A DNA stretch of 64,000 nucleotides from NCBI GenBank assembly GCA_017626095.1, contig JAGAJL010000009.1, positions 1 to 64,000 on the forward strand, given 5' to 3'. The notes beneath the pieces are model-generated. The model was not told the DNA's origin. It searched no databases and saw only the letters and a list, made by a program, of their open reading frames with translations. Source of the stretch: Lachnospiraceae bacterium. Lineage in GTDB: Bacteria > Bacillota > Clostridia > Lachnospirales > Lachnospiraceae. The translations under genes were made by a program, and so were the position numbers. Position 1 is the stretch's first letter; the number at the start of each line of letters is the position of its first letter. Positions 1-64,000 of the stretch are shown here, in pieces.

Positions 1-2
1 AT

Positions 3-77
3 GGTGGGTATAGCGCAGTTGGTTAGCGCGCCAGATTGTGGCTCTGGAGGCCCAGGGTTCGAATCCCTGTATCCACC
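3..77 (+). tRNA. tRNA-His (anticodon GTG)
   Basis: A full cloverleaf can be drawn. The 7-bp acceptor stem pairs 4-10 with 70-76, and the anticodon loop TTGTGGC carries GTG between CCAGA and TCTGG. The T arm contains GGTTCGAATCC. Position 3 is the extra 5' G typical of tRNA-His, opposite C77. CCA is not encoded. It heads a cluster of four tRNA genes. Confidence 0.96.
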
Positions 78-91
78 CTTTTTATTATCAT

Positions 92-163
92 TGGGCTATC
101 GCCAAGCGGTAAGGCACAGGACTTTGACTCCTGCATTCGCTGGTTCGAATCCAGTTAGCCCAG
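92..163 (+). tRNA. tRNA-Gln (anticodon TTG)
   Basis: The acceptor stem TGGGCTA pairs with TAGCCCA. The anticodon loop CTTTGAC is closed by CAGGA/TCCTG, and the T arm is CTGGTTCGAATCCAG. CCA is not encoded. It lies 14 nt after tRNA-His and 7 nt before tRNA-Lys, so the three are probably co-transcribed. Confidence 0.96.
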
Positions 164-170
164 CTATTAT

Positions 171-243
171 GGGCCACTAGCTCAGGTGGTAGAGCACTTG
201 ACTTTTAATCAAGTTGTCCGGGGTTCGAGTCCCCGGTGGCTCA
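171..243 (+). tRNA. tRNA-Lys (anticodon TTT)
   Basis: The acceptor stem GGGCCAC pairs with GTGGCTC. The anticodon loop CTTTTAA is closed by CTTGA/TCAAG, and the T arm is CGGGGTTCGAGTCCCCG. CCA is not encoded. A terminator-like hairpin follows directly. Confidence 0.96.
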
Positions 244-246
244 CTA

Positions 247-279
247 AAATCAGAAGCAGGCAGCCTCTGATTTTTTTTA
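247..279 (+). terminator. terminator-like hairpin between tRNA-Lys and tRNA-Leu
   Basis: AAATCAGA (247-254) pairs with TCTGATTT (266-273) and is followed by a run of T to 278. It would end the His-Gln-Lys transcript. The next tRNA begins only 13 nt later with no room for a promoter in between, so read-through or a promoter inside the upstream genes must supply tRNA-Leu. Confidence 0.65.
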
Positions 280-291
280 TGAATATTTCAT

Positions 292-372
292 GCGGATATG
301 GCGGAATTGGCAGACGCGCCAGATTTAGGTTCTGGTGTCCCCGACGTGCAGGTTCAAGTCCTGTTATCCGCA
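292..372 (+). tRNA. tRNA-Leu (anticodon TAG)
   Basis: The acceptor stem GCGGATA pairs with TATCCGC. The anticodon loop TTTAGGT carries TAG between CCAGA and TCTGG. A long variable arm (GTGTCCCCGACGTGC region) marks it as class II, and the T arm is CAGGTTCAAGTCCTG. CCA is not encoded. Confidence 0.96.
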
Positions 373-378
373 CTATAG

Positions 379-424
379 AAAAAAGCAGCAATTGCAGGAA
401 AAGCCTTGTATTTGCTGTTTTTTT
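379..424 (+). terminator. rho-independent terminator after the tRNA cluster
   Basis: A-rich sequence plus CAGCAA (386-391) pairs with TTGCTG (412-417) plus a T run to 424. A G-T wobble separates the GC part from the A/T part of the stem. Confidence 0.7.
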
Positions 425-499
425 AACTTCTTTTCTGACAAAACAGAGCAGAATATATTGCGCTATAATGAATATAGCGATGGCAATGAGGAACGTAAG

Positions 500-731
500 A
501 TGCACAAGTTTTTTAAAATAGCAAACAGAATATTAAACATCGTTCTTGCATGTATTATCGCCTGTTGCGGTAACCGGTAAAGTTCATAGGCCGGAATGTA
601 CGTCGGTAGCTCAGATGAATGATGAAAATAAAAGATATTACAATGGAACACTGGTGGATATCTACAAAGAATTATATAATGGAGTTGATCCTTATACTCC
701 GTGTAAGATATGCAATCCGACAGATTCATAA
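500..731 (+). pseudogene. small membrane-anchored Cys-pair protein, frame disrupted
   Basis: ATG at 500 follows GAGGAA with good spacing. It encodes a basic, hydrophobic N-terminus like a membrane anchor (about 25 residues) that stops at 579-581. The next frame, open from 546 to 731, encodes a segment with VTGKVHRPEC near its start and YTPCKICNP at its end. That resembles the small zinc-binding, Ada-like domains (C...C-x2-C) commonly found behind an N-terminal anchor. The two halves make one sensible protein only if a single base is gained or lost between about 560 and 580, so I read the gene as frameshifted. Alternatively the second part is translated separately from TTG 546, but no ribosome binding site supports that. 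The anchor and metal-binding roles are inferred. Confidence 0.5.
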
Positions 732-747
732 AAGGGTTTAATGAAAA

Positions 748-1833
748 ATGAGTTTTACAAAAAATACTGATAAAAACAGAATCGAATGGGTGGATTTTTC
801 CAAAGGAGTTGCCATGCTTTTGGTCGTCATTGCACATACGATGCAGGGAGGAACGTATGGGAGCATGGTCAGAGGCGTGATATATTCTTTTCATATGCCG
901 TTGTTTTTTATCCTGAGCGGCTTTACGATGCGCCCTTCAAAGAATATCCGAAGTTTTTGGAAAAAGACATTGAAATCGGCCAAAAGCTTATTGATTCCTG
1001 GTGTGCTTTTATATTTTGCATGGATTTGTATTGAAATATGCCGAAATACGGAGAATCTGATGTCAACCGATTTTTGGAAAGGGAAAGCACTTACTTTGCT
1101 TTTTGCAAGTGCATCTTCTACCGTATGGGGAGAGACATTTATAGCCGGGATAGGTATGATCTGGTTTTTCTTTGTCCTATTTTGGGGAAAAGTATTATAC
1201 GATGCCATGCAGTTATTTGTGCAAAATATACTTCAGAAAGAAAAAAATACAGAGTTGCTCCTGATTGTTTTAAGCTTTCTGTTTGCAGTCGCAGGAATAG
1301 TGCTTGGAAAATATCGCTGGCTTCCCTTTTCTCTGGATGTTGCCTTTGGAATTCAGCCTTTTTTTGCCTTCGGACAACTGTTAAAGCGGTTTGACTGGGA
1401 ACATAAATCCGGTATGAGAATGATGCTTTGTATCTTAATCTGGTGTGTGTGCTTTTTTGTGACTTACCCAAATCCGGATAACTGGACTTATCTGGAAGTT
1501 GGATTGCGAAGATATTCTGTTTTTCCAATCAGTTACCTGTGTGCCATGACCGGAACTGTTGTGCTCGGTGTTCTGGGGCAGTATATCGGACGCTGGAAAA
1601 AGAAATCTGCTTTTGGAAAACCGGTTTCTATGATAGTAAAACCATTTTATATCATAGGTAAGAATTCGATGTATCTTTTGTGTATTCATATTATGGATCA
1701 GTTATGGGATTTTATCTGGTATGTGGAGGGACATCAGTTTATATCTGCCGGAAGGCGCCTTGGAACAGATTTATTGATCTTTGCTGTTGTGATGATGATT
1801 GTACTCAGGCTTCCGAGAGATGAAAAAAGATGA
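748..1833 (+). CDS. acyltransferase-3 family integral membrane protein
   Basis: A 361-residue polytopic membrane protein. The opening IEWVDFSKGVAMLLVVIAHT and the later FHMPLFFILSGF are typical of the acyltransferase-3 family (OafA/Oac-like), which moves acyl groups onto cell-surface sugars or other extracytoplasmic acceptors. H30 matches the family's conserved histidine. About ten hydrophobic segments fill the rest, which is the usual size for the family. The start ATG 748 is preceded by AAAGGG 11 nt upstream; ATG 741 is out of frame. The substrate cannot be told from sequence, and no envelope biosynthesis genes lie nearby. Confidence 0.85.
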   Translation: MSFTKNTDKNRIEWVDFSKGVAMLLVVIAHTMQGGTYGSMVRGVIYSFHMPLFFILSGFTMRPSKNIRSFWKKTLKSAKSLLIPGVLLYFAWICIEICRNTENLMSTDFWKGKALTLLFASASSTVWGETFIAGIGMIWFFFVLFWGKVLYDAMQLFVQNILQKEKNTELLLIVLSFLFAVAGIVLGKYRWLPFSLDVAFGIQPFFAFGQLLKRFDWEHKSGMRMMLCILIWCVCFFVTYPNPDNWTYLEVGLRRYSVFPISYLCAMTGTVVLGVLGQYIGRWKKKSAFGKPVSMIVKPFYIIGKNSMYLLCIHIMDQLWDFIWYVEGHQFISAGRRLGTDLLIFAVVMMIVLRLPRDEKR

Positions 1834-2044
1834 CTGACTAAATGTAGAAATACAGTGTGCTTCAAAATACAATATAACCGTAAGAAAACAAAGTATGACT
1901 GGAAATGCAGTTTGACCGGAAACATAGCATAAATGCAAATGATAGAGATGAATAACTTGCAGTTTTAAATCGATTTATAGCACTTTATGGAAAAATGTAC
2001 AGAAAAATGAAAAATTTATATGCACTTTGAATTGTTGTATATGA

Positions 2045-2073
2045 TAGACAACGATTCGCTTTTTTGATACAAT
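2045..2073 (+). promoter_or_regulatory. probable sigma-A promoter of glgP
   Basis: TAGACA (2045-2050) and TACAAT (2068-2073) are separated by 17 nt and lie about 40 nt before the glgP start. Each hexamer differs from consensus at one position. The rest of the 280-nt gap upstream shows no gene. Confidence 0.5.
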
Positions 2074-2114
2074 TTACAAGAAATTTAGTGTAACATTTTG
2101 ATGGAGGAAATAAA

Positions 2115-4439
2115 ATGACATTAGAAAGAGAAATCATCGAATCAAAGATGGAAGATCAGTTTCAGGAAATATTACGCGTTCGTTTTAATAAATCCATTGC
2201 TGATTGTTCAGATAAAGAATTATATTATGGTTTGCTACAGCTAACCAAAGGGTTAGCAAAGGCTACTGAGCCGATTTCTGGAGATAAAAAAGTATATTAC
2301 ATCTCTGCAGAGTTTCTGATTGGTAAATTGTTATCCAACAACCTGATTAATTTAGGTGTTTATGAAAAGTTAGAGGAAATTCTAAAAAAGCACGGAAAAG
2401 AATTATCCAAGATTGAAGAACAGGAGCCGGAACCTTCTTTAGGAAATGGTGGCTTAGGCCGTCTTGCAGCATGTTTCCTTGATTCGATTGCGACGCTGGG
2501 ACTTCCCGGTGATGGTATCGGATTAAATTATCATTTTGGTCTGTTTAAACAGGTTTTTAAAGACCGTAAGCAGACAGCCGAACCGAATGAATGGATTGAA
2601 GATGATTCCTGGCTGCGGGATACAGATATCAGCTTTGAAGTGCCTTTTGGTGACCTGAAGGTAAAATCTAGATTATATGACATTGATGTCATTGGATATA
2701 ATCATGGTATCAATAAACTGCATTTATTTGATGTTGAAAGCATTGATGAAAGTCTTGTTAAAGAGGGAATTGATTTTGATAAGGAAGACATCGCTAAAAA
2801 CCTGACCTTGTTTTTGTATCCGGATGATTCGGATGAGGCAGGAAATCTTCTGCGTATCTATCAGCAGTATTTCATGGTAAGTAATGCAGCCCAGTTTATT
2901 TTAAAAGAATTAAAGGATAAAAAAGTCGACCTTCGTAAGATGTATGATCACGCAGTCATTCAGATTAATGACACTCATCCGACTATGGTTATTTTAGAGC
3001 TGATCCGTATTCTGACGGAAGAAAAAGCGCTTACCATGGATGAAGCAATTGAGGTAGTCACAAAAACCTGTGCATACACCAATCATACCATTCTTGCAGA
3101 AGCTTTAGAAAAATGGCCGTTAAAGTATCTGGAAAAAGTAGTTCCCCAGCTCGTTCCGATAATTAAAGAATTAAATCAGAGAGTTGCTGCCAAATACGAT
3201 GATGAAAAAGTACAGATTATCGATAAAGATGACAGAGTTCATATGGCTCACATCGATATTCATTATGGCTTTTCCGTTAATGGTGTGGCAGCCATCCATA
3301 CGGAGATTTTAAAAGAAACCGAATTAAATCATTTTTATAAAATATATCCGGAGAAATTTAACAATAAGACCAATGGTATTACGTTCCGTAGGTGGTTATT
3401 GTCCTGCAACAGACCGTTAACAAAACTGTTGTCGGATACCATTGGTGATGGATTCAAAATTGATGCACTTGAATTGGAAAAGCTGTTAACTAAAATCAAT
3501 GATACAAGCGTCTTAAATCAGATTGAAGCAATCAAAAAGCAGAAAAAAGAAGAGTTGGCTGCCTATGTTAAGGAAACAGAAGGTGTAACTTTAAATCCGG
3601 ATTCTATTTTTGATATTCAGGTAAAGCGATTACATGAGTATAAACGTCAGCAGATGAATGCGCTTTATATTATTCATAAGTATCTGGAAATTAAGGGTGG
3701 CAAAAAGCCGTCTACCCCGATTTCTTTCATCTTTGGTGCGAAAGCGGCTCCGGCTTATGTGATTGCTCAGGATATTATTCACCTGTTGTTATGCTTACAG
3801 GAAATTGTTAATAACGATCCCGACGTTTCGCCTTATATGCAGGTGCTTATGGTTGAAAATTACAATGTCAGCTATGCAGAAAAACTGATACCTGCCTGTG
3901 ATATTTCCGAGCAGATTTCGTTGGCATCCAAAGAAGCATCCGGAACCGGCAATATGAAATTTATGTTAAACGGCGCTGTTACCATTGGTACTTCCGATGG
4001 AGCTAATGTTGAAATTCATGAATTGGTCGGTGATGACAATATCTATATTTTCGGTGAAAAGTCAGAGCAGGTCATCAAGCATTATGAAAAGGGAGATTAT
4101 GTTTCCAAAAAATTCTATGATAATGATCCGATGATTAAAGAAGCGGTTGATTTTATTATCAGTGATGAAGTCATGGCTGTCGGCGACAAAGAAAACTTAG
4201 AGAGACTTTACAACGAATTGTTGAATAAAGACTGGTTTATGACATTGCTGGATTTAAGGGACTATATTGTGACCAAGGACCGCATGTTTGAAGATTATCT
4301 GGACCGTGATAAATGGAAACGAATGATGTTAACCAATATTGCGAAAGCCGGTTATTTCTCATCTGACCGTACGATTGCGGAATACAACAGAGACATTTGG
4401 AAAATGATACCTTCCTTTAATGAAGAAATCGGAAAATAA
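2115..4439 (+). CDS. glgP: glycogen/alpha-glucan phosphorylase
   Basis: Removes glucose-1-phosphate from the non-reducing ends of alpha-1,4-glucans, using pyridoxal phosphate as phosphate-relay cofactor; cytoplasmic (family knowledge, GT35). The 774-residue product carries [16 protein letters not shown] near residue 105, [13 protein letters not shown] near residue 285, and the cofactor-binding stretch [15 protein letters not shown] near residues 606-620, whose Lys holds PLP. It is slightly shorter than the usual 790-840 residues but looks complete. ATG 2115 is preceded by GGAGG. It sits upstream of malQ in the same direction. Together they would convert branched-free dextrins to glucose-1-phosphate, so the pair is a glycogen or maltodextrin breakdown module. 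Confidence 0.96.
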
Positions 4440-4457
4440 TTAATACGGCAATAATAC

Positions 4458-4484
4458 ACCCACGTGCAAAATGTGTACGTGGGT
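4458..4484 (+). other. hairpin in the glgP-malQ gap
   Basis: ACCCACGT (4458-4465) pairs perfectly with ACGTGGGT (4477-4484). No T run follows, so it may be an RNA-stability or partial attenuation structure rather than a strong terminator. The sequence GGTATCATG lies just downstream at 4488. Confidence 0.45.
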
Positions 4485-4569
4485 ACAATGGTATCATGGG
4501 GGACCCCAATATCATATGATATAAACGGTTTTAATACAGATAAAAAATAAAATGAATGAGGTAACGCGT

Positions 4570-6054
4570 ATGAGAAAATGTGGTGTTTTATGTCCCATTT
4601 TTAGTCTGCCTTCTCCATATGGGATTGGCACAATGGGAAAAAGTGCATATGTATTTGTGGATTTATTGAAAAAAGCAGGACAGAGTTATTGGCAGATTTT
4701 ACCGCTCGGTCAGACAGGATATGGAGATTCTCCTTACCAGTCATTTTCGACCTTTGCGGGAAATCCCTATTTTATCGATCTGGATCTTTTACGGGAAGAA
4801 GGACTTCTTACCTTGACGGAATGTGAGCAGGTTGAGGTATGTGAAAATCCTGCTTATATTGATTATGAAAAAATGTATAACAGTCGTTACAAAGTGCTTC
4901 GCATGGCATTTCAGCGTTTCGATGAGAAGAGCGCAAAAAAATATGACAAATTTGTCAAAAAAAATGAAGCCTGGCTGGACGATTATGCTCTTTATATGGC
5001 TGTAAAAGCTCATTTTGAACAGAAACCCTGGACGGAATGGGATGAGGATATCAAACTTCGGAAAAAGAAAGCAGTAAAGCGTTACCAGGAAGAACTGGCA
5101 GAAGACATTCGTTTTTGGAAATTTTTGCAATACTACTTTTTCAGACAGTGGAAAAAGTTGAAAAAATATGCGAATAAAAAAGGCATTGAGATTATTGGAG
5201 ATATTCCGATTTATGTAGCATTTGACAGTGCGGATACATGGGCAAATCCCCAGTTGTTCCAGCTCAATGAGAAAGGTTATCCGATTGCTGTGGCAGGTTG
5301 TCCGCCGGATGCATTTTCAGAAACCGGTCAGCTTTGGGGAAATCCTTTATATGACTGGTCTTATCATAAACATACCGGATATGCATGGTGGATGGAACGA
5401 ATTGCACATTGCTACAAATTGTACGATGTGGTTCGTATTGATCATTTCCGCGGTTTTGAGTCTTATTATGCGATTCCGTATGGCGATGAAACAGCCGAAT
5501 TTGGTCATTGGGAGAAAGGTCCCGGCTATGCTTTATTTGAACGTATGAAAGAGGTTCTTGGTGAACAAAGAGTAATTGCTGAGGATTTGGGATTTTTGAC
5601 AGATGAGGTTTATGAGTTGGTTGCAAAGACCGGTTATCCGGGAATGAAGATTATTGAGTTTGCATTCAGTGATTATCAGGACAACGAGTATCTGCCGCAT
5701 AATTACAAGAAAAATTGTATTGTTTATACGGGAACTCATGACAACGAGACGGCAGTAGGATGGCTTACGAATGTTTCCAAAGAAGACTACAAATTTATAA
5801 AGGAATACTGTGACTGTCATTCGGACAAAAAGCTTGCCAAAGCATTAGTTAGACTTGCGATGATGAGTGCTGCAGACACGGCAATTATTCCGATTCAGGA
5901 TTATCTCGGTCTGGGAAACGAGGCACGAATCAATGAGCCGTCCACACTCGGCATGAACTGGAAGTGGAGACTTATCCCGGGACAGTTTACCGAAGAGACG
6001 GCCAAAGAAATGTTGGAGCTTGCAAAAATCAGTTTCCGATACGAATCGAAATAG
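4570..6054 (+). CDS. malQ: 4-alpha-glucanotransferase (amylomaltase)
   Basis: Transfers alpha-1,4-glucan segments between dextrins and releases glucose; GH77, cytoplasmic. The reading gives 494 residues. Family marks seen: WQILPLGQTGYGDSPYQS near residue 40, VVRIDHFRGF near residues 287-296 (nucleophile Asp), IAEDLG near 335 (acid/base Glu) and TGTHDNETAVGW near 388 (third carboxylate). An in-frame ATG at 4552 has no ribosome binding site, whereas ATG 4570 follows GAGG by 8 nt, so I use the latter. It would supply longer dextrins to the phosphorylase just upstream. No terminator separates the two genes apart from a hairpin without a T tract. Confidence 0.95.
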   Translation: MRKCGVLCPIFSLPSPYGIGTMGKSAYVFVDLLKKAGQSYWQILPLGQTGYGDSPYQSFSTFAGNPYFIDLDLLREEGLLTLTECEQVEVCENPAYIDYEKMYNSRYKVLRMAFQRFDEKSAKKYDKFVKKNEAWLDDYALYMAVKAHFEQKPWTEWDEDIKLRKKKAVKRYQEELAEDIRFWKFLQYYFFRQWKKLKKYANKKGIEIIGDIPIYVAFDSADTWANPQLFQLNEKGYPIAVAGCPPDAFSETGQLWGNPLYDWSYHKHTGYAWWMERIAHCYKLYDVVRIDHFRGFESYYAIPYGDETAEFGHWEKGPGYALFERMKEVLGEQRVIAEDLGFLTDEVYELVAKTGYPGMKIIEFAFSDYQDNEYLPHNYKKNCIVYTGTHDNETAVGWLTNVSKEDYKFIKEYCDCHSDKKLAKALVRLAMMSAADTAIIPIQDYLGLGNEARINEPSTLGMNWKWRLIPGQFTEETAKEMLELAKISFRYESK

Positions 6055-6105
6055 AACATGTTTCATCGGTTCCGAAACGATAAATGTCAGAACCGGTTGA
6101 AACAG

Positions 6106-6606
6106 TTAAGCGCGGCTCATATTCGAATTATGGTAGGCGGGATTGTTTGTAACATCCTCTAAAAACCAGTCGGGCATGAGGAATGCGGTGGCAAGTTCGA
6201 CAGAAGGAAATTCGATCTCTGCCATAATCAGCCCCGCAGGAGTTTGAAATAAATCAAGTTCAATTTTCAATTTAAGAGAATCCGGTATGGTATCCATGCC
6301 GGATTTTTTTAATTGTTCTATGTCAAATTGTGGGTTGGCTAACGGGATCAGATAACGGTCTTTTTTTATAATGATTCCATCTGCTTTTTTAATCAGATGA
6401 TCATAGCTTTCTTTGGTTAATGGCAGGTTTGCCTCTTCTCTTGCTAAAAGACCTTTTCCTTTATAGGTAAGATAATAGGTGTCATTTTCCCGTCTGACGC
6501 GAACGACGGGGGCGGTACAAAGATATCCCTGCTCCATATGGAGGCATTCATAGTCATCCAGATTTGCGGGGAGTTGTCGGATTGTAAATTTACGTTCAAT
6601 TTCCAT
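6106..6606 (-). CDS. CYTH-domain (triphosphate tunnel) protein
   Basis: A 166-residue single CYTH domain. The N-terminal MEIERKF holds the ExExK signature (E2, E4, K6), and basic strands such as VVRVRREN and YYLTYKGKG follow, as in the tunnel fold. Family members hydrolyse inorganic triphosphate or thiamine triphosphate or make cAMP. The short single-domain bacterial form is usually a triphosphatase, but the substrate is not shown here. The open frame extends upstream to 6768, into a palindromic repeat. I choose ATG 6606 because AAAGGA lies 9 nt before it and the ExExK motif follows at once. Its stop faces malQ. The repeat element 6632-6862 lies just upstream of the ribosome binding site, so its promoter must be in or beyond that element. 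Confidence 0.85.
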   Translation of the reverse strand: MEIERKFTIRQLPANLDDYECLHMEQGYLCTAPVVRVRRENDTYYLTYKGKGLLAREEANLPLTKESYDHLIKKADGIIIKKDRYLIPLANPQFDIEQLKKSGMDTIPDSLKLKIELDLFQTPAGLIMAEIEFPSVELATAFLMPDWFLEDVTNNPAYHNSNMSRA

Positions 6607-6631
6607 GAGGGTCATTCCTTTCAGAGGGGGT

Positions 6632-6862
6632 GTGGGGGGAAGATATTTTATTTCTTTTGCAAGACTAACGTTGATAAGTTTATCTAAATATTCCGAATAT
6701 AGTTTATCTGTGCCCGTACGCACATGGTGCATAATGGACATCCTGTCCAGATGCACCTTTCGCGACATCCATGTCCCGAAGTGCTGATATACTTACGGAA
6801 TATTAAGATAAACTAATCAACAGCGTCAAATTGCAAGAGAAATAAAATATCGTTTCTCCCGC
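6632..6862 (+). repeat. palindromic structured repeat, copy B2
   Basis: A 231-bp imperfect palindrome. The outer arm GATATTTTATTTC pairs with GAAATAAAATATC; next CTTTTGCAA pairs with TTGCAAGAG; then GTTGATAAGTTTATCT pairs with AGATAAACTAATCAAC and AATATTCCG with CGGAATATT. Between the arms are a hairpin GGTGCAT..TGGACA-TCC-TGTCCA..ATGCACC and a second one, TTCGCGACA-TCCA-TGTCCCGAA. It is clearly homologous to copy B1 at 18934-19153 (opposite strand) and shares interior hairpins with A1 and A2. Nothing in it looks coding. It ends about 10 nt from the CYTH gene's ribosome binding site. Confidence 0.85.
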
Positions 6863-7250
6863 TTTGGTAAAAATTGCGTTGGTGTTGCTTTAAATTGTGC
6901 TGACGGATTGCGAAAATTGCGCAGCAATGTAGCATTTCATATATCATAATATATCAAGTATAAGCGAATCTACAAAGATTTTAGTGGAAAACAGTTTATC
7001 ATCATTTAACTACAAATAGTTTAACATAAATATAGTGAAAATATGTATGATAGTTTTTTGCATTATCATACATTTTCTGATAAAATGAATGTGCTTTTAC
7101 AATAACATAAAATTTAGGAACATTCTATGGAAAATAGTCAAAGATTAGGGCTGCAGAGAAAGCTTTTGCAGCAGATTTGCTGGCAGGTGTGAATAAAGAA
7201 GATAGTATTTAGAATAATATCAGCTATATGATGAAAGAGAGGAATATGTT
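6863..7250. other. AT-rich gap before the DJ-1 gene
   Basis: No convincing gene. The inverted repeat TGTATGATA / TATCATACA near 7044-7072 could be an operator or hairpin. A short open stretch near 7146-7211 encodes AAEKAFAADLLAGVN-like residues ending in a stop; it may be a remnant, but is too short to call. AGAGAGGA before 7251 is the ribosome binding site of the next gene. Confidence 0.4.
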
Positions 7251-7799
7251 ATGGCAAATTTAGGTATTTTTTTAGCACCGGGTTTTGAAGAGTGCGAGGC
7301 GTTAATTGTTGTAGATGTCTGCAGGAGAGCAGGTCTTTCCATTCAGATGATTTCAATTTCCGGTGAAAAAACGGTTGTAAGCTCACACAATGTTTCGGTT
7401 GTGGCAGACACAATCTTAAGTGATGTGGATTTTGGTACACTGGATATGATTATTTTGCCGGGAGGAATGCCGGGGACCAAAAATCTGGAGGCATGTGAAT
7501 TGTTGATGGAACAGGTGGATGCTTTTTATAAAGCAGGAAAATGCATCAGTGCGATTTGTGCCGCTCCCAGTATCTTCGGACATAAAGGATTTTTAAATGG
7601 TAGAGATGCAGTATCCTACCCGTCCTTTGAAAGTCATTTAGAAGGCGCCAGAGTGTTAAAGGAGCCGGTTGCAGTTTCTGAACATGTGACAACTTCACGA
7701 GGATTGGGAACGGCTCTTGATTTTGGTCTGGCAATTGTAGAAAGATATTGCGGAAAGGAAAAGTCAGATGAGATTTCTGCTGCAATCGTTTATCAATAA
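7251..7799 (+). CDS. DJ-1/PfpI family protein
   Basis: A 182-residue single-domain protein of the DJ-1/ThiJ/PfpI superfamily. ILPGGMPGTKNL and ISAICAAPSIFG are visible; the latter holds the reactive Cys (about residue 103) at the nucleophile elbow. GFEECEAL near residue 11 supplies the partner Glu of the DJ-1 clade (E16). The TSRGLGTALDFGLAIVE tail is typical of YajL/DJ-1-like rather than protease-like members. Such proteins are linked to oxidative or carbonyl stress, and the exact reaction is debated in the literature. It appears to be a single-gene unit closed by the terminator at 7881. Confidence 0.88.
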   Translation: MANLGIFLAPGFEECEALIVVDVCRRAGLSIQMISISGEKTVVSSHNVSVVADTILSDVDFGTLDMIILPGGMPGTKNLEACELLMEQVDAFYKAGKCISAICAAPSIFGHKGFLNGRDAVSYPSFESHLEGARVLKEPVAVSEHVTTSRGLGTALDFGLAIVERYCGKEKSDEISAAIVYQ

Positions 7800-7880
7800 G
7801 CAGTTATATCTATCTGCCGTATAGAGCGGTTGATTGTCAGAAATGAAATCGCATCTTATGATTAGCAAATGATAATTTTA

Positions 7881-7914
7881 TGCAAAAAAGCCCAAGTTAT
7901 CTTGGGCTTTTGCA
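7881..7914. terminator. bidirectional terminator between DJ-1 gene and SASP gene
   Basis: The strong stem AGCCCAAG-TTAT-CTTGGGCT is flanked by A and T runs on both sides, so it can stop transcription of the convergent genes in both directions. Confidence 0.85.
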
Positions 7915-7939
7915 TGTCTGCTTAGAAACATGGATGAAA

Positions 7940-8137
7940 TTACTTCATCTGTTCTTCCTGCTTTTTGATCATTCTTTTAACCATTTCGCCACCAACAGAA
8001 CCGGCTTCACGAGATGTTAAGTCACCATTGTAACCATCTTTTAAGTTTACACCGAGCTCGCTTGCAACTTCTGTTTTGAAACGATCCATAGCAGATTTAG
8101 CTTCTTTTTTGCTTGTGCTATTGTTACTTGATGCCAT
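7940..8137 (-). CDS. alpha/beta-type small acid-soluble spore protein
   Basis: A 65-residue SASP that coats and protects DNA in the dormant spore. It has the germination-protease cleavage region FKTEVASELG and the DNA-binding C-terminal part NGDLTSREAGSVGGEMV, both diagnostic of the alpha/beta family. GGAGG lies 9 nt before ATG 8137. Expression is expected in the forespore under sigma-G, but I could not identify a clear sigma-G promoter by eye. A strong hairpin (8167-8199) sits in its upstream region. It is the best single indicator that the organism forms spores. Confidence 0.95.
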   Translation of the reverse strand: MASSNNSTSKKEAKSAMDRFKTEVASELGVNLKDGYNGDLTSREAGSVGGEMVKRMIKKQEEQMK

Positions 8138-8166
8138 AGCTTTTTACCTCCATAAAATGATATATA

Positions 8167-8199
8167 TTCTTAAGATAAGATCAACACTTACCTTAAGAA
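8167..8199 (-). promoter_or_regulatory. 13-bp-arm hairpin upstream of the SASP gene
   Basis: TTCTTAAGATAAG (8167-8179) pairs with CTTACCTTAAGAA (8187-8199), with one G-T pair and a 7-nt loop. It lies 30 nt before the SASP start, so it is either a 5' leader hairpin or an operator. Function unknown. Confidence 0.5.
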
Positions 8200-8252
8200 A
8201 TGAATTTGCGATAACAAACCGATACTCTTTTGGTTTTGTGTTTCAACTTATC

Positions 8253-8282
8253 TTGACTTTAGTATTTGCGTCACGTTAAAAT
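8253..8282 (+). promoter_or_regulatory. probable promoter of the dus gene
   Basis: TTGACT (8253-8258) and TAAAAT (8277-8282) are separated by 18 nt, about 35 nt before the chosen start codon. Confidence 0.45.
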
Positions 8283-8316
8283 TTATGAATGGAATTTTAA
8301 GGAAAAAGGGACTTTT

Positions 8317-9261
8317 ATGAAATATTATTTTGCGCCTTTTGAAGGCATATCATGGTATCTTTACAGAAATCTTGCCGCAAAGCATTTTGAGGCAGCAGAT
8401 GTATATGTGACGCCGTTTATTGCTCCAAATCAGATGCGCAATATTCGGGAATCGGATAAAAAAGATATTTTGCCGGAAAATAATCGTGATCTGCATATTA
8501 TTCCACAATTAATCGGAAATCGGGCAGATGAGATTGTAGATACTGCCAATCAGATTTATGAAATGGGTTATCAGGAAATTAATTTGAATTTTGGATGTCC
8601 TTCCGGAACGGTTGTTGCAAAAAACAAAGGTGCCGGTATCTTAAGGGATACTTATTTTATGGAAAAGTTTCTGTATGATGTTTTGGAAGGATTGAAGGAC
8701 CATATGAAAATTTCCGTAAAAACCAGAATCGGAGTAAGTGATGCAGACGAATGGGAAGAAATTCTTCAGGTTTTTAACAAGTTTAAATTATCAGAACTTA
8801 TCATACATGCACGAGTACGAAAAGATTTTTATAAAGGAAAACCAAATTGGGATGCTTTTTCTTATGCCCTGGAAAACAGTAAAAATCCGGTTTGTTATAA
8901 TGGTGATATATTTTCAACTGCAGATTATGAAAAGCTGCTTCAGACATTTCCAAAGACACAGGCTGTTATGTTAGGGCGGGGAATGCTTGCAAATCCTGCG
9001 CTTTTGGAAGAAATAAAAGGAAATGGGAAACTGGATAAACAACGAATGCGGGCATTTCATGATGAGATGCTTGCTATGTACAAGGAACATTTATATGGTG
9101 AGATAACCGTGCTCCATAAGATGAAAGAGATTTGGCGTTATTGGGTCCTTGTCTTTGACAAAGGAGAAGGATATTTTAAAAAGATTGGAAAAAGTAACAG
9201 CCTGATGGAATACCAGGCGGTTGTGAATGCTTTATTTGCTGAGTGCAGGATTAAAGAGTGA
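8317..9261 (+). CDS. tRNA-dihydrouridine synthase family protein
   Basis: FMN-dependent reduction of uridine to dihydrouridine in tRNA D loops (family knowledge). The 314-residue TIM-barrel protein opens with MKYYFAPFEGISWYLYR. It carries INLNFGCPSGTVVAKNKGAG (catalytic Cys near residue 94), MKISVKTRIGV and ELIIHARVR, and ends with VMLGRGMLANPALL. It lacks the long C-terminal extension of DusB-type enzymes. The open frame begins at 8266, but ATG 8317 is chosen because AAAGGG precedes it at good spacing and the family motif begins there. It is a single-gene unit between its own promoter and the terminator at 9267. Confidence 0.9.
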   Translation: MKYYFAPFEGISWYLYRNLAAKHFEAADVYVTPFIAPNQMRNIRESDKKDILPENNRDLHIIPQLIGNRADEIVDTANQIYEMGYQEINLNFGCPSGTVVAKNKGAGILRDTYFMEKFLYDVLEGLKDHMKISVKTRIGVSDADEWEEILQVFNKFKLSELIIHARVRKDFYKGKPNWDAFSYALENSKNPVCYNGDIFSTADYEKLLQTFPKTQAVMLGRGMLANPALLEEIKGNGKLDKQRMRAFHDEMLAMYKEHLYGEITVLHKMKEIWRYWVLVFDKGEGYFKKIGKSNSLMEYQAVVNALFAECRIKE

Positions 9262-9266
9262 TGAAA

Positions 9267-9292
9267 ACCACCCATTTAGGGTGGTGTTTTTT
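9267..9292 (+). terminator. terminator of the dus gene
   Basis: ACCACCC-ATTTA-GGGTGGT followed by GTTTTTT. Confidence 0.85.
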
Positions 9293-9349
9293 GTCATTCT
9301 TTATGCTAATATAATGGCATGTGTAATAGGATTAGATAAACGTGAATTA

Positions 9350-9388
9350 TAAAAAAAGCCGAGCTCAAGGGGGAGCAAGGCTTTTTTT
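9350..9388. terminator. terminator of the zinc-ribbon operon (minus strand)
   Basis: AAAAAAAGCC pairs with GGCTTTTTTT, with an inner GCTC/GAGC helix. It is placed to end the minus-strand three-gene unit that finishes at 9407, and could also act on the plus strand. Confidence 0.75.
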
Positions 9389-9406
9389 ACCTTTATATAA
9401 ATCAAA

Positions 9407-9814
9407 TTACTCATAAACTTTCAACATTTCATCGATATCTTCTGCAACATATGACAATTCGGTCATGTTTTCCTTTGCTTCCTCCCGCTTTTGTTCATAG
9501 GCGCTGACATCCTGATAGTCTTTTAGTCCATAATAATAGAAACTGTTTCGCCAGTATTCGGCAACTGCATAAACGTCATTGTATTTTGATCCGTCTACAG
9601 AGGCGGCAATATTATCACAATAATCCGTATAGACACGTGAATATTCCTTTGAATCAATGATATAGTAAAACATATGTGCCTCTTGCGTATAATGACTAAA
9701 ATTATCGGCACATATGGAAATAAAACTAAAGAAAAAGAAAACAAAGGAAACACTCAGAATGATAATGGGAATCAGGTATTTTTTGGGGATAGCTCCGATT
9801 TTATTCTTCTTCAT
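9407..9814 (-). CDS. small single-pass membrane protein, third gene of zinc-ribbon cluster
   Basis: A 135-residue protein with a basic N-terminus (MKKNKIGAIPKK), one hydrophobic segment at about residues 13-37 and a Tyr/Asp/Glu-rich presumed extracytoplasmic domain of about 95 residues. I do not recognise a family. It resembles the C-terminal domains of the two upstream genes in composition and length but lacks their zinc ribbon. ATG 9814 is chosen over ATG 9835 because AGGAGGG lies 8 nt before it. The start overlaps the end of the upstream gene by 14 nt, so the two are translationally close. Confidence 0.7.
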   Translation of the reverse strand: MKKNKIGAIPKKYLIPIIILSVSFVFFFFSFISICADNFSHYTQEAHMFYYIIDSKEYSRVYTDYCDNIAASVDGSKYNDVYAVAEYWRNSFYYYGLKDYQDVSAYEQKREEAKENMTELSYVAEDIDEMLKVYE

Positions 9815-10601
9815 GGCTGATGCCCTCCTTTTCATAGGCTTCTTCTATCATCAAAATCTGTTTGGCTTTTGAACCGGTTTTAAATTCCTCCAGTTGGTCT
9901 TCGTCCCATTCACAATATGTCATCAGAAAATATTCTGTATTTTTAATCATGGCTTCATAGCTGTCAATGTGTTTTTGAAGAAAGCATCTTTCCGAATAAC
10001 TGCTATGATACTGATCGTCTAACACATAGTCGTTGTAAAGTTTGACCATGGAATTATAGGATTCTACAATCATTTCCATTTGCGTCTCAACACGATAGGA
10101 AGAAGCCGGCGCATATCCTTTGATGCTGACTTGGGGAAGATATCTCAAAACATAGTCATAGTTGGAACAGAAGCGTTGCATCAGTCTGTACTCTTCAAGC
10201 GGTGAATCCTCGTCGCAGTATTGTAAGTCATTGGACTGATAATAGCTGTAAAATGCTTCAAACTCGCCGTCCGTTTCATATTGATCCAGCTTTTGGATAT
10301 GTTCGTTCATATGTCTGCTGATATCCTTAGAAGTAATATATTTGTAAATGTCCCAATTCATAAAAAGACCAACGATTAAGACAAGATTTAATATTACCAA
10401 TCCACAAATAACGGTTATGTAAGATGCGTTTTTGCTAAAACGTTTGTTTTCTTCTACAACCCCTTCTTTTACCGTTTGAAATTCACGCTGAAAACGGTTC
10501 ATATCACTGCGGTGTTGTTCAAATTGTCGTTTTTGCATGCCGCAATGTGGGCAAATCGGAGATTCAATATCAATATTCGCTCCGCAAAATTCACATTTCA
10601 T
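9801..10601 (-). CDS. zinc-ribbon single-pass membrane protein
   Basis: A 266-residue protein that begins with a zinc ribbon (MKCEFCGANI...CPHCGMQK: two CxxC pairs within residues 3-21). A charged linker follows, then one membrane segment at about residues 61-82 and an acidic, Tyr-rich C-terminal domain of about 180 residues. The topology is inferred: ribbon in the cytoplasm, large domain outside. The ribbon is recognisable, but the C-terminal domain is not assigned to any family. It lies 17 nt after the previous gene of the unit and overlaps the next by 14 nt. Function unknown; a sensor or anchored scaffold is only a guess. Confidence 0.75.
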   Translation of the reverse strand: MKCEFCGANIDIESPICPHCGMQKRQFEQHRSDMNRFQREFQTVKEGVVEENKRFSKNASYITVICGLVILNLVLIVGLFMNWDIYKYITSKDISRHMNEHIQKLDQYETDGEFEAFYSYYQSNDLQYCDEDSPLEEYRLMQRFCSNYDYVLRYLPQVSIKGYAPASSYRVETQMEMIVESYNSMVKLYNDYVLDDQYHSSYSERCFLQKHIDSYEAMIKNTEYFLMTYCEWDEDQLEEFKTGSKAKQILMIEEAYEKEGISHEEE

Positions 10602-10618
10602 AGTGAAGCACTCCTTTA

Positions 10619-11380
10619 TTATAAATTATATCTTTTTTTGATATATTTTTTGCACTTATCGGCAATGGGATATGTATAGTCATCAGAAAGGGTTTCTTTT
10701 TTCATTTCTTCAATTTCGCTTTCCGTCATTCCCATGTGATCCGTTAGAAATGCATAGGTCTCTTTCTTCCATTCCGCAATTTGTGCAAGTTCTTCTTCTG
10801 TATAAACAAGATAAGGCTGATCGACGATAGTTTGCATATACAAAATATCATACAAAGTCCAGTACATATAGGTAAGATTGTTCGAATCAAAGCTGGCTGA
10901 ATCTTCAAGATAATTTTGGTACTTTTCATAGGCCTGAATAAAATCCAGATGCTCCCATTCATATGGATAATAGCCTTTATCATCGACATGATCGTTTAAA
11001 AACCGGAGTATCTCATCATAGTTTCCCTGCGCATACATGGCATCGAGCTCTTCATAGTAGGTATTTTTCCAGATACGGGATGCATGATATGCTTCCTCAT
11101 TTTTTTTATCTTCGATATTATGATAAAGGAATAATAATCCAATAAGTAATCCAATCAGGAGGATTAAACTGCCGATAATGCCAATTACAATGGTCATGCT
11201 TTTTTGAAAACCGGATTTATAGGTTTCTTCAGAGTCGTTGGACATTTCAGCCATTTCGTTATTGAGATTGTGAAGATGCTCAAAATATTCCTGTTCGGCG
11301 CCGATATAATTTAACGCACCACAATAAGGACACTGGGGAAGATTGTCATCAAATTCGGCGCTGCATTGTTTACATTTCAT
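10619..11380 (-). CDS. zinc-ribbon single-pass membrane protein, first gene of the unit
   Basis: A 253-residue paralogue of the next gene. It has a zinc ribbon at residues 1-22 (MKCKQCSAEF, CPYCGALNY), a linker, a strongly hydrophobic segment at about residues 61-86, and a C-terminal domain rich in Tyr, Glu and Asp. The open frame starts at 11470, but ATG 11380 directly begins the ribbon and follows AGAGGT, so I take it. It shares layout with the 9801-10601 gene, and the two probably arose by duplication. Role unknown. Confidence 0.75.
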   Translation of the reverse strand: MKCKQCSAEFDDNLPQCPYCGALNYIGAEQEYFEHLHNLNNEMAEMSNDSEETYKSGFQKSMTIVIGIIGSLILLIGLLIGLLFLYHNIEDKKNEEAYHASRIWKNTYYEELDAMYAQGNYDEILRFLNDHVDDKGYYPYEWEHLDFIQAYEKYQNYLEDSASFDSNNLTYMYWTLYDILYMQTIVDQPYLVYTEEELAQIAEWKKETYAFLTDHMGMTESEIEEMKKETLSDDYTYPIADKCKKYIKKRYNL

Positions 11381-11686
11381 GTTTGATACCTCTTTTTTGT
11401 TTTCGTAAATGCATATCAAAAGTGCACTACATATCAAAAGCTGTATGGGAAAAAGATGTTTTCTTCCCATATATTATCAGTATATCAAAAGCGGTCGCAA
11501 GAATCTATATGAAATAATGTCCGGATAATATGAAAAACATACAACTGAAAAACATACAGTTGCTTTCTATAAAATCATTATGAATTGGCTTTATTATAGT
11601 GCATTGATTTTCTCTTTATGCTAGAATAACAGAGAAAAAGATTATCCGAAGGATACGTTCCGACGGAGTATCAGGAGGTAAAAAGA

Positions 11687-12799
11687 ATGAAGAAGAAAGT
11701 ATTATCATTGCTTTTGGCAATGACCATGTCCATGGGACTTCTGTGCGGATGCGGACAGAGTGATGTTTCGCAGAACGCACAAGAAGAAAACGTACAAGAA
11801 GAAAATGTGCAGGAAGAAAATGCACAACAGGGCACTGCAAAAGAAACGGAGCAGGAAATAGCAAACGGAACAGAAACAAAAGAAACGGATGAAGACGCAT
11901 TAAGTGATGATGTGGTTATCCGAGTGGCATCATTAAAGGGTCCGACATCCATCGGTCTTGTCAAATTGTGGCAGGATGCTGAGGAAAATAAAGCCAATGC
12001 TAACTATGAATTTACGATGGCAACAGCAGCGGATGAAATCCTTCCTCTTGTGCTGAAGGGGGATTTGGATATTGCTTTGGTTCCTGCAAATGCTGCAGCC
12101 AATCTCTATCAAAAAAGTAACGGGGCAGTCGCTGTCATTGATATCAATACACTTGGTGTTCTTTATATGGTATCGGGCGATGATTCTATTAAATCGGTTG
12201 ATGACTTAACGAATAAGACCATTTATCTGACCGGTAAGGGAACGACACCGGATCTTGCACTCCAGTATTTACTGGAAACTCATAATATCCAATTATCCGA
12301 TGTGACAATCGAATACAAATCGGAGGCTACGGAAGTTGCAGTGGCGCTTTCCGAAAACCCGGATGCAGTCGGTTTGCTGCCGATGCCGTTTGTCATTGCC
12401 GCATGTGCGCAAAATGAGAAACTTCAGATTGTCTTAGATGTCAATGCACAATGGGAAACCGCAAACGACGGCAAAGGCCTTGTGACAGGAGTAACTATCG
12501 TCAGAAAAGCATTTTTGGAAGAACATCCCGATGCTGTAGATGCCTTTTTAACGGATCATAAAAACAGTGCAGAATATGTGAATGCAAATGTGGAAGAGGC
12601 TGCAGAGCTTGTGGTAAAGAGCGGTATTGTGGAAAAAGCTCCTGTTGCGCAAAAAGCCATTCCCAAATGCAATATTACCTGTATTACAGGTGAAGAAATG
12701 AAAGAAATGCTTTCTGATTATTTGGATATTCTCGAAAAACAGGATGCTTCGTTCATTGGCGGAGCGGTTCCGGATGATGATTTTTATGTTATAAAATAG
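11687..12799 (+). CDS. ABC transporter substrate-binding lipoprotein (NMT1/SsuA-like)
   Basis: A 370-residue secreted lipoprotein. The signal peptide ends in the lipobox GLLCGC, followed by a low-complexity Gln/Glu-rich linker with NVQEE repeats (about residues 25-60). The mature domain (VIRVASLKGPTSIGLVKLW..., LKGDLDIALVPANAAANLY) resembles periplasmic-binding proteins of the nitrate/sulfonate/thiamine-precursor (NMT1) type. GGAGG precedes ATG 11687. The next gene encodes the matching permease and ATPase in one chain, and the third is TM1266-like. The ligand is unknown. Comparable transporters near hydrogenase-maturation genes are annotated in Clostridia as hydrogenase-associated, which I offer only as context. 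Confidence 0.85.
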   Translation: MKKKVLSLLLAMTMSMGLLCGCGQSDVSQNAQEENVQEENVQEENAQQGTAKETEQEIANGTETKETDEDALSDDVVIRVASLKGPTSIGLVKLWQDAEENKANANYEFTMATAADEILPLVLKGDLDIALVPANAAANLYQKSNGAVAVIDINTLGVLYMVSGDDSIKSVDDLTNKTIYLTGKGTTPDLALQYLLETHNIQLSDVTIEYKSEATEVAVALSENPDAVGLLPMPFVIAACAQNEKLQIVLDVNAQWETANDGKGLVTGVTIVRKAFLEEHPDAVDAFLTDHKNSAEYVNANVEEAAELVVKSGIVEKAPVAQKAIPKCNITCITGEEMKEMLSDYLDILEKQDASFIGGAVPDDDFYVIK

Positions 12800-12914
12800 T
12801 AAGTATTTATGGATAAAACGCGATATGACATAAATGTCAGAAATGGAACATACAGATCAGGTTATTGTATTGACAGGTCAATAACAAGACATGAGATTAT
12901 GAATTAAACAATAT

Positions 12915-14342
12915 ATGAGCAAAAAATTTAAAAAACTATTCATTATACTGGCATGGCTGGGAATTCTGGAAATTGCCGCCATGTTGGTTCATAATTCCAT
13001 ATTGCTGGTGGGACCGGTTGAAATTGCCCGTGCATTATTTGAGCTTTTGCAGACAGAAAAATATTATCTGATCTGCCTGATGTCATTATGCCGGATTATG
13101 GCAGGCATGCTTTTGGCTTTTCTGTTTGGATGTGTTTTCGGTGCTTTTATGTATCGTTTTTCCCTTTTTGATGAAATTATTTCGCCGGTTCTGGCTGTTA
13201 TGAAATCCATACCTGTGGCAAGCTTTGTGGTGCTGTTATTAATCTGGCAGGGGGCCCGGAATTTGTCCGTCTTTATTAGTTTTATCGTGGTATTTCCGAA
13301 TGTCTGCGTGAGTATGAAAAACGGATTGAAGTCTGTTACGACACAGAAGAGGGAATTGGCAGATGTATTTCAAATGAAGGGTTTTCGAAGATGGCTCTAT
13401 ATTTATCGCCCGGCGGTGATTCCGTATCTGATTTCCTGCATGGAAATATCCATCGGCATGAGTTTTAAATCCGGTGTGGCGGCAGAAGTCATCGGCATGC
13501 CCGATTATTCCATTGGTGAGCGAATCTATGTTTCCAAGGTTTACCTGGATACGGCAGGATTGTTTGCGTGGACTTTTTCTTTGATTGTGCTGAGCTTTTG
13601 TGTGGAAAAAATGATACTTCATCTGATGAAGCAGACATTGAATCCTGTTTCTGTGAAGAGAGGTAACGGTAAAATTGATGCCATAAAGCCATTTGCCTTG
13701 AATGAAGAAGAAATTCCCATAGGAGGAAGACAGGAAGAAAAAGTAACGGATTTGAACAATGAAAAATCCGGAAGCGAAAGACATCGGAGTTTGGAAATTA
13801 AAAATATATCAAAATCCTTTGATGGTAAGCCTGTTCTAACTAATGTTACCAAGTTACTAAAAAAAGGCGACTGTTATCTTATTATGGCTCCTTCCGGCAG
13901 CGGAAAAACAACTCTTTTTCGGATTATTGCCGGACTGGAGAAGGCAGATGCGGGTCAGGTGGAAGGATATCATGGAGTTACCTATCAGTTTCAGGAAGAC
14001 AGGCTTTTGGATACAGAGTTTACTATGACAAATATGATGTTAAACAATCATTACAGTTTTGTTGCGGAAGAAATATTGCCAAAGGAGTGTCTGTGCCGTC
14101 CGGTATCGGAACTCAGCGGAGGCATGAAACGACGGGTTTCCCTTGTCCGGGCAATGTTGTATCAATTTAAAAATCAGGATGCAGTCTGTCTTTTGGATGA
14201 ACCGTTTACAGGCATGGATGAAGAAACAAAAGATCGGGCAATTGCTTTTATCAAAAAGTATCAGAACGGCCGGACTTTACTGATTGCCACCCATGATGAA
14301 AAAGATTGCGAACGGTTAGGAGGTATATTGTGGAAACTATAA
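12915..14342 (+). CDS. fused ABC permease-ATPase (SsuC/SsuB-type in one chain)
   Basis: A 475-residue protein. Residues 1 to about 245 form a BPD-type inner-membrane permease with about six hydrophobic segments and an EAA-like loop (ELADVFQMKGFRRWLYIYRPAVIPY). A charged linker follows, and from about residue 290 there is an ABC ATPase. The ATPase has Walker A APSGSGKTT at about 325, signature LSGGMKRRVSLVRAM at about 399, Walker B VCLLDEPFTGMD at about 423 and the H-loop ATHDE. Permease and ATPase of this importer class are normally separate genes, so the fusion is notable; no stop or frameshift separates the halves. The ATPase is short (about 185 residues). The ribosome binding site before ATG 12915 is weak. 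Overlapping inverted repeats near 12861-12885 (GTTATTG/CAATAAC) lie in the gap upstream. Confidence 0.88.
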   Translation: MSKKFKKLFIILAWLGILEIAAMLVHNSILLVGPVEIARALFELLQTEKYYLICLMSLCRIMAGMLLAFLFGCVFGAFMYRFSLFDEIISPVLAVMKSIPVASFVVLLLIWQGARNLSVFISFIVVFPNVCVSMKNGLKSVTTQKRELADVFQMKGFRRWLYIYRPAVIPYLISCMEISIGMSFKSGVAAEVIGMPDYSIGERIYVSKVYLDTAGLFAWTFSLIVLSFCVEKMILHLMKQTLNPVSVKRGNGKIDAIKPFALNEEEIPIGGRQEEKVTDLNNEKSGSERHRSLEIKNISKSFDGKPVLTNVTKLLKKGDCYLIMAPSGSGKTTLFRIIAGLEKADAGQVEGYHGVTYQFQEDRLLDTEFTMTNMMLNNHYSFVAEEILPKECLCRPVSELSGGMKRRVSLVRAMLYQFKNQDAVCLLDEPFTGMDEETKDRAIAFIKKYQNGRTLLIATHDEKDCERLGGILWKL

Positions 14343-14396
14343 AAGTAAAAATGCAGGAAATAAAAAGAATGGAGCGAAGCGGAGAAAAAGAAGAAT

Positions 14397-14678
14397 ATGG
14401 AAAAACAGGGCGGAAAAGATTGTAAAGAGAATAAAGAAACCCGTATCGCGATTATCGGAATTATCATTGAAGATTCGGATTCGGTGGATCGCATGAATCG
14501 TATTCTGCATGAAGCGGGCGATTATATTGTCGGACGTATGGGAATTCCCCGTGTTCACGGCGATTTGAACGTGATTAGTGTGGTAGTTGATGCGCCGGAA
14601 GAACTGATTAATGCATTAAGTGGAAAAATCGGGATGTGCAAAGGAATCACTTCAAAGGTGATTATGAGCAAAAAATAG
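14397..14678 (+). CDS. TM1266-like small ACT-fold protein (iron-only hydrogenase-associated)
   Basis: A 93-residue protein. The part from about residue 14 (TRIAIIGIIIEDSDSVDRMNR...AGDYIVGRMGIP) matches the TM1266-type family, small ferredoxin-fold proteins often encoded with [FeFe]-hydrogenase maturation genes and predicted to regulate them. No hydrogenase genes are in this window. It lies 54 nt after the fused ABC gene in the same direction and ends at a weak terminator (14694), so it is probably the last gene of that operon. Confidence 0.75.
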   Translation: MEKQGGKDCKENKETRIAIIGIIIEDSDSVDRMNRILHEAGDYIVGRMGIPRVHGDLNVISVVVDAPEELINALSGKIGMCKGITSKVIMSKK

Positions 14679-14693
14679 AGAAATTTTGCTATC

Positions 14694-14720
14694 ATTTCCT
14701 GTTTCCTTTAGGAAATTTTT
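14694..14720 (+). terminator. weak terminator after the TM1266-like gene
   Basis: ATTTCCT (14694-14700) pairs with AGGAAAT (14710-14716), followed by TTTT. Confidence 0.55.
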
Positions 14721-14813
14721 ACTAGTATTTTGGGGAACAGTATGCTATAATGCTAAAATGACTGTGAGTATGCAAGATTATTCACGAAAGTTTCAAAAGG
14801 AGAAATAAAAAAG

Positions 14814-16100
14814 ATGAGCGTACAAGTTGAAAAATTAGAAAAGAACATGGCTAAGCTTACCATTGAAGTAGCAGCTGAAGATTTTGTAAAAGCAGTAGAA
14901 GCTGCTTATCAGAAAAATAAAAACAGTATCAATGTTCCTGGTTTCCGTAAAGGTAAAGTTCCGAGAAACATGATTGAGAAAATGTATGGAAAAGGAATTT
15001 TCTATGAAGAGGCAGCAAATGCATTAATTTCCAAAGAATATGAAAAAGCATATGAAGAATGTGGAGAAGAGATTGTATCTTCGCCTGAAATTGACGTGGT
15101 TGCAATGGAAGAAGGCGCTCCCTTTGTATTTACAGCAACTGTTGCAATTAAACCTGAAGTTAAATTAGGCAAATATAAAGGTGTGGAAATTGACAAGGTT
15201 GAAACGGAAGTAACCGAAGATGAGGTTATGGAAGCAATCAACAAAGAAAGAGAGAATGGTGCACGTATTCAATCTGTAGATGGTCGTGCTATTCAGACAA
15301 ATGATATTGCCGTTATCGATTTCGAAGGCTTTGTTGACGGAGAGGCATTTGAAGGCGGAAAAGGTGAAGGTTATGAGCTTATGATTGGTTCTCATTCTTT
15401 CATTGATACCTTTGAAGATCAGTTGATTGGCAAAAATACCGGTGATGAAGTAGAAGTTAATGTAACATTCCCGGAGGACTATCATGCAGCAGATTTGGCT
15501 GGCAAACCGGCAATGTTCAAAGTTAAGATCAACGATGTGAAAGAAAAAATTCTTGCTGATTTAGATGATGAATTTGCATCAGAAGTATCTGATTTTGATA
15601 CATTAGAAGAGTACAAGGCAGATGTGAAAAAAGGTCTTGAGGAAAAGAAAGCCAATGCAGCAAAAGATACCAAACAGATGGCTGTTATTGATGCTATTAT
15701 CGAGGAATCTGAGATGGAAATTCCGGATGCATATGTAAAAACTGTTCAGAAACAGATGGTAAATGAATTCGCACAGCGTATCCAGATGCAGGGGATTTCT
15801 TATGAGCAGTATTTAAGTCTGATGGGTTCTACTCCTGAAGCTATGGAAGATCAGGTAAAACCTCAGGCAATCAAGAGAATTCAGTCAAGACTTGTTTTGG
15901 AAGCAATTGCTGAGGCAGAAAAGATTGAAGCTACAGAAGAAGATTTTGAAGCAGAAATCACAAAACTTGCAGAAGCATACCAGATGAGTGCTGATAAAGC
16001 AAAAGCAATGGTTGGCGAAGATGGCAAGAAAGAAATTATGTTGGATCTTGCCGTAACAAAGGCTGCTGATTTTGTTGTAGAAAACGCAGTAGAAAAATAA
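14814..16100 (+). CDS. tig: trigger factor, ribosome-associated chaperone and prolyl isomerase
   Basis: Binds at the ribosome exit tunnel and helps nascent chains fold. The 428-residue protein has the three usual parts. An N-terminal ribosome-binding domain carries GFRKGKVPR (about residues 43-51). A middle FKBP-type isomerase domain follows (DIAVIDFEGFVDGEAFEGG at about 163-181). A long helical C-terminal domain completes it. GGAG lies before ATG 14814, and a TATAAT box at 14746-14751 marks its likely promoter. clpP and clpX follow in the usual Firmicutes order. Confidence 0.97.
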   Translation: MSVQVEKLEKNMAKLTIEVAAEDFVKAVEAAYQKNKNSINVPGFRKGKVPRNMIEKMYGKGIFYEEAANALISKEYEKAYEECGEEIVSSPEIDVVAMEEGAPFVFTATVAIKPEVKLGKYKGVEIDKVETEVTEDEVMEAINKERENGARIQSVDGRAIQTNDIAVIDFEGFVDGEAFEGGKGEGYELMIGSHSFIDTFEDQLIGKNTGDEVEVNVTFPEDYHAADLAGKPAMFKVKINDVKEKILADLDDEFASEVSDFDTLEEYKADVKKGLEEKKANAAKDTKQMAVIDAIIEESEMEIPDAYVKTVQKQMVNEFAQRIQMQGISYEQYLSLMGSTPEAMEDQVKPQAIKRIQSRLVLEAIAEAEKIEATEEDFEAEITKLAEAYQMSADKAKAMVGEDGKKEIMLDLAVTKAADFVVENAVEK

Positions 16101-16339
16101 AATTTGCAATATTGTAAATGCATAATTGCTATGAAAATACTTGTTAAAACACTGATTTAAAGCGCGTGATTAGAGTTTGTGATTAAAGCTAGTGATTAAA
16201 ACTACCGTATTAATAACTACGGATTTTAAACATCTAAATTTAAACCGGTAGTTGATTGAAAAATGCATGATTTAGCAGTATTTTCATAAGTATCATTATT
16301 CATTTTATTATTATGGCAAATAGATAAGGAGGATTTACT

Positions 16340-16939
16340 ATGAGTTTAGTACCTTATGTCATTGAACAAACATCCAGAGGAGAACGTTCATATGATATTT
16401 ACTCAAGATTATTAAAAGACAGAATTATTTTTCTGGGAGAAGAAGTCAATGATGCATCGGCAAGTATTGTTGTTGCCCAGCTTCTGTTCTTAGAGGCAGA
16501 GGATCCGGATAAGGATATTCATCTGTATATTAATTCTCCGGGCGGCAGTGTAACAGCCGGAATGGCAATTTACGATACCATGCAGTATATTAAATGCGAT
16601 GTCAGCACAATCTGTATCGGAATGGCAGCAAGTATGGGGGCATTTTTGCTTGCAGGCGGTGCAAAAGGAAAAAGATTGGCACTTCCCAATGCGGAGATTA
16701 TGATTCATCAGCCTTCAGGTGGCTCTCAGGGTCAGGCAACAGAGATTGAGATTGCTGCAAAGCATATTTTAAAGACCAAAGAAAAATTGAACAAAATCTT
16801 AGCTGAAAACACAGGCAAGGATTTGGAACAGGTAACAGCCGATACAGAAAGAGATAATTGGTTGTCGGCAGAAGAGGCTGTTGCATATGGTCTGATTGAT
16901 AAAATTGTTACAAACCGCGAAAAAGACGATAAAGAATGA
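16340..16939 (+). CDS. clpP: ATP-dependent Clp protease proteolytic subunit
   Basis: The serine protease chamber that degrades proteins fed by ClpX or other Clp ATPases. The 199-residue length is typical. The catalytic triad can be read as S98 (GMAASMGAF), H123 (MIHQPSGG) and an Asp in DTERDNW near 172. AAGGAGG precedes ATG 16340. The 239-nt gap upstream holds three near-repeats of GTGATTA (about 16167-16198) and the inverted pair AACTACCG/CGGTAGTT. I found no CtsR-type operator there. Confidence 0.97.
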
Positions 16940-16948
16940 TAAACTAAT

Positions 16949-16974
16949 CATGCCAAGTTTGCGTGCTTGGCATG
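16949..16974 (+). other. intercistronic hairpin between clpP and clpX
   Basis: CATGCCAAG pairs with CTTGGCATG around an 8-nt loop. Only a broken T tract follows, so it could be a processing, stability or attenuation structure that tunes clpX relative to clpP. Confidence 0.5.
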
Positions 16975-17016
16975 GTTGTTTAAATGAAACTATAGAAAGA
17001 AGCAGGAATAAAACCC

Positions 17017-18255
17017 ATGGCAGGAAGAACCCCACAGGATAAAATCAGATGTTCTTTTTGTAATAAAACCCAGGATATGGTTCGGAAAATGATTTCCGGT
17101 CAGGATGGTGCTTATATCTGTGATGAGTGTATCTCACTCTGCACCGAAATCCTTGAAGAAGAGATGGAAGATGAAGAGATCGAAGAAGTTAAATCATCAA
17201 TTAACTTATTGAAACCAATTCAAATCAAGGAATTTCTGGATGAATATGTAATCGGTCAGGAGGAGGCAAAAAAAGTCCTTTCTGTTGCTGTTTACAATCA
17301 TTACAAAAGAGTTACGGCAGACAAAGACTTGGATGTGGAATTACAAAAGAGTAATATTATCATGATAGGACCTACCGGATCCGGTAAAACTTATCTTGCA
17401 CAGTCTTTAGCCAAGATTATCAATGTTCCTTTCGCCATTGCGGATGCGACGACATTGACAGAAGCAGGATATGTCGGAGAAGACGTTGAAAATATTCTGT
17501 TAAAATTAATTCAGGCTGCTGATTATGATATTGAAAAAGCCGAGTATGGTATTATTTACATCGATGAAATTGATAAGATAACCAAAAAAGGTGAAAATGT
17601 ATCTATCACACGTGATGTTTCCGGAGAAGGTGTACAACAGGCCTTATTAAAGATTATTGAAGGAACCGTTGCCAATGTACCACCGCAGGGTGGAAGAAAG
17701 CACCCCCACCAGGAAATGCTTCAGATTGATACGACCAATATCTTATTTATCTGCTCCGGTGCATTTGATGGACTCGAAAAGATTGTAGAAGCCAGACTGG
17801 ATCGCAAATCTATCGGATTTAATGCTCAGATTGTCAGCAAATCAAGTAGGGAGCTGGATGAATTATTAAAAGAGGTTACCGCACAGGATCTGGTAAAATT
17901 TGGTCTGATTCCGGAGTTTGTCGGACGTGTGCCGATTTCGGTATCATTAGAAGGATTGGATGAAAAAGCACTGGTACGTATCCTGACAGAACCGAAAAAT
18001 GCCTTGATTAAGCAGTATCAAAAGCTTTTTGAAATGGATGAAGTGGAATTGATTTTTGAAGAGGATGCTGTTAAGCGAATAGCCAAACAGGCTATGGAGC
18101 GTAAAACAGGTGCCCGCGGACTTCGTTCCATTATTGAACGGATTATGGTGGATATTATGTTTAAGATACCTTCCGATGATACGATTTCATCCTGCACTAT
18201 TACAGAGGATGCCGTTTTAGGAAAGGCTGAACCAAAGATCACTTATCGTAAGTAA
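17017..18255 (+). CDS. clpX: ATP-dependent Clp protease ATPase subunit ClpX
   Basis: The AAA+ unfoldase that recognises tagged proteins and threads them into ClpP. The 412-residue protein has an N-terminal C4 zinc-binding domain (CSFC at 12-15 and CDEC near 35-38). Walker [12 protein letters not shown] is near 118, Walker [10 protein letters not shown] near 180, and the loop KSIGFNA near 264, whose IGF contacts ClpP. A sensor and C-terminal subdomain follow ([15 protein letters not shown]). It lies 77 nt after clpP. Downstream is nearly 1 kb of palindromic repeats before engB, with no lon gene. Confidence 0.97.
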
Positions 18256-18260
18256 ATAAA

Positions 18261-18281
18261 CGTCGCCGAAAGGCGGCGTAT
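18261..18281 (+). terminator. hairpin at the end of clpX
   Basis: CGTCGCC-GAAA-GGCGGCG is a 7-bp GC-rich stem with a GAAA tetraloop, but only ATTACTTTC follows. It is probably the clpX terminator or a 3' stabiliser. Confidence 0.6.
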
Positions 18282-18331
18282 TACTTTCTATATGCATATG
18301 TTGAGATGTTTGGGGGATGTCAGGGACGGAC

Positions 18332-18558
18332 GTTTCATGAAAACAGTATTCTTTCGCGTTTAGGTTTCGATGTATAAGCTCATCTAAAGATTTCGTATTT
18401 CGGTTTGTCTATACGGACGCACCGGCGCACCCGGACATCCATGTCCGACGTGCACCTTTCGCAGCATCCATGCTGCGAATTGCTGAAATCGAACGAAATC
18501 TTAAGATGAACTAATACATCTTCACAATAAACGCTCAAAAATACTGTTTTCATGAAAC
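18332..18558 (+). repeat. palindromic structured repeat, copy A1
   Basis: A 227-bp element with perfect 19-bp terminal inverted repeats (GTTTCATGAAAACAGTATT, 18332-18350, against 18540-18558). The palindrome continues inward with mismatches, GATGTATAAG..CATCTAAAGATTTCG against CGAAATCTTAAGATG..CTAATACATC. It encloses two hairpins: GGCGCAC..GGACA-TCCA-TGTCC..GTGCACC, and the perfect 9-bp stem TTCGCAGCA-TCCA-TGCTGCGAA. It is non-coding, lies just downstream of clpX and is in tandem with A2. Confidence 0.85.
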
Positions 18559-18565
18559 TGTGTAC

Positions 18566-18780
18566 TGAAAACAGTATTCTTTCGCATTTAGGCTCTGATG
18601 TATAAGTTCATCTAAAGATTTCGTATCCGGTTAGTCTATACGGACGCACCGGCGCACCCGGACATCCATGTCCGACGTGCACCTTTCGTAGCATCCATGC
18701 TGCGAATTGCTGAAATCGAACGAAATCTTAAGATGAACTAATACATCTTCACAATAAACGCTCAAAAATACTGTTTTCAT
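18566..18780 (+). repeat. palindromic structured repeat, copy A2
   Basis: A near-identical tandem copy of A1. One difference (TTCGTAGCA for TTCGCAGCA) turns a C-G pair of the second hairpin into T-G, which keeps pairing possible in RNA. The right end reads CATAAAACTG, so the outermost bases of the 19-bp terminal repeat differ from A1. Confidence 0.85.
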
Positions 18781-18933
18781 AAAACTGTATCCTGACAATA
18801 TTCAACTATATTGGTAAAACAGTTTCAATAAATAATTGGAAGCATAAGCATATAGAAAGTAGGAAAAACATCATTATATATTTACTTGATGAGAAAAAGT
18901 TTATTAGTAAACTACGTTCGATTTTCGAGCGGC

Positions 18934-19153
18934 GGAAAGATGTTTTGTTTCCCGGTCATTTGGACGCTGTTGATTAGTTTATCTTAATATTCCGAGTGAT
19001 TATCAGCACTTTGCGACATGGATGTCGCAAAAGGCGCATCAAGACAGGATGTCTTTTATGCGCCGTGTGTGTACGGGCATAGATAAACTACATCCGGAAT
19101 ATTTAGATAAACTTATCAACGTTAGTCATGACCGGGAAATAAAATATCTTTCC
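18934..19153 (-). repeat. palindromic structured repeat, copy B1 (inverted)
   Basis: A 220-bp palindrome. GGAAAGATGTTTTGTTTCCC on the left pairs, with few mismatches, with the right end GGGAAATAAAATATCTTTCC. It continues through CGGTCAT/ATGACCG, GTTGATTAGTTTATCT/AGATAAACTTATCAAC and AATATTCCG/CGGAATATT. The interior hairpins are TTTGCGACA-TGGA-TGTCGCAAA and GGCGCAT..AGACAGGATGTCT..ATGCGCC (plus-strand reading). On the minus strand it aligns along its whole length with B2. It ends 79 nt before the engB start codon. Confidence 0.85.
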
Positions 19154-19231
19154 AGAGCGTAAAATAAAGCAGAGCGTAAATCGTAGCAGAGCGTAAAAGG
19201 AAAATGAAAACTAATTAGAAAAGGGTACATT

Positions 19232-19822
19232 ATGGTAATAAAAAGTGTAAATCTGGAGACGGTCTGTGGCATTACCAGTACGCTTCCGGAAAATAGTTTG
19301 CCGGAAATTGCGTTTGCGGGAAAAAGTAATGTCGGAAAATCTTCGCTGATTAACGGACTTATGAATCGTAAAAATTATGCGAGGACTTCTGCGCAGCCGG
19401 GGAAAACGCAGACTATTAATTTTTACAATATTAATAATGAATTGTATTTTGTGGATTTGCCGGGATACGGTTATGCCAATGCCTCAGTGGAAGTGAAGGC
19501 AAAATGGGGTAAGATGATTGAGCGGTATCTGCATACTTCCAGGCAGTTAAAAGCAGTTTTTCTTCTGATTGATATTCGACATGAGCCTTCGGCAAATGAT
19601 GTGCAAATGTATCAGTGGATTATAGAACAGGGATTTATGCCGGTTATTATTGCAACAAAACTGGATAAAATCAAACGTTCCCAGGTTGCAAAGCAAATTA
19701 AACTAATCAAAACCACCCTGTCGATGGGACCGGAAAGCACGATTTTACCCTATTCGGCATTGAGCAAACAGGGGCGGGAAGAGATTTATGAATATATTGA
19801 ATCTTTGTTGGAAACAACATAA
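19232..19822 (+). CDS. engB: ribosome biogenesis GTP-binding protein EngB/YsxC
   Basis: A small GTPase needed for large ribosomal subunit assembly. The 196-residue protein has the G1 motif GKSNVGKSSL (about 31-40), G3 VDLPGYG, G4 ATKLDK and a G5-like SALS. AAAAGGG lies 8 nt before ATG 19232. In many relatives it follows clpX-lon; here it follows clpX after a repeat-filled interval. Copy B1 of the repeat lies immediately upstream. Confidence 0.95.
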   Translation: MVIKSVNLETVCGITSTLPENSLPEIAFAGKSNVGKSSLINGLMNRKNYARTSAQPGKTQTINFYNINNELYFVDLPGYGYANASVEVKAKWGKMIERYLHTSRQLKAVFLLIDIRHEPSANDVQMYQWIIEQGFMPVIIATKLDKIKRSQVAKQIKLIKTTLSMGPESTILPYSALSKQGREEIYEYIESLLETT

Positions 19823-19864
19823 GTATGATGTGAGAGGCAAGCAGGAATGTATTTAGAATGTGTA

Positions 19865-19923
19865 TATGTCTCAGACATAAACATGAAAAGAGAAACTCGC
19901 TTTTGACAATTGTCACAAGCGAG
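19865..19923. promoter_or_regulatory. two palindromes upstream of the vanZ-like gene
   Basis: TATGTCT-C-AGACATA (19865-19879) is a perfect 15-bp palindrome. CTCGCTTTTGACA / TGTCACAAGCGAG (19896-19923) is a 28-bp palindrome with one mismatched pair. No T tract follows either, so operators are as likely as hairpins. They could control the following VanZ/ABC exporter genes. Confidence 0.45.
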
Positions 19924-19977
19924 AAGAGAAATAATGAATAAAATATATTTTGTAATTAAATAACAGGTGGTACGAAG

Positions 19978-20487
19978 ATGGAAAATTCAAAAAAGGCATG
20001 GCTTACCATGTTTCGGGTTGTTCTAATCGTCTATCTCATTCTGCTGATTCGATTTATTGTGTTAAAATATCCATATTCTGTTTTACGGGATATTATGGAT
20101 GAATGGGGATTATCAACTGTAAAAGAGGGATTGTTAATAGGAATAGAAAAAGCGAATTTTAAACCTTTTCGCAGTATTCTTTTGTACATACGCTACTTCA
20201 AACGGATTAATGGTTTCGGAAATCTGGTTGGAAATGTATGTCTGTTTATCCCATTGGGCATACTGTTATGTGTCGCTCTGCCAAATTATAAAAAGTATGG
20301 TCTGCCGGTTTTATTCTGCGGATTGTATTCTTTGTTGATTGAACTGTTTCAGTTGGTTACTCATTTTGGCATTTTTGATGTAGACGATATTATTTTAAAT
20401 ACTTTCGGCGGTTTATTGGGATATATTATCTTTTTGATCATCGGGAAATGGATAAAATCCCGAAAAGGAGGATCTGATATACAATGA
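19978..20487 (+). CDS. VanZ-like family membrane protein
   Basis: A 169-residue membrane protein with about four hydrophobic segments. The core FGNLVGNVCLFIPLGILL and the IELFQLVTHFGIFDVDDIILNT-type segment (charged DVDDI near residue 135) are typical of VanZ-like proteins. VanZ itself gives low-level teicoplanin resistance, but most family members have no known role. AGGTGG precedes ATG 19978. The stop overlaps the start of the ABC exporter gene (ATGA-type overlap), so it belongs to that operon. Confidence 0.85.
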   Translation: MENSKKAWLTMFRVVLIVYLILLIRFIVLKYPYSVLRDIMDEWGLSTVKEGLLIGIEKANFKPFRSILLYIRYFKRINGFGNLVGNVCLFIPLGILLCVALPNYKKYGLPVLFCGLYSLLIELFQLVTHFGIFDVDDIILNTFGGLLGYIIFLIIGKWIKSRKGGSDIQ

Positions 20488-22340
20488 AGGGCCTGTTAAA
20501 GTATCTTAAGGAATATAAAAAAGAAAGTATTTTGGCACCGGTATTCAAGATGTTGGAGGCATCTTTTGAACTATTGGTGCCTCTTGTTATTGGTGCCATG
20601 ATTAATGTCGGTATCGCCAATATGGACAAAAACTATATTCTGTCCATGGGAGGTATTCTGGTTTTTCTTGGTGTGATCGGATTGATCTGTTCCGTGACAG
20701 CCCAGTACTATGCAGCAAAGGCGGCGACCGGATTTGCCGCCAAGCTTCGTTATGCAATGTTTACACATATTCAGGCTTTTAGCTATGAAAAACTGGATAC
20801 GATCGGTACTTCCACATTAATTACGCGTATGACAAGTGATATCAATCAGGTACAGAACGGAGTAAACATGTTCTTGCGATTGTTTTTGCGATCTCCGTTT
20901 ATTGTAATCGGTGCCGTCATCATGGCCTTTTATGTAGATGTAAAAGCAGCACTTGTTTTTGCAGTGGCTATTCCAATTCTTTCTCTGGTTGTTTTTGGCA
21001 TTGTCTTTGCCAATATTCCCTTATATAAAAAGGTTCAGGACCGTCTGGACAAGGTTACATTAGCTACGCGCGAGACCTTAAACGGTATCCGTGTTATTCG
21101 TGCTTTTCGTAAAGAATCGGATGAGATTCAGGAGTTCGATGAAAAAAATAAAACATTGACCGGAATACAGCTACTGGCAGGAAGGGTATCGGCTCTTCTC
21201 AATCCGTTGACATACGTTATTATCAATCTGGCGCTTGTGGTTTTGCTATACACCGGTGCATTTCGGGTAGATGTCGGTGGAATCAAGCAGGGAGATGTGG
21301 TTTCCCTTGTAAATTACATGTCCCAAATTTTGGTGGAGCTTGTAAAGCTCGCAAATCTGATTGTGACATTGACAAAAGCCATGGCATGTGCATCCCGTAT
21401 TGAAAATGTTATGCAGATAGAAGAAGGAATGGGAGAAGATGTAGATTATTATGAACATCATGATCATCATGATGTTCATTCAGCCGTAAGCAGCGGATGT
21501 GAAGCGGAAACAACAAAAACGACAAATGTGTCAGGCAAGGAAAAAGACATACCGAACACTAGTCACACGCTATCCGGGAAATCAAAGGATGCCTTTATTC
21601 AGTTCCAAAATGTTTCATTTACTTATAAGCAGGCTTCCGAGGAAGCTTTGAGTGATATGAATTTTTCCGTGGAAAAAGGACAGACCATTGGTATTATCGG
21701 TGGAACCGGTTCCGGAAAATCCACGTTGGTTCAACTGATCCCGAGACTATATGATGTCACAAAAGGAAGTGTCATGGTCAAGGGCAAAAATGTCAAAGAC
21801 TATGATTTGGACGAGCTTCGCAAAATGATTGGTTACGTACCGCAAAAGGCAGCACTATTTAAAGGTACAATCAGAGATAACATCTGTTTTGGAAAATCAG
21901 ATGCATTGGATGATGCCATAGAGGAAGCTATTTTGGTTGCTCAGGCAAAAGAATTTATTGAAAAAAAGGAAGAGGGATTGGATACGCCGGTAGAACAGGG
22001 AGGACGGAATCTTTCAGGAGGACAGCGGCAGAGGTTGACGATTGCAAGAGCGCTGGTGCGCAGACCCCAAGTCCTGATTTTGGATGATAGTTGTAGTGCG
22101 TTAGACTATGCTACCGATGTAGCACTCAGAGACGGATTGTCTAAATTATCCTATCATCCGACGGTCTTTTTAGTATCACAGAGAACAATTTCCATTCAGG
22201 ATGCCGATCAGATTATTGTATTGGACGATGGAGAAATTGTTGGTATCGGCAAGCATGAAGTTCTGTTAAGGGAATGCGAAGTATATCGTGAAATCTACGA
22301 TTCTCAGTATAAAGAGGAGGCGGAATCACATGAGTCATAA
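20484..22340 (+). CDS. ABC exporter half-transporter, degenerate-site subunit
   Basis: A 618-residue type-IV ABC half-transporter: six membrane segments, then an ATPase with Walker A GGTGSGKST (about 406) and signature LSGGQRQRLTIARAL (about 509). The residue after Walker B, normally the catalytic Glu, is Asp (VLILDDSCSALD, about 529). The H-loop His is replaced by Gln (VSQRTIS, about 563). These substitutions mark the non-catalytic partner of a heterodimeric exporter; the second subunit overlaps immediately downstream. Between membrane and ATPase domains is an unusual His/Asp-rich insertion (YYEHHDHHDVHS, about 322-333) plus a Thr/Ser-rich stretch, possibly metal-binding. Substrate unknown, probably drugs or lipids. 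Confidence 0.92.
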   Translation: MKGLLKYLKEYKKESILAPVFKMLEASFELLVPLVIGAMINVGIANMDKNYILSMGGILVFLGVIGLICSVTAQYYAAKAATGFAAKLRYAMFTHIQAFSYEKLDTIGTSTLITRMTSDINQVQNGVNMFLRLFLRSPFIVIGAVIMAFYVDVKAALVFAVAIPILSLVVFGIVFANIPLYKKVQDRLDKVTLATRETLNGIRVIRAFRKESDEIQEFDEKNKTLTGIQLLAGRVSALLNPLTYVIINLALVVLLYTGAFRVDVGGIKQGDVVSLVNYMSQILVELVKLANLIVTLTKAMACASRIENVMQIEEGMGEDVDYYEHHDHHDVHSAVSSGCEAETTKTTNVSGKEKDIPNTSHTLSGKSKDAFIQFQNVSFTYKQASEEALSDMNFSVEKGQTIGIIGGTGSGKSTLVQLIPRLYDVTKGSVMVKGKNVKDYDLDELRKMIGYVPQKAALFKGTIRDNICFGKSDALDDAIEEAILVAQAKEFIEKKEEGLDTPVEQGGRNLSGGQRQRLTIARALVRRPQVLILDDSCSALDYATDVALRDGLSKLSYHPTVFLVSQRTISIQDADQIIVLDDGEIVGIGKHEVLLRECEVYREIYDSQYKEEAESHES

Positions 22341-24060
22341 AGATACTTTAAAAAGAGTTGCGAAATATATTAAAAAATATTGGTTTTATCTGCTATTTTC
22401 TCTCATTCTGGCAGTTTTGACCGTCAGTGATACTCTTTATCTGCCGATTTTGACCGGACGCGCTGTGGATCAGATGGTAGAACAGGGAATGGTGGATTTT
22501 GAAATGCTGTTTTCTCTGTTAAGAAGTATGGGAGTGGTTATCCTGATTACCGCAGTATCGCAGTGGCTTATGAGTTTATGCAATAATCAAATGACGTATC
22601 TGGTAGTAAGAGATATTCGGAAAGAGGCATTTGATAAAATTCAGATTCTTCCTTTGAAATATGTTGATAACCATCCCACCGGAGAAATTGTCAGCAAAGT
22701 CATTGCCGATGTGGATCAGTTTGCAGATGGTCTGTTGATGGGATTTACACAGTTGTTTTCCGGTGTATTGACAATCTGTGGAACTCTGTATTTTATGCTT
22801 TCTGTAAATGTGATTGTAGCACTCGTGGTAATCCTTATAACACCTGTGTCACTTTTTGTAGCAAGCTATATTGCCAGAAAGACTTATTCGATGTTCAAAC
22901 TGCAGTCAGAGACGAGAGGCGAACAGACTGCTTTGATTGATGAGATGATTGGAAATCAGAAAGTTGTTCAGGTTTTTTCAAAGCAGGATGATGTTGCTAA
23001 GGAATTTGCTCAAATCAATGACAGGCTGGAAACTTGTTCTTTAAAGGCAACCTTTTTTTCGTCCCTGACCAATCCCTGTACGCGGTTTGTAAACAGTCTG
23101 GTATACACCGGAGTAGGTGTAAGCGGTGCATTTGCAGTCATTTCAGGATATATGAGTATTGGCCAGTTATCCGCATTTTTAAGCTATGCGAATCAGTATA
23201 CCAAACCCTTTAATGAAATATCCGGTGTGGTTACGGAACTTCAGAATGCCATTGCCTGTGCGGCAAGAATTTTTGAATTAATCGAAGAAGCCCCGCAAAT
23301 TCCGGATGATGAGGATGCCGTGGTCCTGCATTATGATGATGGAGAAGTATCTTTGGAAGATGTCAGCTTTTCTTACCATGAAGAGCAGAAATTGATTGAA
23401 GACTTTAATTTATGCGTTAAGCCCGGACAACGTGTTGCGATTGTCGGTCCTACAGGATGCGGAAAAACAACCATTATCAACTTGCTGATGCGCTTTTATG
23501 ATGTAAAGGAAGGCAGTATTAAGGTAATGGGAGAGAATATCCGTCATATTACCAGAGACAGTCTAAGGGCTTCGTATGGTATGGTTTTGCAGGAAACCTG
23601 GTTGAAGTCCGGTACGATTTTTGAAAATATCAGTATGGGTAAGCCGGACGCAACCATAGAGGAAGTCATCGAGGCTGCCAAAGCATCGCATGTACACAGC
23701 TTTATCAAAAGGCTTCCAAACGGTTATGATACGGTAATTGGAGAAGATGGTGGTTCCTTAAGTCAAGGACAAAAACAGCTGTTATGTATTTCCAGAGTAA
23801 TGTTAGCATTGCCGCCTATGCTGATTTTGGATGAAGCAACTTCCTCCATTGATACACGTACGGAATTGAAAATCCAAAATGCTTTTGCAAAACTGATGAA
23901 AGGAAAAACGACTTTTATTGTCGCACATCGTCTTTCCACAATCAAAGAGGCTGATATAATATTGGTTATGAAAGACGGAAATATTATTGAGCAGGGCAAT
24001 CATAAAAGTCTGTTGGAGCGCGGCGGCTTTTATTCAGAGTTGTATCGTCTGGCAAAATAA
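22330..24060 (+). CDS. ABC exporter half-transporter, catalytic subunit
   Basis: A 576-residue partner of the preceding gene. It has a six-helix membrane domain and an ATPase with Walker A GPTGCGKTT (about 371), Walker B MLILDEATSSID with the catalytic Glu (about 497) and the H-loop VAHRLSTI (about 531). Its signature is altered (LSQGQKQLL instead of LSGGQ). Because the partner supplies LSGGQ and this chain the Glu and His, one full and one degenerate ATP site would form, as in TM287/288-type exporters. ATG 22330 follows GAGGAGG; the open frame starts at 22288, but the upstream part overlaps the previous gene. About 160 nt of AT-rich sequence follows before the next promoter. Confidence 0.92.
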   Translation: MSHKDTLKRVAKYIKKYWFYLLFSLILAVLTVSDTLYLPILTGRAVDQMVEQGMVDFEMLFSLLRSMGVVILITAVSQWLMSLCNNQMTYLVVRDIRKEAFDKIQILPLKYVDNHPTGEIVSKVIADVDQFADGLLMGFTQLFSGVLTICGTLYFMLSVNVIVALVVILITPVSLFVASYIARKTYSMFKLQSETRGEQTALIDEMIGNQKVVQVFSKQDDVAKEFAQINDRLETCSLKATFFSSLTNPCTRFVNSLVYTGVGVSGAFAVISGYMSIGQLSAFLSYANQYTKPFNEISGVVTELQNAIACAARIFELIEEAPQIPDDEDAVVLHYDDGEVSLEDVSFSYHEEQKLIEDFNLCVKPGQRVAIVGPTGCGKTTIINLLMRFYDVKEGSIKVMGENIRHITRDSLRASYGMVLQETWLKSGTIFENISMGKPDATIEEVIEAAKASHVHSFIKRLPNGYDTVIGEDGGSLSQGQKQLLCISRVMLALPPMLILDEATSSIDTRTELKIQNAFAKLMKGKTTFIVAHRLSTIKEADIILVMKDGNIIEQGNHKSLLERGGFYSELYRLAK

Positions 24061-24223
24061 ATTGAAATCCAAACAAGTTGCTTGGATAATTGGTTGCATG
24101 AAAGAAATAATATGGAAAATGATTGAAAACGCATGTTGATTTATATAATGCAAGCATTTGGATGATATAAAATGGTTTATAAAATGATTTAAAAAGAATG
24201 ATTTAAAAAGCAATCAATTAGAT

Positions 24224-24252
24224 TTGACAAATCAAATATGGAATGATACTAT
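24224..24252 (+). promoter_or_regulatory. strong sigma-A promoter before the amino-acid ABC operon
   Basis: A perfect TTGACA (24224-24229), a 17-nt spacer and TACTAT (24247-24252). Transcription would start near 24259, inside the hairpin that follows. Confidence 0.7.
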
Positions 24253-24256
24253 ACCT

Positions 24257-24299
24257 ATGGACAATGATGTCGGAAATAGATACATTGTCCATATTTTTT
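24257..24299 (+). terminator. leader terminator/attenuator of the amino-acid ABC operon
   Basis: ATGGACAATG (24257-24266) pairs perfectly with CATTGTCCAT (24283-24292) and is followed by ATTTTTTG. It lies just downstream of the promoter and ahead of the first gene (24326). It therefore either attenuates that operon or only ends transcripts coming from the ABC exporter upstream. Confidence 0.7.
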
Positions 24300-24325
24300 G
24301 TTATAGCGACGAGAGGAGAATTATT

Positions 24326-25198
24326 ATGATGAAAAAGTTACTTGCCTGTGTTCTTGCAGGTACTATGGTAGTTGCTTCTTTGACAGCATGCGGTTCTGCA
24401 CAGCCTGCTGAAGAAACAACAGCAACAACAGAGGAAACAACCGAATCCGGTAGTTCTGAAACAGCAGAGGTTGCAGAAGAGACCTCATTAACATTACAGC
24501 CCGGAAAATTATTAGTTGGTGCTGAAATCGGTTACCCTCCGATGGAATACTTTGATGAAGACGGTGCTACACCAATCGGATTTGATATGGAATTGGCACA
24601 GGCTCTTGCTGATGAGATGGGCTTGGAATTAGAAATCGTTGATACTGCATGGGACGGAATTTTTGCCGGTGTTGATACAGATAAATATGATGTTATCATG
24701 TCATGTGTAAGCTGGACCGAAGGCCGTGACGAAGAATACTTATTGTCAAAACCTTATGTTGCAAATGCTCCTGTTTTAGTAGTCCCCAACGATTCTGAAA
24801 TCGCAGATGTAGCTGATCTTGCCGGTAAATCCGTTGCAGTTCAGATGGAAACAACTGCAGATTATATTATGCAGGATCAGATTGCTGCAGGTGTAGATAC
24901 AGATTTAAGACAGTATGAAAAGGTTATCAATGCATTTGATGAAATCAAAGCAGGTCGTGTTGATGCTGTATGTACAGATGCCGTTGTAGCATCTTACTAT
25001 CTTGGAGATGAAGCCAACAACTACAAGACTGTATGGCAGGCACCCGATGAAGAACCCATTGTTATGTGCTTTAAAAAAGGTAATGATGATTTAAAGAACG
25101 CAATGGAAGAAGCTTTTGATGCTGTAAAAGCAAGCGGAAAGCTTGGTGAAATTGCAACAAAGTATTTCGGAAGCGATATTACAGCTGATATGGAATAA
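24326..25198 (+). CDS. amino-acid ABC transporter substrate-binding lipoprotein
   Basis: A 290-residue lipoprotein with signal MMKKLLACVLAG and lipobox SLTACG, a Thr/Glu-rich linker (about 25-50) and a bacterial SBP-3 domain. Family motifs are GAEIGYPPMEYFDEDG, GFDMELAQALADEMG, YDVIMSCVSWTEGRDE and LAGKSVAVQ. It binds a polar amino acid or cystine; the exact ligand is not readable. The frame is open from 24224 but AGAGGAG lies just before ATG 24326 (or 24329). Permease and ATPase follow after a terminator at 25254, which would make this binding protein more abundant than the membrane parts. Confidence 0.92.
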   Translation: MMKKLLACVLAGTMVVASLTACGSAQPAEETTATTEETTESGSSETAEVAEETSLTLQPGKLLVGAEIGYPPMEYFDEDGATPIGFDMELAQALADEMGLELEIVDTAWDGIFAGVDTDKYDVIMSCVSWTEGRDEEYLLSKPYVANAPVLVVPNDSEIADVADLAGKSVAVQMETTADYIMQDQIAAGVDTDLRQYEKVINAFDEIKAGRVDAVCTDAVVASYYLGDEANNYKTVWQAPDEEPIVMCFKKGNDDLKNAMEEAFDAVKASGKLGEIATKYFGSDITADME

Positions 25199-25253
25199 GA
25201 CAGAGTGTGCGGCATGCTTATTATAAATAACATCAGCCGATACAAAATGAAGC

Positions 25254-25295
25254 AAACTCCCTATCTGATAATATTGACAGGTAGGGAGTTTATTT
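25254..25295 (+). terminator. intra-operon terminator after the binding-protein gene
   Basis: AAACTCCCTATCTG pairs with CAGGTAGGGAGTTT around a 10-nt loop with one mismatch, and TTTAT follows. It probably limits read-through into the permease and ATPase genes. Confidence 0.75.
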
Positions 25296-25300
25296 ATAAG

Positions 25301-25345
25301 GTACGCAATTCATTGGTATCATGGAGCAGATCACCTTTTGCTTCC
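25301..25345 (-). repeat. short dispersed repeat, copy R4
   Basis: On the minus strand it reads GCAAAAGGT..CTGCTCCATGATACC followed by AATGAATTGCGTAC. It matches the copy at 55631-55690 over about 45 nt and the core of those at 32758 and 36719. The remaining 240 nt to the permease gene are AT-rich with no gene. Confidence 0.5.
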
Positions 25346-25588
25346 AACATCAATCAGTATATATTCAACTTTCATCGGTACATTTTCATTCGACAATCAT
25401 TATATAGTTGGCATTGATTATACTATAGCGCTATATCATAAAACGAAACAACGTTTGACGTATAGGAAAAATTGTTTTATAAAATATATAGGTTCTTTAT
25501 TGATAAATTTTTTGAATTGTTTTCTGATTTTATCTGGAATACCGGAACAACTCAAGAAAGAATAAATGTTACATGAGGAGGAATAAAC

Positions 25589-26248
25589 GTGGATGCATTA
25601 AACAAAATCATTACCTGGATGCCGCAACTGTTAAACGGTACGAAGATGACAATCCTGATTACAGTTTTATCTGTCGCCATTGGTCTTGTTTTAAGTCTTT
25701 TTCTGGCATTGGGAAAAATGGCCAAAAATCCGCTGATCAATAAACCATGCAGTGCATATATCTTCTTTTTCAGAGGTACTCCTTTATTGATGCAGATTTA
25801 CTTTATTTATTTCGGTTTACCGCAGTTTAATCCTGCACTGACCATTAAAAGTGCATTTGTTGCAGCCATGATTGCATATACACTGAATTCAGCTGCCTAT
25901 CTTGCGGAAAATATCAGAGCCGGAATTCAGTCCATCGACAAAGGTCAATACGAAGCTGCCAAGGCACTTGGCATGACCTATGGACAGACCATGCGGTATA
26001 TTATTATTCCACAGACTGTGCGTCGCCTGATTCCGCCGGTTGGTAATGAATTTATTATGGTCTTAAAAGATGTATCACTGGTTGCCATTATCGGTTTGTC
26101 TGATTTGACAAAAGTAACCCGAGCAATTTCATCTTCATCTGCAACGGCACTGGTTTATATACCGGCCATGATTATTTATCTGGTTATCACGGCCGTATTC
26201 TCATTCATCTTTAACAGACTTGAGAAGAAGTATTCCGTATATGAATAG
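25589..26248 (+). CDS. amino-acid ABC transporter permease (HisM/GlnP type)
   Basis: A 219-residue membrane protein with about five hydrophobic segments. FFFRGTPLLMQIYFIYFGL and the EAA loop (YEAAKALGMTYGQTMRYIIIPQ, near residues 113-134) are typical of polar amino-acid permeases. GAGGAG precedes GTG 25589, which the reading uses as start (VDALNKIITWMPQ). It pairs with the ATPase 12 nt downstream and the binding protein upstream. Confidence 0.93.
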   Translation: MDALNKIITWMPQLLNGTKMTILITVLSVAIGLVLSLFLALGKMAKNPLINKPCSAYIFFFRGTPLLMQIYFIYFGLPQFNPALTIKSAFVAAMIAYTLNSAAYLAENIRAGIQSIDKGQYEAAKALGMTYGQTMRYIIIPQTVRRLIPPVGNEFIMVLKDVSLVAIIGLSDLTKVTRAISSSSATALVYIPAMIIYLVITAVFSFIFNRLEKKYSVYE

Positions 26249-26260
26249 GAGGAGTCAGAT

Positions 26261-27019
26261 ATGTCATATATTAAAACAGTGGACCTTTGCAAGAATTTTG
26301 GAGATTTAGAAGTATTAAAAGATGTGAACCTGACAGTGGAACAGGGTGAGGTGATTGTCATTATCGGACCTTCCGGTGCCGGTAAGTCTACCTTTTTACG
26401 TTCCTTAAATACATTGGAGACAATTACATCCGGAAAGATTTATATTGAGGATGAATTGTTTGTTCAGGCCGAAAAAGGAAAAGTGATTGACGGCATGAGC
26501 AAAGAAAAGCATAAAGCACTTTTACTCGAAATGGGTATGGTATTCCAGCGTTTTAATTTGTTCCCACATTTAACGGTAAAGGATAATGTAAAAATTTCTC
26601 CTATGAAAGTGAAAAATATCCCTGAAGAAGAAGCTGATAAAAGAGCTTTGGAACTGCTTGAAAAGGTTGGTTTATCCGAGAAAGCGGATGTCTATCCCAA
26701 TAACCTTTCGGGAGGACAGCAACAGCGTGTGGCCATTGCAAGAGCGCTTGCCATGGAACCGAAAATCATGCTTTTTGATGAGCCTACATCCGCACTCGAT
26801 CCGGAGCTTGTAGGAGAAGTATTAAATGTTATGAAGGATCTTGCAAAACAGGGCATGACCATGATTTGTGTGACGCACGAGATGGGTTTTGCAAAAGAAG
26901 TGGCTGATCGTGTGGTTTTCATGTATGATGGTGTGATTTTGGAAGAAGGAACGCCGGAAGAACTGTTTGAGCATCCCAAGACAGAAAAGGCGCAGCAGTT
27001 TTTGAGTAGTGTATTATAG
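26261..27019 (+). CDS. amino-acid ABC transporter ATP-binding protein (GlnQ type)
   Basis: A 252-residue ATPase that powers uptake. Walker A is GPSGAGKST (about 39), the Q-loop region [15 protein letters not shown], the signature [15 protein letters not shown] (about 148), Walker [15 protein letters not shown] (about 169) and the H-loop VTHEMGFA. Length and motifs match GlnQ/ArtP-type proteins. GGAGG precedes ATG 26261. A terminator follows at 27103. Confidence 0.95.
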
Positions 27020-27102
27020 AGTGCTCGCCAAATTTCCGATATCAGTCGCGATATGATCCGGATGTAATAAACAGAAAATTAATCATTATGAATCCTATAT
27101 GT

Positions 27103-27136
27103 AAAAGCAAGCCTGTTTGTCGGGCTTGTTTTTTTG
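27103..27136 (+). terminator. terminator of the amino-acid ABC operon
   Basis: CAAGCCTG-TTTGT-CGGGCTTG followed by TTTTTTT. Confidence 0.85.
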
Positions 27137-27139
27137 GTG

Positions 27140-27265
27140 CTTTTCTATGTTCTCCTCCTTGTTTTAAAATGGCTTTTTTGACATTTCTATGTATATCTCC
27201 CTGTTTTAAATGGCTTTTTTTAGCATTTCTATGTATATCTCCCTGTTTTAAATCGGGATTTTCTG
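27140..27265. repeat. 43-bp tandem repeat, three units
   Basis: Three head-to-tail copies built on TTTCTATGTATATCTCCCTG followed by TTTTAAATGGCTTTTTT. The first copy is more diverged (TTCTATGTTCTCCTCCTTG). An open frame crosses them but has no ribosome binding site and is mostly the translated repeat, so I treat the region as non-coding. Confidence 0.65.
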
Positions 27266-27828
27266 CTTATTTGCGTTTTAGTATGCATTCGCAATTTGAA
27301 GAGGCAGCTTATCTGAAAAACATATGTATATTTCAATTACAAAAAGTTAACATAATACAGGTTTACATAATGCTAAAAGCTATATAATTTGTGCTGTTAT
27401 GAAAATAGGAATACAAGATATAGGCAAAATGGTCAATTTTGAGATTGCATTATGTAAACAATATATAACTATTAGTATTACACAAATACAATTGACATAA
27501 TCGTCATTTAATTATCCGAATTAGACTCTGGTAATTAAATTTCGGATGTAATGAAAATAAGAAAAACCCAAAAACTAAAAATATGAGAAAAAAATGATAT
27601 TTGTTTTGATGTTTTTGTCATATAAACGCAAACAATATATTGTATTAAATAACACAATGAACAACAATATTTGGTGCACATAAGTTGTAAAAATCTGCAA
27701 AATTATCTGTAAACCGACAGAAAATATTGAAAAATAGGATTTCATAACACTACAAAAAGTAATTCTGCACAAACTTTTTGTAAACCAACAATCCGTATTG
27801 TATTTTCTGAAAAATCCCTTTCCCTTTA
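27266..27828. other. AT-rich gap with a long-range inverted repeat
   Basis: No gene is seen in about 560 nt. A perfect 13-bp inverted pair, GTTTACATAATGC (27361-27373) and GCATTATGTAAAC (27447-27459), spans 99 nt. GTAAAC occurs again near 27710 and 27780. A second pair, ATCCGAA/TTCGGAT, lies at about 27515-27547. These may be regulatory or relics. Confidence 0.45.
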
Positions 27829-27856
27829 TTGAAAAAAAAGTTGAATCTTGTATAAT
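27829..27856 (+). promoter_or_regulatory. probable promoter of purL
   Basis: TTGAAA (27829-27834), a 16-nt spacer and a perfect TATAAT (27851-27856), about 64 nt before the purL start codon. I see no obvious purine riboswitch between the promoter and the gene. Confidence 0.6.
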
Positions 27857-27919
27857 AGAAATAGTGTTTAAACAAGATAGGAAATGTTTATTAGATTAAC
27901 TATGGAGGAAACGACAAAC

Positions 27920-30900
27920 ATGGCAAATGTAAAACGTATTTACGTAGAAAAGAAAGCAGCTTTTGCGGTGAAAGCCACAGAGCTGTACGAGGACTTGAAG
28001 AGCTATCTGGGAGTAGATGGACTAAAACAGGTCAGAGTATTCATTCGGTATGATGTTGAAAATCTTTCGGATGAGGTATTTGAAAGAGCATGCAAGACTG
28101 TTTTTTCGGAGCCGCCGGTTGATATTCTTTATCATGAAAATATCGAGGTAAAACCTGGCGAAAGAACTTTTAGTGTTGAATACCTGCCGGGACAGTTCGA
28201 CCAAAGAGCCGATTCGGCCATGCAGTGTGTGAAATTCTTAAAAGAAGATGAAGAACCGGTTATCCGGACTGCTGTTACCTATTTATTATCCGGACAGATT
28301 TCAGATGAAGAATTTGCTGAAATCAAAGCTTACTGTATCAATCCGGTGGATTCGCGTGAGACCGATATGGTAAAGCCGGACACTTTAATTGCCGAATACG
28401 AAGAGCCTGCAGATGTTATCGTATTTGATGGTTTTAAAGATATGGCAGAGACAGATTTGAAAGCGCTTTACGATTCACTTGGCCTTGCCATGACGTTTAA
28501 AGATTTCCTTCATATTCAGAATTATTATAAAAAGGACGAGCATAGAGATCCGACTATGACAGAAATCCGCGTTCTGGATACATACTGGTCCGATCACTGC
28601 CGTCATACCACATTTTCTACGGAATTAAAAAATGTGGAGATTGCTGACGGATATTACAAAGCACCGATTGAAAAATCCTATCAGGCATATCTGGATGCAC
28701 ATCATGAAATGTATCAGGGAAGAGATGATAAATTTGTCTGCCTGATGGATCTGGCATTGATGGCAATGAAAAAGCTACGTGCTGAAGGAAAACTTGAGGA
28801 TATGGAAGTGTCCGATGAAATCAATGCCTGCTCCGTTGTTGTGCCGGTTGAAATCGATGGTCAGACCGAAGAGTGGCTGGTATTCTTCAAAAATGAAACA
28901 CACAATCATCCTACGGAAATCGAGCCTTTCGGTGGTGCTGCAACATGTCTTGGCGGTGCTATCAGAGACCCGCTTTCCGGACGTGGATATGTGTATCAGG
29001 CAATGCGTATCACCGGTGCTGCAGATCCCACAGTTCCGATCAAAGATACTTTAAAAGGAAAATTGTCACAAAAGAAACTGGTAACAGGAGCTGCAAGCGG
29101 TTATTCTTCCTATGGTAACCAGATTGGTCTTGCTACGGGATATGTAAAAGAGCTGTATCATCCCAATTATGTGGCAAAACGTATGGAAATTGGTGCCGTT
29201 ATGGGTGCCGCACCCCGCAAAAACGTAATTCGTGAAAATTCCGATCCGGGTGATATCATCATCCTTTTAGGCGGTCGTACCGGACGTGACGGCTGTGGCG
29301 GTGCTACCGGATCTTCCAAGGTTCATACCGAAAGCTCTATCGAGACCTGTGGCGCAGAGGTTCAGAAAGGAAATGCACCGACTGAACGTAAAATCCAGAG
29401 ACTGTTCCGCAGAGCGGAAGTTTCAAAGCTAATTAAAAAGTGTAATGACTTTGGTGCCGGCGGTGTATCGGTTGCTATTGGTGAATTAGCTCCCGGACTG
29501 ATTGTTGATCTTGATAAAGTACCCAAGAAATATGCAGGTCTTGACGGAACCGAACTTGCAATTTCCGAATCACAGGAACGTATGGCAGTTGTCGTAGATC
29601 CCAAGGATGTACAGGAATTTTTAGGCTATGCCGCAGAAGAAAACTTAGAGGCGGTTGAGGTTGCTGTTGTGACAAAAGAGCCCAGATTGGTTCTTGAATG
29701 GAGAGGCAAGAAAATCGTCGATATTGCCCGTTCATTCTTAGATACGAACGGAGCACATCAGGAAGCAGATGTTGCCATTGATGTTCCGGTAGAAGAAGAT
29801 AATTACTTGAAACAATATGCGATTAAAGATGTTGAGGAAGCTGTTGAGGCAGGCGATGTGAGAACAGCATTCTTACGTACATTAAATGACTTAAATGTCT
29901 GCAGCCAGAAGGGGCTTGTCGAAATGTTTGACGCATCCATCGGTGCCGGTAGTGTTTATATGCCTTACGGTGGAAAGTATCAGCTGACCGAGACACAGAC
30001 CATGGTGGCTAAATTACCGGTATTAAAAGGAAAGACCGAGACTGTTACCATGATGAGCTATGGTTTTGATCCTTACCTTTCTACCTGGAGCCCGTATCAT
30101 GGAGCTGTTTATGCTGTAACCGAATCTTTAAGCAAGATTGTGGCTGCCGGTGGTGATTATAAAAAAGTACGTTTTACATTCCAGGAATATTTCCGCAGAA
30201 TGACCGAGGACAAACATCGCTGGAGTCAGCCGTTTGCCGCTTTACTTGGTGCGTTTGATGCACAAATTGGATACGGACTGCCGAGTATTGGTGGAAAAGA
30301 CAGTATGTCAGGAACCTTCAACGATATTGATGTACCTCCGACACTTGTGTCATTTGCAGTCGATACCGCAAAATATCCGGAAATTATTACGCCGGAATTA
30401 AAGAAATCCGGTAATAAACTGGTGGTTGTCCGTCTTGCAAAGGACGAATACGATTTACCGGTTTACAAAAAAGTAGCAGAAACCTACGAAAAAGTTGCCG
30501 GGCTCATCCGGGACAAAGCAGTTGTATCCGCTTATGTACTCGATTCAAAGGGTATTGCAGCCGCTGCAGCCAAGATGGCATTTGGTAACGGATTTGGTGT
30601 CAGATTTGACGGTTTGGTAGAAAATGACGGACTGTTTACAAATGAACTTGGAAACTTCTTATTAGAGGTACCGGCCAATATGATGGGCTTTGTAGAAAAA
30701 GCCGGTGTTGTATATGAAGTAGTCGGAACCGTTGTAGAAGATGGATTTAAATTCGGCGATACAACCGTCAGTGAATCAGAAGCGCTGGATGCATGGAAAA
30801 AGAAACTGGAAAAAGTATTCCCTACCAAGGCAGTAAAGGATACCGATCCGATTGAGGTAAAAGTATACGATACAAAAGATATTTATATCTGCAAAAACAA

Positions 30901-31705
30901 GGTTGCAAAACCGACGGTATTTATTCCGTTATTCCCCGGTACGAACTGCGAGTATGACAGTACAAAGGCATTTGAAAGAGCGGGCGCCAATGTTGTAACC
31001 AAAGTCTTCCGCAATTTAAGCGCAGAAGATATCAGAGAATCTGTGGATGAATTTGAAAAAGCAATCAGCCAGGCACAGATTATTATGTTCCCAGGTGGTT
31101 TCTCAGCCGGTGATGAACCGGACGGAAGTGCGAAATTCTTTGCTACTGCATTCCAGAATGCTAAGATCAAGGAAGCTGTCATGAAACTCTTAAATGAAAG
31201 AGATGGATTGGCACTTGGTATCTGTAATGGTTTCCAGGCACTGATTAAACTGGGACTGGTTCCTTATGGCGAAATTGTGGGTCAGAAAGAAGATTCTCCT
31301 ACTTTGACCTTTAATACGATCAACAGACATATCTCCAAGATGGTATACACCAAGGTTGTGACCAATAAATCACCGTGGCTGCAACTTGCTGAACTTGGCA
31401 AGACATATGTGAACCCCGCATCACACGGAGAAGGACGATTTGTTGCACCGAAGGAATGGATTGATAAGCTGTTTGCAAACGGACAGGTTGCTACTCAGTA
31501 TGCTGATTTTAATGGCAATGTTTCCATGGATGAAGAATGGAATGTCAATGGTTCTTATGCTGCCATCGAAGGTATTACATCTCCTGACGGACGCTGCCTT
31601 GGAAAGATGGCTCACTCCGAAAGACGGGATGATGCCGTGGCAATCAATATCTATGGTGAGCAAGATATGAAGATTTTTGAATCCGGTGTACAGTATTTTA
31701 TGTAA
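27920..31705 (+). CDS. purL: phosphoribosylformylglycinamidine synthase, single-chain form
   Basis: Fourth step of purine synthesis: converts FGAR, glutamine and ATP to FGAM in the cytoplasm. The 1261-residue chain holds a PurS-like N-terminus, the duplicated PurL core (for example HNHPTEIEPFGGAATCLGG, and GCGGATGSSKVH) and a C-terminal class-I glutaminase domain. The glutaminase domain opens at about residue 1000 with PLFPGTNCEYDS, continues with FPGGFSAGDEPDGSAKF, and has its nucleophile Cys in LGICNGFQAL near 1100 and a His/Glu in SHGEGRF. This is the large fused form rather than separate purS/purQ/purL genes. The frame is open from 27884, but ATG 27920 follows GGAGG and begins the family sequence. 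No other pur genes are adjacent. Confidence 0.96.
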   Translation: MANVKRIYVEKKAAFAVKATELYEDLKSYLGVDGLKQVRVFIRYDVENLSDEVFERACKTVFSEPPVDILYHENIEVKPGERTFSVEYLPGQFDQRADSAMQCVKFLKEDEEPVIRTAVTYLLSGQISDEEFAEIKAYCINPVDSRETDMVKPDTLIAEYEEPADVIVFDGFKDMAETDLKALYDSLGLAMTFKDFLHIQNYYKKDEHRDPTMTEIRVLDTYWSDHCRHTTFSTELKNVEIADGYYKAPIEKSYQAYLDAHHEMYQGRDDKFVCLMDLALMAMKKLRAEGKLEDMEVSDEINACSVVVPVEIDGQTEEWLVFFKNETHNHPTEIEPFGGAATCLGGAIRDPLSGRGYVYQAMRITGAADPTVPIKDTLKGKLSQKKLVTGAASGYSSYGNQIGLATGYVKELYHPNYVAKRMEIGAVMGAAPRKNVIRENSDPGDIIILLGGRTGRDGCGGATGSSKVHTESSIETCGAEVQKGNAPTERKIQRLFRRAEVSKLIKKCNDFGAGGVSVAIGELAPGLIVDLDKVPKKYAGLDGTELAISESQERMAVVVDPKDVQEFLGYAAEENLEAVEVAVVTKEPRLVLEWRGKKIVDIARSFLDTNGAHQEADVAIDVPVEEDNYLKQYAIKDVEEAVEAGDVRTAFLRTLNDLNVCSQKGLVEMFDASIGAGSVYMPYGGKYQLTETQTMVAKLPVLKGKTETVTMMSYGFDPYLSTWSPYHGAVYAVTESLSKIVAAGGDYKKVRFTFQEYFRRMTEDKHRWSQPFAALLGAFDAQIGYGLPSIGGKDSMSGTFNDIDVPPTLVSFAVDTAKYPEIITPELKKSGNKLVVVRLAKDEYDLPVYKKVAETYEKVAGLIRDKAVVSAYVLDSKGIAAAAAKMAFGNGFGVRFDGLVENDGLFTNELGNFLLEVPANMMGFVEKAGVVYEVVGTVVEDGFKFGDTTVSESEALDAWKKKLEKVFPTKAVKDTDPIEVKVYDTKDIYICKNKVAKPTVFIPLFPGTNCEYDSTKAFERAGANVVTKVFRNLSAEDIRESVDEFEKAISQAQIIMFPGGFSAGDEPDGSAKFFATAFQNAKIKEAVMKLLNERDGLALGICNGFQALIKLGLVPYGEIVGQKEDSPTLTFNTINRHISKMVYTKVVTNKSPWLQLAELGKTYVNPASHGEGRFVAPKEWIDKLFANGQVATQYADFNGNVSMDEEWNVNGSYAAIEGITSPDGRCLGKMAHSERRDDAVAINIYGEQDMKIFESGVQYFM

Positions 31706-31901
31706 AAATAGCAAAACGAAATAATGCAGATGATGGCAATATTATGCAAATGCAAAGATAGAACAGTATTGATTAATGAAAGAACAACAGTATTGTTTAA
31801 CGCAAGAACGACTGTTGGCATGAAATCCTAATAAGAATAAAATTGTTATATCAGAAGGCAGATTTTGCCAATTGTATGCAAAAGAAAAAGGAGGATTAAC
31901 G

Positions 31902-32069
31902 ATGGATAAGTATTTTTGCAATCCCTGTGGTTACACTTATGATCCTGAGAAAGGAGATCCCGAGCATGGTATTGCTCCCGGTACAGCTTTTGAAGATATT
32001 CCGGATGACTGGTGTTGCCCGATTTGTGGCGTATCCAAAGATATGTTTATGAAAGTGATTACAGAATAA
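31902..32069 (+). CDS. rubredoxin
   Basis: A 55-residue one-iron electron carrier, typical of anaerobes, that donates electrons to oxygen- and peroxide-reducing enzymes. The two Cys pairs are [10 protein letters not shown] near residue 6 and [12 protein letters not shown] near residue 40. The conserved core [15 protein letters not shown] is present. AAGGAGG precedes ATG 31902. It is monocistronic, with a strong terminator at 32121. The 196-nt gap after purL holds three short GAAC-rich near-repeats and no gene. Confidence 0.96.
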
Positions 32070-32120
32070 AATATGTAGAACATATCTTGTGTATGATTTC
32101 GTTGGCAAACAAATGTTACG

Positions 32121-32152
32121 AAAAAAAGGAGCAATGAATTTGCTCCTTTTTT
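32121..32152 (+). terminator. terminator of the rubredoxin gene
   Basis: AAAAAGGAGCAA / TTGCTCCTTTTT with a TGAA-type loop, followed by T residues. Confidence 0.88.
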
Positions 32153-32286
32153 GTTATTTTATTTTCGGATGTGTGTTTGCATAGTTGAATTTGTCAATCA
32201 TTAATCCGTGATAAAATAAGTGAATTTTTAATTCTATTGCACATTATCTTATAAAATTAAATTTTGATTTAATTTTATGAAATTGT

Positions 32287-32682
32287 TTATTCTGCTTCAA
32301 TTGTTGTAGATCCGTTATCTGAGGAAGATTCTGAAGCATCTGTATTTGTTTCTGATGCATTATCGGTTTCATCCTCTTCTGCAACGGAATCACTGCCGGA
32401 ATTTTCTGTTTCAACAGTGGAATTGCTACTTTGAGAATCGCTACTTTGATTAAGTAATTCCATTAACTGTTCATAATCGATTTCATCGGACTGTGCTTCC
32501 TGTGCCTTGTTATTGGTCCACTGGGGAATGAAATAGATACCGGCACCGATTAAAGCGATGACAAGAAGTGCCAAGATGGGACCAAATATTTTCCACATCA
32601 GTTTACGACGCTTTGCTTTTTTGATATTGGCCTTACGGTTTTTCTTTTCCTTCTTATATTGATCAACTTTTTCCTGACTCAT
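32287..32682 (-). CDS. single-pass membrane protein with acidic Ser-rich tail
   Basis: A 131-residue protein of no recognised family. Its first 28 residues are very basic (KKEKKNRKANIKKAKRRK). One membrane segment (about 29-52, WKIFGPILALLVIALIGAGIYF) follows, then a low-complexity tail rich in Ser, Asn, Asp and Glu. Basic N-terminus inside and acidic tail outside is the expected orientation. AAAGGA lies before ATG 32682. It stands alone between convergent rubredoxin and divergent transporter genes. Confidence 0.7.
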   Translation of the reverse strand: MSQEKVDQYKKEKKNRKANIKKAKRRKLMWKIFGPILALLVIALIGAGIYFIPQWTNNKAQEAQSDEIDYEQLMELLNQSSDSQSSNSTVETENSGSDSVAEEDETDNASETNTDASESSSDNGSTTIEAE

Positions 32683-33107
32683 GTCTGATACATCCTTTCC
32701 TGGTATTTTTATTTAGATTGCAAGAATTGCAAAACAATACAACGGTTTGAATTTGCCTCATGATATCAACGGATTGCTACGCACTTTTGACCCTGGTATC
32801 TTCATTGTGAAAATACAAAATGAGCGGAAGTATTCGTTTTACTCCACAAATAGTTTAGTAGATTTGTGCATAAAATGCAAATGAATATTCTATGTATGTA
32901 AAGAAAGATGTTGTGCATAAAAGAGTTTTGCTAAGAAAGACACGAAACCTCGTAAAAGCCGGCGACAAAGATATATAATGGGAACACAAATCCGAAAAGG
33001 GATTAAAAAGATGTGAAATGATATGATATAAAAAGAAGTGTTGAAAAAGTATTCAAAATAAAAGATAATAGATAGCGTATATGATTAATTTGTTAAGGGA
33101 GATTTTT
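32683..33107. other. gap before the NSS transporter gene
   Basis: About 425 nt without a gene. It contains dispersed repeat copy R1 (32758-32800). Near 32960 the TATATAATGG-like sequence may be a -10 element. AAGGGAG at about 33095 is the ribosome binding site of the next gene. Confidence 0.4.
32758..32800 (+). repeat. short dispersed repeat, copy R1
   Basis: Reads CATGATATCAACGGATTGC then TACGCACTTTTGACCCTGGTATC. The core matches R2 at 36719 and the complements of the copies at 25301 and 55631. Confidence 0.55.
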
Positions 33108-34514
33108 ATGGAGAAAAAAACACAAAGACATGCATTTTCCGGTTCTCTGGGTTTTGTGCTTGCAGCGGCCGGAAGTGCGGTAGGTTTAGGAAATATCTGG
33201 AGGTTTCCGTATTTAGCGGCAAAAGATGGCGGAGGACTGTTTTTAGTTGTCTATATTTTTTTGGCGCTGACTTTTGGTTTCTCGCTTTTGACAACGGATA
33301 TTGCCATCGGACGTAATACTAAACAGGGGCCACTTACTGCATATCGTATGGTTGACAAAAGGTTTGGATTTCTGGGAATCCTTGGTTGTCTGATACCGGC
33401 TATTATTATGCCGTATTATTGTGCGATCGGAGGCTGGGTAATAAAATATTTTGTTGCTTTTTTAACAGGAGACGGATTAAAAGCAGCTGAAGATGGATAT
33501 TTTACCGGTTTTATCACATCTGAGGTTTCACCCATTGTTTATATGGTGATTTTTCTGGCATTGGTATCCGGTATTATTATCATGGGAGTGAATAAAGGAA
33601 TTGAATCTTCTTCCAAGATTATCATGCCAATCCTGATTGTTTTAGTAATCGGCATCGCTATTTTTTCTTTAACCATCAGCTATACCGGTGATGACGGAGC
33701 GGTTCGGACCGGTTTGCAGGGCTTGAAAATATATTTAATTCCTGATCTGTCAGGCTTGACTTTTGGAAAGTTCTTTACGGTCCTGGTGGATGCAATGGGA
33801 CAATTATTCTTTAGCCTGAGTGTTGCCATGGGAATTATGGTTGCATATGGCTCTTATGTAAAGGATGAAGCAAATCTGGTAAAATCCATCAACCAGATTG
33901 AAATTTTCGATACCGGAGTGGCTATTTTGGCAGGTGTTATGATTATTCCTGCGGTATTTACTTTTATGGGAAGAGAGGGAATGGAAGCATCCGGACCGAG
34001 TCTTATGTTTGCTTCCCTGCCCAAGGTTTTTGCGCAGATGGGAGCTGTCGGAAATGTGGTTGGAGCTTTGTTTTTTGCCATGGTTTTATTTGCGGCGATT
34101 ACAAGTGCTATCTCGATTTTGGAAGCGGTTGTATCAAGTTTCATGGATCAGTTCCATCTGAACCGTTTAAAAGCCACTTTGTTAGAGACTTTTATTGCTT
34201 TGTTCTTTGCTGTGATCGTTTGTCTTGGTTATAATAAGCTCTATTTTGAGGTGACACTTCCAAACGGCGCGGTTGCACAGGTGTTAGATATTATGGATTA
34301 TATCAGTAACAATGTTTTCATGCCTTTGATTTCCATCGGAACCTGTATCCTGATCGGATGGGTGAAAAAACCGCAGTTTATTATTGATGAGGCAGAAAAG
34401 AACGGTGAAAAATTTAGCCGTGAAAAGTTATACATTGTAATGATGAAATATATTGCCCCCATTTTGTTATTTATTTTGTTCTTAAGATCCGTTGGAATTT
34501 TAAACATATTTTAG
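33108..34514 (+). CDS. sodium-dependent transporter, NSS (SNF) family
   Basis: A 468-residue integral membrane protein that couples Na+ to uptake of an amino acid or related solute. The family signature in the first helix is seen (AAAGSAVGLGNIWRFPYLA), then GGGLFLVVYIFLAL and a total of about 11-12 hydrophobic segments, the count common in bacterial homologues. The frame opens at 33081, but AAGGGAG precedes ATG 33108 (MEKKTQRHAFSG), which I choose. Substrate not identifiable. Confidence 0.93.
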   Translation: MEKKTQRHAFSGSLGFVLAAAGSAVGLGNIWRFPYLAAKDGGGLFLVVYIFLALTFGFSLLTTDIAIGRNTKQGPLTAYRMVDKRFGFLGILGCLIPAIIMPYYCAIGGWVIKYFVAFLTGDGLKAAEDGYFTGFITSEVSPIVYMVIFLALVSGIIIMGVNKGIESSSKIIMPILIVLVIGIAIFSLTISYTGDDGAVRTGLQGLKIYLIPDLSGLTFGKFFTVLVDAMGQLFFSLSVAMGIMVAYGSYVKDEANLVKSINQIEIFDTGVAILAGVMIIPAVFTFMGREGMEASGPSLMFASLPKVFAQMGAVGNVVGALFFAMVLFAAITSAISILEAVVSSFMDQFHLNRLKATLLETFIALFFAVIVCLGYNKLYFEVTLPNGAVAQVLDIMDYISNNVFMPLISIGTCILIGWVKKPQFIIDEAEKNGEKFSREKLYIVMMKYIAPILLFILFLRSVGILNIF

Positions 34515-34527
34515 ATGAGGTTTTGTG

Positions 34528-35805
34528 ATGGCAGAATATACACATGTTGTACAGCCCTTTGAGCCTGTTTTTGATGAAAAATCGAAGATTTTAATATTGG
34601 GTAGTCTGCCATCCGTAAAATCGCGTGAAAACGGATTTTACTACGGACATCCGCAAAATCGTTTCTGGAAGGTTTTATCTGCTGTTATCGGCTGTAAGGA
34701 GCCGCGTGATATCACGCAAAAGAAAGATATGCTTCTTTCGCATCACATCGCGTTGTGGGATGTGATATATGAGTGTGATATCAAAGGCTCATCGGATAGC
34801 AGTATAAAAAATGTTGTGACGGCAGATATATCGGGAATAATTCAAAAATCCCGGATTCAATACATCTACGTAAACGGTAAAACAGCGGAAAAGTATTATA
34901 AAAAGTATATCGAACCGGATTTGCACATAAAAGCCGTTGTTTTGCCGTCTTCAAGCCCGGCAAATGCGGCTTTTTCTTTGTCTGCACTGATTGATTCGTG
35001 GAAACGTTTGTTGTGGATTTGTCAGGGACATTACTGCTATCAGGTAAACGTGGATTATAAGGATTATCTGAATATCATGCAGGATGGACACATGGAAGCG
35101 ACGGACAGCGCGGAATTTGCACGGGTCTGGAGAGAGCTGTTTGGTACAAAATCACAGGTTAGACAGGATGTAACGGTATGGTATCAGGTTTCTCTTTCGG
35201 GGAAACAGCTTGTGGTTATGACATTAGGTGGATTTTTTGATGAAAAGATGGAAATGTATGAGCAGAAAGAACAACTTTTTTTGGCATATATGGTGGATTG
35301 TCTTGGAATGGGAATGCTGAGAATGGCGTATCAGATGTTTTATGAAACACATCTTTGTCATACCGGGCTTTTAGCATCGGATATGATTTTTCTGAATCAG
35401 GAAGAAATGAAAGATATACCTGAACTTTTTGAAAGACTTGGGATAACAGATGTGATGTTGAATGAAGCATTTGTCATGATTCCGCAAAAGACGGTTGTGT
35501 TTACAACAAAGGTTCGTGAAAATTCATGTGCGGACGGCAAAGGAAAAAGGTTGGAAGAAGAAAACAATTCGAACCGTGGAAATGGATGTATGAATATCTG
35601 TGAAATGTGTGATAATACACAATGCGCAAACAGGCAGAAAACAAAAATGGCTTGGAATGATGTAAAAGAGTGTCTCATAGATCCGGTCATGTCACAAAAG
35701 ATTAAAATACGAAAAAGCCGGAATGAGCAAAAGAGGCAGGGTGGAAACAGTAACGGAAATCAAAACTATGGCTATCAGAGAATTATGAGTAAAAAAGAGG
35801 ATTAA
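34528..35805 (+). CDS. uracil-DNA-glycosylase-like domain fused to a Cys-rich C-terminal region
   Basis: A 425-residue protein. Residues 1 to about 165 match the Mug/TDG-like uracil or hypoxanthine DNA glycosylases: ILILGSLPSVKSR (motif 1 region), GFYYGHPQNRFWKVL and LPSSSPANAAFS (motif 2-like SSSPANA). Such enzymes remove deaminated bases. From about residue 170 to 345 comes a domain I cannot assign firmly. It includes FLAYMVDCLGMGMLRMAYQMF and LGITDVMLNEAFVMIPQKTV, and a later Cys cluster (CEMCDNTQCANR), which recall C-terminal parts of the clostridial B12-dependent methionine synthase activation proteins. The next gene is a corrinoid adenosyltransferase. The tail is basic. AGG lies 7 nt before ATG 34528. 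The glycosylase part is fairly sure; the second is tentative. Confidence 0.75.
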   Translation: MAEYTHVVQPFEPVFDEKSKILILGSLPSVKSRENGFYYGHPQNRFWKVLSAVIGCKEPRDITQKKDMLLSHHIALWDVIYECDIKGSSDSSIKNVVTADISGIIQKSRIQYIYVNGKTAEKYYKKYIEPDLHIKAVVLPSSSPANAAFSLSALIDSWKRLLWICQGHYCYQVNVDYKDYLNIMQDGHMEATDSAEFARVWRELFGTKSQVRQDVTVWYQVSLSGKQLVVMTLGGFFDEKMEMYEQKEQLFLAYMVDCLGMGMLRMAYQMFYETHLCHTGLLASDMIFLNQEEMKDIPELFERLGITDVMLNEAFVMIPQKTVVFTTKVRENSCADGKGKRLEEENNSNRGNGCMNICEMCDNTQCANRQKTKMAWNDVKECLIDPVMSQKIKIRKSRNEQKRQGGNSNGNQNYGYQRIMSKKED

Positions 35806-35813
35806 GAGTAGGA

Positions 35814-36353
35814 ATGGACAAGGGCTTGATACATCTTTATCACGGAGATGGAAAAGGGAAGACTACGGCTGCGATTGGATTAGCGATGCGTGTGGCTGGA
35901 TATGGGAAACGTGTGTTATTTGTACAGTTCCTGAAAGATGATCAATCCGGGGAAGTGGCAGTATTAAAGGAAATGCCGCGTGTTTGGTATTTTTCGGATT
36001 GTGATATGCCAAAGGAATTTTATCATAATATGAACGAAGAGCAAAAGCAGGCACTTTGTATCTCTCAGCGAAAGCTGTTTGAAAATATGAGACAGAGTCT
36101 TTCTTTGATACCACTGGAAGAGGTGGGACTGTTGGTGTTAGATGAGTTGACCTATGTGTATGCATGGGGAATATTGGATAAAGAGGATGTTTTGTCATTT
36201 TTAAAAAATAAGCCGGAAACGCTTGAAGTAGTGATAACCGGTAGAAATCCGGAAAGAGAATTGTTGGATTTGGCAGATTATGTTACGGAAATGAAGATGG
36301 AAAAACATCCGTTTTCAAAAGGGACTTCCGCCAGAAAAGGAATTGAGTATTAA
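35814..36353 (+). CDS. cob(I)alamin adenosyltransferase, CobO/BtuR type
   Basis: Transfers adenosyl from ATP to reduced corrinoid, making adenosylcobalamin forms. The 179-residue protein has the P-loop HGDGKGKTTAAIGLAMRVAG near the N-terminus, the Walker-B-like LLVLDELTYVY and the family C-terminal signature VVITGRNPERELLDLADYVT with KHPFSKGTSARKGIEY. AGTAGGA precedes ATG 35814, 8 nt after the previous gene, so the two form an operon. Confidence 0.93.
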   Translation: MDKGLIHLYHGDGKGKTTAAIGLAMRVAGYGKRVLFVQFLKDDQSGEVAVLKEMPRVWYFSDCDMPKEFYHNMNEEQKQALCISQRKLFENMRQSLSLIPLEEVGLLVLDELTYVYAWGILDKEDVLSFLKNKPETLEVVITGRNPERELLDLADYVTEMKMEKHPFSKGTSARKGIEY

Positions 36354-36497
36354 AGTTTATTTATAACGCCTGAAATTTGAATGCGAATAAAACAACAATT
36401 GTTTGACTACAAAACAATGCATTTTCTTGCAAAAATATACATTAAAATAAGGTAAAAAACATATAATCCTAATTTAACTACAAATTATTAGAAATGA

Positions 36498-36529
36498 CAA
36501 AAACCGCTAATTTTAGCGGTTTTTGTGTT
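36498..36529 (+). terminator. terminator after the adenosyltransferase gene
   Basis: CAAAAACCGCTAA / TTAGCGGTTTTTG, a 13-bp stem followed by TGTTTTGTG. The 507-nt gap from 36354 to 36860 otherwise contains dispersed repeat R2 and no gene. Confidence 0.75.
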
Positions 36530-36718
36530 TTGTGACACTTGTTTGCAAGATAACTTGCAAAATCAACATGAATTATTTCTTGCATAATAAAAATCAAAAT
36601 CAAGAGAAGAGATGAAGGAGAAAATCTTAGGCGGATGAAAATGAGAATGATATAACATGTGTAATGTTTGACAATAAATGGAGCTTGATATTATGAATCT
36701 TAGTTTTATCATGATTAT

Positions 36719-36775
36719 GGTAATATCAACGGATTGTTACGCTCTATGACCTTATGTGCCTGATATCATAAATTG
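36719..36775 (+). repeat. short dispersed repeat, copy R2
   Basis: Reads GGTAATATCAACGGATTG then TTACGCTCTATGACC and ends in CTGATATCATAAATTG, parallel to CTGGTATCTTCATTG at the end of R1. The outer ATATCA and TGATATC can pair, so the copy may form a hairpin. Confidence 0.55.
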
Positions 36776-36860
36776 TATTCATGAAACTGCATAGTTTAAA
36801 GAAAATGGAAGATACTATGAGATGTAAAAAAAATTGTGGAAAATCTGGAGGTACAAAAAC

Positions 36861-37319
36861 GTGATTTTAACAGAAAAAGAAACTACAACAATTAAAGACT
36901 TACAGACACAGGAGCAGGCATGTATCGATAAATACAATCGATACAGTAAAGAAGCGCATGATGAAGTATTGAGAGATCTTTTTTCAAAATTGGCAGATGA
37001 AGAGCAGAGACATCAGGATTCTTTGGGACAGGTGCTTAACGGAAAGGTTCCTTCCTGCGATTGCAATGACTGTGAAGGTAAGTGCTATGAACCGAAGGCA
37101 ACCTATGACCAGTTGACTAACAGCACAGAAAAAAAAGAAGATTGTTATCTGGCAACGGACTGCATCGGAACAGAAAAACTGGTATCCGGAGAATACAATA
37201 CGAATGTCTTTAATTTTGCAAACAGTGATGTCAGAAAGCTTTTGGCAGATATACAGGTCGAAGAACAAAATCATGCGGAAATGCTTTATAAGTACAAAAC
37301 AGTAAATGGAATGTCATAA
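36861..37319 (+). CDS. CotF-like ferritin-fold spore coat protein
   Basis: A 152-residue, mostly helical protein. The N-terminal half (LTEKETTTIKDLQTQEQACI, then KYNRYSKEAHDEVLRDLF and LADEEQRHQDSL) and the C-terminal half (KLLADIQVEEQNHAEMLYKY) form two helix pairs with the E..EE..H pattern of ferritin-like coat protein F families. A Cys-rich middle segment (SCDCNDCEGKC) is unusual and may bind metal or cross-link. I choose GTG 36861 because GGAGG lies 9 nt before it; the frame extends upstream to 36834 without a ribosome binding site. Coat function is inferred from family and fits a spore former. Confidence 0.75.
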   Translation: MILTEKETTTIKDLQTQEQACIDKYNRYSKEAHDEVLRDLFSKLADEEQRHQDSLGQVLNGKVPSCDCNDCEGKCYEPKATYDQLTNSTEKKEDCYLATDCIGTEKLVSGEYNTNVFNFANSDVRKLLADIQVEEQNHAEMLYKYKTVNGMS

Positions 37320-37341
37320 CAAATCAGCAAATTGTACAAAA

Positions 37342-37380
37342 AATGCCGAAAAATTGAAAAATATTTTTCGGCATTCTTAA
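37342..37380 (+). terminator. terminator-like hairpin after the coat protein gene
   Basis: AATGCCGAAAAAT (37342-37354) pairs perfectly with ATTTTTCGGCATT (37363-37375); a short T-poor tail follows. An extended -10 promoter (TGTTATAAT, 37411-37419) for the next operon lies just downstream. Confidence 0.7.
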
Positions 37381-37549
37381 TAAAATATTAAAGAAATATA
37401 AGATATAGTATGTTATAATACGAAACAGAGCGAAATATTATGGTTGGATAGAATGTATTTTTAAGCAAAGACAAAACCATGTTTCAAAAGCAAGGAAGAA
37501 GTAAAAGAAGAAATAAAAGGGAGAAAAGGAAGAAGTAAAAGGAAAAGAT

Positions 37550-38239
37550 ATGAGTGAATTAATATCGGTCAAAGATATGTGCAAGGTGTACAATCCCGGC
37601 GAAAATGAAGTTCGTGCACTGGATCATATCAATTTAACGATTGATGCCGGTGAGTATGTGGCCATTATCGGTCAGTCCGGTTCCGGTAAATCGACATTGA
37701 TGAATATGCTGGGGTGTTTGGATGTGCCAAGTAGCGGAACCTACATATTAAATGGAAGAGATGTATCCTGCTTATCGGATGATGAATTATCGGATATCCG
37801 TAATCAGGAAATCGGTTTTATTTTTCAGGGATTTAATCTGATTCCAAGCTTTACAGCGATTGAAAATGTGGAACTACCTCTTTTATATAGAGGTGTTTCC
37901 AAAGCAAAACGGCATGAGTTAGCCATCCAGGCATTGGAAAAGGTTGGATTGGGAGCCCGCATGACACACAAGCCGTCGGAAATGTCAGGAGGACAGCAGC
38001 AAAGGGTGGCAATTGCCAGAGCCATTGCGCAGGCTCCGCCGGTTATTCTCGCGGATGAACCAACCGGTAATTTGGATTCGGGATCCAGTAAAGAAATTAT
38101 AGATATCTTAAAAAAGCTTCATGCAGAAGGAAGAACCGTGATTTTGATTACGCATGACAATGAAATTGCTTCTCAGGCAAAACGCGTTATTCGAATCAAA
38201 GACGGAAAAGTGGAAAGGGATTACATAAATGAAGAGTAA
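37550..38239 (+). CDS. MacB-type ABC transporter ATP-binding protein
   Basis: A 229-residue ATPase of the MacB/LolD/FtsE group. Walker A GQSGSGKST is near residue 43, the region GFIFQGFNLIPSFTA follows, then signature [15 protein letters not shown] near 145, Walker B VILADEPTGNLDSGS and the H-loop ITHDNE. Its end overlaps the next gene (adaptor) by 11 nt, and the FtsX-like permease follows. Together they form a tripartite-like export or mechanotransmission system of the MacAB type for peptides, antibiotics or other envelope substrates. Confidence 0.93.
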   Translation: MSELISVKDMCKVYNPGENEVRALDHINLTIDAGEYVAIIGQSGSGKSTLMNMLGCLDVPSSGTYILNGRDVSCLSDDELSDIRNQEIGFIFQGFNLIPSFTAIENVELPLLYRGVSKAKRHELAIQALEKVGLGARMTHKPSEMSGGQQQRVAIARAIAQAPPVILADEPTGNLDSGSSKEIIDILKKLHAEGRTVILITHDNEIASQAKRVIRIKDGKVERDYINEE

Positions 38240-39650
38240 AAAGAAAATAATCATGATTGCAGTTGCCATTGTCGTTGTTCTGGTAGTTGTTATTGGAATT
38301 ATAGCAGGAGCATCCAATGGATCGGTTGGTTATCCGGTTACTGTGGCTAAAGTTGTAAGAGAGGATATTTCCAGTGAGATCGAGGTGTCCGGTCTGGTTG
38401 CCAGCGAGGAAACAAAGACTTATTTTGCACCAGTTACGGGAATGGTATCGTCCATGAATGCCGTAGCAGGAGAAGAAGTGAAAAAGGGAGATGTTCTTTT
38501 AACATATGATTTAGAAGATATGCAGAGAGCTTCCGAAGAAAATGCCCTTCGTGCACAGGCAGAAAAGTATGGAATTGATGCAACGGTTGCGAACATTCAA
38601 AAAGAACAGAGTGATTACAGCAAAGCGGTAAAAGGATATGATGATGCCATGGCATTTGTTGTTCATTGGTCTGCTTGTCTCGAAAGTGCAACCCGCGATT
38701 ATAATGAAGCTATGTATATTGCAAATTCTTATGACGCGCTGAAAGCACAGGTAGACGGTTATAAAATAGAGCAGGCTGAAAATGAAGTGCCAAACGAAGT
38801 ACTTGCCCAGATGATTGCAGAGGGAGAAACACAGCTTGCCGAATTGGAACAAAAAAAGGCACAATATGACTATGCAACTTTAGAAAGCACGGTTCAGACC
38901 TGCAGTAAAGAATTGAACGAGTATAAAGCACTGGCAGAGCAGTATAAAGCCCAAAAAATAGAGAATCCGGCTTTGGCGAGCCAGAGTAAGCAACAGTCGG
39001 TATTAAAAGAAATCAATGAAATGGAAAAAGAAGATGCTGATAAAGACCTGACGAAGGCTGCAGAAGGGATATGTGCGGATTTTAGTGGCATTATTTCCGA
39101 TGTCAGTGTGGTAGAAGGACAGACTCTTGCGGAGGGAACGCAGTTATTTACCTTGCAGAGCGTTGACAAAATGAAAGTCACGGTAGCGGTTACAAAATAT
39201 GATTTACAACAGATTGAAGTTGGACAAAAGGCGCAGATTACGATAAATGGTTCCACATATGACGGAACTGTCACAAAGCTTAGTAAAATTGCCGGAACCA
39301 ATTCCAACGGGGCGGCAACGGTTGATGTGGATGTACACATTGACAATCCGGATGATCAGATTTTTATCGGTATTGAAGGAAAAGTAAAAATCCAGTGTGG
39401 TACTGTAAAGGATGCCTGCGTGTTGCCTTTTTCCTGTGTAAACTATGACACCAAAGGTGCATTCTGCTATGTGGTAGAAGATGGTGTTGTCGCAAGAAAA
39501 GATGTAGTTACCGGCATGTCTTCAGATGAAAAAATTGAGATTGTCAGCGGTGTGACGGATGAAGATGTTGTCATTTCCGAGGTGACAAGCGACATCGTGG
39601 AAGGCATGGAAGTGGTGGTTTTGGAAGACGGTAATAACGCGACAGAATAG
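38229..39650 (+). CDS. HlyD/MacA-like membrane-fusion (adaptor) protein
   Basis: A 473-residue protein with an N-terminal membrane anchor (about 7-27, IMIAVAIVVVLVVVIGIIAG). A lipoyl-like half-motif follows (SSEIEVSGLVASEETKTYFAPVTG cut across residues 45-70). A long coiled-coil hairpin spans about 95-250, then the second lipoyl half (GICADFSGIISDVSVVEGQ) and beta-barrel and C-terminal domains. This is the order of RND/HlyD adaptors used with MacB-like ABC pumps in Firmicutes. The start overlaps the ATPase gene. Confidence 0.92.
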   Translation: MKSKKKIIMIAVAIVVVLVVVIGIIAGASNGSVGYPVTVAKVVREDISSEIEVSGLVASEETKTYFAPVTGMVSSMNAVAGEEVKKGDVLLTYDLEDMQRASEENALRAQAEKYGIDATVANIQKEQSDYSKAVKGYDDAMAFVVHWSACLESATRDYNEAMYIANSYDALKAQVDGYKIEQAENEVPNEVLAQMIAEGETQLAELEQKKAQYDYATLESTVQTCSKELNEYKALAEQYKAQKIENPALASQSKQQSVLKEINEMEKEDADKDLTKAAEGICADFSGIISDVSVVEGQTLAEGTQLFTLQSVDKMKVTVAVTKYDLQQIEVGQKAQITINGSTYDGTVTKLSKIAGTNSNGAATVDVDVHIDNPDDQIFIGIEGKVKIQCGTVKDACVLPFSCVNYDTKGAFCYVVEDGVVARKDVVTGMSSDEKIEIVSGVTDEDVVISEVTSDIVEGMEVVVLEDGNNATE

Positions 39651-39727
39651 TTAAACGTGATAGTTGAACACGGTGTGAAAATGTGTCAAAAGGAATGTGT
39701 CAAAAGGAAAGAAAACAGAGGACTTCT

Positions 39728-40945
39728 ATGGGACAGTTTGCAGAATATATAAAAATGGCTTTTAAAAATATTAAAAGCAATAAGGGTCGGTCATTTTTGA
39801 CAATGTTAGGTATCATCATCGGTATTTCATCGGTTATCATGATTATTTCGGTTGGTAATGGCGTGTCAGGATCTGTCAGCAGTCAGTTAAATGATATCGG
39901 AAACGGACAGGTTGTTATTTACTCAACTTCAAATGATGAGTATGAATCAGTATACTTTACAGAGAGTGATATTGATGCTTTGGTAGAAAAAATACCGCAT
40001 GTAAAGGGAGCCAGTGGAAATGAAGGTGCATATGTGGATGCGGTTGGACCTAAAGGGGATTTTCGTGCTTATACCTATGCAGGAAATCAGTACCTTGAGT
40101 ACGGCTCTGCGGAGCCGATTATTAAAGGTTCCTATTTTACCGCCAGTGATGTAGAGAATGCAGCAAAAGTCTGTGTCATTCGGGAAAGTGGTGCCATGGC
40201 ATTGTTTGGTACTACCGATGTAATAGGAAAGACATTTGAAATTACACAGTGGGGACAGACTTTTGAATTGCGGATTGTGGGTGTGCGGGCTGACAATGCA
40301 TCAGCATTGTTAAACATGATGGGAGCATATGATCAGGTTGAGTTTGACATGCCGATTACAACGTTTTACATGAACTTTGGATTTAATTTAGGTGATTATT
40401 ATCAGATTATGATTTATGGAGAGGGGAATGAATATGCTTCTGAAATTGCAAAGCAGTCCAAGCAATTATTAGAAGCAAGACATAAGGTGACCGGACAGGG
40501 AGTTGTGCTTGTTCAAAGCTTTAGCGATGAACTGGAGCAGATTACCAGTATCATTGATGTGATTACGGTATTTATTGTATTGGTAGCTGCCATTGCGTTG
40601 CTGGTAGGCGGTATTGGAGTCATGAATATTATGCTGGTATCCGTGACGGAAAGAACGAGAGAGATTGGTATTAGAAAAGCACTTGGTGCAAGGACCAAAT
40701 CAATTTTAATGCAATTTTTATTTGAATCTGCTATCATTACTTTATTAGGTGGAATCATCGGTATCGTTTTGGGAGCGTTGGGGGCTTGTGTCATTTGTGC
40801 CGCTATTGGTTTTCAGGCGAAAGTTTCGCTCATGACAGTGTTGACTGCAACATTATTTTCTTCGGCAGTGGGTATTTTCTTTGGAATCTATCCCGCAAAA
40901 CGTGCCGCAAAACTGAGCCCGATTGAAGCCTTAAGACATGAGTGA
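39728..40945 (+). CDS. MacB-like ABC transporter permease (FtsX domain)
   Basis: A 405-residue permease. The N-terminal MAFKNIKSNKGRSFLTMLGIIIGISSV marks helix 1 of the MacB family. A large extracytoplasmic domain (about 45-270) and the three C-terminal FtsX helices follow, with RTREIGIRKALGARTKSIL at about 315 and AAKLSPIEALRHE at the end. ATG 39728 is chosen over 39683 because GAGG lies 6-8 nt before it and the family sequence begins there. Third gene of the export operon. Confidence 0.93.
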   Translation: MGQFAEYIKMAFKNIKSNKGRSFLTMLGIIIGISSVIMIISVGNGVSGSVSSQLNDIGNGQVVIYSTSNDEYESVYFTESDIDALVEKIPHVKGASGNEGAYVDAVGPKGDFRAYTYAGNQYLEYGSAEPIIKGSYFTASDVENAAKVCVIRESGAMALFGTTDVIGKTFEITQWGQTFELRIVGVRADNASALLNMMGAYDQVEFDMPITTFYMNFGFNLGDYYQIMIYGEGNEYASEIAKQSKQLLEARHKVTGQGVVLVQSFSDELEQITSIIDVITVFIVLVAAIALLVGGIGVMNIMLVSVTERTREIGIRKALGARTKSILMQFLFESAIITLLGGIIGIVLGALGACVICAAIGFQAKVSLMTVLTATLFSSAVGIFFGIYPAKRAAKLSPIEALRHE

Positions 40946-40962
40946 TGGGCGGAGAGAATGCT

Positions 40963-41769
40963 ATGGAATGGCAAAATGCAGAATGCAAAACAGAAGGTGC
41001 AAAAAAGGATAAAAAAGAAGATATAAGTATACAGACAAAGCTTCAACCGCCAAAGATAAAATATGAATTTGAAAATGAAGGGCAATATCTGGTTGCGAAG
41101 TATAAAGAGCAGCTGGATTTTGCCCTTTATCAGGTTATGAGTCAATATCAGAGTGCGAAAAAAAGGGAAGACGAGGAAAAAAAGGATGTGAAAACCTTTG
41201 GCATTGCACTTCTTGCCATCATTCTGATACTTCCACTTGGTGTTCTGATGGCAATCAGTGGAGGAATGATGTTTACAAAACTCGGCTTTGTTTTTGGATT
41301 ATTAGGATGCCTGATTGTACTTGCAGATATCCCTTTTTTATTATATGCACTGCCACTTTGTCTTTATAAAGTAATGCGTGGTTTTGTGCTTATGCAGATT
41401 AATAAACAAAGTAGGTTTGGAATCTGGATTTGTGAAAAATGGAACATCGAAGTCCTTTCAGCTGAGTCTCGTCAGTGTGAAAACTATATCAGAAAATACC
41501 GGCTGATTCTTCAAGAACTTGAAGAATTGCGTTCGGATTTGGAGTTTACCGATACTGTCGATTTGCAGCCAATCAAAGAACGGATGGCAAATGTAGATAC
41601 CAAACCCAATATCCGGGTGGTTAATTCTTTATATGGAATCGTAAATGAAAAAATAAGAAAAGCTTCTATCGTCGTTACAGTGTTGGTTTATATTTTGTTG
41701 GCAGTTGTATTTTTCCGCTTTTATGGCGTTATTTTATCTGAAATTAATTATATGATGAAACAAATGTGA
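40963..41769 (+). CDS. membrane protein of unknown function downstream of the MacAB genes
   Basis: A 268-residue protein with a charged N-terminal region (about 1-75). A pair of hydrophobic segments follows at about 77-97 and 108-140, then a charged helical region and one C-terminal membrane segment (about 230-255, VVTVLVYILLAVVFF). I recognise no family. ATG 40963 is chosen because GGAGAG lies 6 nt before it; an earlier in-frame GTG overlaps the permease stop. Its position suggests it belongs to the export operon, perhaps as an accessory. The terminator is at 41879. Confidence 0.7.
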   Translation: MEWQNAECKTEGAKKDKKEDISIQTKLQPPKIKYEFENEGQYLVAKYKEQLDFALYQVMSQYQSAKKREDEEKKDVKTFGIALLAIILILPLGVLMAISGGMMFTKLGFVFGLLGCLIVLADIPFLLYALPLCLYKVMRGFVLMQINKQSRFGIWICEKWNIEVLSAESRQCENYIRKYRLILQELEELRSDLEFTDTVDLQPIKERMANVDTKPNIRVVNSLYGIVNEKIRKASIVVTVLVYILLAVVFFRFYGVILSEINYMMKQM

Positions 41770-41878
41770 TAATTTCGAGATACTCTCGATTATGTGTTGA
41801 GAAAGGTACAAAGTCATGTAAAAAACAGCGGGTAAAGAAATAAGGAACACAAATTTGAAAAAGAGTAAATTAATACAG

Positions 41879-41918
41879 AACATCGGAAATAAATAATACA
41901 TTTCCGATGTTCTTTTTT
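41879..41918 (+). terminator. terminator of the MacAB-like operon
   Basis: AACATCGGAAAT / ATTTCCGATGTT (12 bp) followed by CTTTTTT. Confidence 0.88.
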
Positions 41919-42031
41919 GACTTCATTTCCAAATGTAAGACATAATGGAAAATATTGACGATTTTCCGAATACATGGTAAAAATTATGTATAGTAACAAT
42001 CAGTTGTTTTTTTGAACGTGAGGAAATAATT

Positions 42032-42673
42032 TTGTCCGAAAAAGAAATTCAGTATTATACTCCCGAACAAATTGCAAAGCAGTGGAATGTAAGCTCCAGA
42101 ATGGTTCGAAAGCTTTGTGTGGAGGGGAAAATTCATGGAGCAGTACAGAATGGAAAATTCTGGTTCATTCCAAAGGATGTACAAAGGCCGGTGGATCACA
42201 GAGTTGTGACAGGAGCATATAAACGGCCGGGGAAAAAATTGCAGTTGTTGATGAAAGGCTTGTTGAACAATTGTGAGCGTGCACTTTTAATTGATTTGGA
42301 AAATGATAAAGCTTTAGATGTCATGCACTGTTTTCATGCGGATGAGATTGAAGAAGTGTATTCACGGATGTTGGAACGATATGTCAATTCGGGCAAAATA
42401 TATAAAGAGGATATTTCATATATTTTAAGTGACGCTTCCATTACTAATTTGCGATTAAAGCTTTCGACAAACGATAAGATGGAACTTCATTTTCGATATC
42501 GGGAAGAGAGTGGGAATTATATCCGGATGACAAGTCGTTATGCCATATGCGATAGAGAGGGTGGTGCTGCGACTTATGCCGTTCTGACGTTTGAAAAAAA
42601 GGATAATAGTTATATTGATCAAGAACTTGAAAAAAATTATATGAATATTCTTATAAAATTCGGACTTGTGTGA
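42032..42673 (+). CDS. HTH-PAS-like N-terminal part of a broken hybrid sensor
   Basis: 213 residues from TTG 42032, which follows GAGGA at good spacing. Residues 5-50 (YYTPEQIAKQWNVSSRMVRK..KIHGAV..GKFWFIPKDVQRP) form a MerR/excisionase-like helix-turn-helix. Residues about 75-205 look like a PAS-type sensory domain (RALLIDLENDKALDVM...AVLTFEKKDNSY). It ends just where a histidine-kinase dimerisation helix would begin. The next frame starts in GTG overlapping this TGA and contains a kinase remnant and receiver. I therefore think this is the front of a hybrid sensor that has lost its kinase core, although a stable stand-alone HTH-PAS protein is possible. Confidence 0.6.
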   Translation: MSEKEIQYYTPEQIAKQWNVSSRMVRKLCVEGKIHGAVQNGKFWFIPKDVQRPVDHRVVTGAYKRPGKKLQLLMKGLLNNCERALLIDLENDKALDVMHCFHADEIEEVYSRMLERYVNSGKIYKEDISYILSDASITNLRLKLSTNDKMELHFRYREESGNYIRMTSRYAICDREGGAATYAVLTFEKKDNSYIDQELEKNYMNILIKFGLV

Positions 42674-43344
42674 ATTCCATTATGGGGATGCTTGAAATTG
42701 AGGAAAAAAATGCAGAAGACATTGAACTGTTGAGACATATACGGAAAAAAGAAACGAAAGCCATTCAGGAGCTTTTAGAAGTTGTTGACAGGATAACAGA
42801 AAAAACAGGAATTCCACAGATTGATCATGTGAAAGATTTTGACAATGAGAGTATACATCAGGCTTCTATTTGTGGAATACATATTTTGCTGGTTGAAGAT
42901 AATGAATTAAATATGGATATTGCAGAATATATGCTTTCCGATGCAGGTGCTATTATTGAAAAAGCAGTTAATGGGTTGGAAGCATGGGAGCAATACGATG
43001 CAAAACCCGCCGGAAGTTTTGATGTGATATTGATGGATATTCAGATGCCGGTTATGGACGGTTATGAGGCAACTCAAAAAATCAGAAGCTCCAATCATGC
43101 CGATGCAAAGACAATTCCGATTATTGCTATGACTGCCGGAGTATTTCCAAAGGATGTAGAGGCAGCAAAGCAGGCGGGAATGAATGAATATATTACAAAA
43201 CCGTTAAACGGGAAAGAATTAGTAAATGCGGTTGCTATAGCGAAGAAAAACAACAGTAATGAAAACAACAGTAATGAAAACAACAGTAAAAACAGGAGCT
43301 TTTTAAAACAGGAGAGTAATGCAGACAATTTTAATTGTAGATGA
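42670..43344 (+). CDS. receiver-domain protein, probable remnant of a hybrid histidine kinase
   Basis: 225 residues from GTG 42670. Residues 1-45 (NSIMGMLEIEEKN..ELLRHIRKKETKAIQELLEVV) look like the end of a kinase dimerisation domain that lacks the HDIRTP-type phospho-His box. About 25 residues later a receiver starts (ILLVEDNELNMDIAEYML near 75) with the phospho-acceptor region VILMDIQMPVMDGYEA near 120 and the Lys in YITKPLNGKEL. The whole ATPase domain expected between them is absent. The C-terminal tail has an Asn-rich 15-bp tandem repeat (AACAACAGTAATGAA, about 43250-43291). No ribosome binding site precedes the start; translation would need coupling to the upstream gene. The receiver itself looks intact. 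Confidence 0.6.
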   Translation: MNSIMGMLEIEEKNAEDIELLRHIRKKETKAIQELLEVVDRITEKTGIPQIDHVKDFDNESIHQASICGIHILLVEDNELNMDIAEYMLSDAGAIIEKAVNGLEAWEQYDAKPAGSFDVILMDIQMPVMDGYEATQKIRSSNHADAKTIPIIAMTAGVFPKDVEAAKQAGMNEYITKPLNGKELVNAVAIAKKNNSNENNSNENNSKNRSFLKQESNADNFNCR

Positions 43345-44392
43345 TATTGAAATAAACAGAGAAATGCTCGCCTCGTTTTATGAGGAACAGTACAATATAT
43401 TAGAGGCGGCAGATGGAGAAGAGGCAATTTCTATAATCAATGAAAATAAGAAAGATATTTCTTTGATCTTTCTTGACTTGATTATGCCCAAAAAAGATGG
43501 GATTGATGTCTTGATTTATCTTCGTGGGGCAGGTTTGTTAGATTGTATTCCGGTTATTATGATAACCGGAGAAGCAACAGAAGAAACCGATATGAAGGCT
43601 TATGAATATGGAGCAGCAGATGTAATTTACAAGCCTTTTACGGAAAAGATTGTCACAAAAAGAGCCATGAATCTGATGGAACAGTTCAGCAGTCGGGAGA
43701 AAAAAGAGACAGAATCGAGAATTCGTACATCTGATGTGTTTGAAAGTATAGAACAGTTGGCAAGTATGAATGAGTTTTTGCTGGATGCACTTGGTTCTGT
43801 TGCTGAGTTTGGAAGTTTAGAATCGGCTTCTCATATTAAAAGAATTAAGAGTTTTACTAAAATTTTGCTTGGGCATGTAAAAGCCAATTATCCGAAGTAT
43901 GGTCTTTCAGACAGGAAGATTTATCTGATATCACAAGCATCAGCCTTGCATGATATTGGAAAAATTGCAATTCCGGCTGAAATCCTGAAAGCACCCAGGA
44001 AATTGACTGCGGATGGGTTTAATGAGATAAAAAAGCATACTACCAATGGATGTGAAATCATATTGCGGTTTCAGATGGCAGATAATGAATTTTTTAAATA
44101 TTGTTATAATATCTGCAGATGGCACCATGAAAAAATAGATGGGAAAGGCTATCCGGACGGATTGGTTGGAAATGAAATACCGATTTATTGTGAAGCTGTT
44201 GCTATTGCAGATTGTTTTGAAACACTTGTCAGAAATCGTGTTTATCAAAATGCCGTAACCTGTTTGGAAGCATATGAGATGATTCAGAATGGTGAATGCG
44301 GCGCTTTTTCGGATGTCATGATGAACTGCTTTAAAATGGCTAAGTCGGAGCTTTTTATGGTTGTAGAAACGGAAAAAACGGACATGAATTAG
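43319..44392 (+). CDS. response regulator with HD-GYP output domain
   Basis: A 357-residue protein with a receiver domain at residues 1 to about 120 (ILIVDDIEINREML; phospho-Asp in LIFLDLIMPKKDG; Lys in VIYKPF). An HD-GYP domain at about 150-350 follows: ALHDIGKIAIP holds the HD metal ligands and WHHEKIDGKGYPDGL the GYP motif. HD-GYP proteins usually hydrolyse cyclic di-GMP. GGAGAG lies directly before ATG 43319, inside the end of the previous gene, so the two are coupled. It probably answered to the sensor encoded upstream, now damaged. Confidence 0.9.
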   Translation: MQTILIVDDIEINREMLASFYEEQYNILEAADGEEAISIINENKKDISLIFLDLIMPKKDGIDVLIYLRGAGLLDCIPVIMITGEATEETDMKAYEYGAADVIYKPFTEKIVTKRAMNLMEQFSSREKKETESRIRTSDVFESIEQLASMNEFLLDALGSVAEFGSLESASHIKRIKSFTKILLGHVKANYPKYGLSDRKIYLISQASALHDIGKIAIPAEILKAPRKLTADGFNEIKKHTTNGCEIILRFQMADNEFFKYCYNICRWHHEKIDGKGYPDGLVGNEIPIYCEAVAIADCFETLVRNRVYQNAVTCLEAYEMIQNGECGAFSDVMMNCFKMAKSELFMVVETEKTDMN

Positions 44393-44456
44393 TCGAAATT
44401 GATTGATTTAAAAAAAAGAACAGAGCTGATTTTAGAAATGATTAGTCAGTTGGAAG

Positions 44457-44484
44457 TTGACAATTGCTAACAGGATAATAAAAT
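44457..44484 (+). promoter_or_regulatory. probable promoter of the enolase gene
   Basis: TTGACA (44457-44462), a 16-nt spacer and TAAAAT (44479-44484), about 80 nt before the start codon. Confidence 0.5.
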
Positions 44485-44565
44485 GTTTGTTGCATAAAAC
44501 ACTTAAAGTTGAGCAATGCTATTCGTAACAGAAAATCGAATCAGTGTTTATAAAAGGAGTGTTTT

Positions 44566-45903
44566 ATGGTGAATTATTTAGAAATCCAAAAGGTCATTGG
44601 GAGAGAAATTCTGGATTCCAGAGGTAATCCTACCGTGGAGGCAGAAGTGACGCTTGCGTGTGGAATTACCGGACGGGGAATGTCACCTAGTGGTGCCTCC
44701 ACAGGTGAGTTCGAGGCATTGGAATTGCGAGATAAAGATCCGGCGCGTTATCTGGGGAAAGGTGTATTAACGGCGGTAGAAAATATCAATACAGTCATTG
44801 CGGATACACTGCGTGGAATGGATGCATCAAATATTTATCAGATTGATGCTGCCATGGTGATGGCGGATGGAACAAAGGATAAATCCAGACTTGGTGCAAA
44901 TGCCATTCTGGCAGTTTCCATTGCAACGGTAAAAGCGGCTTCCAAAGCATTAAATATGCCTTTGTATCGTTTTTTGGGGGGGATTAGTAACAATCGGATG
45001 CCGGTACCCATGATGAATATATTAAATGGAGGTGCACATTCCAAAAACTCCATTGATTTTCAGGAATTTATGATTTTACCGATTGGAGCGTGCTGCTTTA
45101 GAGAAGCACTTCGTATGGGATGTGAAGTCTATCACAGCCTGAAAAAAGTTTTAGAAGAAAAAGGACTTTCGACAGCAGTTGGTGATGAAGGTGGATTTGC
45201 ACCGGATGTGGATAGTGTAGAAGCAGTTTTGGGACTTTTAGCAGAAGCTGTGAAAAAGGCAGGATATGAATGTGGAAAAGATATCTGCTTTGCCCTTGAT
45301 GTAGCTGCCAGTGAATGGAAGCCACAGGACGGATGCTCTATGATGGAATCTGAGCATAAAATAACAGGACAATTCTGCTATCATCTGCCAAAGTCCGGAA
45401 AAGATTATAAAACCGATGACTTAATTGCCATGTACAAAAATATGATAGAGAAATATCCGATTATCTCTATTGAAGATCCGTTAGATGAAGAAGACTGGGA
45501 AGGCTGGAAAAAAATAACGGAAGAACTTGGAGACCGGGTACAGCTTGTTGGAGATGATTTATTTGTCACCAATACCGAAAGACTTTCTAAGGGAATTGAA
45601 AAGCACTGCGGTAATTCCATTTTAATCAAGTTAAATCAGATTGGTTCCGTATCAGAAACGCTTGAGGCTATCAAAATGGCACACGCATCCGGATATACGG
45701 CAATTGCCTCACATCGTTCCGGGGAAACAGAGGATACGACCATTGCCGATTTGGCGGTAGCATTAAATACCTGCCAGATTAAAACAGGAGCCCCCTGTCG
45801 AAGTGAGAGAGTTGCGAAATACAATCGATTGCTTAAAATTGAAGAGGAACTGGGCGTGGCAGCAGTCTATCCCGGACTGAATGCGTTTCATGTGAAGAAA
45901 TGA
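44566..45903 (+). CDS. eno: enolase
   Basis: Interconverts 2-phosphoglycerate and phosphoenolpyruvate in glycolysis. The 445-residue protein has [16 protein letters not shown] at the N-terminus, [14 protein letters not shown] near 160, [10 protein letters not shown] near 207, [14 protein letters not shown] near 300 (metal-binding Glu), [12 protein letters not shown] near 325, the catalytic Lys in [15 protein letters not shown] near 350 and [17 protein letters not shown] near 380. It is slightly longer than the common 430 residues because of insertions in the middle. AAGGAG precedes ATG 44566. It is monocistronic, ended by the terminator at 45988. Confidence 0.96.
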
Positions 45904-45987
45904 TGACTAATGAAATAGTTTATCTGCTTTTCGGATGGATAGTTGAAACCGGAAGAGGAAGTAAAGAAAAATATATAGAATATGAAA

Positions 45988-46026
45988 TAACCGGCCAGAT
46001 ATGATAATACGTATCTGACCGGTTTT
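45988..46026 (+). terminator. terminator of the enolase gene
   Basis: AACCGGCCAGATA / TATCTGACCGGTT with one mismatch, followed by TTG. Confidence 0.75.
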
Positions 46027-46167
46027 GTCTATAAGATAATAGAATAATTAGTGAAAAGATATGTAAAATGCTTCAGAATAGTGGGTGGTTTCTTAACGGA
46101 TATTCTGATATGATGATACTAGTACAATGTTTTTAAATTAGCTGTAGTTTGAAAAGGGGAGATTAAT

Positions 46168-47787
46168 TTGAAAAAAGTATTACATCATGTTTTACCAGTT
46201 TTAATGATTGTGGGACTGATGACCGGATGTGGTGCAGATACGGATACTTCCAATCTGCAGGAGCCGACAACCAAGGATGCACTTGTGAATGAGGAGAATG
46301 GACAGATAAAAGATGCTGATTTACAAGAAACCGGTTTTGATAAAGATAAGGCAGAAACGATAGATCCGACAAATGCTTCAGGAGAAGATATTTTATATAC
46401 CTACAAAGAAATAACCGTAACTTTTCCGGCATCATGGGAAAAGCGTTATGTGATAAGAGAACATGATGATGACAACGGTTTTTCGGTTCTTCAAAAAGCA
46501 TCGGATGATAAGAACGAGGGCTGGGGATTTTTGTTTAGTATCTATTCTTCCGATACACCTTACATAGATGCTCCCGGTGCCTATGCCCTTTCCTATACAA
46601 AGGATAAAATCTATTATTTTGGAACGCCGACGGATGTTCCGTATGATTGTGAGGATGAGGAGGTTGCCAAAGATTATGAACTTTTGCAGCAGGATTTAGA
46701 GCAGATCAAAGCCTCCATCGTAATTGATGTACCGCAGATTCATACAAATGCATCCGAATATGTATTTCCGATGAGTGAATATTATCCTTTGACAGAAGAT
46801 ATGCTTTTGAATATGGGAGAAAATGATTTGTGGCTTGCCCGGAATGAAATCTATGCCAGACATGGTTACCATTTTAAAAATGGATATCTGCAGTCGTATT
46901 TTGAAAAATATACATGGTATGAAGACAGGGGAGATTCTTTTTCGGAAGATGAGTTTTCGCAGATTGAAAAAGATAATGTAAGTCTTTTTAAGAAGATGGA
47001 AGATAAAACGGCATCACAAAGTCTCTATCCTTTGGAAGAAAAAGTAGGAAAGAAAGTATCTGCGGACTTAAGCGGAAATGGAAAAAAGAATACCATTTTA
47101 TATCAGGTGACCGAAGAAACATATGGTAATGCAAAAGGTTGTTTGACTGTCGATGGTATAGCCTATGATCTGGAAGAAGATTTTCAAATCTATATGGATG
47201 TACCGGAAGACGAACATTTCTATATTACCGACATTTCGCCATTCTTTGACGGTCTGGAAATTGCCATTGCCGATTATGGTCCCAGTGATGACCCTGTCAC
47301 ACATTTCTTTGTATATGATGAGACGGATGGATTACAGACGATTGGCAGTGTGCCGGGATTTCCGATGAAGCAGATGGGATTTCAAAATGGTTTTGTGTCC
47401 GGAGGTGTAATCGGATATAGCAGATGTATGACTTTGGATGTGCATGAATATACCGTGTATTACTGGTATGATTATGAAAACAAAAGTCTGGAATTACAAA
47501 CGGGCGATGAAAGCCATTATGATATGCCCAGAGTACATGTATTGCTAAATGACCTGCCATTACATTACACGATGGATCCGGATTCGGCAACATTCATTAT
47601 ACCAAGTGGCAGCAAGGTCTTTTTTAAAGAGTGCATTGGACAAAACTGGGTACTGGTACATGGACCAAACGGAATAGAAGGCTATGTGCATTATGATGAA
47701 AACCGCGCAGATGCAATGTTTCCTTATTTGGATGAGATGGGGATGGATGCCGATCAGGTATTTGATGGGTTGTTAGTGTATGATTGA
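46168..47787 (+). CDS. YARHG-domain lipoprotein
   Basis: A 539-residue exported lipoprotein. The signal ends in the lipobox GLMTGC. A linker follows, then a region resembling a surface-exposed beta domain (about 75-190). A YARHG domain lies at about 215-275 (LWLARNEIYARHGYHFKNGY, then FEKYTWYED), a small extracytoplasmic domain of unknown function common in Clostridia. The C-terminal 60 residues (VFFKECIGQNWVLVHGPNG, then EGYVHYDE) resemble an SH3-like domain that may bind the cell wall. TTG 46168 is used as start because AAAGGGGAG lies 8 nt before it. Role unknown. Confidence 0.85.
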   Translation: MKKVLHHVLPVLMIVGLMTGCGADTDTSNLQEPTTKDALVNEENGQIKDADLQETGFDKDKAETIDPTNASGEDILYTYKEITVTFPASWEKRYVIREHDDDNGFSVLQKASDDKNEGWGFLFSIYSSDTPYIDAPGAYALSYTKDKIYYFGTPTDVPYDCEDEEVAKDYELLQQDLEQIKASIVIDVPQIHTNASEYVFPMSEYYPLTEDMLLNMGENDLWLARNEIYARHGYHFKNGYLQSYFEKYTWYEDRGDSFSEDEFSQIEKDNVSLFKKMEDKTASQSLYPLEEKVGKKVSADLSGNGKKNTILYQVTEETYGNAKGCLTVDGIAYDLEEDFQIYMDVPEDEHFYITDISPFFDGLEIAIADYGPSDDPVTHFFVYDETDGLQTIGSVPGFPMKQMGFQNGFVSGGVIGYSRCMTLDVHEYTVYYWYDYENKSLELQTGDESHYDMPRVHVLLNDLPLHYTMDPDSATFIIPSGSKVFFKECIGQNWVLVHGPNGIEGYVHYDENRADAMFPYLDEMGMDADQVFDGLLVYD

Positions 47788-47820
47788 TGTTATCGTGCAG
47801 TTGCATATATAAAAAGTTTT

Positions 47821-47856
47821 AGGTGCAGAATCAAGTTTATGGTTCTGCGCCTTTTT
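47821..47856 (+). terminator. terminator of the YARHG lipoprotein gene
   Basis: AGGTGCAGAA / TTCTGCGCCT (one T-G pair) followed by TTTT. Confidence 0.8.
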
Positions 47857-47989
47857 AGAAGATTGACGGAAATTCGTTTATAAATATTTGAAAAACCTAT
47901 TGACATATAGATCTTTTGAAATTATAATACAAACTATCTTAAGTGAAAACATCTGCTGTAAATCACATCTTCAGCAATATCTTGGCATT

Positions 47990-48085
47990 CGCCAACATTT
48001 TTCACAGAGAAATATTTTTATATGTTGGCGGAGTTAGATTTGTTTTGAAAATCTCTTTTTACTCATGGCTCCGCCGGTAAGGAGG
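47990..48085 (+). promoter_or_regulatory. leader with mutually exclusive hairpins before the Rpn gene
   Basis: CGCCAACAT (47990-47998) pairs with ATGTTGGCG (48022-48030). GGCGGAG (48027-48033), which shares bases with that arm, pairs with CTCCGCC (48069-48075). CTCC of the latter can also pair with GGAG of the ribosome binding site (AAGGAGG, 48079-48085). Only some of these pairings can form together, so a translational switch is possible. A small AGATTT/AAATCT hairpin sits in between. Confidence 0.45.
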
Positions 48086-48090
48086 TTTTA

Positions 48091-49056
48091 ATGAGTAATA
48101 AAGATTTTGAAGACTTAAGTTTGATTGACGGTTTTTTGGTACTGTCAGTGGCATCTGATTTGAAATGCGGACCGGCATGCGGACGACTGTTAGCTGAAGG
48201 GCTTTTGCATGAAAAAGTCGGATATGTACGGATCCATGCCGAAAAGATTGTTCCTGGAATTGGCCTGGCCAAGCGAGGAATCCGGATGGATGTGGAATTA
48301 CAATCATTCCCTCACAAACCGGAAGAAAATGAACTACCGGAAAAGATTTATGATTTCGAACCACATCACAAAAATTCAGACAATCTTTTTAAGCGAAACC
48401 GGTTCAATCAGGCAAAGATCGATGCCCATAACCTGTATTCAGGTGAAAAGGATTTTGATAATCTGCCGAATTTATGTGTGATTAACATTCTGGACTATGA
48501 TCCTTTTGGCAAGGGGAAGGCAAAATATCATTTCCACAACATGTGTGAAGAGGATATTTCCATTCCCTATCCGGACGGATTGGATCATTACTATTTCAAC
48601 ACCAGTTCGCCTAATGATGAGGACGACGAACTGAATGCCCTGCTTAAATATATCCAGAATAGTACCGAAGAAAACGCAACAACAGAATTAACCAAGCAGT
48701 TACATGAGTATGTGACGAAGGTAAAATCGTCACCGGAAGAGAGGTATCGGTATATGACATGGGGAGAATACATTGATTTTGAAACAATGGAAGCAAAGGC
48801 AGAGGCTCGTAAAGAGGGTCATGCCGAAGGCCGTGCAGAAGGCCGTGCAGAAGGCCGTGCAGAAGGCCGTGCAGAGGCAACACTTGCGACACGTCGAGAA
48901 GATATTTTGGATGCATTAAATGAATTAGGAACTGTATCGGACGATATAGTGGAGAAAATCAATGCAGTTACAGATATCGATATGTTAAAAAGCTGGTTTA
49001 AAATCGCGATTAAGGCTGATAGTATTGAGACTTTCGTATCACAGACAGTATCATAA
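48091..49056 (+). CDS. Rpn family recombination-promoting nuclease/putative transposase
   Basis: A 321-residue protein of the PD-(D/E)XK Rpn group. The N-terminal part (residues about 1-110) carries the nuclease fold region with RMDVELQSFPHK, where D and E-x-Q-type residues would form the active site. The middle (LPNLCVINILDYDPFGKGKAKYH) and the later YMTWGEYIDFETMEAKAEARKEGHAEGRAEG are typical. Residues about 243-262 are a 4-residue AEGR repeat encoded by four identical 12-bp units. Rpn proteins cleave DNA and promote RecA-independent recombination in E. coli and are often variable in number between strains. AAGGAGG precedes ATG 48091. Confidence 0.85.
   Translation: MSNKDFEDLSLIDGFLVLSVASDLKCGPACGRLLAEGLLHEKVGYVRIHAEKIVPGIGLAKRGIRMDVELQSFPHKPEENELPEKIYDFEPHHKNSDNLFKRNRFNQAKIDAHNLYSGEKDFDNLPNLCVINILDYDPFGKGKAKYHFHNMCEEDISIPYPDGLDHYYFNTSSPNDEDDELNALLKYIQNSTEENATTELTKQLHEYVTKVKSSPEERYRYMTWGEYIDFETMEAKAEARKEGHAEGRAEGRAEGRAEGRAEATLATRREDILDALNELGTVSDDIVEKINAVTDIDMLKSWFKIAIKADSIETFVSQTVS
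48826..48873 (+). repeat. 12-bp in-frame tandem repeat in the Rpn gene
   Basis: Four identical units of GAAGGCCGTGCA encode AEGR repeats. The identity at the DNA level points to recent expansion by slippage, and the copy number is likely to vary between strains. Confidence 0.85.
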
Positions 49057-49301
49057 CAGTAGTACAAAGAACGGTTTCATCGGGGTTATAGCGACGAGGA
49101 AATTGCAATGCAATAAAATTGCTGCCGCAGCGGTTATCAATGAAATCATTGCGGTGATTGTGGCTAAAAAAGGATTTGAATGGGCAGGAGAATTTGGGAA
49201 ATCATAAAATACTTTTCAATTGATGTATAGAGATTTATACTGAAAAAAGAGGAAAGTTGACAGCATGGAGAGGCTCAAAGGAGACTGCAGGAGGAAAACT
49301 G

Positions 49302-49739
49302 GTGAAAATTTCCATTGAAGAAATTCCAAAGTCTAAAGAAGAGGAAGTTGTGATTCGATGTCATGGCATGAATGAAGAAGTTATGGCATTGTTGCATAAG
49401 TTGAAAACGGCAGGCGAGAAACTGATTGGAATGCAGGGAGAAGAAATCCACAGATTGTCTTTGGAAGATGTTTACTATTTTGATACAGTAGATCAAAAAT
49501 CTTTTTTATATTGTGAAACGGAAGTTTATGAAACAAAGCTGAAACTGTATGAATTTGAAGAACTGGCAGCGGGAAGTCATTTCTTCCGGGCATCCAAGTC
49601 AACGGTAATCAATGCCATGAAGATTTCTCATGTGAAACCTTCTTTTAGCGGCAGATTCGAGGCATATATGGATAATGGCGAGAAACTGATGGTTTCCAGA
49701 GGGTATGTGCCTGCATTAAAGAAGTTATTGGGATTATAG
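49302..49739 (+). CDS. LytTR-domain transcriptional regulator
   Basis: A 145-residue protein. The C-terminal part (about 55-145) is a LytTR DNA-binding domain: IHRLSLEDVYYFDTVDQKSF, then HFFRASKSTVINAMKISHVKP and the final LMVSRGYVPALKKLLGL. There is no receiver domain; the N-terminal 50 residues are short and charged. This small form is regularly paired with a DUF3021 membrane protein, which follows 14 nt downstream. GTG 49302 is chosen because AGGAGG lies 7-8 nt before it; the frame is open from 49257. The 245 nt upstream to the Rpn gene contain no convincing gene. Confidence 0.88.
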   Translation: MKISIEEIPKSKEEEVVIRCHGMNEEVMALLHKLKTAGEKLIGMQGEEIHRLSLEDVYYFDTVDQKSFLYCETEVYETKLKLYEFEELAAGSHFFRASKSTVINAMKISHVKPSFSGRFEAYMDNGEKLMVSRGYVPALKKLLGL

Positions 49740-49753
49740 GAGGTGGATGGCGT

Positions 49754-50203
49754 ATGGAACCAAAGAAAATTATCGGAAAAATCATTTTGGGATATCCGAT
49801 TATCTATGGTGGCTCGATGATGGCAACCTATCTGTTTTGCATGATTTTTGACAGAAATGCTACCTTTTCGCTGGACTATTTCGGATATATGTTTTTATTT
49901 GCGTTGGTGGGAGATCTTCCGTCTTTGGTTTTCTGCTCCAAAAGGAAACTGAGTAAAAAGGAATGGAATATCCGGCTTTTGTTGCATTTTATTTTGTTGG
50001 AAACCGTATTGCTCGTTTTTGCCGGCATCCTGGGTATGTATCATACGCTTACGGAAGGAATTTTCTTTTTCGTCTTGGTTATGGCGGTTTATGTTATGGT
50101 ACGGGGACTGGCATTTGCGGGGGATATCTTAGAAGTAAAGAAGATTAATGCGAAACTGCGGGAGCGAAAACTGGAAAGCAAAAACTCGGAAACCGAAGTA
50201 TGA
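49754..50203 (+). CDS. DUF3021 family membrane protein
   Basis: A 149-residue protein with four hydrophobic segments (about 9-30, 37-58, 74-95 and 100-122) and a basic C-terminal tail. The layout and its position directly after a LytTR gene match DUF3021 proteins, thought to modulate their LytTR partner. GGAGGTGG precedes ATG 49754. An ABC-2 exporter follows 315 nt later after a terminator and may be the regulated target. Confidence 0.8.
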   Translation: MEPKKIIGKIILGYPIIYGGSMMATYLFCMIFDRNATFSLDYFGYMFLFALVGDLPSLVFCSKRKLSKKEWNIRLLLHFILLETVLLVFAGILGMYHTLTEGIFFFVLVMAVYVMVRGLAFAGDILEVKKINAKLRERKLESKNSETEV

Positions 50204-50388
50204 AGCGGGCAAAGATATATATAATTCTGCAAGGGTGGCTGCCGTCCCACAAAGATTGCAAACTATGTGAGAAACGTGGCAGAGCGTCTGCATAATTGGT
50301 CTGTTATTACATTGTTATCCAACTAAGAACTTGCTTGTGATAGACTATGTAAATTTGAGAAAAATGTAAATGATAGATAGAGAGAAGA

Positions 50389-50424
50389 AAGAACGGTAAG
50401 GAAGCAACTTACCGTTCTTTTTTT
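50389..50424 (+). terminator. terminator after the LytTR-DUF3021 pair
   Basis: AAGAACGGTAAG / CTTACCGTTCTT (12 bp) followed by TTTTT. The gap 50204-50518 otherwise shows no gene. Confidence 0.88.
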
Positions 50425-50518
50425 ACAACTTAAGGGAAGCATGAAGCAACTTGTCTTTTGTGGTATTTACCGGAGAAAAAAGATGGTTTATATTGAGCAC
50501 ACGAAGGGAGAGAGATAC

Positions 50519-51433
50519 ATGGAAAAAATCATTGAGGTCAATCATTTGAGTAAATCCTATGGAGATGTCTGGGCGGTTAAGGATGTCAGTTTCAATGTAG
50601 AGCAGGGAATGTTATTTGCTTTTCTGGGACCTAACGGAGCCGGAAAATCTACCACAATCAATTCTATTTGCACTTTTTTAAAACCGGATAAAGGTAAAGT
50701 GCTGGTAAATGGCTATAAGCTTGGTGAGCAGGACGGTAAGATCAGGGACAGTATCGGTGTGGTATTTCAGGAAAGTGTTCTGGACCGGTTGTTAACTGTG
50801 GAAGAAAACCTGAGCTTAAGAGGAAGTTTCTACAATTTAAGAGGGAAAGAACTGAAAGAAGCTGTGGCAAACGCTGCGGCGGCAACTGAGATTGGAAATC
50901 TTTTAAAGCGCCCTTATGGGAAATTGTCGGGTGGGCAGAGGAGAAGAGCAGACATTGCAAGAGCATTGTTGCATACCCCAAAAATTTTGTTTTTGGATGA
51001 ACCTACCACAGGGCTGGATCCCCAGACCAGAAAAAATGTATGGGATACGATTAAAAAACTGCAAAGAGAACAGGGAATGACGGTTTTTCTTACTACGCAC
51101 TATATGGAAGAGGCGGAAGAGGCCGATTATTGTGTAGTTGTGGATAATGGTATGGTGGCTGCAAAAGGGACACCTTTTGAACTAAAGGAACAGTATGCAA
51201 AGGATAAACTTTCGTTAAAAGGAAAAAATATGGAGCAGTTAAAAACAATGTTGGAAGAAAAGAACATCGTTTATACGAAAAAGGCAGATCTGTTGGAAAT
51301 AGAACTGAAAAATACCATGGATGCCATGGCAATTTTAAAAGAAGCTGAGCCGGTATTGGATGGCTTTACTGTGGTAAAAGGTTCCATGGATGATGTGTTT
51401 TTGGGGATTACCGGAAAGGAGATCAGAGAATGA
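50519..51433 (+). CDS. ABC-2 type transporter ATP-binding protein
   Basis: A 304-residue ATPase of the DrrA/CcmA-like group. Walker A is GPNGAGKST near residue 39, the signature LSGGQRRRADIARALL near 138, Walker B ILFLDEPTTGLDPQ near 158 and the H-loop TTHYMEEAEE. A C-terminal extension of about 80 residues is common in this group. The frame is open from 50441, but GGGAGAGAG precedes ATG 50519, where the family sequence begins. The stop overlaps the permease start by 4 nt. Exports an unknown drug, lipid or peptide. Confidence 0.93.
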   Translation: MEKIIEVNHLSKSYGDVWAVKDVSFNVEQGMLFAFLGPNGAGKSTTINSICTFLKPDKGKVLVNGYKLGEQDGKIRDSIGVVFQESVLDRLLTVEENLSLRGSFYNLRGKELKEAVANAAAATEIGNLLKRPYGKLSGGQRRRADIARALLHTPKILFLDEPTTGLDPQTRKNVWDTIKKLQREQGMTVFLTTHYMEEAEEADYCVVVDNGMVAAKGTPFELKEQYAKDKLSLKGKNMEQLKTMLEEKNIVYTKKADLLEIELKNTMDAMAILKEAEPVLDGFTVVKGSMDDVFLGITGKEIRE

Positions 51434-52284
51434 CAGCATTTGCAAAAAGGAATTTGAAATTATATATCAGGGACAAATCAACCGTTTTGTTTTCGCTTTT
51501 GGCGGTTTTTATTGTGATTGCGCTTTATGTATTGTTTTTGGGAGATGTATATAAGGGTGAATTAAAAGAATTCGAGCGAGCTGACGAACTGATGGATAAC
51601 TGGGTCATGGCCGGGGTTTTGGCAATTACAAGTATGACGACCACTCTGGGTATGCTGGGAACTATGGTGCGGGATAAGTATGAGCATATCGAAAAGGATT
51701 TTTTTGTAGCACCGGTTAAACGGTGGCAGATTGCGGGCGGCTATATGATCAGCGCCTATGGAGTAGGTGTGATTATGACATGGATTGCATTTGTCGTGGC
51801 AGAAATCTATATTGTTGTAAACGGTGGAAAAATGATCAGTTTACATAATACTTTAAAGGTGCTTGGCATTTCGATGGTTTCCTCGTTGATGAATACGGCT
51901 ATTGCGTTATTTTTGGTATCGCTGTTTCGCAGTATGAATGCTTTTGCCACGGCAAATACCATTATAGGAACGCTGATCGGATTTTTAACCGGAATTTATC
52001 TGCCTATCGGTTCTTATCCGGCAGGGGTGCAGTGGCTGGTTAAGCTGTTTCCGGTTTCGCATGCGGCTTTGGTTTTCAGAAATGTGATGATGGAATCTGT
52101 CATGGATGTCTCTTTTGCAAAAGTTCCAAGCGAAATCGTTCAGGAAATTAAAGAAGAGCTGGGAATGGTCTATCTGTTCGGAAGTTGGGAAGTATCCGCT
52201 TCATGCAGTATGGGAATCATGACCATAATAGCCATTGTATTCTTTACATTGGCATGTGTGCAGATTTCCAGAAAAAAGAAATAG
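51430..52284 (+). CDS. ABC-2 type transporter permease
   Basis: A 284-residue membrane protein. It begins with the amphipathic MTAFAKRNLKLYIRDKSTVLF, typical of ABC-2 permeases. Six hydrophobic segments follow, and the region FLTGIYLPIGSYPAGVQW lies before helix 5. Its ATGA overlap with the ATPase gene shows translational coupling. The terminator is at 52351. Confidence 0.92.
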   Translation: MTAFAKRNLKLYIRDKSTVLFSLLAVFIVIALYVLFLGDVYKGELKEFERADELMDNWVMAGVLAITSMTTTLGMLGTMVRDKYEHIEKDFFVAPVKRWQIAGGYMISAYGVGVIMTWIAFVVAEIYIVVNGGKMISLHNTLKVLGISMVSSLMNTAIALFLVSLFRSMNAFATANTIIGTLIGFLTGIYLPIGSYPAGVQWLVKLFPVSHAALVFRNVMMESVMDVSFAKVPSEIVQEIKEELGMVYLFGSWEVSASCSMGIMTIIAIVFFTLACVQISRKKK

Positions 52285-52350
52285 GTAACTGTGAAGATGT
52301 CGAAAATTTACAATATTTTAAAAAGAATTGAGTATATAATACCGAATAAC

Positions 52351-52392
52351 AAAAAGCGATGACGACTTTTGGTAAAGCGTCATCGCTTTTTT
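52351..52392 (+). terminator. terminator of the ABC-2 operon
   Basis: AAAAAGCGATGACG / CGTCATCGCTTTTT (14 bp, 13-nt loop) with a T tail. Confidence 0.9.
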
Positions 52393-52418
52393 AGTACAGA
52401 AAGCTAGGAGGAAAATTT

Positions 52419-54030
52419 ATGAAGAAAAAAAGCATGAAAAGAGTAGTAGCTCTTTTGCTATCAATGGCAATGATGTTGTCAGGCTGCGGCAGCAGTACAT
52501 CACAAACGCCGGAAGGTACAGCAGAGGAAGTAGAAAGCGAAGCATCTGAAACAGCGGGCACAGACAACGGACAGTCCGGCGGTGTGGTTAAAATGGGGCG
52601 ATAGAGCAGGATGCGGAAAAGCTGGACCCGGTTTTGGCATCTGATAATAATGATATCTGGGTAATTAATATGATGTTGGAAGGACTGGTTGCCAGCTCTG
52701 ATGACGGAAAAGAAATTATTCCGGCTGTAGCGGATACATGGGAGATATCGGAAGATGGACTGGTTTATACATTTCATATTAGGGATGGTATTCAGTTTTC
52801 CAATGGTGAAAGTGTAACGGTAGAAGACTGTATTTACAGTATCACACGATCAAAAGAAATGGATGGACCGTGGATTGGTATGCTGGATATGATTGATTCC
52901 ATGGAAGATGAAGGTAATAACATCCTGAAGATAAATTTGAAATATGCATCTCCGGTTTTGTTGTCTACACTGGCATTGTTTAGCTGTTCCATTATGCCGG
53001 AAGCATACTGTGAGGAAGTTGGCGACGAAGGAATTGCTGAAAGTCTCATAGGAACAGGGCCGTTTATTCTACAGGAATGGGCAAAGGAGAAAAAATGATA
53101 TTTGTTAAAAATCCTTATTACTGGGAAGAAGGATGTCCAAAGGTAGATGAAGTGGATATGTTGGTTGTGGGAGATGACAACACCAGAATCATGCAGCTTG
53201 AAAGCGGACAGGTGGATATGGCATCACAAATTCCTTACAGCCGGATCGCAGAAGAGGATGCACAAGATGGTATTACTGTAAATTTGTTTGACTCGACGGA
53301 AATCAAGTATGTCATTGTAAACTGTCAAAGTGAATATTTAAAGGATCCCAGAGTGCGTAAAGCACTGAAACTGGCTACCAATAAAGAAGCAATCAATGAG
53401 GCAGTATATTTCGGTTATGCCAAAGTTGCAGAAAGTTATATTTCACCTGCCGCTCCGCATTATAATGAAAATCTTCCCGAATCAAAGGTTGATATAGAAG
53501 GTGCTAAAGCACTTTTGGAGGAAGCGGGATATCCGGATGGTATATCCATTAAGATTGAAGTAGGAAGTGGCGACAGTACCAATTTGACAGTTGCAACCAT
53601 GCTTCAGGAGCAGTGGGCAGAAATTGGTGTTGCATTGGAAATACAGCAGTTGGATTATGCTACAATCAGACAGGATTGGAAAGATGGAAATTATGATGTG
53701 TTTCTCAGTTATCTGACAAGAGATATGACGGATACCTCCGAGTTGGCAGGTTTATGGTGTATTTATGATCAGACAAGCTGCTTCTACAGTTATTGGAATG
53801 ATGACGATCAGAAAAAAGTAGAAGAATTGTGTATTGCAGCAAATCAGGAAATGGACGAATCTGTCCGCGCAAAACAATATGGTGAAATTCAGGAAATCAC
53901 GGCAGAAAGCTGTCCCAATATTCCTTTTGTATGTACACCGTTTACTTTGGCAGTAAGTGATAAAGTTTCAGGAGCTGTACAGACGCCTCTGGGCATCTAT
54001 AATTTTAAAAATCTTGTTATAAATGAATAA
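52419..54030 (+). pseudogene. oligopeptide/dipeptide-binding lipoprotein (SBP family 5), two frameshifts
   Basis: Three consecutive frames together encode one ABC substrate-binding protein of family 5. The first (52419-52604) holds the signal and lipobox MLSGCG and ends at TAG after GGVVKMG. The second (52634-53098) continues with DPVLASDNNDIW, then IRDGIQFSNGESVT and LIGTGPFILQEWAK. The third (53077-54030) continues with KNPYYWEEGCPKVDEV and runs to the normal C-terminus. Each break disappears if one base is added to a homopolymer, a G run at about 52597-52600 and an A run near 53085. So both are single-base losses. The rest is well conserved, which fits a recent inactivation or sequencing error. 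No dpp/opp permease genes are adjacent. GGAGG precedes ATG 52419. Confidence 0.85.
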
Positions 54031-54046
54031 AAAAGCTTTGAACCGG

Positions 54047-54078
54047 AGAGGGCAGAAAATCTGCCCTCTTTGTTGTTG
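54047..54078 (+). terminator. terminator after the SBP family 5 gene
   Basis: AGAGGGCAGA-AAA-TCTGCCCTCT followed by TTGTTGTT. Confidence 0.85.
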
Positions 54079-54248
54079 CTTTTTAACAGAACAGGGAATA
54101 AAAGATGTCAGAGAAGTATTTCGTAAAGAATTGATAGAAATGTGGAAAATTGGGTTACATATCATGGGAATTTGACGAGGTTTCCAAATGCAGATATTAT
54201 GGAATGGCATGGGAAACGATGTGTCTGCTTTGAGAAGAGAGGAGAATC

Positions 54249-55538
54249 ATGATGCAGGATTGGGAAAAGGATATCAGGGAAGCAAAAGAAAGTTATTGGG
54301 AAAATCCGGATAGAAAATCTTTTGATGAGGTAGAAGGAAAACAGCGGCTCGGCAAGCAGGAAATCAGAGAGGCATCTGAGCGGTTAGAACGGTTTGCACC
54401 GCTTATCATGAGATTGTTCCCGGAAACAAGTGAGAATAATGGGCTGATAGAATCCCCTCTTTTGTGTATCAATGAAACCAAAGAGGCTTTAGGCGAAAAC
54501 ATGCCGAAGGGAGATTTGTATCTAAAATGTGACAGTCATCTTGCCATTGCAGGAAGTGTCAAGGCAAGAGGCGGTATCTATGAGGTATTGAAGCATACGG
54601 AAGATCTGGCTTTAGATGCAGGAATTATAACGATTTCGGATGATTACGGAAAACTGGCAGACTATCGGGATTTCTTTTCCGGATACAAGATACAGGTTGG
54701 TTCAACCGGAAATCTGAGAATGAGTATCGGTATTATGAGTGCAGCACTTGGCTATCATGCAATTGTACATATGTCCAAGGATGCCAAAGAGTGGAAAAAG
54801 GAACTTTTGCGTTCAAACGGCGTAGAAGTAATAGAATATGAAACAGATTATTGTAAAGCCGTACAGGAAGGCAGAAAAGCATCGGATGCAGACAACAGAA
54901 GCTATTTTGTAGATGACGAACATTCGGAGAATCTGTTTCTTGGATATGCAGTGGCCGGGGAGCGTTTACAGCGACAATTAAAAGAAACGCAAATTGCGGT
55001 AGATGAGAATCATCCGTTATTTGTCTATATTCCTTGTGGAGTAGGCGGTGCTCCCGGTGGCATTACTTTTGGATTAAAACAGATCTGGGGCGATAATGTG
55101 CATTGTTTCTTTGTGGAACCGACACAGGCACCGTGCATGTATATTGCATTGGCTTCCAAAAAAGGCGACCGGATATCGGTAGAAGATTTCGGACTGTCCG
55201 GCCGGACGCAGGCAGATGGTCTGGCAGTACAGCGGGCTTCTTCTTTGGTAACAGAGATGATGAAACTTCTTGTCAGTGGTATATTTACGGTAGAGGATGC
55301 CGAACTATTCGATTATATGAGGATATTGTACCGTCATGATAAAATAGTGATTGAGCCTTCTTCCTGTGCGGCATTTGCCGGCTATAAGGGAATGCCTCAG
55401 AAACCTCTGGCAGCGGAATACCTGAAACGATACACTGCGAATGGACAACAGCCTACGCATATTATCTGGGCTACAGGCGGAAGTATGATGCCAAAAAGTG
55501 TTGTGCAGGAGTATTTGAATACACATATTGAAAAATAG
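54249..55538 (+). CDS. dsdA: D-serine ammonia-lyase
   Basis: PLP enzyme that converts D-serine to pyruvate and ammonia, removing a toxic or nutrient amino acid. The 429-residue protein matches DsdA. The cofactor Lys lies in AIAGSVKARGG near residue 106. Other marks are VGSTGNLRMSIGIMSAALG near 158, the glycine loop PCGVGGAPGGITFG near 268 and FGLSGRTQADGLAV near 315. GAGGAG precedes ATG 54249 (ATG 54252 is equally possible). The next gene is a Thr/Ser exporter, so the pair suggests handling of serine in both forms. Confidence 0.93.
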   Translation: MMQDWEKDIREAKESYWENPDRKSFDEVEGKQRLGKQEIREASERLERFAPLIMRLFPETSENNGLIESPLLCINETKEALGENMPKGDLYLKCDSHLAIAGSVKARGGIYEVLKHTEDLALDAGIITISDDYGKLADYRDFFSGYKIQVGSTGNLRMSIGIMSAALGYHAIVHMSKDAKEWKKELLRSNGVEVIEYETDYCKAVQEGRKASDADNRSYFVDDEHSENLFLGYAVAGERLQRQLKETQIAVDENHPLFVYIPCGVGGAPGGITFGLKQIWGDNVHCFFVEPTQAPCMYIALASKKGDRISVEDFGLSGRTQADGLAVQRASSLVTEMMKLLVSGIFTVEDAELFDYMRILYRHDKIVIEPSSCAAFAGYKGMPQKPLAAEYLKRYTANGQQPTHIIWATGGSMMPKSVVQEYLNTHIEK

Positions 55539-55630
55539 AATTTGTTAGAGCTTTTTTCAATGTCATATGGTAGAATAGAAAATGGTTCGATTGGGGCAAA
55601 TTTCGAGTGTTTTAGAATTGTGAGAGCACA

Positions 55631-55690
55631 AAGTTTGTAGCAATCTGTTGGTATCATGGAGACAAAATACCTTTTGCCCTAACATCATAT
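55631..55690 (-). repeat. short dispersed repeat, copy R3
   Basis: On the minus strand it reads GGGCAAAAGGTATTTTG, then CTCCATGATACCAACAGATT and GCTACAAACTTT. It aligns best with R4 and over the core with R1 and R2. It lies in the gap between dsdA and the exporter gene. Confidence 0.5.
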
Positions 55691-55730
55691 TATTATTGAT
55701 AAATCGGACAACAAATACGGAATTAATCAT

Positions 55731-56987
55731 ATGACAATGGAAAGCAGTATGGAAAAACAGAGTACAGAAACAGGACAATTATTATCGGCTGCCCTTGATT
55801 TAGGGGAGCAGATGTTGATATGCGGTGGCGAAGTGAATCGTGTGGAAGATACGATCTGCCGCTTATGTAAGGCATATGGGGCAAAAAAAGTGGATGTTTT
55901 TTCCATTACCACTTGTATCATTGCCACGGCAGATTTTGGTGAACAGGGCGTGGTTACGCAGACCAGACGAATTTTGACATCGAAATTCGATATGACAGTT
56001 TTGTCTGAACTGAATGATTTATCGAGACGTGCCTGCGCATTTAAAATGTCGCCGGCCAGACTTCGTGACGAACTTCAGAAAGCAAAAGAAGTGCCGCATT
56101 ATCCGTTTTGGGGAATCATTGGCTGTTTTGCGTTGATTTCAGCTGCGTTTTCTGTTTTTTTTGGTGGAAGCATGCTGGATGGTATCATATCGGCTATGAT
56201 CGGTGTTGTATTATGTATTGTCCAAGCTGCACTAAACCGGGTACAGGTCAATAAATATCTGGCTGTTGTTTTATGCAGTCTTTTGGGTGGACTTTTATCA
56301 AATCTGATTTTTGCCGCTAATTTTCCGGTTCATCCGGCTATGATCAATATTGGAAATATTATGCTTTTGATACCCGGAATTGGACTGACCAGTGCCATCC
56401 GGGATGTTTTTAGTGGAGATACCATGTCGGGGCTGCTCAGGTCCAGTGAGGCTATTGTTTTAAGCATCGCTATTGCATGGGGGTTTGCTGCAACTGCATC
56501 ACCGGAGGTAGAAGTATCACCGACCATCCTGTGGGTGGAGATTTTAACGGCCGGACTGGGAGCTTTAGGTTATAGTCTTTGGTTTAATGTCAGAGGAAAG
56601 AGGTTAACCTTTTGTGCCCTGGTTGGCATGATGGGATGGAGTATTGTGATTGCCACTGAAACTATAGGATTGGCGGATTTTTGGGGCTATTATTTTGGTG
56701 CAATAGCAGTTACTATCTTTGCACAGATTCTGGCAAGGACTTTGAAATGTCCGGTAACAGTCTTTGTTGTTACGGCAGCGATACCTTTAATCCCCGGTGG
56801 TAGCCTGTATGCAACGATGCGCTATGCCATTGCAAAAGATTGGGAAAATTTTACAGCTTACGGATTGCGGACACTGGGATATGCAATTTTGATTTCTGCC
56901 GGTATATTGACGGTTATGACGGTTGTGCATATTATTGAAATTCTCGTAAATCGCAAGAATGTGAGAAGGCAGGACAGCAATGGCTAA
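55731..56987 (+). CDS. threonine/serine exporter family protein (ThrE-like, fused)
   Basis: A 418-residue membrane protein that joins the two halves found as separate genes in many bacteria. The N-terminal DUF1212-like domain has EVNRVEDTICRLCKAYGA near 34 and a soluble region followed by helices. The C-terminal part is DUF3815-like (PVTVFVVTAAIPLIPGGSLY near 343). About ten hydrophobic segments. Exports threonine or serine in characterised members. The ribosome binding site is weak; ATG 55737 is an alternative start. Confidence 0.88.
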   Translation: MTMESSMEKQSTETGQLLSAALDLGEQMLICGGEVNRVEDTICRLCKAYGAKKVDVFSITTCIIATADFGEQGVVTQTRRILTSKFDMTVLSELNDLSRRACAFKMSPARLRDELQKAKEVPHYPFWGIIGCFALISAAFSVFFGGSMLDGIISAMIGVVLCIVQAALNRVQVNKYLAVVLCSLLGGLLSNLIFAANFPVHPAMINIGNIMLLIPGIGLTSAIRDVFSGDTMSGLLRSSEAIVLSIAIAWGFAATASPEVEVSPTILWVEILTAGLGALGYSLWFNVRGKRLTFCALVGMMGWSIVIATETIGLADFWGYYFGAIAVTIFAQILARTLKCPVTVFVVTAAIPLIPGGSLYATMRYAIAKDWENFTAYGLRTLGYAILISAGILTVMTVVHIIEILVNRKNVRRQDSNG

Positions 56988-57061
56988 CATTGAAGCAATT
57001 GCTTTTAAAAAACTGATTTATTATAATGTGACAGGATAAATAAGAAAAACAGGAATCAAAT

Positions 57062-58624
57062 ATGGAAGAGTTTGTTTTACCAAAGGATTTTGAAGAAAAG
57101 ATGAAACGCCTGCTCAAAGACGAGTGGGAATCGTTTATAGATTGTTATGAAAATCAAAGATATCAGGCATTGCGTATAAATTCTCTAAAACTGCATTCCA
57201 ATGATGTGAAAGAGAAAGAAACGTTTCACCATTTCGTACTGGGGATGTTGGGAATGGATGAAATGATTCATGTTCCCTGGACGGAGAATGGATATTATTA
57301 TGATGCTAATCTGCGTCCGGGAAAGCATGCTTTTCATGAAATGGGGTTATATTATATTCAGGAACCGAGTGCGATGTCGGCAGCCGGTCTTTTGAATGTC
57401 AAACCGGGAGAAATCGTTTTGGATTTATGTGCCGCGCCCGGCGGAAAATCAACACAGATTGCAGCTTCTTTACAGGGAAAAGGGTTGCTTGTGGCTAATG
57501 AGATTCATCCGGCCCGATGCAAAATTCTTTCGCAGAATATAGAGCGGATGGGAATCGGAAATGCGCTGGTAACCAACGAAGAGCCGGGGGCTTTGGCGGC
57601 ACATTTTCCGGTCTTTTTTGATAAAATTTTAGTGGATGCACCCTGCAGTGGCGAGGGAATGTTTCGGAAAAATCCGGATGCCATGTCAGAGTGGAGTTTG
57701 GATTCTGTTAAGATGTGTGCTGAAAGACAGGCCGATATTCTGAAAAAAGCCGCTGTGATGCTAAAACCGGGAGGATATCTGGTTTATTCAACATGTACTT
57801 TTTCACCGGAAGAAGATGAGATGTCGATTGCTCATTTTTTAAAAATACATCCCGATTTTGAAATTGAAAGAGTGGCTTCACCTTTCTTTGATTCGGCCAG
57901 ACCGGATTGGGCAAATGAAGACGGGAATGGTTTTGGACTGGAATACACGTATCGTTTGTGGCCTCATAAACTGCATGGCGAAGGTCATTATGTCGCTGTA
58001 TTAAAGAAAAAAGAGACCTGCCAGAATTTGGGGGATGATACGATTGTCTGTTGTGAAAATGGAAAAGCAGAGCAGGTGATTACACAGTCCAAAAAGAAAA
58101 ATAAAAGAAAACAGACGTCAAAAAAAGGAACCGGTGACAATTTGACCAAAGATCAAAAACAATCCTTGGAAACGGTATACCGGGAAACTCTGGAAACGGA
58201 AGTGATAGAAAGATTTTCCGATGTACAATATATCCTGTATGGAGATAATTTGTATGCGCTTCCGCAGGGGATTTCTTCTATTACCGGAATAAAAGTAGAA
58301 CGTCCCGGGCTTCAGATTGGAACTTTCAAAAAGGATCGTTTCGAGCCGGCACATGCACTGGCTATGGCTTTAAAAAAGGAAGATGTAAAGCTTTATGTGA
58401 ATTTGCCGCTTGATGATAGCAGAGTAAACGGCTATTTTAGAGGAGAGAGCTTTTTTATACAGGAAGGAGAATTGTTTGCATCTGCGAACGAAACGGTAGA
58501 TGATATTTTTGAAAAAAAGGGATTTTGTATGGTCTGCGTGGAGGGTTTTCCGGCAGGATGGGGAAAATTGTCAAACGGACAACTAAAAAATCATTATCCG
58601 AAAGGATTGCGAAAGGAATTGTAG
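57062..58624 (+). CDS. RsmF/NSUN-type rRNA (cytosine-C5) methyltransferase
   Basis: A 520-residue SAM-dependent m5C RNA methyltransferase. DLCAAPGGKSTQIAASL (SAM motif I) lies near 124, the catalytic region VDAPCSGEGMFRKNP near 190 and the second Cys in YSTCTFSPEEDE near 242. The C-terminal 120 residues form an RsmF-like RNA-binding extension ending in LSNGQLKNHYPKGLRKEL. A basic Lys-rich linker lies at about 340-360. AGGA lies upstream of ATG 57062. Likely target is 16S rRNA, but the position is not certain. Confidence 0.9.
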   Translation: MEEFVLPKDFEEKMKRLLKDEWESFIDCYENQRYQALRINSLKLHSNDVKEKETFHHFVLGMLGMDEMIHVPWTENGYYYDANLRPGKHAFHEMGLYYIQEPSAMSAAGLLNVKPGEIVLDLCAAPGGKSTQIAASLQGKGLLVANEIHPARCKILSQNIERMGIGNALVTNEEPGALAAHFPVFFDKILVDAPCSGEGMFRKNPDAMSEWSLDSVKMCAERQADILKKAAVMLKPGGYLVYSTCTFSPEEDEMSIAHFLKIHPDFEIERVASPFFDSARPDWANEDGNGFGLEYTYRLWPHKLHGEGHYVAVLKKKETCQNLGDDTIVCCENGKAEQVITQSKKKNKRKQTSKKGTGDNLTKDQKQSLETVYRETLETEVIERFSDVQYILYGDNLYALPQGISSITGIKVERPGLQIGTFKKDRFEPAHALAMALKKEDVKLYVNLPLDDSRVNGYFRGESFFIQEGELFASANETVDDIFEKKGFCMVCVEGFPAGWGKLSNGQLKNHYPKGLRKEL

Positions 58625-58726
58625 AAATTCTCAAAGCGGCAAAATAGAGATGAATATGGATTTGGAAATAAACAGAGAAAGCATCAGATTATGAAATAGG
58701 AAATAAGTCAGAATATAAAGCGGGAA

Positions 58727-59872
58727 ATGGAAGAAAAAATGAAACAGGAAATAAAACAGGGAACGGATCAGGAAAAGGCTTCTATCAAAGGAAATACAGA
58801 TAAAAAGAAAGCACTAATTGCCATGAGTGGAGGAATTGATTCCTCAGTGGCTGTTTATTTGATGAAAAATGCGGGATATGACTGTATGGGAATCACGATG
58901 AAACTGTATGATAATCAGGATGTTCGGGATGATGCGACAAAGACCTGTTGCTCGATTTCTGATGTGGCTGATGCAAGGGCGGTTGCGCAGTCGTTTGATA
59001 TTCCTTATTATGTTCTGAATTTCAGTGAGGATTTTGATAAAGAAGTCATTCAACGCTTTGTCGATACTTATATGGCAGGCGGAACACCAAATCCCTGCAT
59101 TGAATGTAATCGCTATATGAAATTTGCAAAGCTCATGCACCGTATGTATGAGTTAGGCTATGATTACGTCGTGACCGGCCATTATGCAAGGGTTGAAAAA
59201 GATGAAACGACCGGTCGTTTTCTCTTAAAAAAAGGACTGGATGAATCCAAAGATCAGAGCTATGTGCTATACAATCTGACTCAGGAGCAGCTTGCCCACA
59301 TAATCTTCCCTTTGGGGAATTATCATAAGACCGAGATACGACAGATGGCGCAGGATATGCATTTGGTAAATGCGAATAAGCCGGACAGTCAGGATATCTG
59401 TTTTGTGCCGGATGGTGATTATGCGTCTTTTATCGAAAGGTATTGTGAAAAGGAATTTCCACATGGTGAATTTGTAAACAAAGAAGGAGAAGTATTAGGC
59501 GAGCATAAGGGCTTAATTCGATATACAACCGGACAGAGAAAAGGTCTGGGTCTTTCTTTAAAAGAACCTATGTATGTGCTAAAAAAAGAGATGGAAAAGA
59601 ATCGGGTCATTCTGGGAAGAAATGAAGATTTGTTTACAACAACGCTGGAAGCCAATGATTTAAACTGGATTTCGATTGAAAAACTGACTGAGCCGATGCA
59701 ATGCAAAGCAAAGACGAGATATAAACAAAAAGAAGCGGATGCTTTGTTGGAACCTTTGGAAGATGGAAAAGTCCGCCTGACCTTTTATGAACCACAAAGG
59801 GCCATAACAGCAGGTCAGGCAGTGGTATTTTATGACAAAGATGTTGTAATCGGCGGTGGGAAAATACTGTAA
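58727..59872 (+). CDS. mnmA: tRNA-specific 2-thiouridylase
   Basis: Adds sulfur to U34 of Lys, Glu and Gln tRNAs. The 381-residue protein has the PP-loop ALIAMSGGIDSSVAVYLMK near residue 28-46, the first catalytic Cys in GGTPNPCIECNRYMKF near 124, YVVTGHYAR near 147 and the second Cys in SQDICFVPDGDY near 223. A leader of about 27 Lys/Gln-rich residues precedes the fold and is longer than usual, so ATG 58739, which has GGAAG upstream, is a possible start. tRNA-Gln and tRNA-Lys genes at the window start would be substrates. Confidence 0.94.
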   Translation: MEEKMKQEIKQGTDQEKASIKGNTDKKKALIAMSGGIDSSVAVYLMKNAGYDCMGITMKLYDNQDVRDDATKTCCSISDVADARAVAQSFDIPYYVLNFSEDFDKEVIQRFVDTYMAGGTPNPCIECNRYMKFAKLMHRMYELGYDYVVTGHYARVEKDETTGRFLLKKGLDESKDQSYVLYNLTQEQLAHIIFPLGNYHKTEIRQMAQDMHLVNANKPDSQDICFVPDGDYASFIERYCEKEFPHGEFVNKEGEVLGEHKGLIRYTTGQRKGLGLSLKEPMYVLKKEMEKNRVILGRNEDLFTTTLEANDLNWISIEKLTEPMQCKAKTRYKQKEADALLEPLEDGKVRLTFYEPQRAITAGQAVVFYDKDVVIGGGKIL

Positions 59873-59977
59873 AGCGGCGGAAATAACGACTGGCGGAATT
59901 AGGGAAAAAGCAGGTAGAAACGGCAGTTGCTAAAAGCAGGCAGGAATGAAACTGCTAAATTCAAAAGGAGATAGCGA

Positions 59978-60544
59978 ATGTCAGAAATACTGGATATTGT
60001 TGATGAATGCGGGAATCCGACCGGACAGACGGTTGAACGAGAAAAAGCGCATACACAGGGAATTATGCACCGGACATCCCATGTCTGGATTGTACGGAAA
60101 AAAGAAGAAAAAATTCAGGTTCTTCTTCAAAAAAGAAGCATAAATAAGGAGTCCTTTCCGGGATGTTTTGATATTTCAAGTGCAGGTCATATTCCGGCAG
60201 GATGTGGATATGTGGAATCGGCTCTGCGTGAACTAAACGAAGAGCTTGGTGTTTATGCATCTGAAGAAGACTTGATTTTTTGTGGAGATCGTCTGGTTTT
60301 ATGGGATGATGAGTTTAACGGAAAGGTATTTTGTGACCGGCAATATTCACGAGTATTTGCTTTATGGCTTTCTCAGGATGAGAAAGATTTTATCCTTCAG
60401 CCCGAGGAAGTGGATGCCGTTTTATGGATGGATTTGGAACAATGCATAGAGGCGGTAAAGCACAATACAATTCCGCATTGTATGGTTTTGGAAGAACTGA
60501 AAATGGTATATGCTGCGGTAAAAGATGAAGTGGATGCTGAATAG
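59978..60544 (+). CDS. NUDIX hydrolase, isopentenyl-isomerase-like subgroup, altered box
   Basis: A 188-residue NUDIX-fold protein. MSEILDIVDECGNPTGQTV and HRTSHVWIV at the start are typical of the YfcD/IDI-like subgroup. The NUDIX box spans about residues 70-92 (GHIPAGC...SALRELNEELGV). The Glu expected seven positions in (GHxxAGE) is Cys here, while the REL-x-EELG half with the metal-binding Glu residues is intact. Activity is therefore likely but uncertain. AAAGGAG lies 7 nt before ATG 59978. Substrate unknown. Confidence 0.88.
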   Translation: MSEILDIVDECGNPTGQTVEREKAHTQGIMHRTSHVWIVRKKEEKIQVLLQKRSINKESFPGCFDISSAGHIPAGCGYVESALRELNEELGVYASEEDLIFCGDRLVLWDDEFNGKVFCDRQYSRVFALWLSQDEKDFILQPEEVDAVLWMDLEQCIEAVKHNTIPHCMVLEELKMVYAAVKDEVDAE

Positions 60545-60794
60545 GATAAAAGCAGGAACTGATGTGGTATATGGTGTAAAAATGCGGAAGTGAATGAAAA
60601 AATAAATAATGAAGCGAATTGATATTGCAATTCGATATAAAGAAAAACTATAGCCAGTTAAAAAACATATATAATTGCCTTTAACAATAAAATAGTGTAG
60701 ATTGAAGAGAACATTGAAGCAGAAAAGCCATTGGCTTGGTAATGGGTAGCTTGCTTCAAAGGAGTGATAGAAAAAAGTTAAAGGCGGAAAAAGT

Positions 60795-61427
60795 ATGAAA
60801 CAGTTGTTGTGCTATGGTGATTCAAATACATGGGGGTTAATCCCCGGAACAAAGGAACGCTATCCGTGGGGAATCAGATGGACCAGCATCCTGCAGGAAA
60901 AATTAGGCAGCTCAGATGTACATGTCATTGAAGAAGGATTGTGTGGAAGAACAACCGTATTCGAGGATTTTTACAGAAAAGGCAGGAAAGGTCTTGCAAC
61001 CCTTCCGTTCATTTTAGAATCCCAGTATCCGGTTGATGCTGCCATTCTCATGCTTGGAACCAACGATTGTAAAGCTTATTATCACAATTCGCCCTATATC
61101 ATTGCAAAAGGAGTGTCGCAGTGTGTGGATGAATTGTTACGTTACATAGAGCCGGAAAAAATCTTGATTATTTCCCCGATACATCTGGGAAAGGATGTGT
61201 GGGAAGAACAGTTTGATCCCGAATTTAGTCAGAAATCGGTGGATATTTCTATCGGATTAAAAGAGGAATACCAAAAGATTGCAAAACAAAAGCAGGTTCA
61301 CTTTCTGGCAGCATCTGATTTTGTAAATCCAAGTGATGATGACAGAGAACACATGGATGAGAAAGGACATGCGGTTTTGGCAGAGCAAATACTAAGGGTT
61401 TTGCAAGAAAAACATGTGCTTGAATAA
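60795..61427 (+). CDS. SGNH/GDSL-type esterase
   Basis: A 210-residue cytoplasmic hydrolase with no signal peptide. It has block I CYGDSNTWGLIPGT (nucleophile Ser near 10), block II-like EEGLCGRTT, block III MLGTNDCK near 87 and block V near 182-191 (DREHMDEKGH, catalytic Asp and His). These match arylesterase or acyl-CoA-thioesterase-like SGNH proteins. The preceding 250 nt have no gene. ATG 60795 is preceded by AAGGCGG. Natural substrate unknown. Confidence 0.88.
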   Translation: MKQLLCYGDSNTWGLIPGTKERYPWGIRWTSILQEKLGSSDVHVIEEGLCGRTTVFEDFYRKGRKGLATLPFILESQYPVDAAILMLGTNDCKAYYHNSPYIIAKGVSQCVDELLRYIEPEKILIISPIHLGKDVWEEQFDPEFSQKSVDISIGLKEEYQKIAKQKQVHFLAASDFVNPSDDDREHMDEKGHAVLAEQILRVLQEKHVLE

Positions 61428-61558
61428 TCACTCATTGTATTTTAAAATGTGATTGATGCAAGGGTCGAAAGTGCAAAAGCCGATCATGCTTGCAAAGTGC
61501 AACGGAGCAATTCGTATGCATCAAAGAAATGCAAGGATTGAAAAAGGAGGAAAATGTG

Positions 61559-61816
61559 ATGATTTATCAATATAAACCGGTTGGAGTTTGTTCACAGAAT
61601 ATTACGGTAGAATTAGAGCAGGATACCATTAAATCCGTGCAGTTTGTCGGCGGATGTAACGGAAATACGCAGGGAGTAGGTGCTTTGGTTGCCGGTATGA
61701 AGGTAGACGAGGCTATTAAAAGACTGCGTGGAATAAAATGCGGATTTCGTCCTACATCTTGCCCTGATCAGCTTTCTATTGCTTTAGAACAGGCTTTAAA
61801 GGCATCTGAATCTTAA
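61559..61816 (+). CDS. TSCPD-domain protein (TIGR03905 type)
   Basis: An 85-residue protein. FVGGCNGNTQGVGALVAGM and IKCGFRPTSCPDQL contain the conserved Cys residues and the TSCPD motif. This domain also occurs at the C-terminus of vitamin-B12-dependent ribonucleotide reductases, where it is thought to bind zinc; the stand-alone form has no known role. AAAGGAGG lies 8 nt before ATG 61559, so the upstream part of the frame (from 61490) is not used. Confidence 0.9.
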   Translation: MIYQYKPVGVCSQNITVELEQDTIKSVQFVGGCNGNTQGVGALVAGMKVDEAIKRLRGIKCGFRPTSCPDQLSIALEQALKASES

Positions 61817-61856
61817 TTACTCAAATTGGCAGAGTATCATAATTCTTGAGATTTTG

Positions 61857-61895
61857 GGCATTTGTTATAGAATATAACTATAACAAATGCCTGTT
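61857..61895 (+). terminator. terminator after the TSCPD gene
   Basis: GGCATTTGTTATAG / CTATAACAAATGCC, a perfect 14-bp stem, followed only by TGTTTGG. Confidence 0.7.
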
Positions 61896-61970
61896 TGGTA
61901 TCATGATATATACTTACTAAAGAACATAAATGAAAATGGCGAGATCATCAGATAAGGAGATAAGAACGGT

Positions 61971-62882
61971 ATGACGATTACACAATTAAAATATGTGATT
62001 ACGGTAGCAGAATCCAATTCCATGAACGAAGCGGCCGGAAAGCTGTTTATTTCACAGCCAAGTTTATCGGCAGCCATTAAAGAACTGGAGAATGAGATTG
62101 GGATTGAGCTGTTTCGCAGAACAAATCGTGGGATTACTGTGACTCCGGAAGGAAAAGAGTTTATTGGTTATGCGAAACAGACTGTGCAGCAGTATGAACT
62201 GATGGAAGCGAAATACGTCAGCAAAAAAGAATTGAAAAAGAAGTTCAGTGTATCCACCCAGCATTATGCTTTTGCGGTCAATGCTTTTTCAGAGATGGTA
62301 AAGCAGTTTGGCATGGATGAATATGAATTTGCAATATACGAAACAAGAACCAATGATGTCATTGAAGATGTCAAGAATTTTAAGAGTGAATTCGGAATTT
62401 TGTATCTGAACGATTTTAACAGAAATGTACTATCCAAGATTTTTTCGGAGAACAATCTGGAGTTTCATCCGCTGTTAAACTGTGGTATCTATGCCTATAT
62501 GTGGAAAAAACATCCGCTTGCGAAAGAAAAACTGGTTAGCTTAGAACAACTCAATGACTATCCCTGCCTTGCTTTTGACCAGGGCAGTAATAATTCCTTT
62601 TATTTTGCGGAGGAAGTTTTATCGACTTATGAATATAAACAGTTAATTCGTGCGAATGACAGAGCAACTCTTTTAAATCTGATGGTTGGATTAAAGGGAT
62701 ATACTCTTTGTTCAGGGATTCTTTGTGAGGATTTAAACGGTTCGGAATATTGTGCCGTGAAACTGGATTCGGATGAAGTTATGACAGTGGGTTATCTCAT
62801 TCGTAAGGGAATGAATATCAGTCCGTTGGGACAGAAGTATCTGGAAGAAATCTTAAAGTTTAAGGATAAAGCCTTGATATAG
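61971..62882 (+). CDS. LysR family transcriptional regulator
   Basis: A 303-residue protein with an N-terminal winged helix-turn-helix (residues 1-60: MTITQLKYVITVAESNSMNE, then FISQPSLSAAIKELENEIG and LFRRTNRG). A type-2 periplasmic-binding-like effector domain follows (about 90-300). AAGGAGAT precedes ATG 61971. LysR proteins often control a divergent neighbour, but the gene upstream here points the same way, so its target cannot be told. No T-N11-A operator was identified with confidence. Confidence 0.92.
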   Translation: MTITQLKYVITVAESNSMNEAAGKLFISQPSLSAAIKELENEIGIELFRRTNRGITVTPEGKEFIGYAKQTVQQYELMEAKYVSKKELKKKFSVSTQHYAFAVNAFSEMVKQFGMDEYEFAIYETRTNDVIEDVKNFKSEFGILYLNDFNRNVLSKIFSENNLEFHPLLNCGIYAYMWKKHPLAKEKLVSLEQLNDYPCLAFDQGSNNSFYFAEEVLSTYEYKQLIRANDRATLLNLMVGLKGYTLCSGILCEDLNGSEYCAVKLDSDEVMTVGYLIRKGMNISPLGQKYLEEILKFKDKALI

Positions 62883-62926
62883 TTATGCTATGATAGCAAT
62901 GGATTGCTTAATGATTATATGATTTT

Positions 62927-62957
62927 GTCATTTGCGAAAACGAATTTTGCAAATGAC
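62927..62957 (+). terminator. hairpin after the LysR gene
   Basis: GTCATTTGC (62927-62935) pairs with GCAAATGAC (62949-62957); no T run follows. It may end the LysR transcript weakly. Confidence 0.45.
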
Positions 62958-63009
62958 GCTTTCGACACTTATAGCATATATTTGTGATCGAATAAAAGGA
63001 TTTACGCTT

Positions 63010-64000
63010 ATGGATGACTTAAAATATTATTTAGAACTGATTTTTAAAGATGAGATTGAAAAGGTGATTATCAGCAATCCGAGGCTAAAATCGGAGGCTG
63101 TCAGAAAAATTACGCTGGAAGCAAAAAAGGATGGCTGGCAGATTGCCGGATATACTGAAAAGCAGGTGTTTCATGAAAACATCCAGACGGATATGGTAGT
63201 TTCGAAGATGCTTGAGTTAGCACAAGGTAACTTTAAGCAGATTAATGCTTTTTCGAAAACGCAGGAACATATGCTGTTGATTTCCAAAAAGGGAAGCTGT
63301 AATTACAAGGTAAATAAAAACGCAAACGACCGAATTGTGGCAGTATCCGAAAAAGAGAGTCATAACCGGAAAAAGAATTATATTTTGCAGGAAGGTATGC
63401 TAATCGAGCCGCTTATGGATATGGGAGTATTTACGAAAGAGGGAAAAGTCGTAAATGCCATGTATGATAAGTATAAGCAGTTAAACCGCTTTTTGGAAAT
63501 ACTGAATGATGAGATTTCCAAACAAAAACTTGAGCGTATTCATGTGATTGATTTTGGATGTGGAAAATCCTATCTGACGTTTGTGGTGTACTATTATTTA
63601 ACCGAGGTCATGCATCTTGGCGTAGAAATGATTGGATTGGATTTGAAAGAAGATGTGATTGAAAAATGCAACCGCGCCGCCCAAAAGTATGGTTATGATC
63701 ATTTACATTTTGAAATGGGAAATATTGATGGCTTTCAGGCTCCATTCGATGTTGATATGGTTATCACCTTACACGCATGTGATACTGCCACGGATTTTGC
63801 CTTATATAATGCCATTACCTGGAATGCGCGCATGATCTTTTCGGTTCCCTGTTGTCAGCATGAATTAAACGGCCAGATGAAACCGGAAAATCTGGGCATT
63901 TTATCCAGATACGGGATTATTAAAGAACGATTCAGCGCCCTTGCCACGGATGCTATCCGGGGGAATCTGTTAGAATATTGTGGTTATAGGACACAGCTTT
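63010..64000 (+). CDS. SAM-dependent methyltransferase, cut by the window end
   Basis: The frame is open from ATG 63010 to the last base (330 codons, no stop), so the C-terminus is missing. An N-terminal domain of about 165 residues precedes a Rossmann-type methyltransferase domain. Motif I is VIDFGCGKSYLTFVVYY near residue 179, followed by MIGLDLKEDVIEKCNRAA, the acidic region FDVDMVITLHACDTATD and VPCCQHELNGQM. The HACDTATD and PCCQHE stretches resemble the methyltransferase-domain-25-like or DUF38-type family whose substrate may be RNA. AAAAGG lies about 13 nt before the start, a longer spacing than usual. Target not known. Confidence 0.85.
   Translation, partial: MDDLKYYLELIFKDEIEKVIISNPRLKSEAVRKITLEAKKDGWQIAGYTEKQVFHENIQTDMVVSKMLELAQGNFKQINAFSKTQEHMLLISKKGSCNYKVNKNANDRIVAVSEKESHNRKKNYILQEGMLIEPLMDMGVFTKEGKVVNAMYDKYKQLNRFLEILNDEISKQKLERIHVIDFGCGKSYLTFVVYYYLTEVMHLGVEMIGLDLKEDVIEKCNRAAQKYGYDHLHFEMGNIDGFQAPFDVDMVITLHACDTATDFALYNAITWNARMIFSVPCCQHELNGQMKPENLGILSRYGIIKERFSALATDAIRGNLLEYCGYRTQL

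Follow-up and report, generated by a model that had tools for sequence, protein, structure and literature searches.

The palindromes of the window match a known RNA family

The window, a stretch of 64,000 nucleotides from a Lachnospiraceae bacterium, contains a group of long palindromes, and the question raised by this locus is whether they are mobile DNA, structured RNA or both. The initial annotation, made from the sequence alone, described three elements within positions 18332-19153 and one at about 6632-6862, each with a long basal stem that encloses two hairpins with TCC or TCCA loops (GGA on the other strand). Both the coordinates and this plan were borne out. It recognized no named family, which is superseded by an Rfam search in which all four palindromes (4/4) matched RF01731 (TwoAYGGAY) with scores of 98.5-103 bits, far above the gathering score of 43. 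The home genome (G000, 86.6% complete) contains 29 RF01731 copies, and all 29 score above this threshold.

The Rfam sense strand is the strand with the GGA loops; A1, A2 and B2 lie on the minus strand and B1 lies on the plus strand. The elements were assigned by reading to two types, type A with an ATGGA-like sequence in both loops and type B with AGGA in the second loop. A1 (type A, 18332-18558, minus strand, core 18362-18527) scores 103 bits and has an extended palindromic stem of 31/30 nt. A2 (type A, 18562-18783, minus strand, core 18590-18754, 100.1 bits) is a close repeat of A1, with approximate outer limits that were set by reading; its automatic stem extension of 44/43 nt is less reliable owing to the sequence that A1 and A2 have in common. 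A spacer (18784-18933) with 26% GC in the tested part and no clear homology to the spacers of non-orthologous pairs separates A2 from B1 (type B, 18934-19153, plus strand, core 18962-19127, 102.1 bits), which is divergent to A2 and has a stem extension of 28/26 nt. B2 (type B, 6635-6860, minus strand, core 6663-6828, 98.5 bits, stem extension 32/28 nt) is a single element. It is sense-orientated and apparently lies directly upstream of a minus-strand ORF that is listed at 6106-6768 with an early start, the likely start by reading being at about 6605. The near-perfect stem reaches about 26-32 nt beyond the Rfam core on each side in A1, B1 and B2, and the basal stem of each window element consists of 60-62 Watson-Crick pairs. 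A row of four tRNA genes is located at the start of the window (4-372).

The exact pattern of the first hairpin was found in 13 stretches, all from two metagenome-assembled genomes of Lachnospiraceae (class Clostridia), and the distribution of RF01731 extends to other families of this class. The genus sample consisted of nine genomes, eight of which have copies; 135 copies were used, three sub-threshold partial matches were left out, and 93 of the 135 were included in the sequence analysis. Two GGA hairpins were detected in 65 of these 93 copies, three in 2 and one in 26, using a strict rule of a 5-bp stem.

The discovery table of 2010 classifies TwoAYGGAY as probably RNA and probably not cis-regulatory, and the accessible part of that paper gives no function for it (Weinberg 2010, PMC2864571). 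Rfam release 15 lists the family as cis-regulatory. In 2014 a paper on motifs put CsrA binding forward as a hypothesis open to testing, on the strength of two motif matches, according to its accessible part (PMC4333381). No mention of mobility was found in the accessible parts of the literature on the family. On balance, we are inclined to think that the window palindromes, as members of TwoAYGGAY, represent the core of a non-autonomous MITE-like transposon which spreads predicted CsrA-binding hairpins.

The elements upstream of engB were inserted and probably partly lost

A1, A2 and B1 are part of a block with approximate ends at 18291 and 19217, located between the terminator-like hairpin of the upstream gene and an engB-like gene (19232-19822, plus strand). 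The latter encodes a protein of 196 aa which has matches of at least 77% identity in all nine genus genomes and which we take to be an EngB/YihA-type GTPase, named by its GKSNVGKSS motif. The block is absent in five of the nine genomes (G155, G153, G156, G150, and G154), in which the region upstream of engB is empty and 61-125 nt long, the figure for G155 including the first codons as a late start was chosen. In G000, G086 and G151 this region is 469-976 nt long and contains RF01731. Empty sites in relatives, which the initial annotation had suggested looking for, are thus found at the engB locus and, judged from this one locus in nine genus genomes, the block in the window is evidently an insertion. 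In G152 (L146) the 333-nt intergenic region upstream of engB contains another long palindrome without a match to RF01731, as if the site attracts such elements. Short tandem repeats, with a unit containing AGAGCGTAAA three times, are present at 19155-19207 of the window; short tandem repeats that differ per locus were also seen at the outer feet of other elements and in the spacer of L040.

Many RF01731 loci are common to G000, G086, and G151, and at four of these aligned loci pieces are missing in one or two of the genomes. G000 lacks the left element of both the C38 and the C43 locus, and at C43 the right element is absent from G151. At the C37 locus the B element is internally shortened in G086. 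At the window locus both G086 and G151 lack the spacer and part of one A element, so that about half of A is left beside B. From the alignments, we read these missing pieces as probable deletions.

The elements are arranged as divergent pairs of two types

Copies of the genus that are at most 700 bp apart are divergent (-+) in 28 of 29 cases; one is in tandem (A1-A2 of the window) and none is convergent. All ten pairs of the home genome are heterotypic and combine an A with a B element (types by reading), with A on the left in seven and B on the left in three. Most orthologous spacers can be aligned, and the spacers of non-orthologous pairs have only stray matches of 11-28 nt in common. In G153 (L152:2226-2891) a divergent pair with a distance of 847 nt encloses a 221-aa ORF which presumably encodes a CPBP membrane protease.

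Most of the pairs take up the region between two genes of the same direction, often with one element directly 3' of a stop codon and its partner directly 5' of a start codon. This location would suit terminators, stabilizers of mRNA 3' ends or RNase III sites, with GGA loops that have no role of their own or are bound by a different protein, and Correia elements in mRNAs are indeed reported to be cut by RNase III in the accessible part of a review on MITEs (PMC10969869). However, no T-run was seen by eye 3' of the stems, and the loop motif, the two-hairpin plan and the spacing of 24-27 nt are kept in most copies, none of which is needed by a plain stem. We consider this explanation rather unlikely.

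Stems change in pairs and evolve slowly in place

The initial annotation had noted compensatory changes between copies, and a covariation test confirmed these. The alignment contained 27 copies of the home genome, two degenerate copies being left out. The RNAalifold structure has 30 pairs, of which 24 show changes on both sides. Pairing was observed in 96.0% of the cells compared to 81.6% in shuffles, and none of 500 shuffles reached any of five covariation measures. When the partner was shifted by one to three columns, pairing fell to only 31-49%. The basal stem and the first hairpin showed a similar covariation picture among the 93 copies from four genomes. Paired change is far beyond chance. 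It had also been noted that a basal segment was replaced as a whole; paired change in the basal segments stands, but the swap looks more like the outcome of drift and compensatory change, given that three or four types of Watson-Crick pair occur in most basal columns of the 93 copies.

To compare copies in place, orthologues were divided into 27 groups, each represented by its most divergent comparison with at least 85% identity; dropping the comparisons below 85% identity reduced their number from 59 to 52. Divergence between orthologues was 2.8% (59/2076) in the 77-nt hairpin core, 4.3% (170/3992) in the basal stem and 14.3% (149/1045) directly outside. The spacers diverged by 12.6% (297/2357; range 0-26%) in 12 comparisons, a set that differs from the element set. 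The divergence of orthologous copies is thus about a third to a quarter of that of the spacers, and this slow change, seen also relative to the flanks, indicates that the elements are held by selection or a comparable force. Sites around the GGA triplets diverged by 3.4% (in a count that includes GGA triplets of the stem), no more slowly than the core with its 2.8%, which on this short timescale argues against the loops having a special role.

A neutral single change in a near-perfect palindrome is expected to give G:T and A:C mismatches equally often. Among the single stem changes we counted 33 G:T and 12 A:C mismatches (p 0.0025), and 60 and 30, respectively, over all 52 comparisons. The excess was present in elements orientated sense (20:7) as well as antisense (13:5) to the next gene. 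Standing mismatches also favored G:T, with 115 vs 68 by self-pairing and, weakly, 143 vs 111 by column alignment. A sign test of the G:T excess per locus was not significant (12 vs 5, 10 ties, p 0.14). The GGA strand had the lower RNA folding energy in 63 of the 93 copies, which are related to each other. Together, these comparisons give moderate support to the suggestion that RNA from the GGA strand is selected in both orientations, and a role as RNA is moderately supported.

The same palindromes could in principle be kept at the DNA level only, with arm-to-arm template switching or correction at replication making the double changes and the RNA having no role. The unusually long and perfect stems, the short tandem repeats read at several outer feet and the non-significant strand test per locus are in line with this, as are the between-species losses inside and between elements at the four loci read, which are expected of unstable palindromes. 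Correction between arms preserves symmetry, whereas the roughly three- to fourfold slower change of core and stems compared to spacers and flanks indicates that the sequence itself is kept. In addition, G:T mismatches exceed A:C mismatches, the GGA strand folds better, and single changes are more numerous than double ones between orthologues. Maintenance at the DNA level only is therefore unlikely in our opinion.

RF01731 is the core of mobile elements in other genomes

Evidence that elements with an RF01731 core are mobile was also obtained outside the genus. In G193, a genome from another family that consists of one contig, a single 303-nt query matched 98 full and partial pieces (E≤1), and four G193 copies have RF01731 scores of 51.8-53.8 bits. 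The G193 unit consists of one element and is about 290 bp long. Eleven near-full copies (10 from G193 and 1 from the sister genome G221) have the terminal inverted repeat CTG-AATTCGTAATAT at both ends, with some bases changed. Ten of these 11 copies are flanked by target-site duplications of 6, 10, 7, 11, 9, 8, 9, 8, 9, and 9 nt and one by 1 nt, while 110 mismatched flank pairs used as a control gave at most 4 nt; for copies and controls alike, the left boundary could be moved by one base. Further G193 end pairs of less than 620 bp were collected with a loose end pattern and inspected by eye. Exact duplications were found at L243 and L258, duplications with one mismatch at L257, L259, and L261, and no clear duplication at L244, L245, L249, L251, and L260; L221 has no target duplication. 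With these ends and duplications the G193 elements are MITEs. Terminal inverted repeats and target duplications are known from G193 and G221, and the corresponding evidence for the window copies consists of their own palindrome and the empty engB site. Two kinds of subtype were seen in G193, a longer one with about 128 extra bases at one point (e.g., C1 383033-383429 and 736182-736577) and short, internally deleted ones of roughly 107-133 bp.

A different unit was found in G143, in which 12 of the 15 copies listed lie at most 335 bp from a contig end. The G143 copies align over up to 523 bp, mostly with 85-97% identity, and their spacers are homologous. The unit is about 975 bp long and consists of an element on the minus strand, a spacer with a central hairpin and an element on the plus strand, as pieced together by reading from overlapping partial copies, none of which spans the whole unit. 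Of 13 unit ends read, seven have ATTCCGG, two a one-base variant and four neither. Mobility is well supported by these data, and the new finding is that RF01731 is the core of MITE-like mobile elements. The MITE-like element and the structured RNA, which the initial annotation offered as alternatives, appear to be true at once, with the conserved RNA structure being the core of a MITE-like element.

An autonomous partner was not identified, either by the searches of the nine genus genomes or in 20 G193 regions; the latter yielded no transposase with matching ends, which the initial annotation had proposed to look for as a further check. A Y1 transposase (PF01797) has a match in five of the nine genus genomes, including G151 and G152, and has no match in G000 (29 copies, 86.6% complete) and G086 (31 copies, 100% complete). 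That the hairpins are single-stranded DNA recognition sites for an HUH/Y1 transposase, as in IS200/IS605 and REPIN/RAYT, is suggested by the inverted heterotypic pairs that resemble BIME/REPIN architecture, by the conservation of the loops on one strand and by the Y1 matches in the five genomes, but is most improbable given the absence of Y1_Tnp from G000 and G086 with their many copies and the terminal inverted repeats with target duplications in G193, which are not known as features of Y1 elements. The label REPIN-like used previously is accordingly not supported, despite the five genomes with a match.

Several candidate partners of the MITE-like elements were examined and rejected. In G151 (C44, L119:1999-3646) an Rpn-family nuclease-like gene (TIGR01784, 42 bits, less than the cut-off of 52.1) is located between two divergent D-type RF01731 elements whose similarity includes the basal stems. 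Related copies are present in L050, L051, and L102. As a general mobilizing partner the Rpn-type nuclease was rejected, as only the G151 and G086 copies adjoin RF01731 among the matches listed for the nine genomes. The CPBP-type ORF within the G153 pair is no transposase. A 95-aa CsrA-like ORF, a 194-aa ORF that we assume to be tyrosine-recombinase-like and an RF01731 copy lie close together in G042 (C54, L163:1477-3140); neither ORF was found in the other RF01731 loci searched. Two 1.52-kb pieces considered as autonomous candidates in G193 are unrelated to each other, and their ORFs are presumably subtilase-like and glycosidase-like. Regarding spread by phages, plasmids or viral contigs, no match was obtained with one 151-nt query or one exact pattern, and an integron attC-like site was dropped on reading of the ends.

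The elements occur together with the flagellar/CsrA module

In the home genome csrA adjoins a putative fliW-like ORF, in a row that also includes a putative flgL-like ORF, and the CsrA protein keeps an arginine after PKEVPIY. The loops ACAUGGAUGU and ACAGGAUGU of the elements resemble the CsrA SELEX site RUACARGGAUGU, each departing from it at R. CsrA bridges sites that are 10-63 nt apart, best above 18 nt, according to the accessible part of the study that also gives the SELEX site (PMC7652899). The gap between the two GGA motifs could be measured in 82 of the 93 copies and has a length of 24-27 nt in 79 of them; two GGA loops at this distance would fit bridging by a CsrA dimer. From these features we infer that the elements bind CsrA.

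The co-occurrence of RF01731 and csrA was analyzed in counts that ignore phylogeny. Among 150 Lachnospiraceae genomes RF01731 was present in 21, and all 21 have csrA, compared to 82 of the 150 overall (80 above cut-off; p 8e-7). In the class sample RF01731 was present in 36 of 391 genomes (27 above cut-off), with csrA in 31 of these 36 and in 125 of 391 overall (Fisher p 2e-12). Copy numbers of RF01731 in the family and class samples are lower bounds as stricter filters were used. No match to CsrA was obtained in five RF01731-positive genomes of the class sample. FliG was found in 35 of the 36 RF01731-positive genomes, after eight weak FliG matches had been removed by hand, and among the FliG-positive genomes csrA makes no significant difference (31/122 vs 4/25, p 0.23). 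The link is therefore with the flagellar/CsrA module as a whole.

Predicted role of the elements and comparison with known systems

According to the explanation that we favor, non-autonomous elements with an RF01731 core would insert between genes, the typical unit in the genus of the window being a divergent pair of a type-A and a type-B element around a spacer. Inserted elements would be kept, their stems changing in pairs and both loops mostly retaining GGA. RNA from the GGA strand is predicted to form a long stem with two hairpins at its top, the GGA loops of which one CsrA dimer could bridge. A sense copy in a 5' UTR may then act as a CsrA-binding leader and may influence the gene behind it. 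In another role, outward transcription of the element from the spacer may produce a small decoy for CsrA. Tentatively, transposition may have written CsrA leaders and decoys into dozens of loci of flagellated Clostridia, which would make the elements a dispersed and mobile counterpart of CsrB and the divergent A/B pairs two outward decoy genes around one promoter region; we regard this extended suggestion as possible rather than probable.

Palindromic units of two types in inverted pairs are also known from REP, BIME and REPIN sequences. Compared to those, the units described here are much longer, have terminal repeats with target duplications and occur in G000 and G086 without Y1. Repeated GGA-loop hairpins resembling the CsrA site are shared with decoys of the CsrB/RsmZ type; in those many sites are present in one RNA, whereas here two sites per element would be distributed over 29 copies. 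Prokaryotic MITEs such as Correia and ERIC are likewise short, non-coding, multi-copy and intergenic, with terminal inverted repeats, target duplications and RNA that is folded when transcribed, some of these traits being covered by the accessible part of the review (PMC10969869). The present elements differ from these in having a conserved core of two GGA hairpins that recurs in units whose ends differ from family to family, and in their divergent paired units. The main text of that review has no mention of CsrA or of terms starting with Clostridi- or Lachnospir-, and a search of the literature, as far as accessible, found no link between MITEs and CsrA. With respect to TwoAYGGAY as described, the window elements are alike by covariance model and by two AYGGAY-type loops on a basal stem. 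The family is described only as probable RNA in the accessible part of its original description (PMC2864571), and here it is tied to mobile elements, an empty site and divergent A/B pairs.

A known RNA family is thus newly placed in mobile elements, and a role related to CsrA is plausible but unproven. As the core of a mobile element, TwoAYGGAY would be expected to occur scattered and in multiple copies, as it does, and this changes the reading of Rfam matches to the family. If the loops bind CsrA, a transposon would be spreading sites for a global post-transcriptional regulator, which controls motility and metabolism, through the Clostridia. The antagonist of CsrA named for the firmicute B. 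subtilis is the protein FliW, in the accessible part of the source (PMC7652899), and the elements, if they act as proposed, would represent a mobile CsrB counterpart in a phylum for which that part names only this protein. On the sense strand, a C-rich tract within about 25 nt 3' of many elements was noted by reading.
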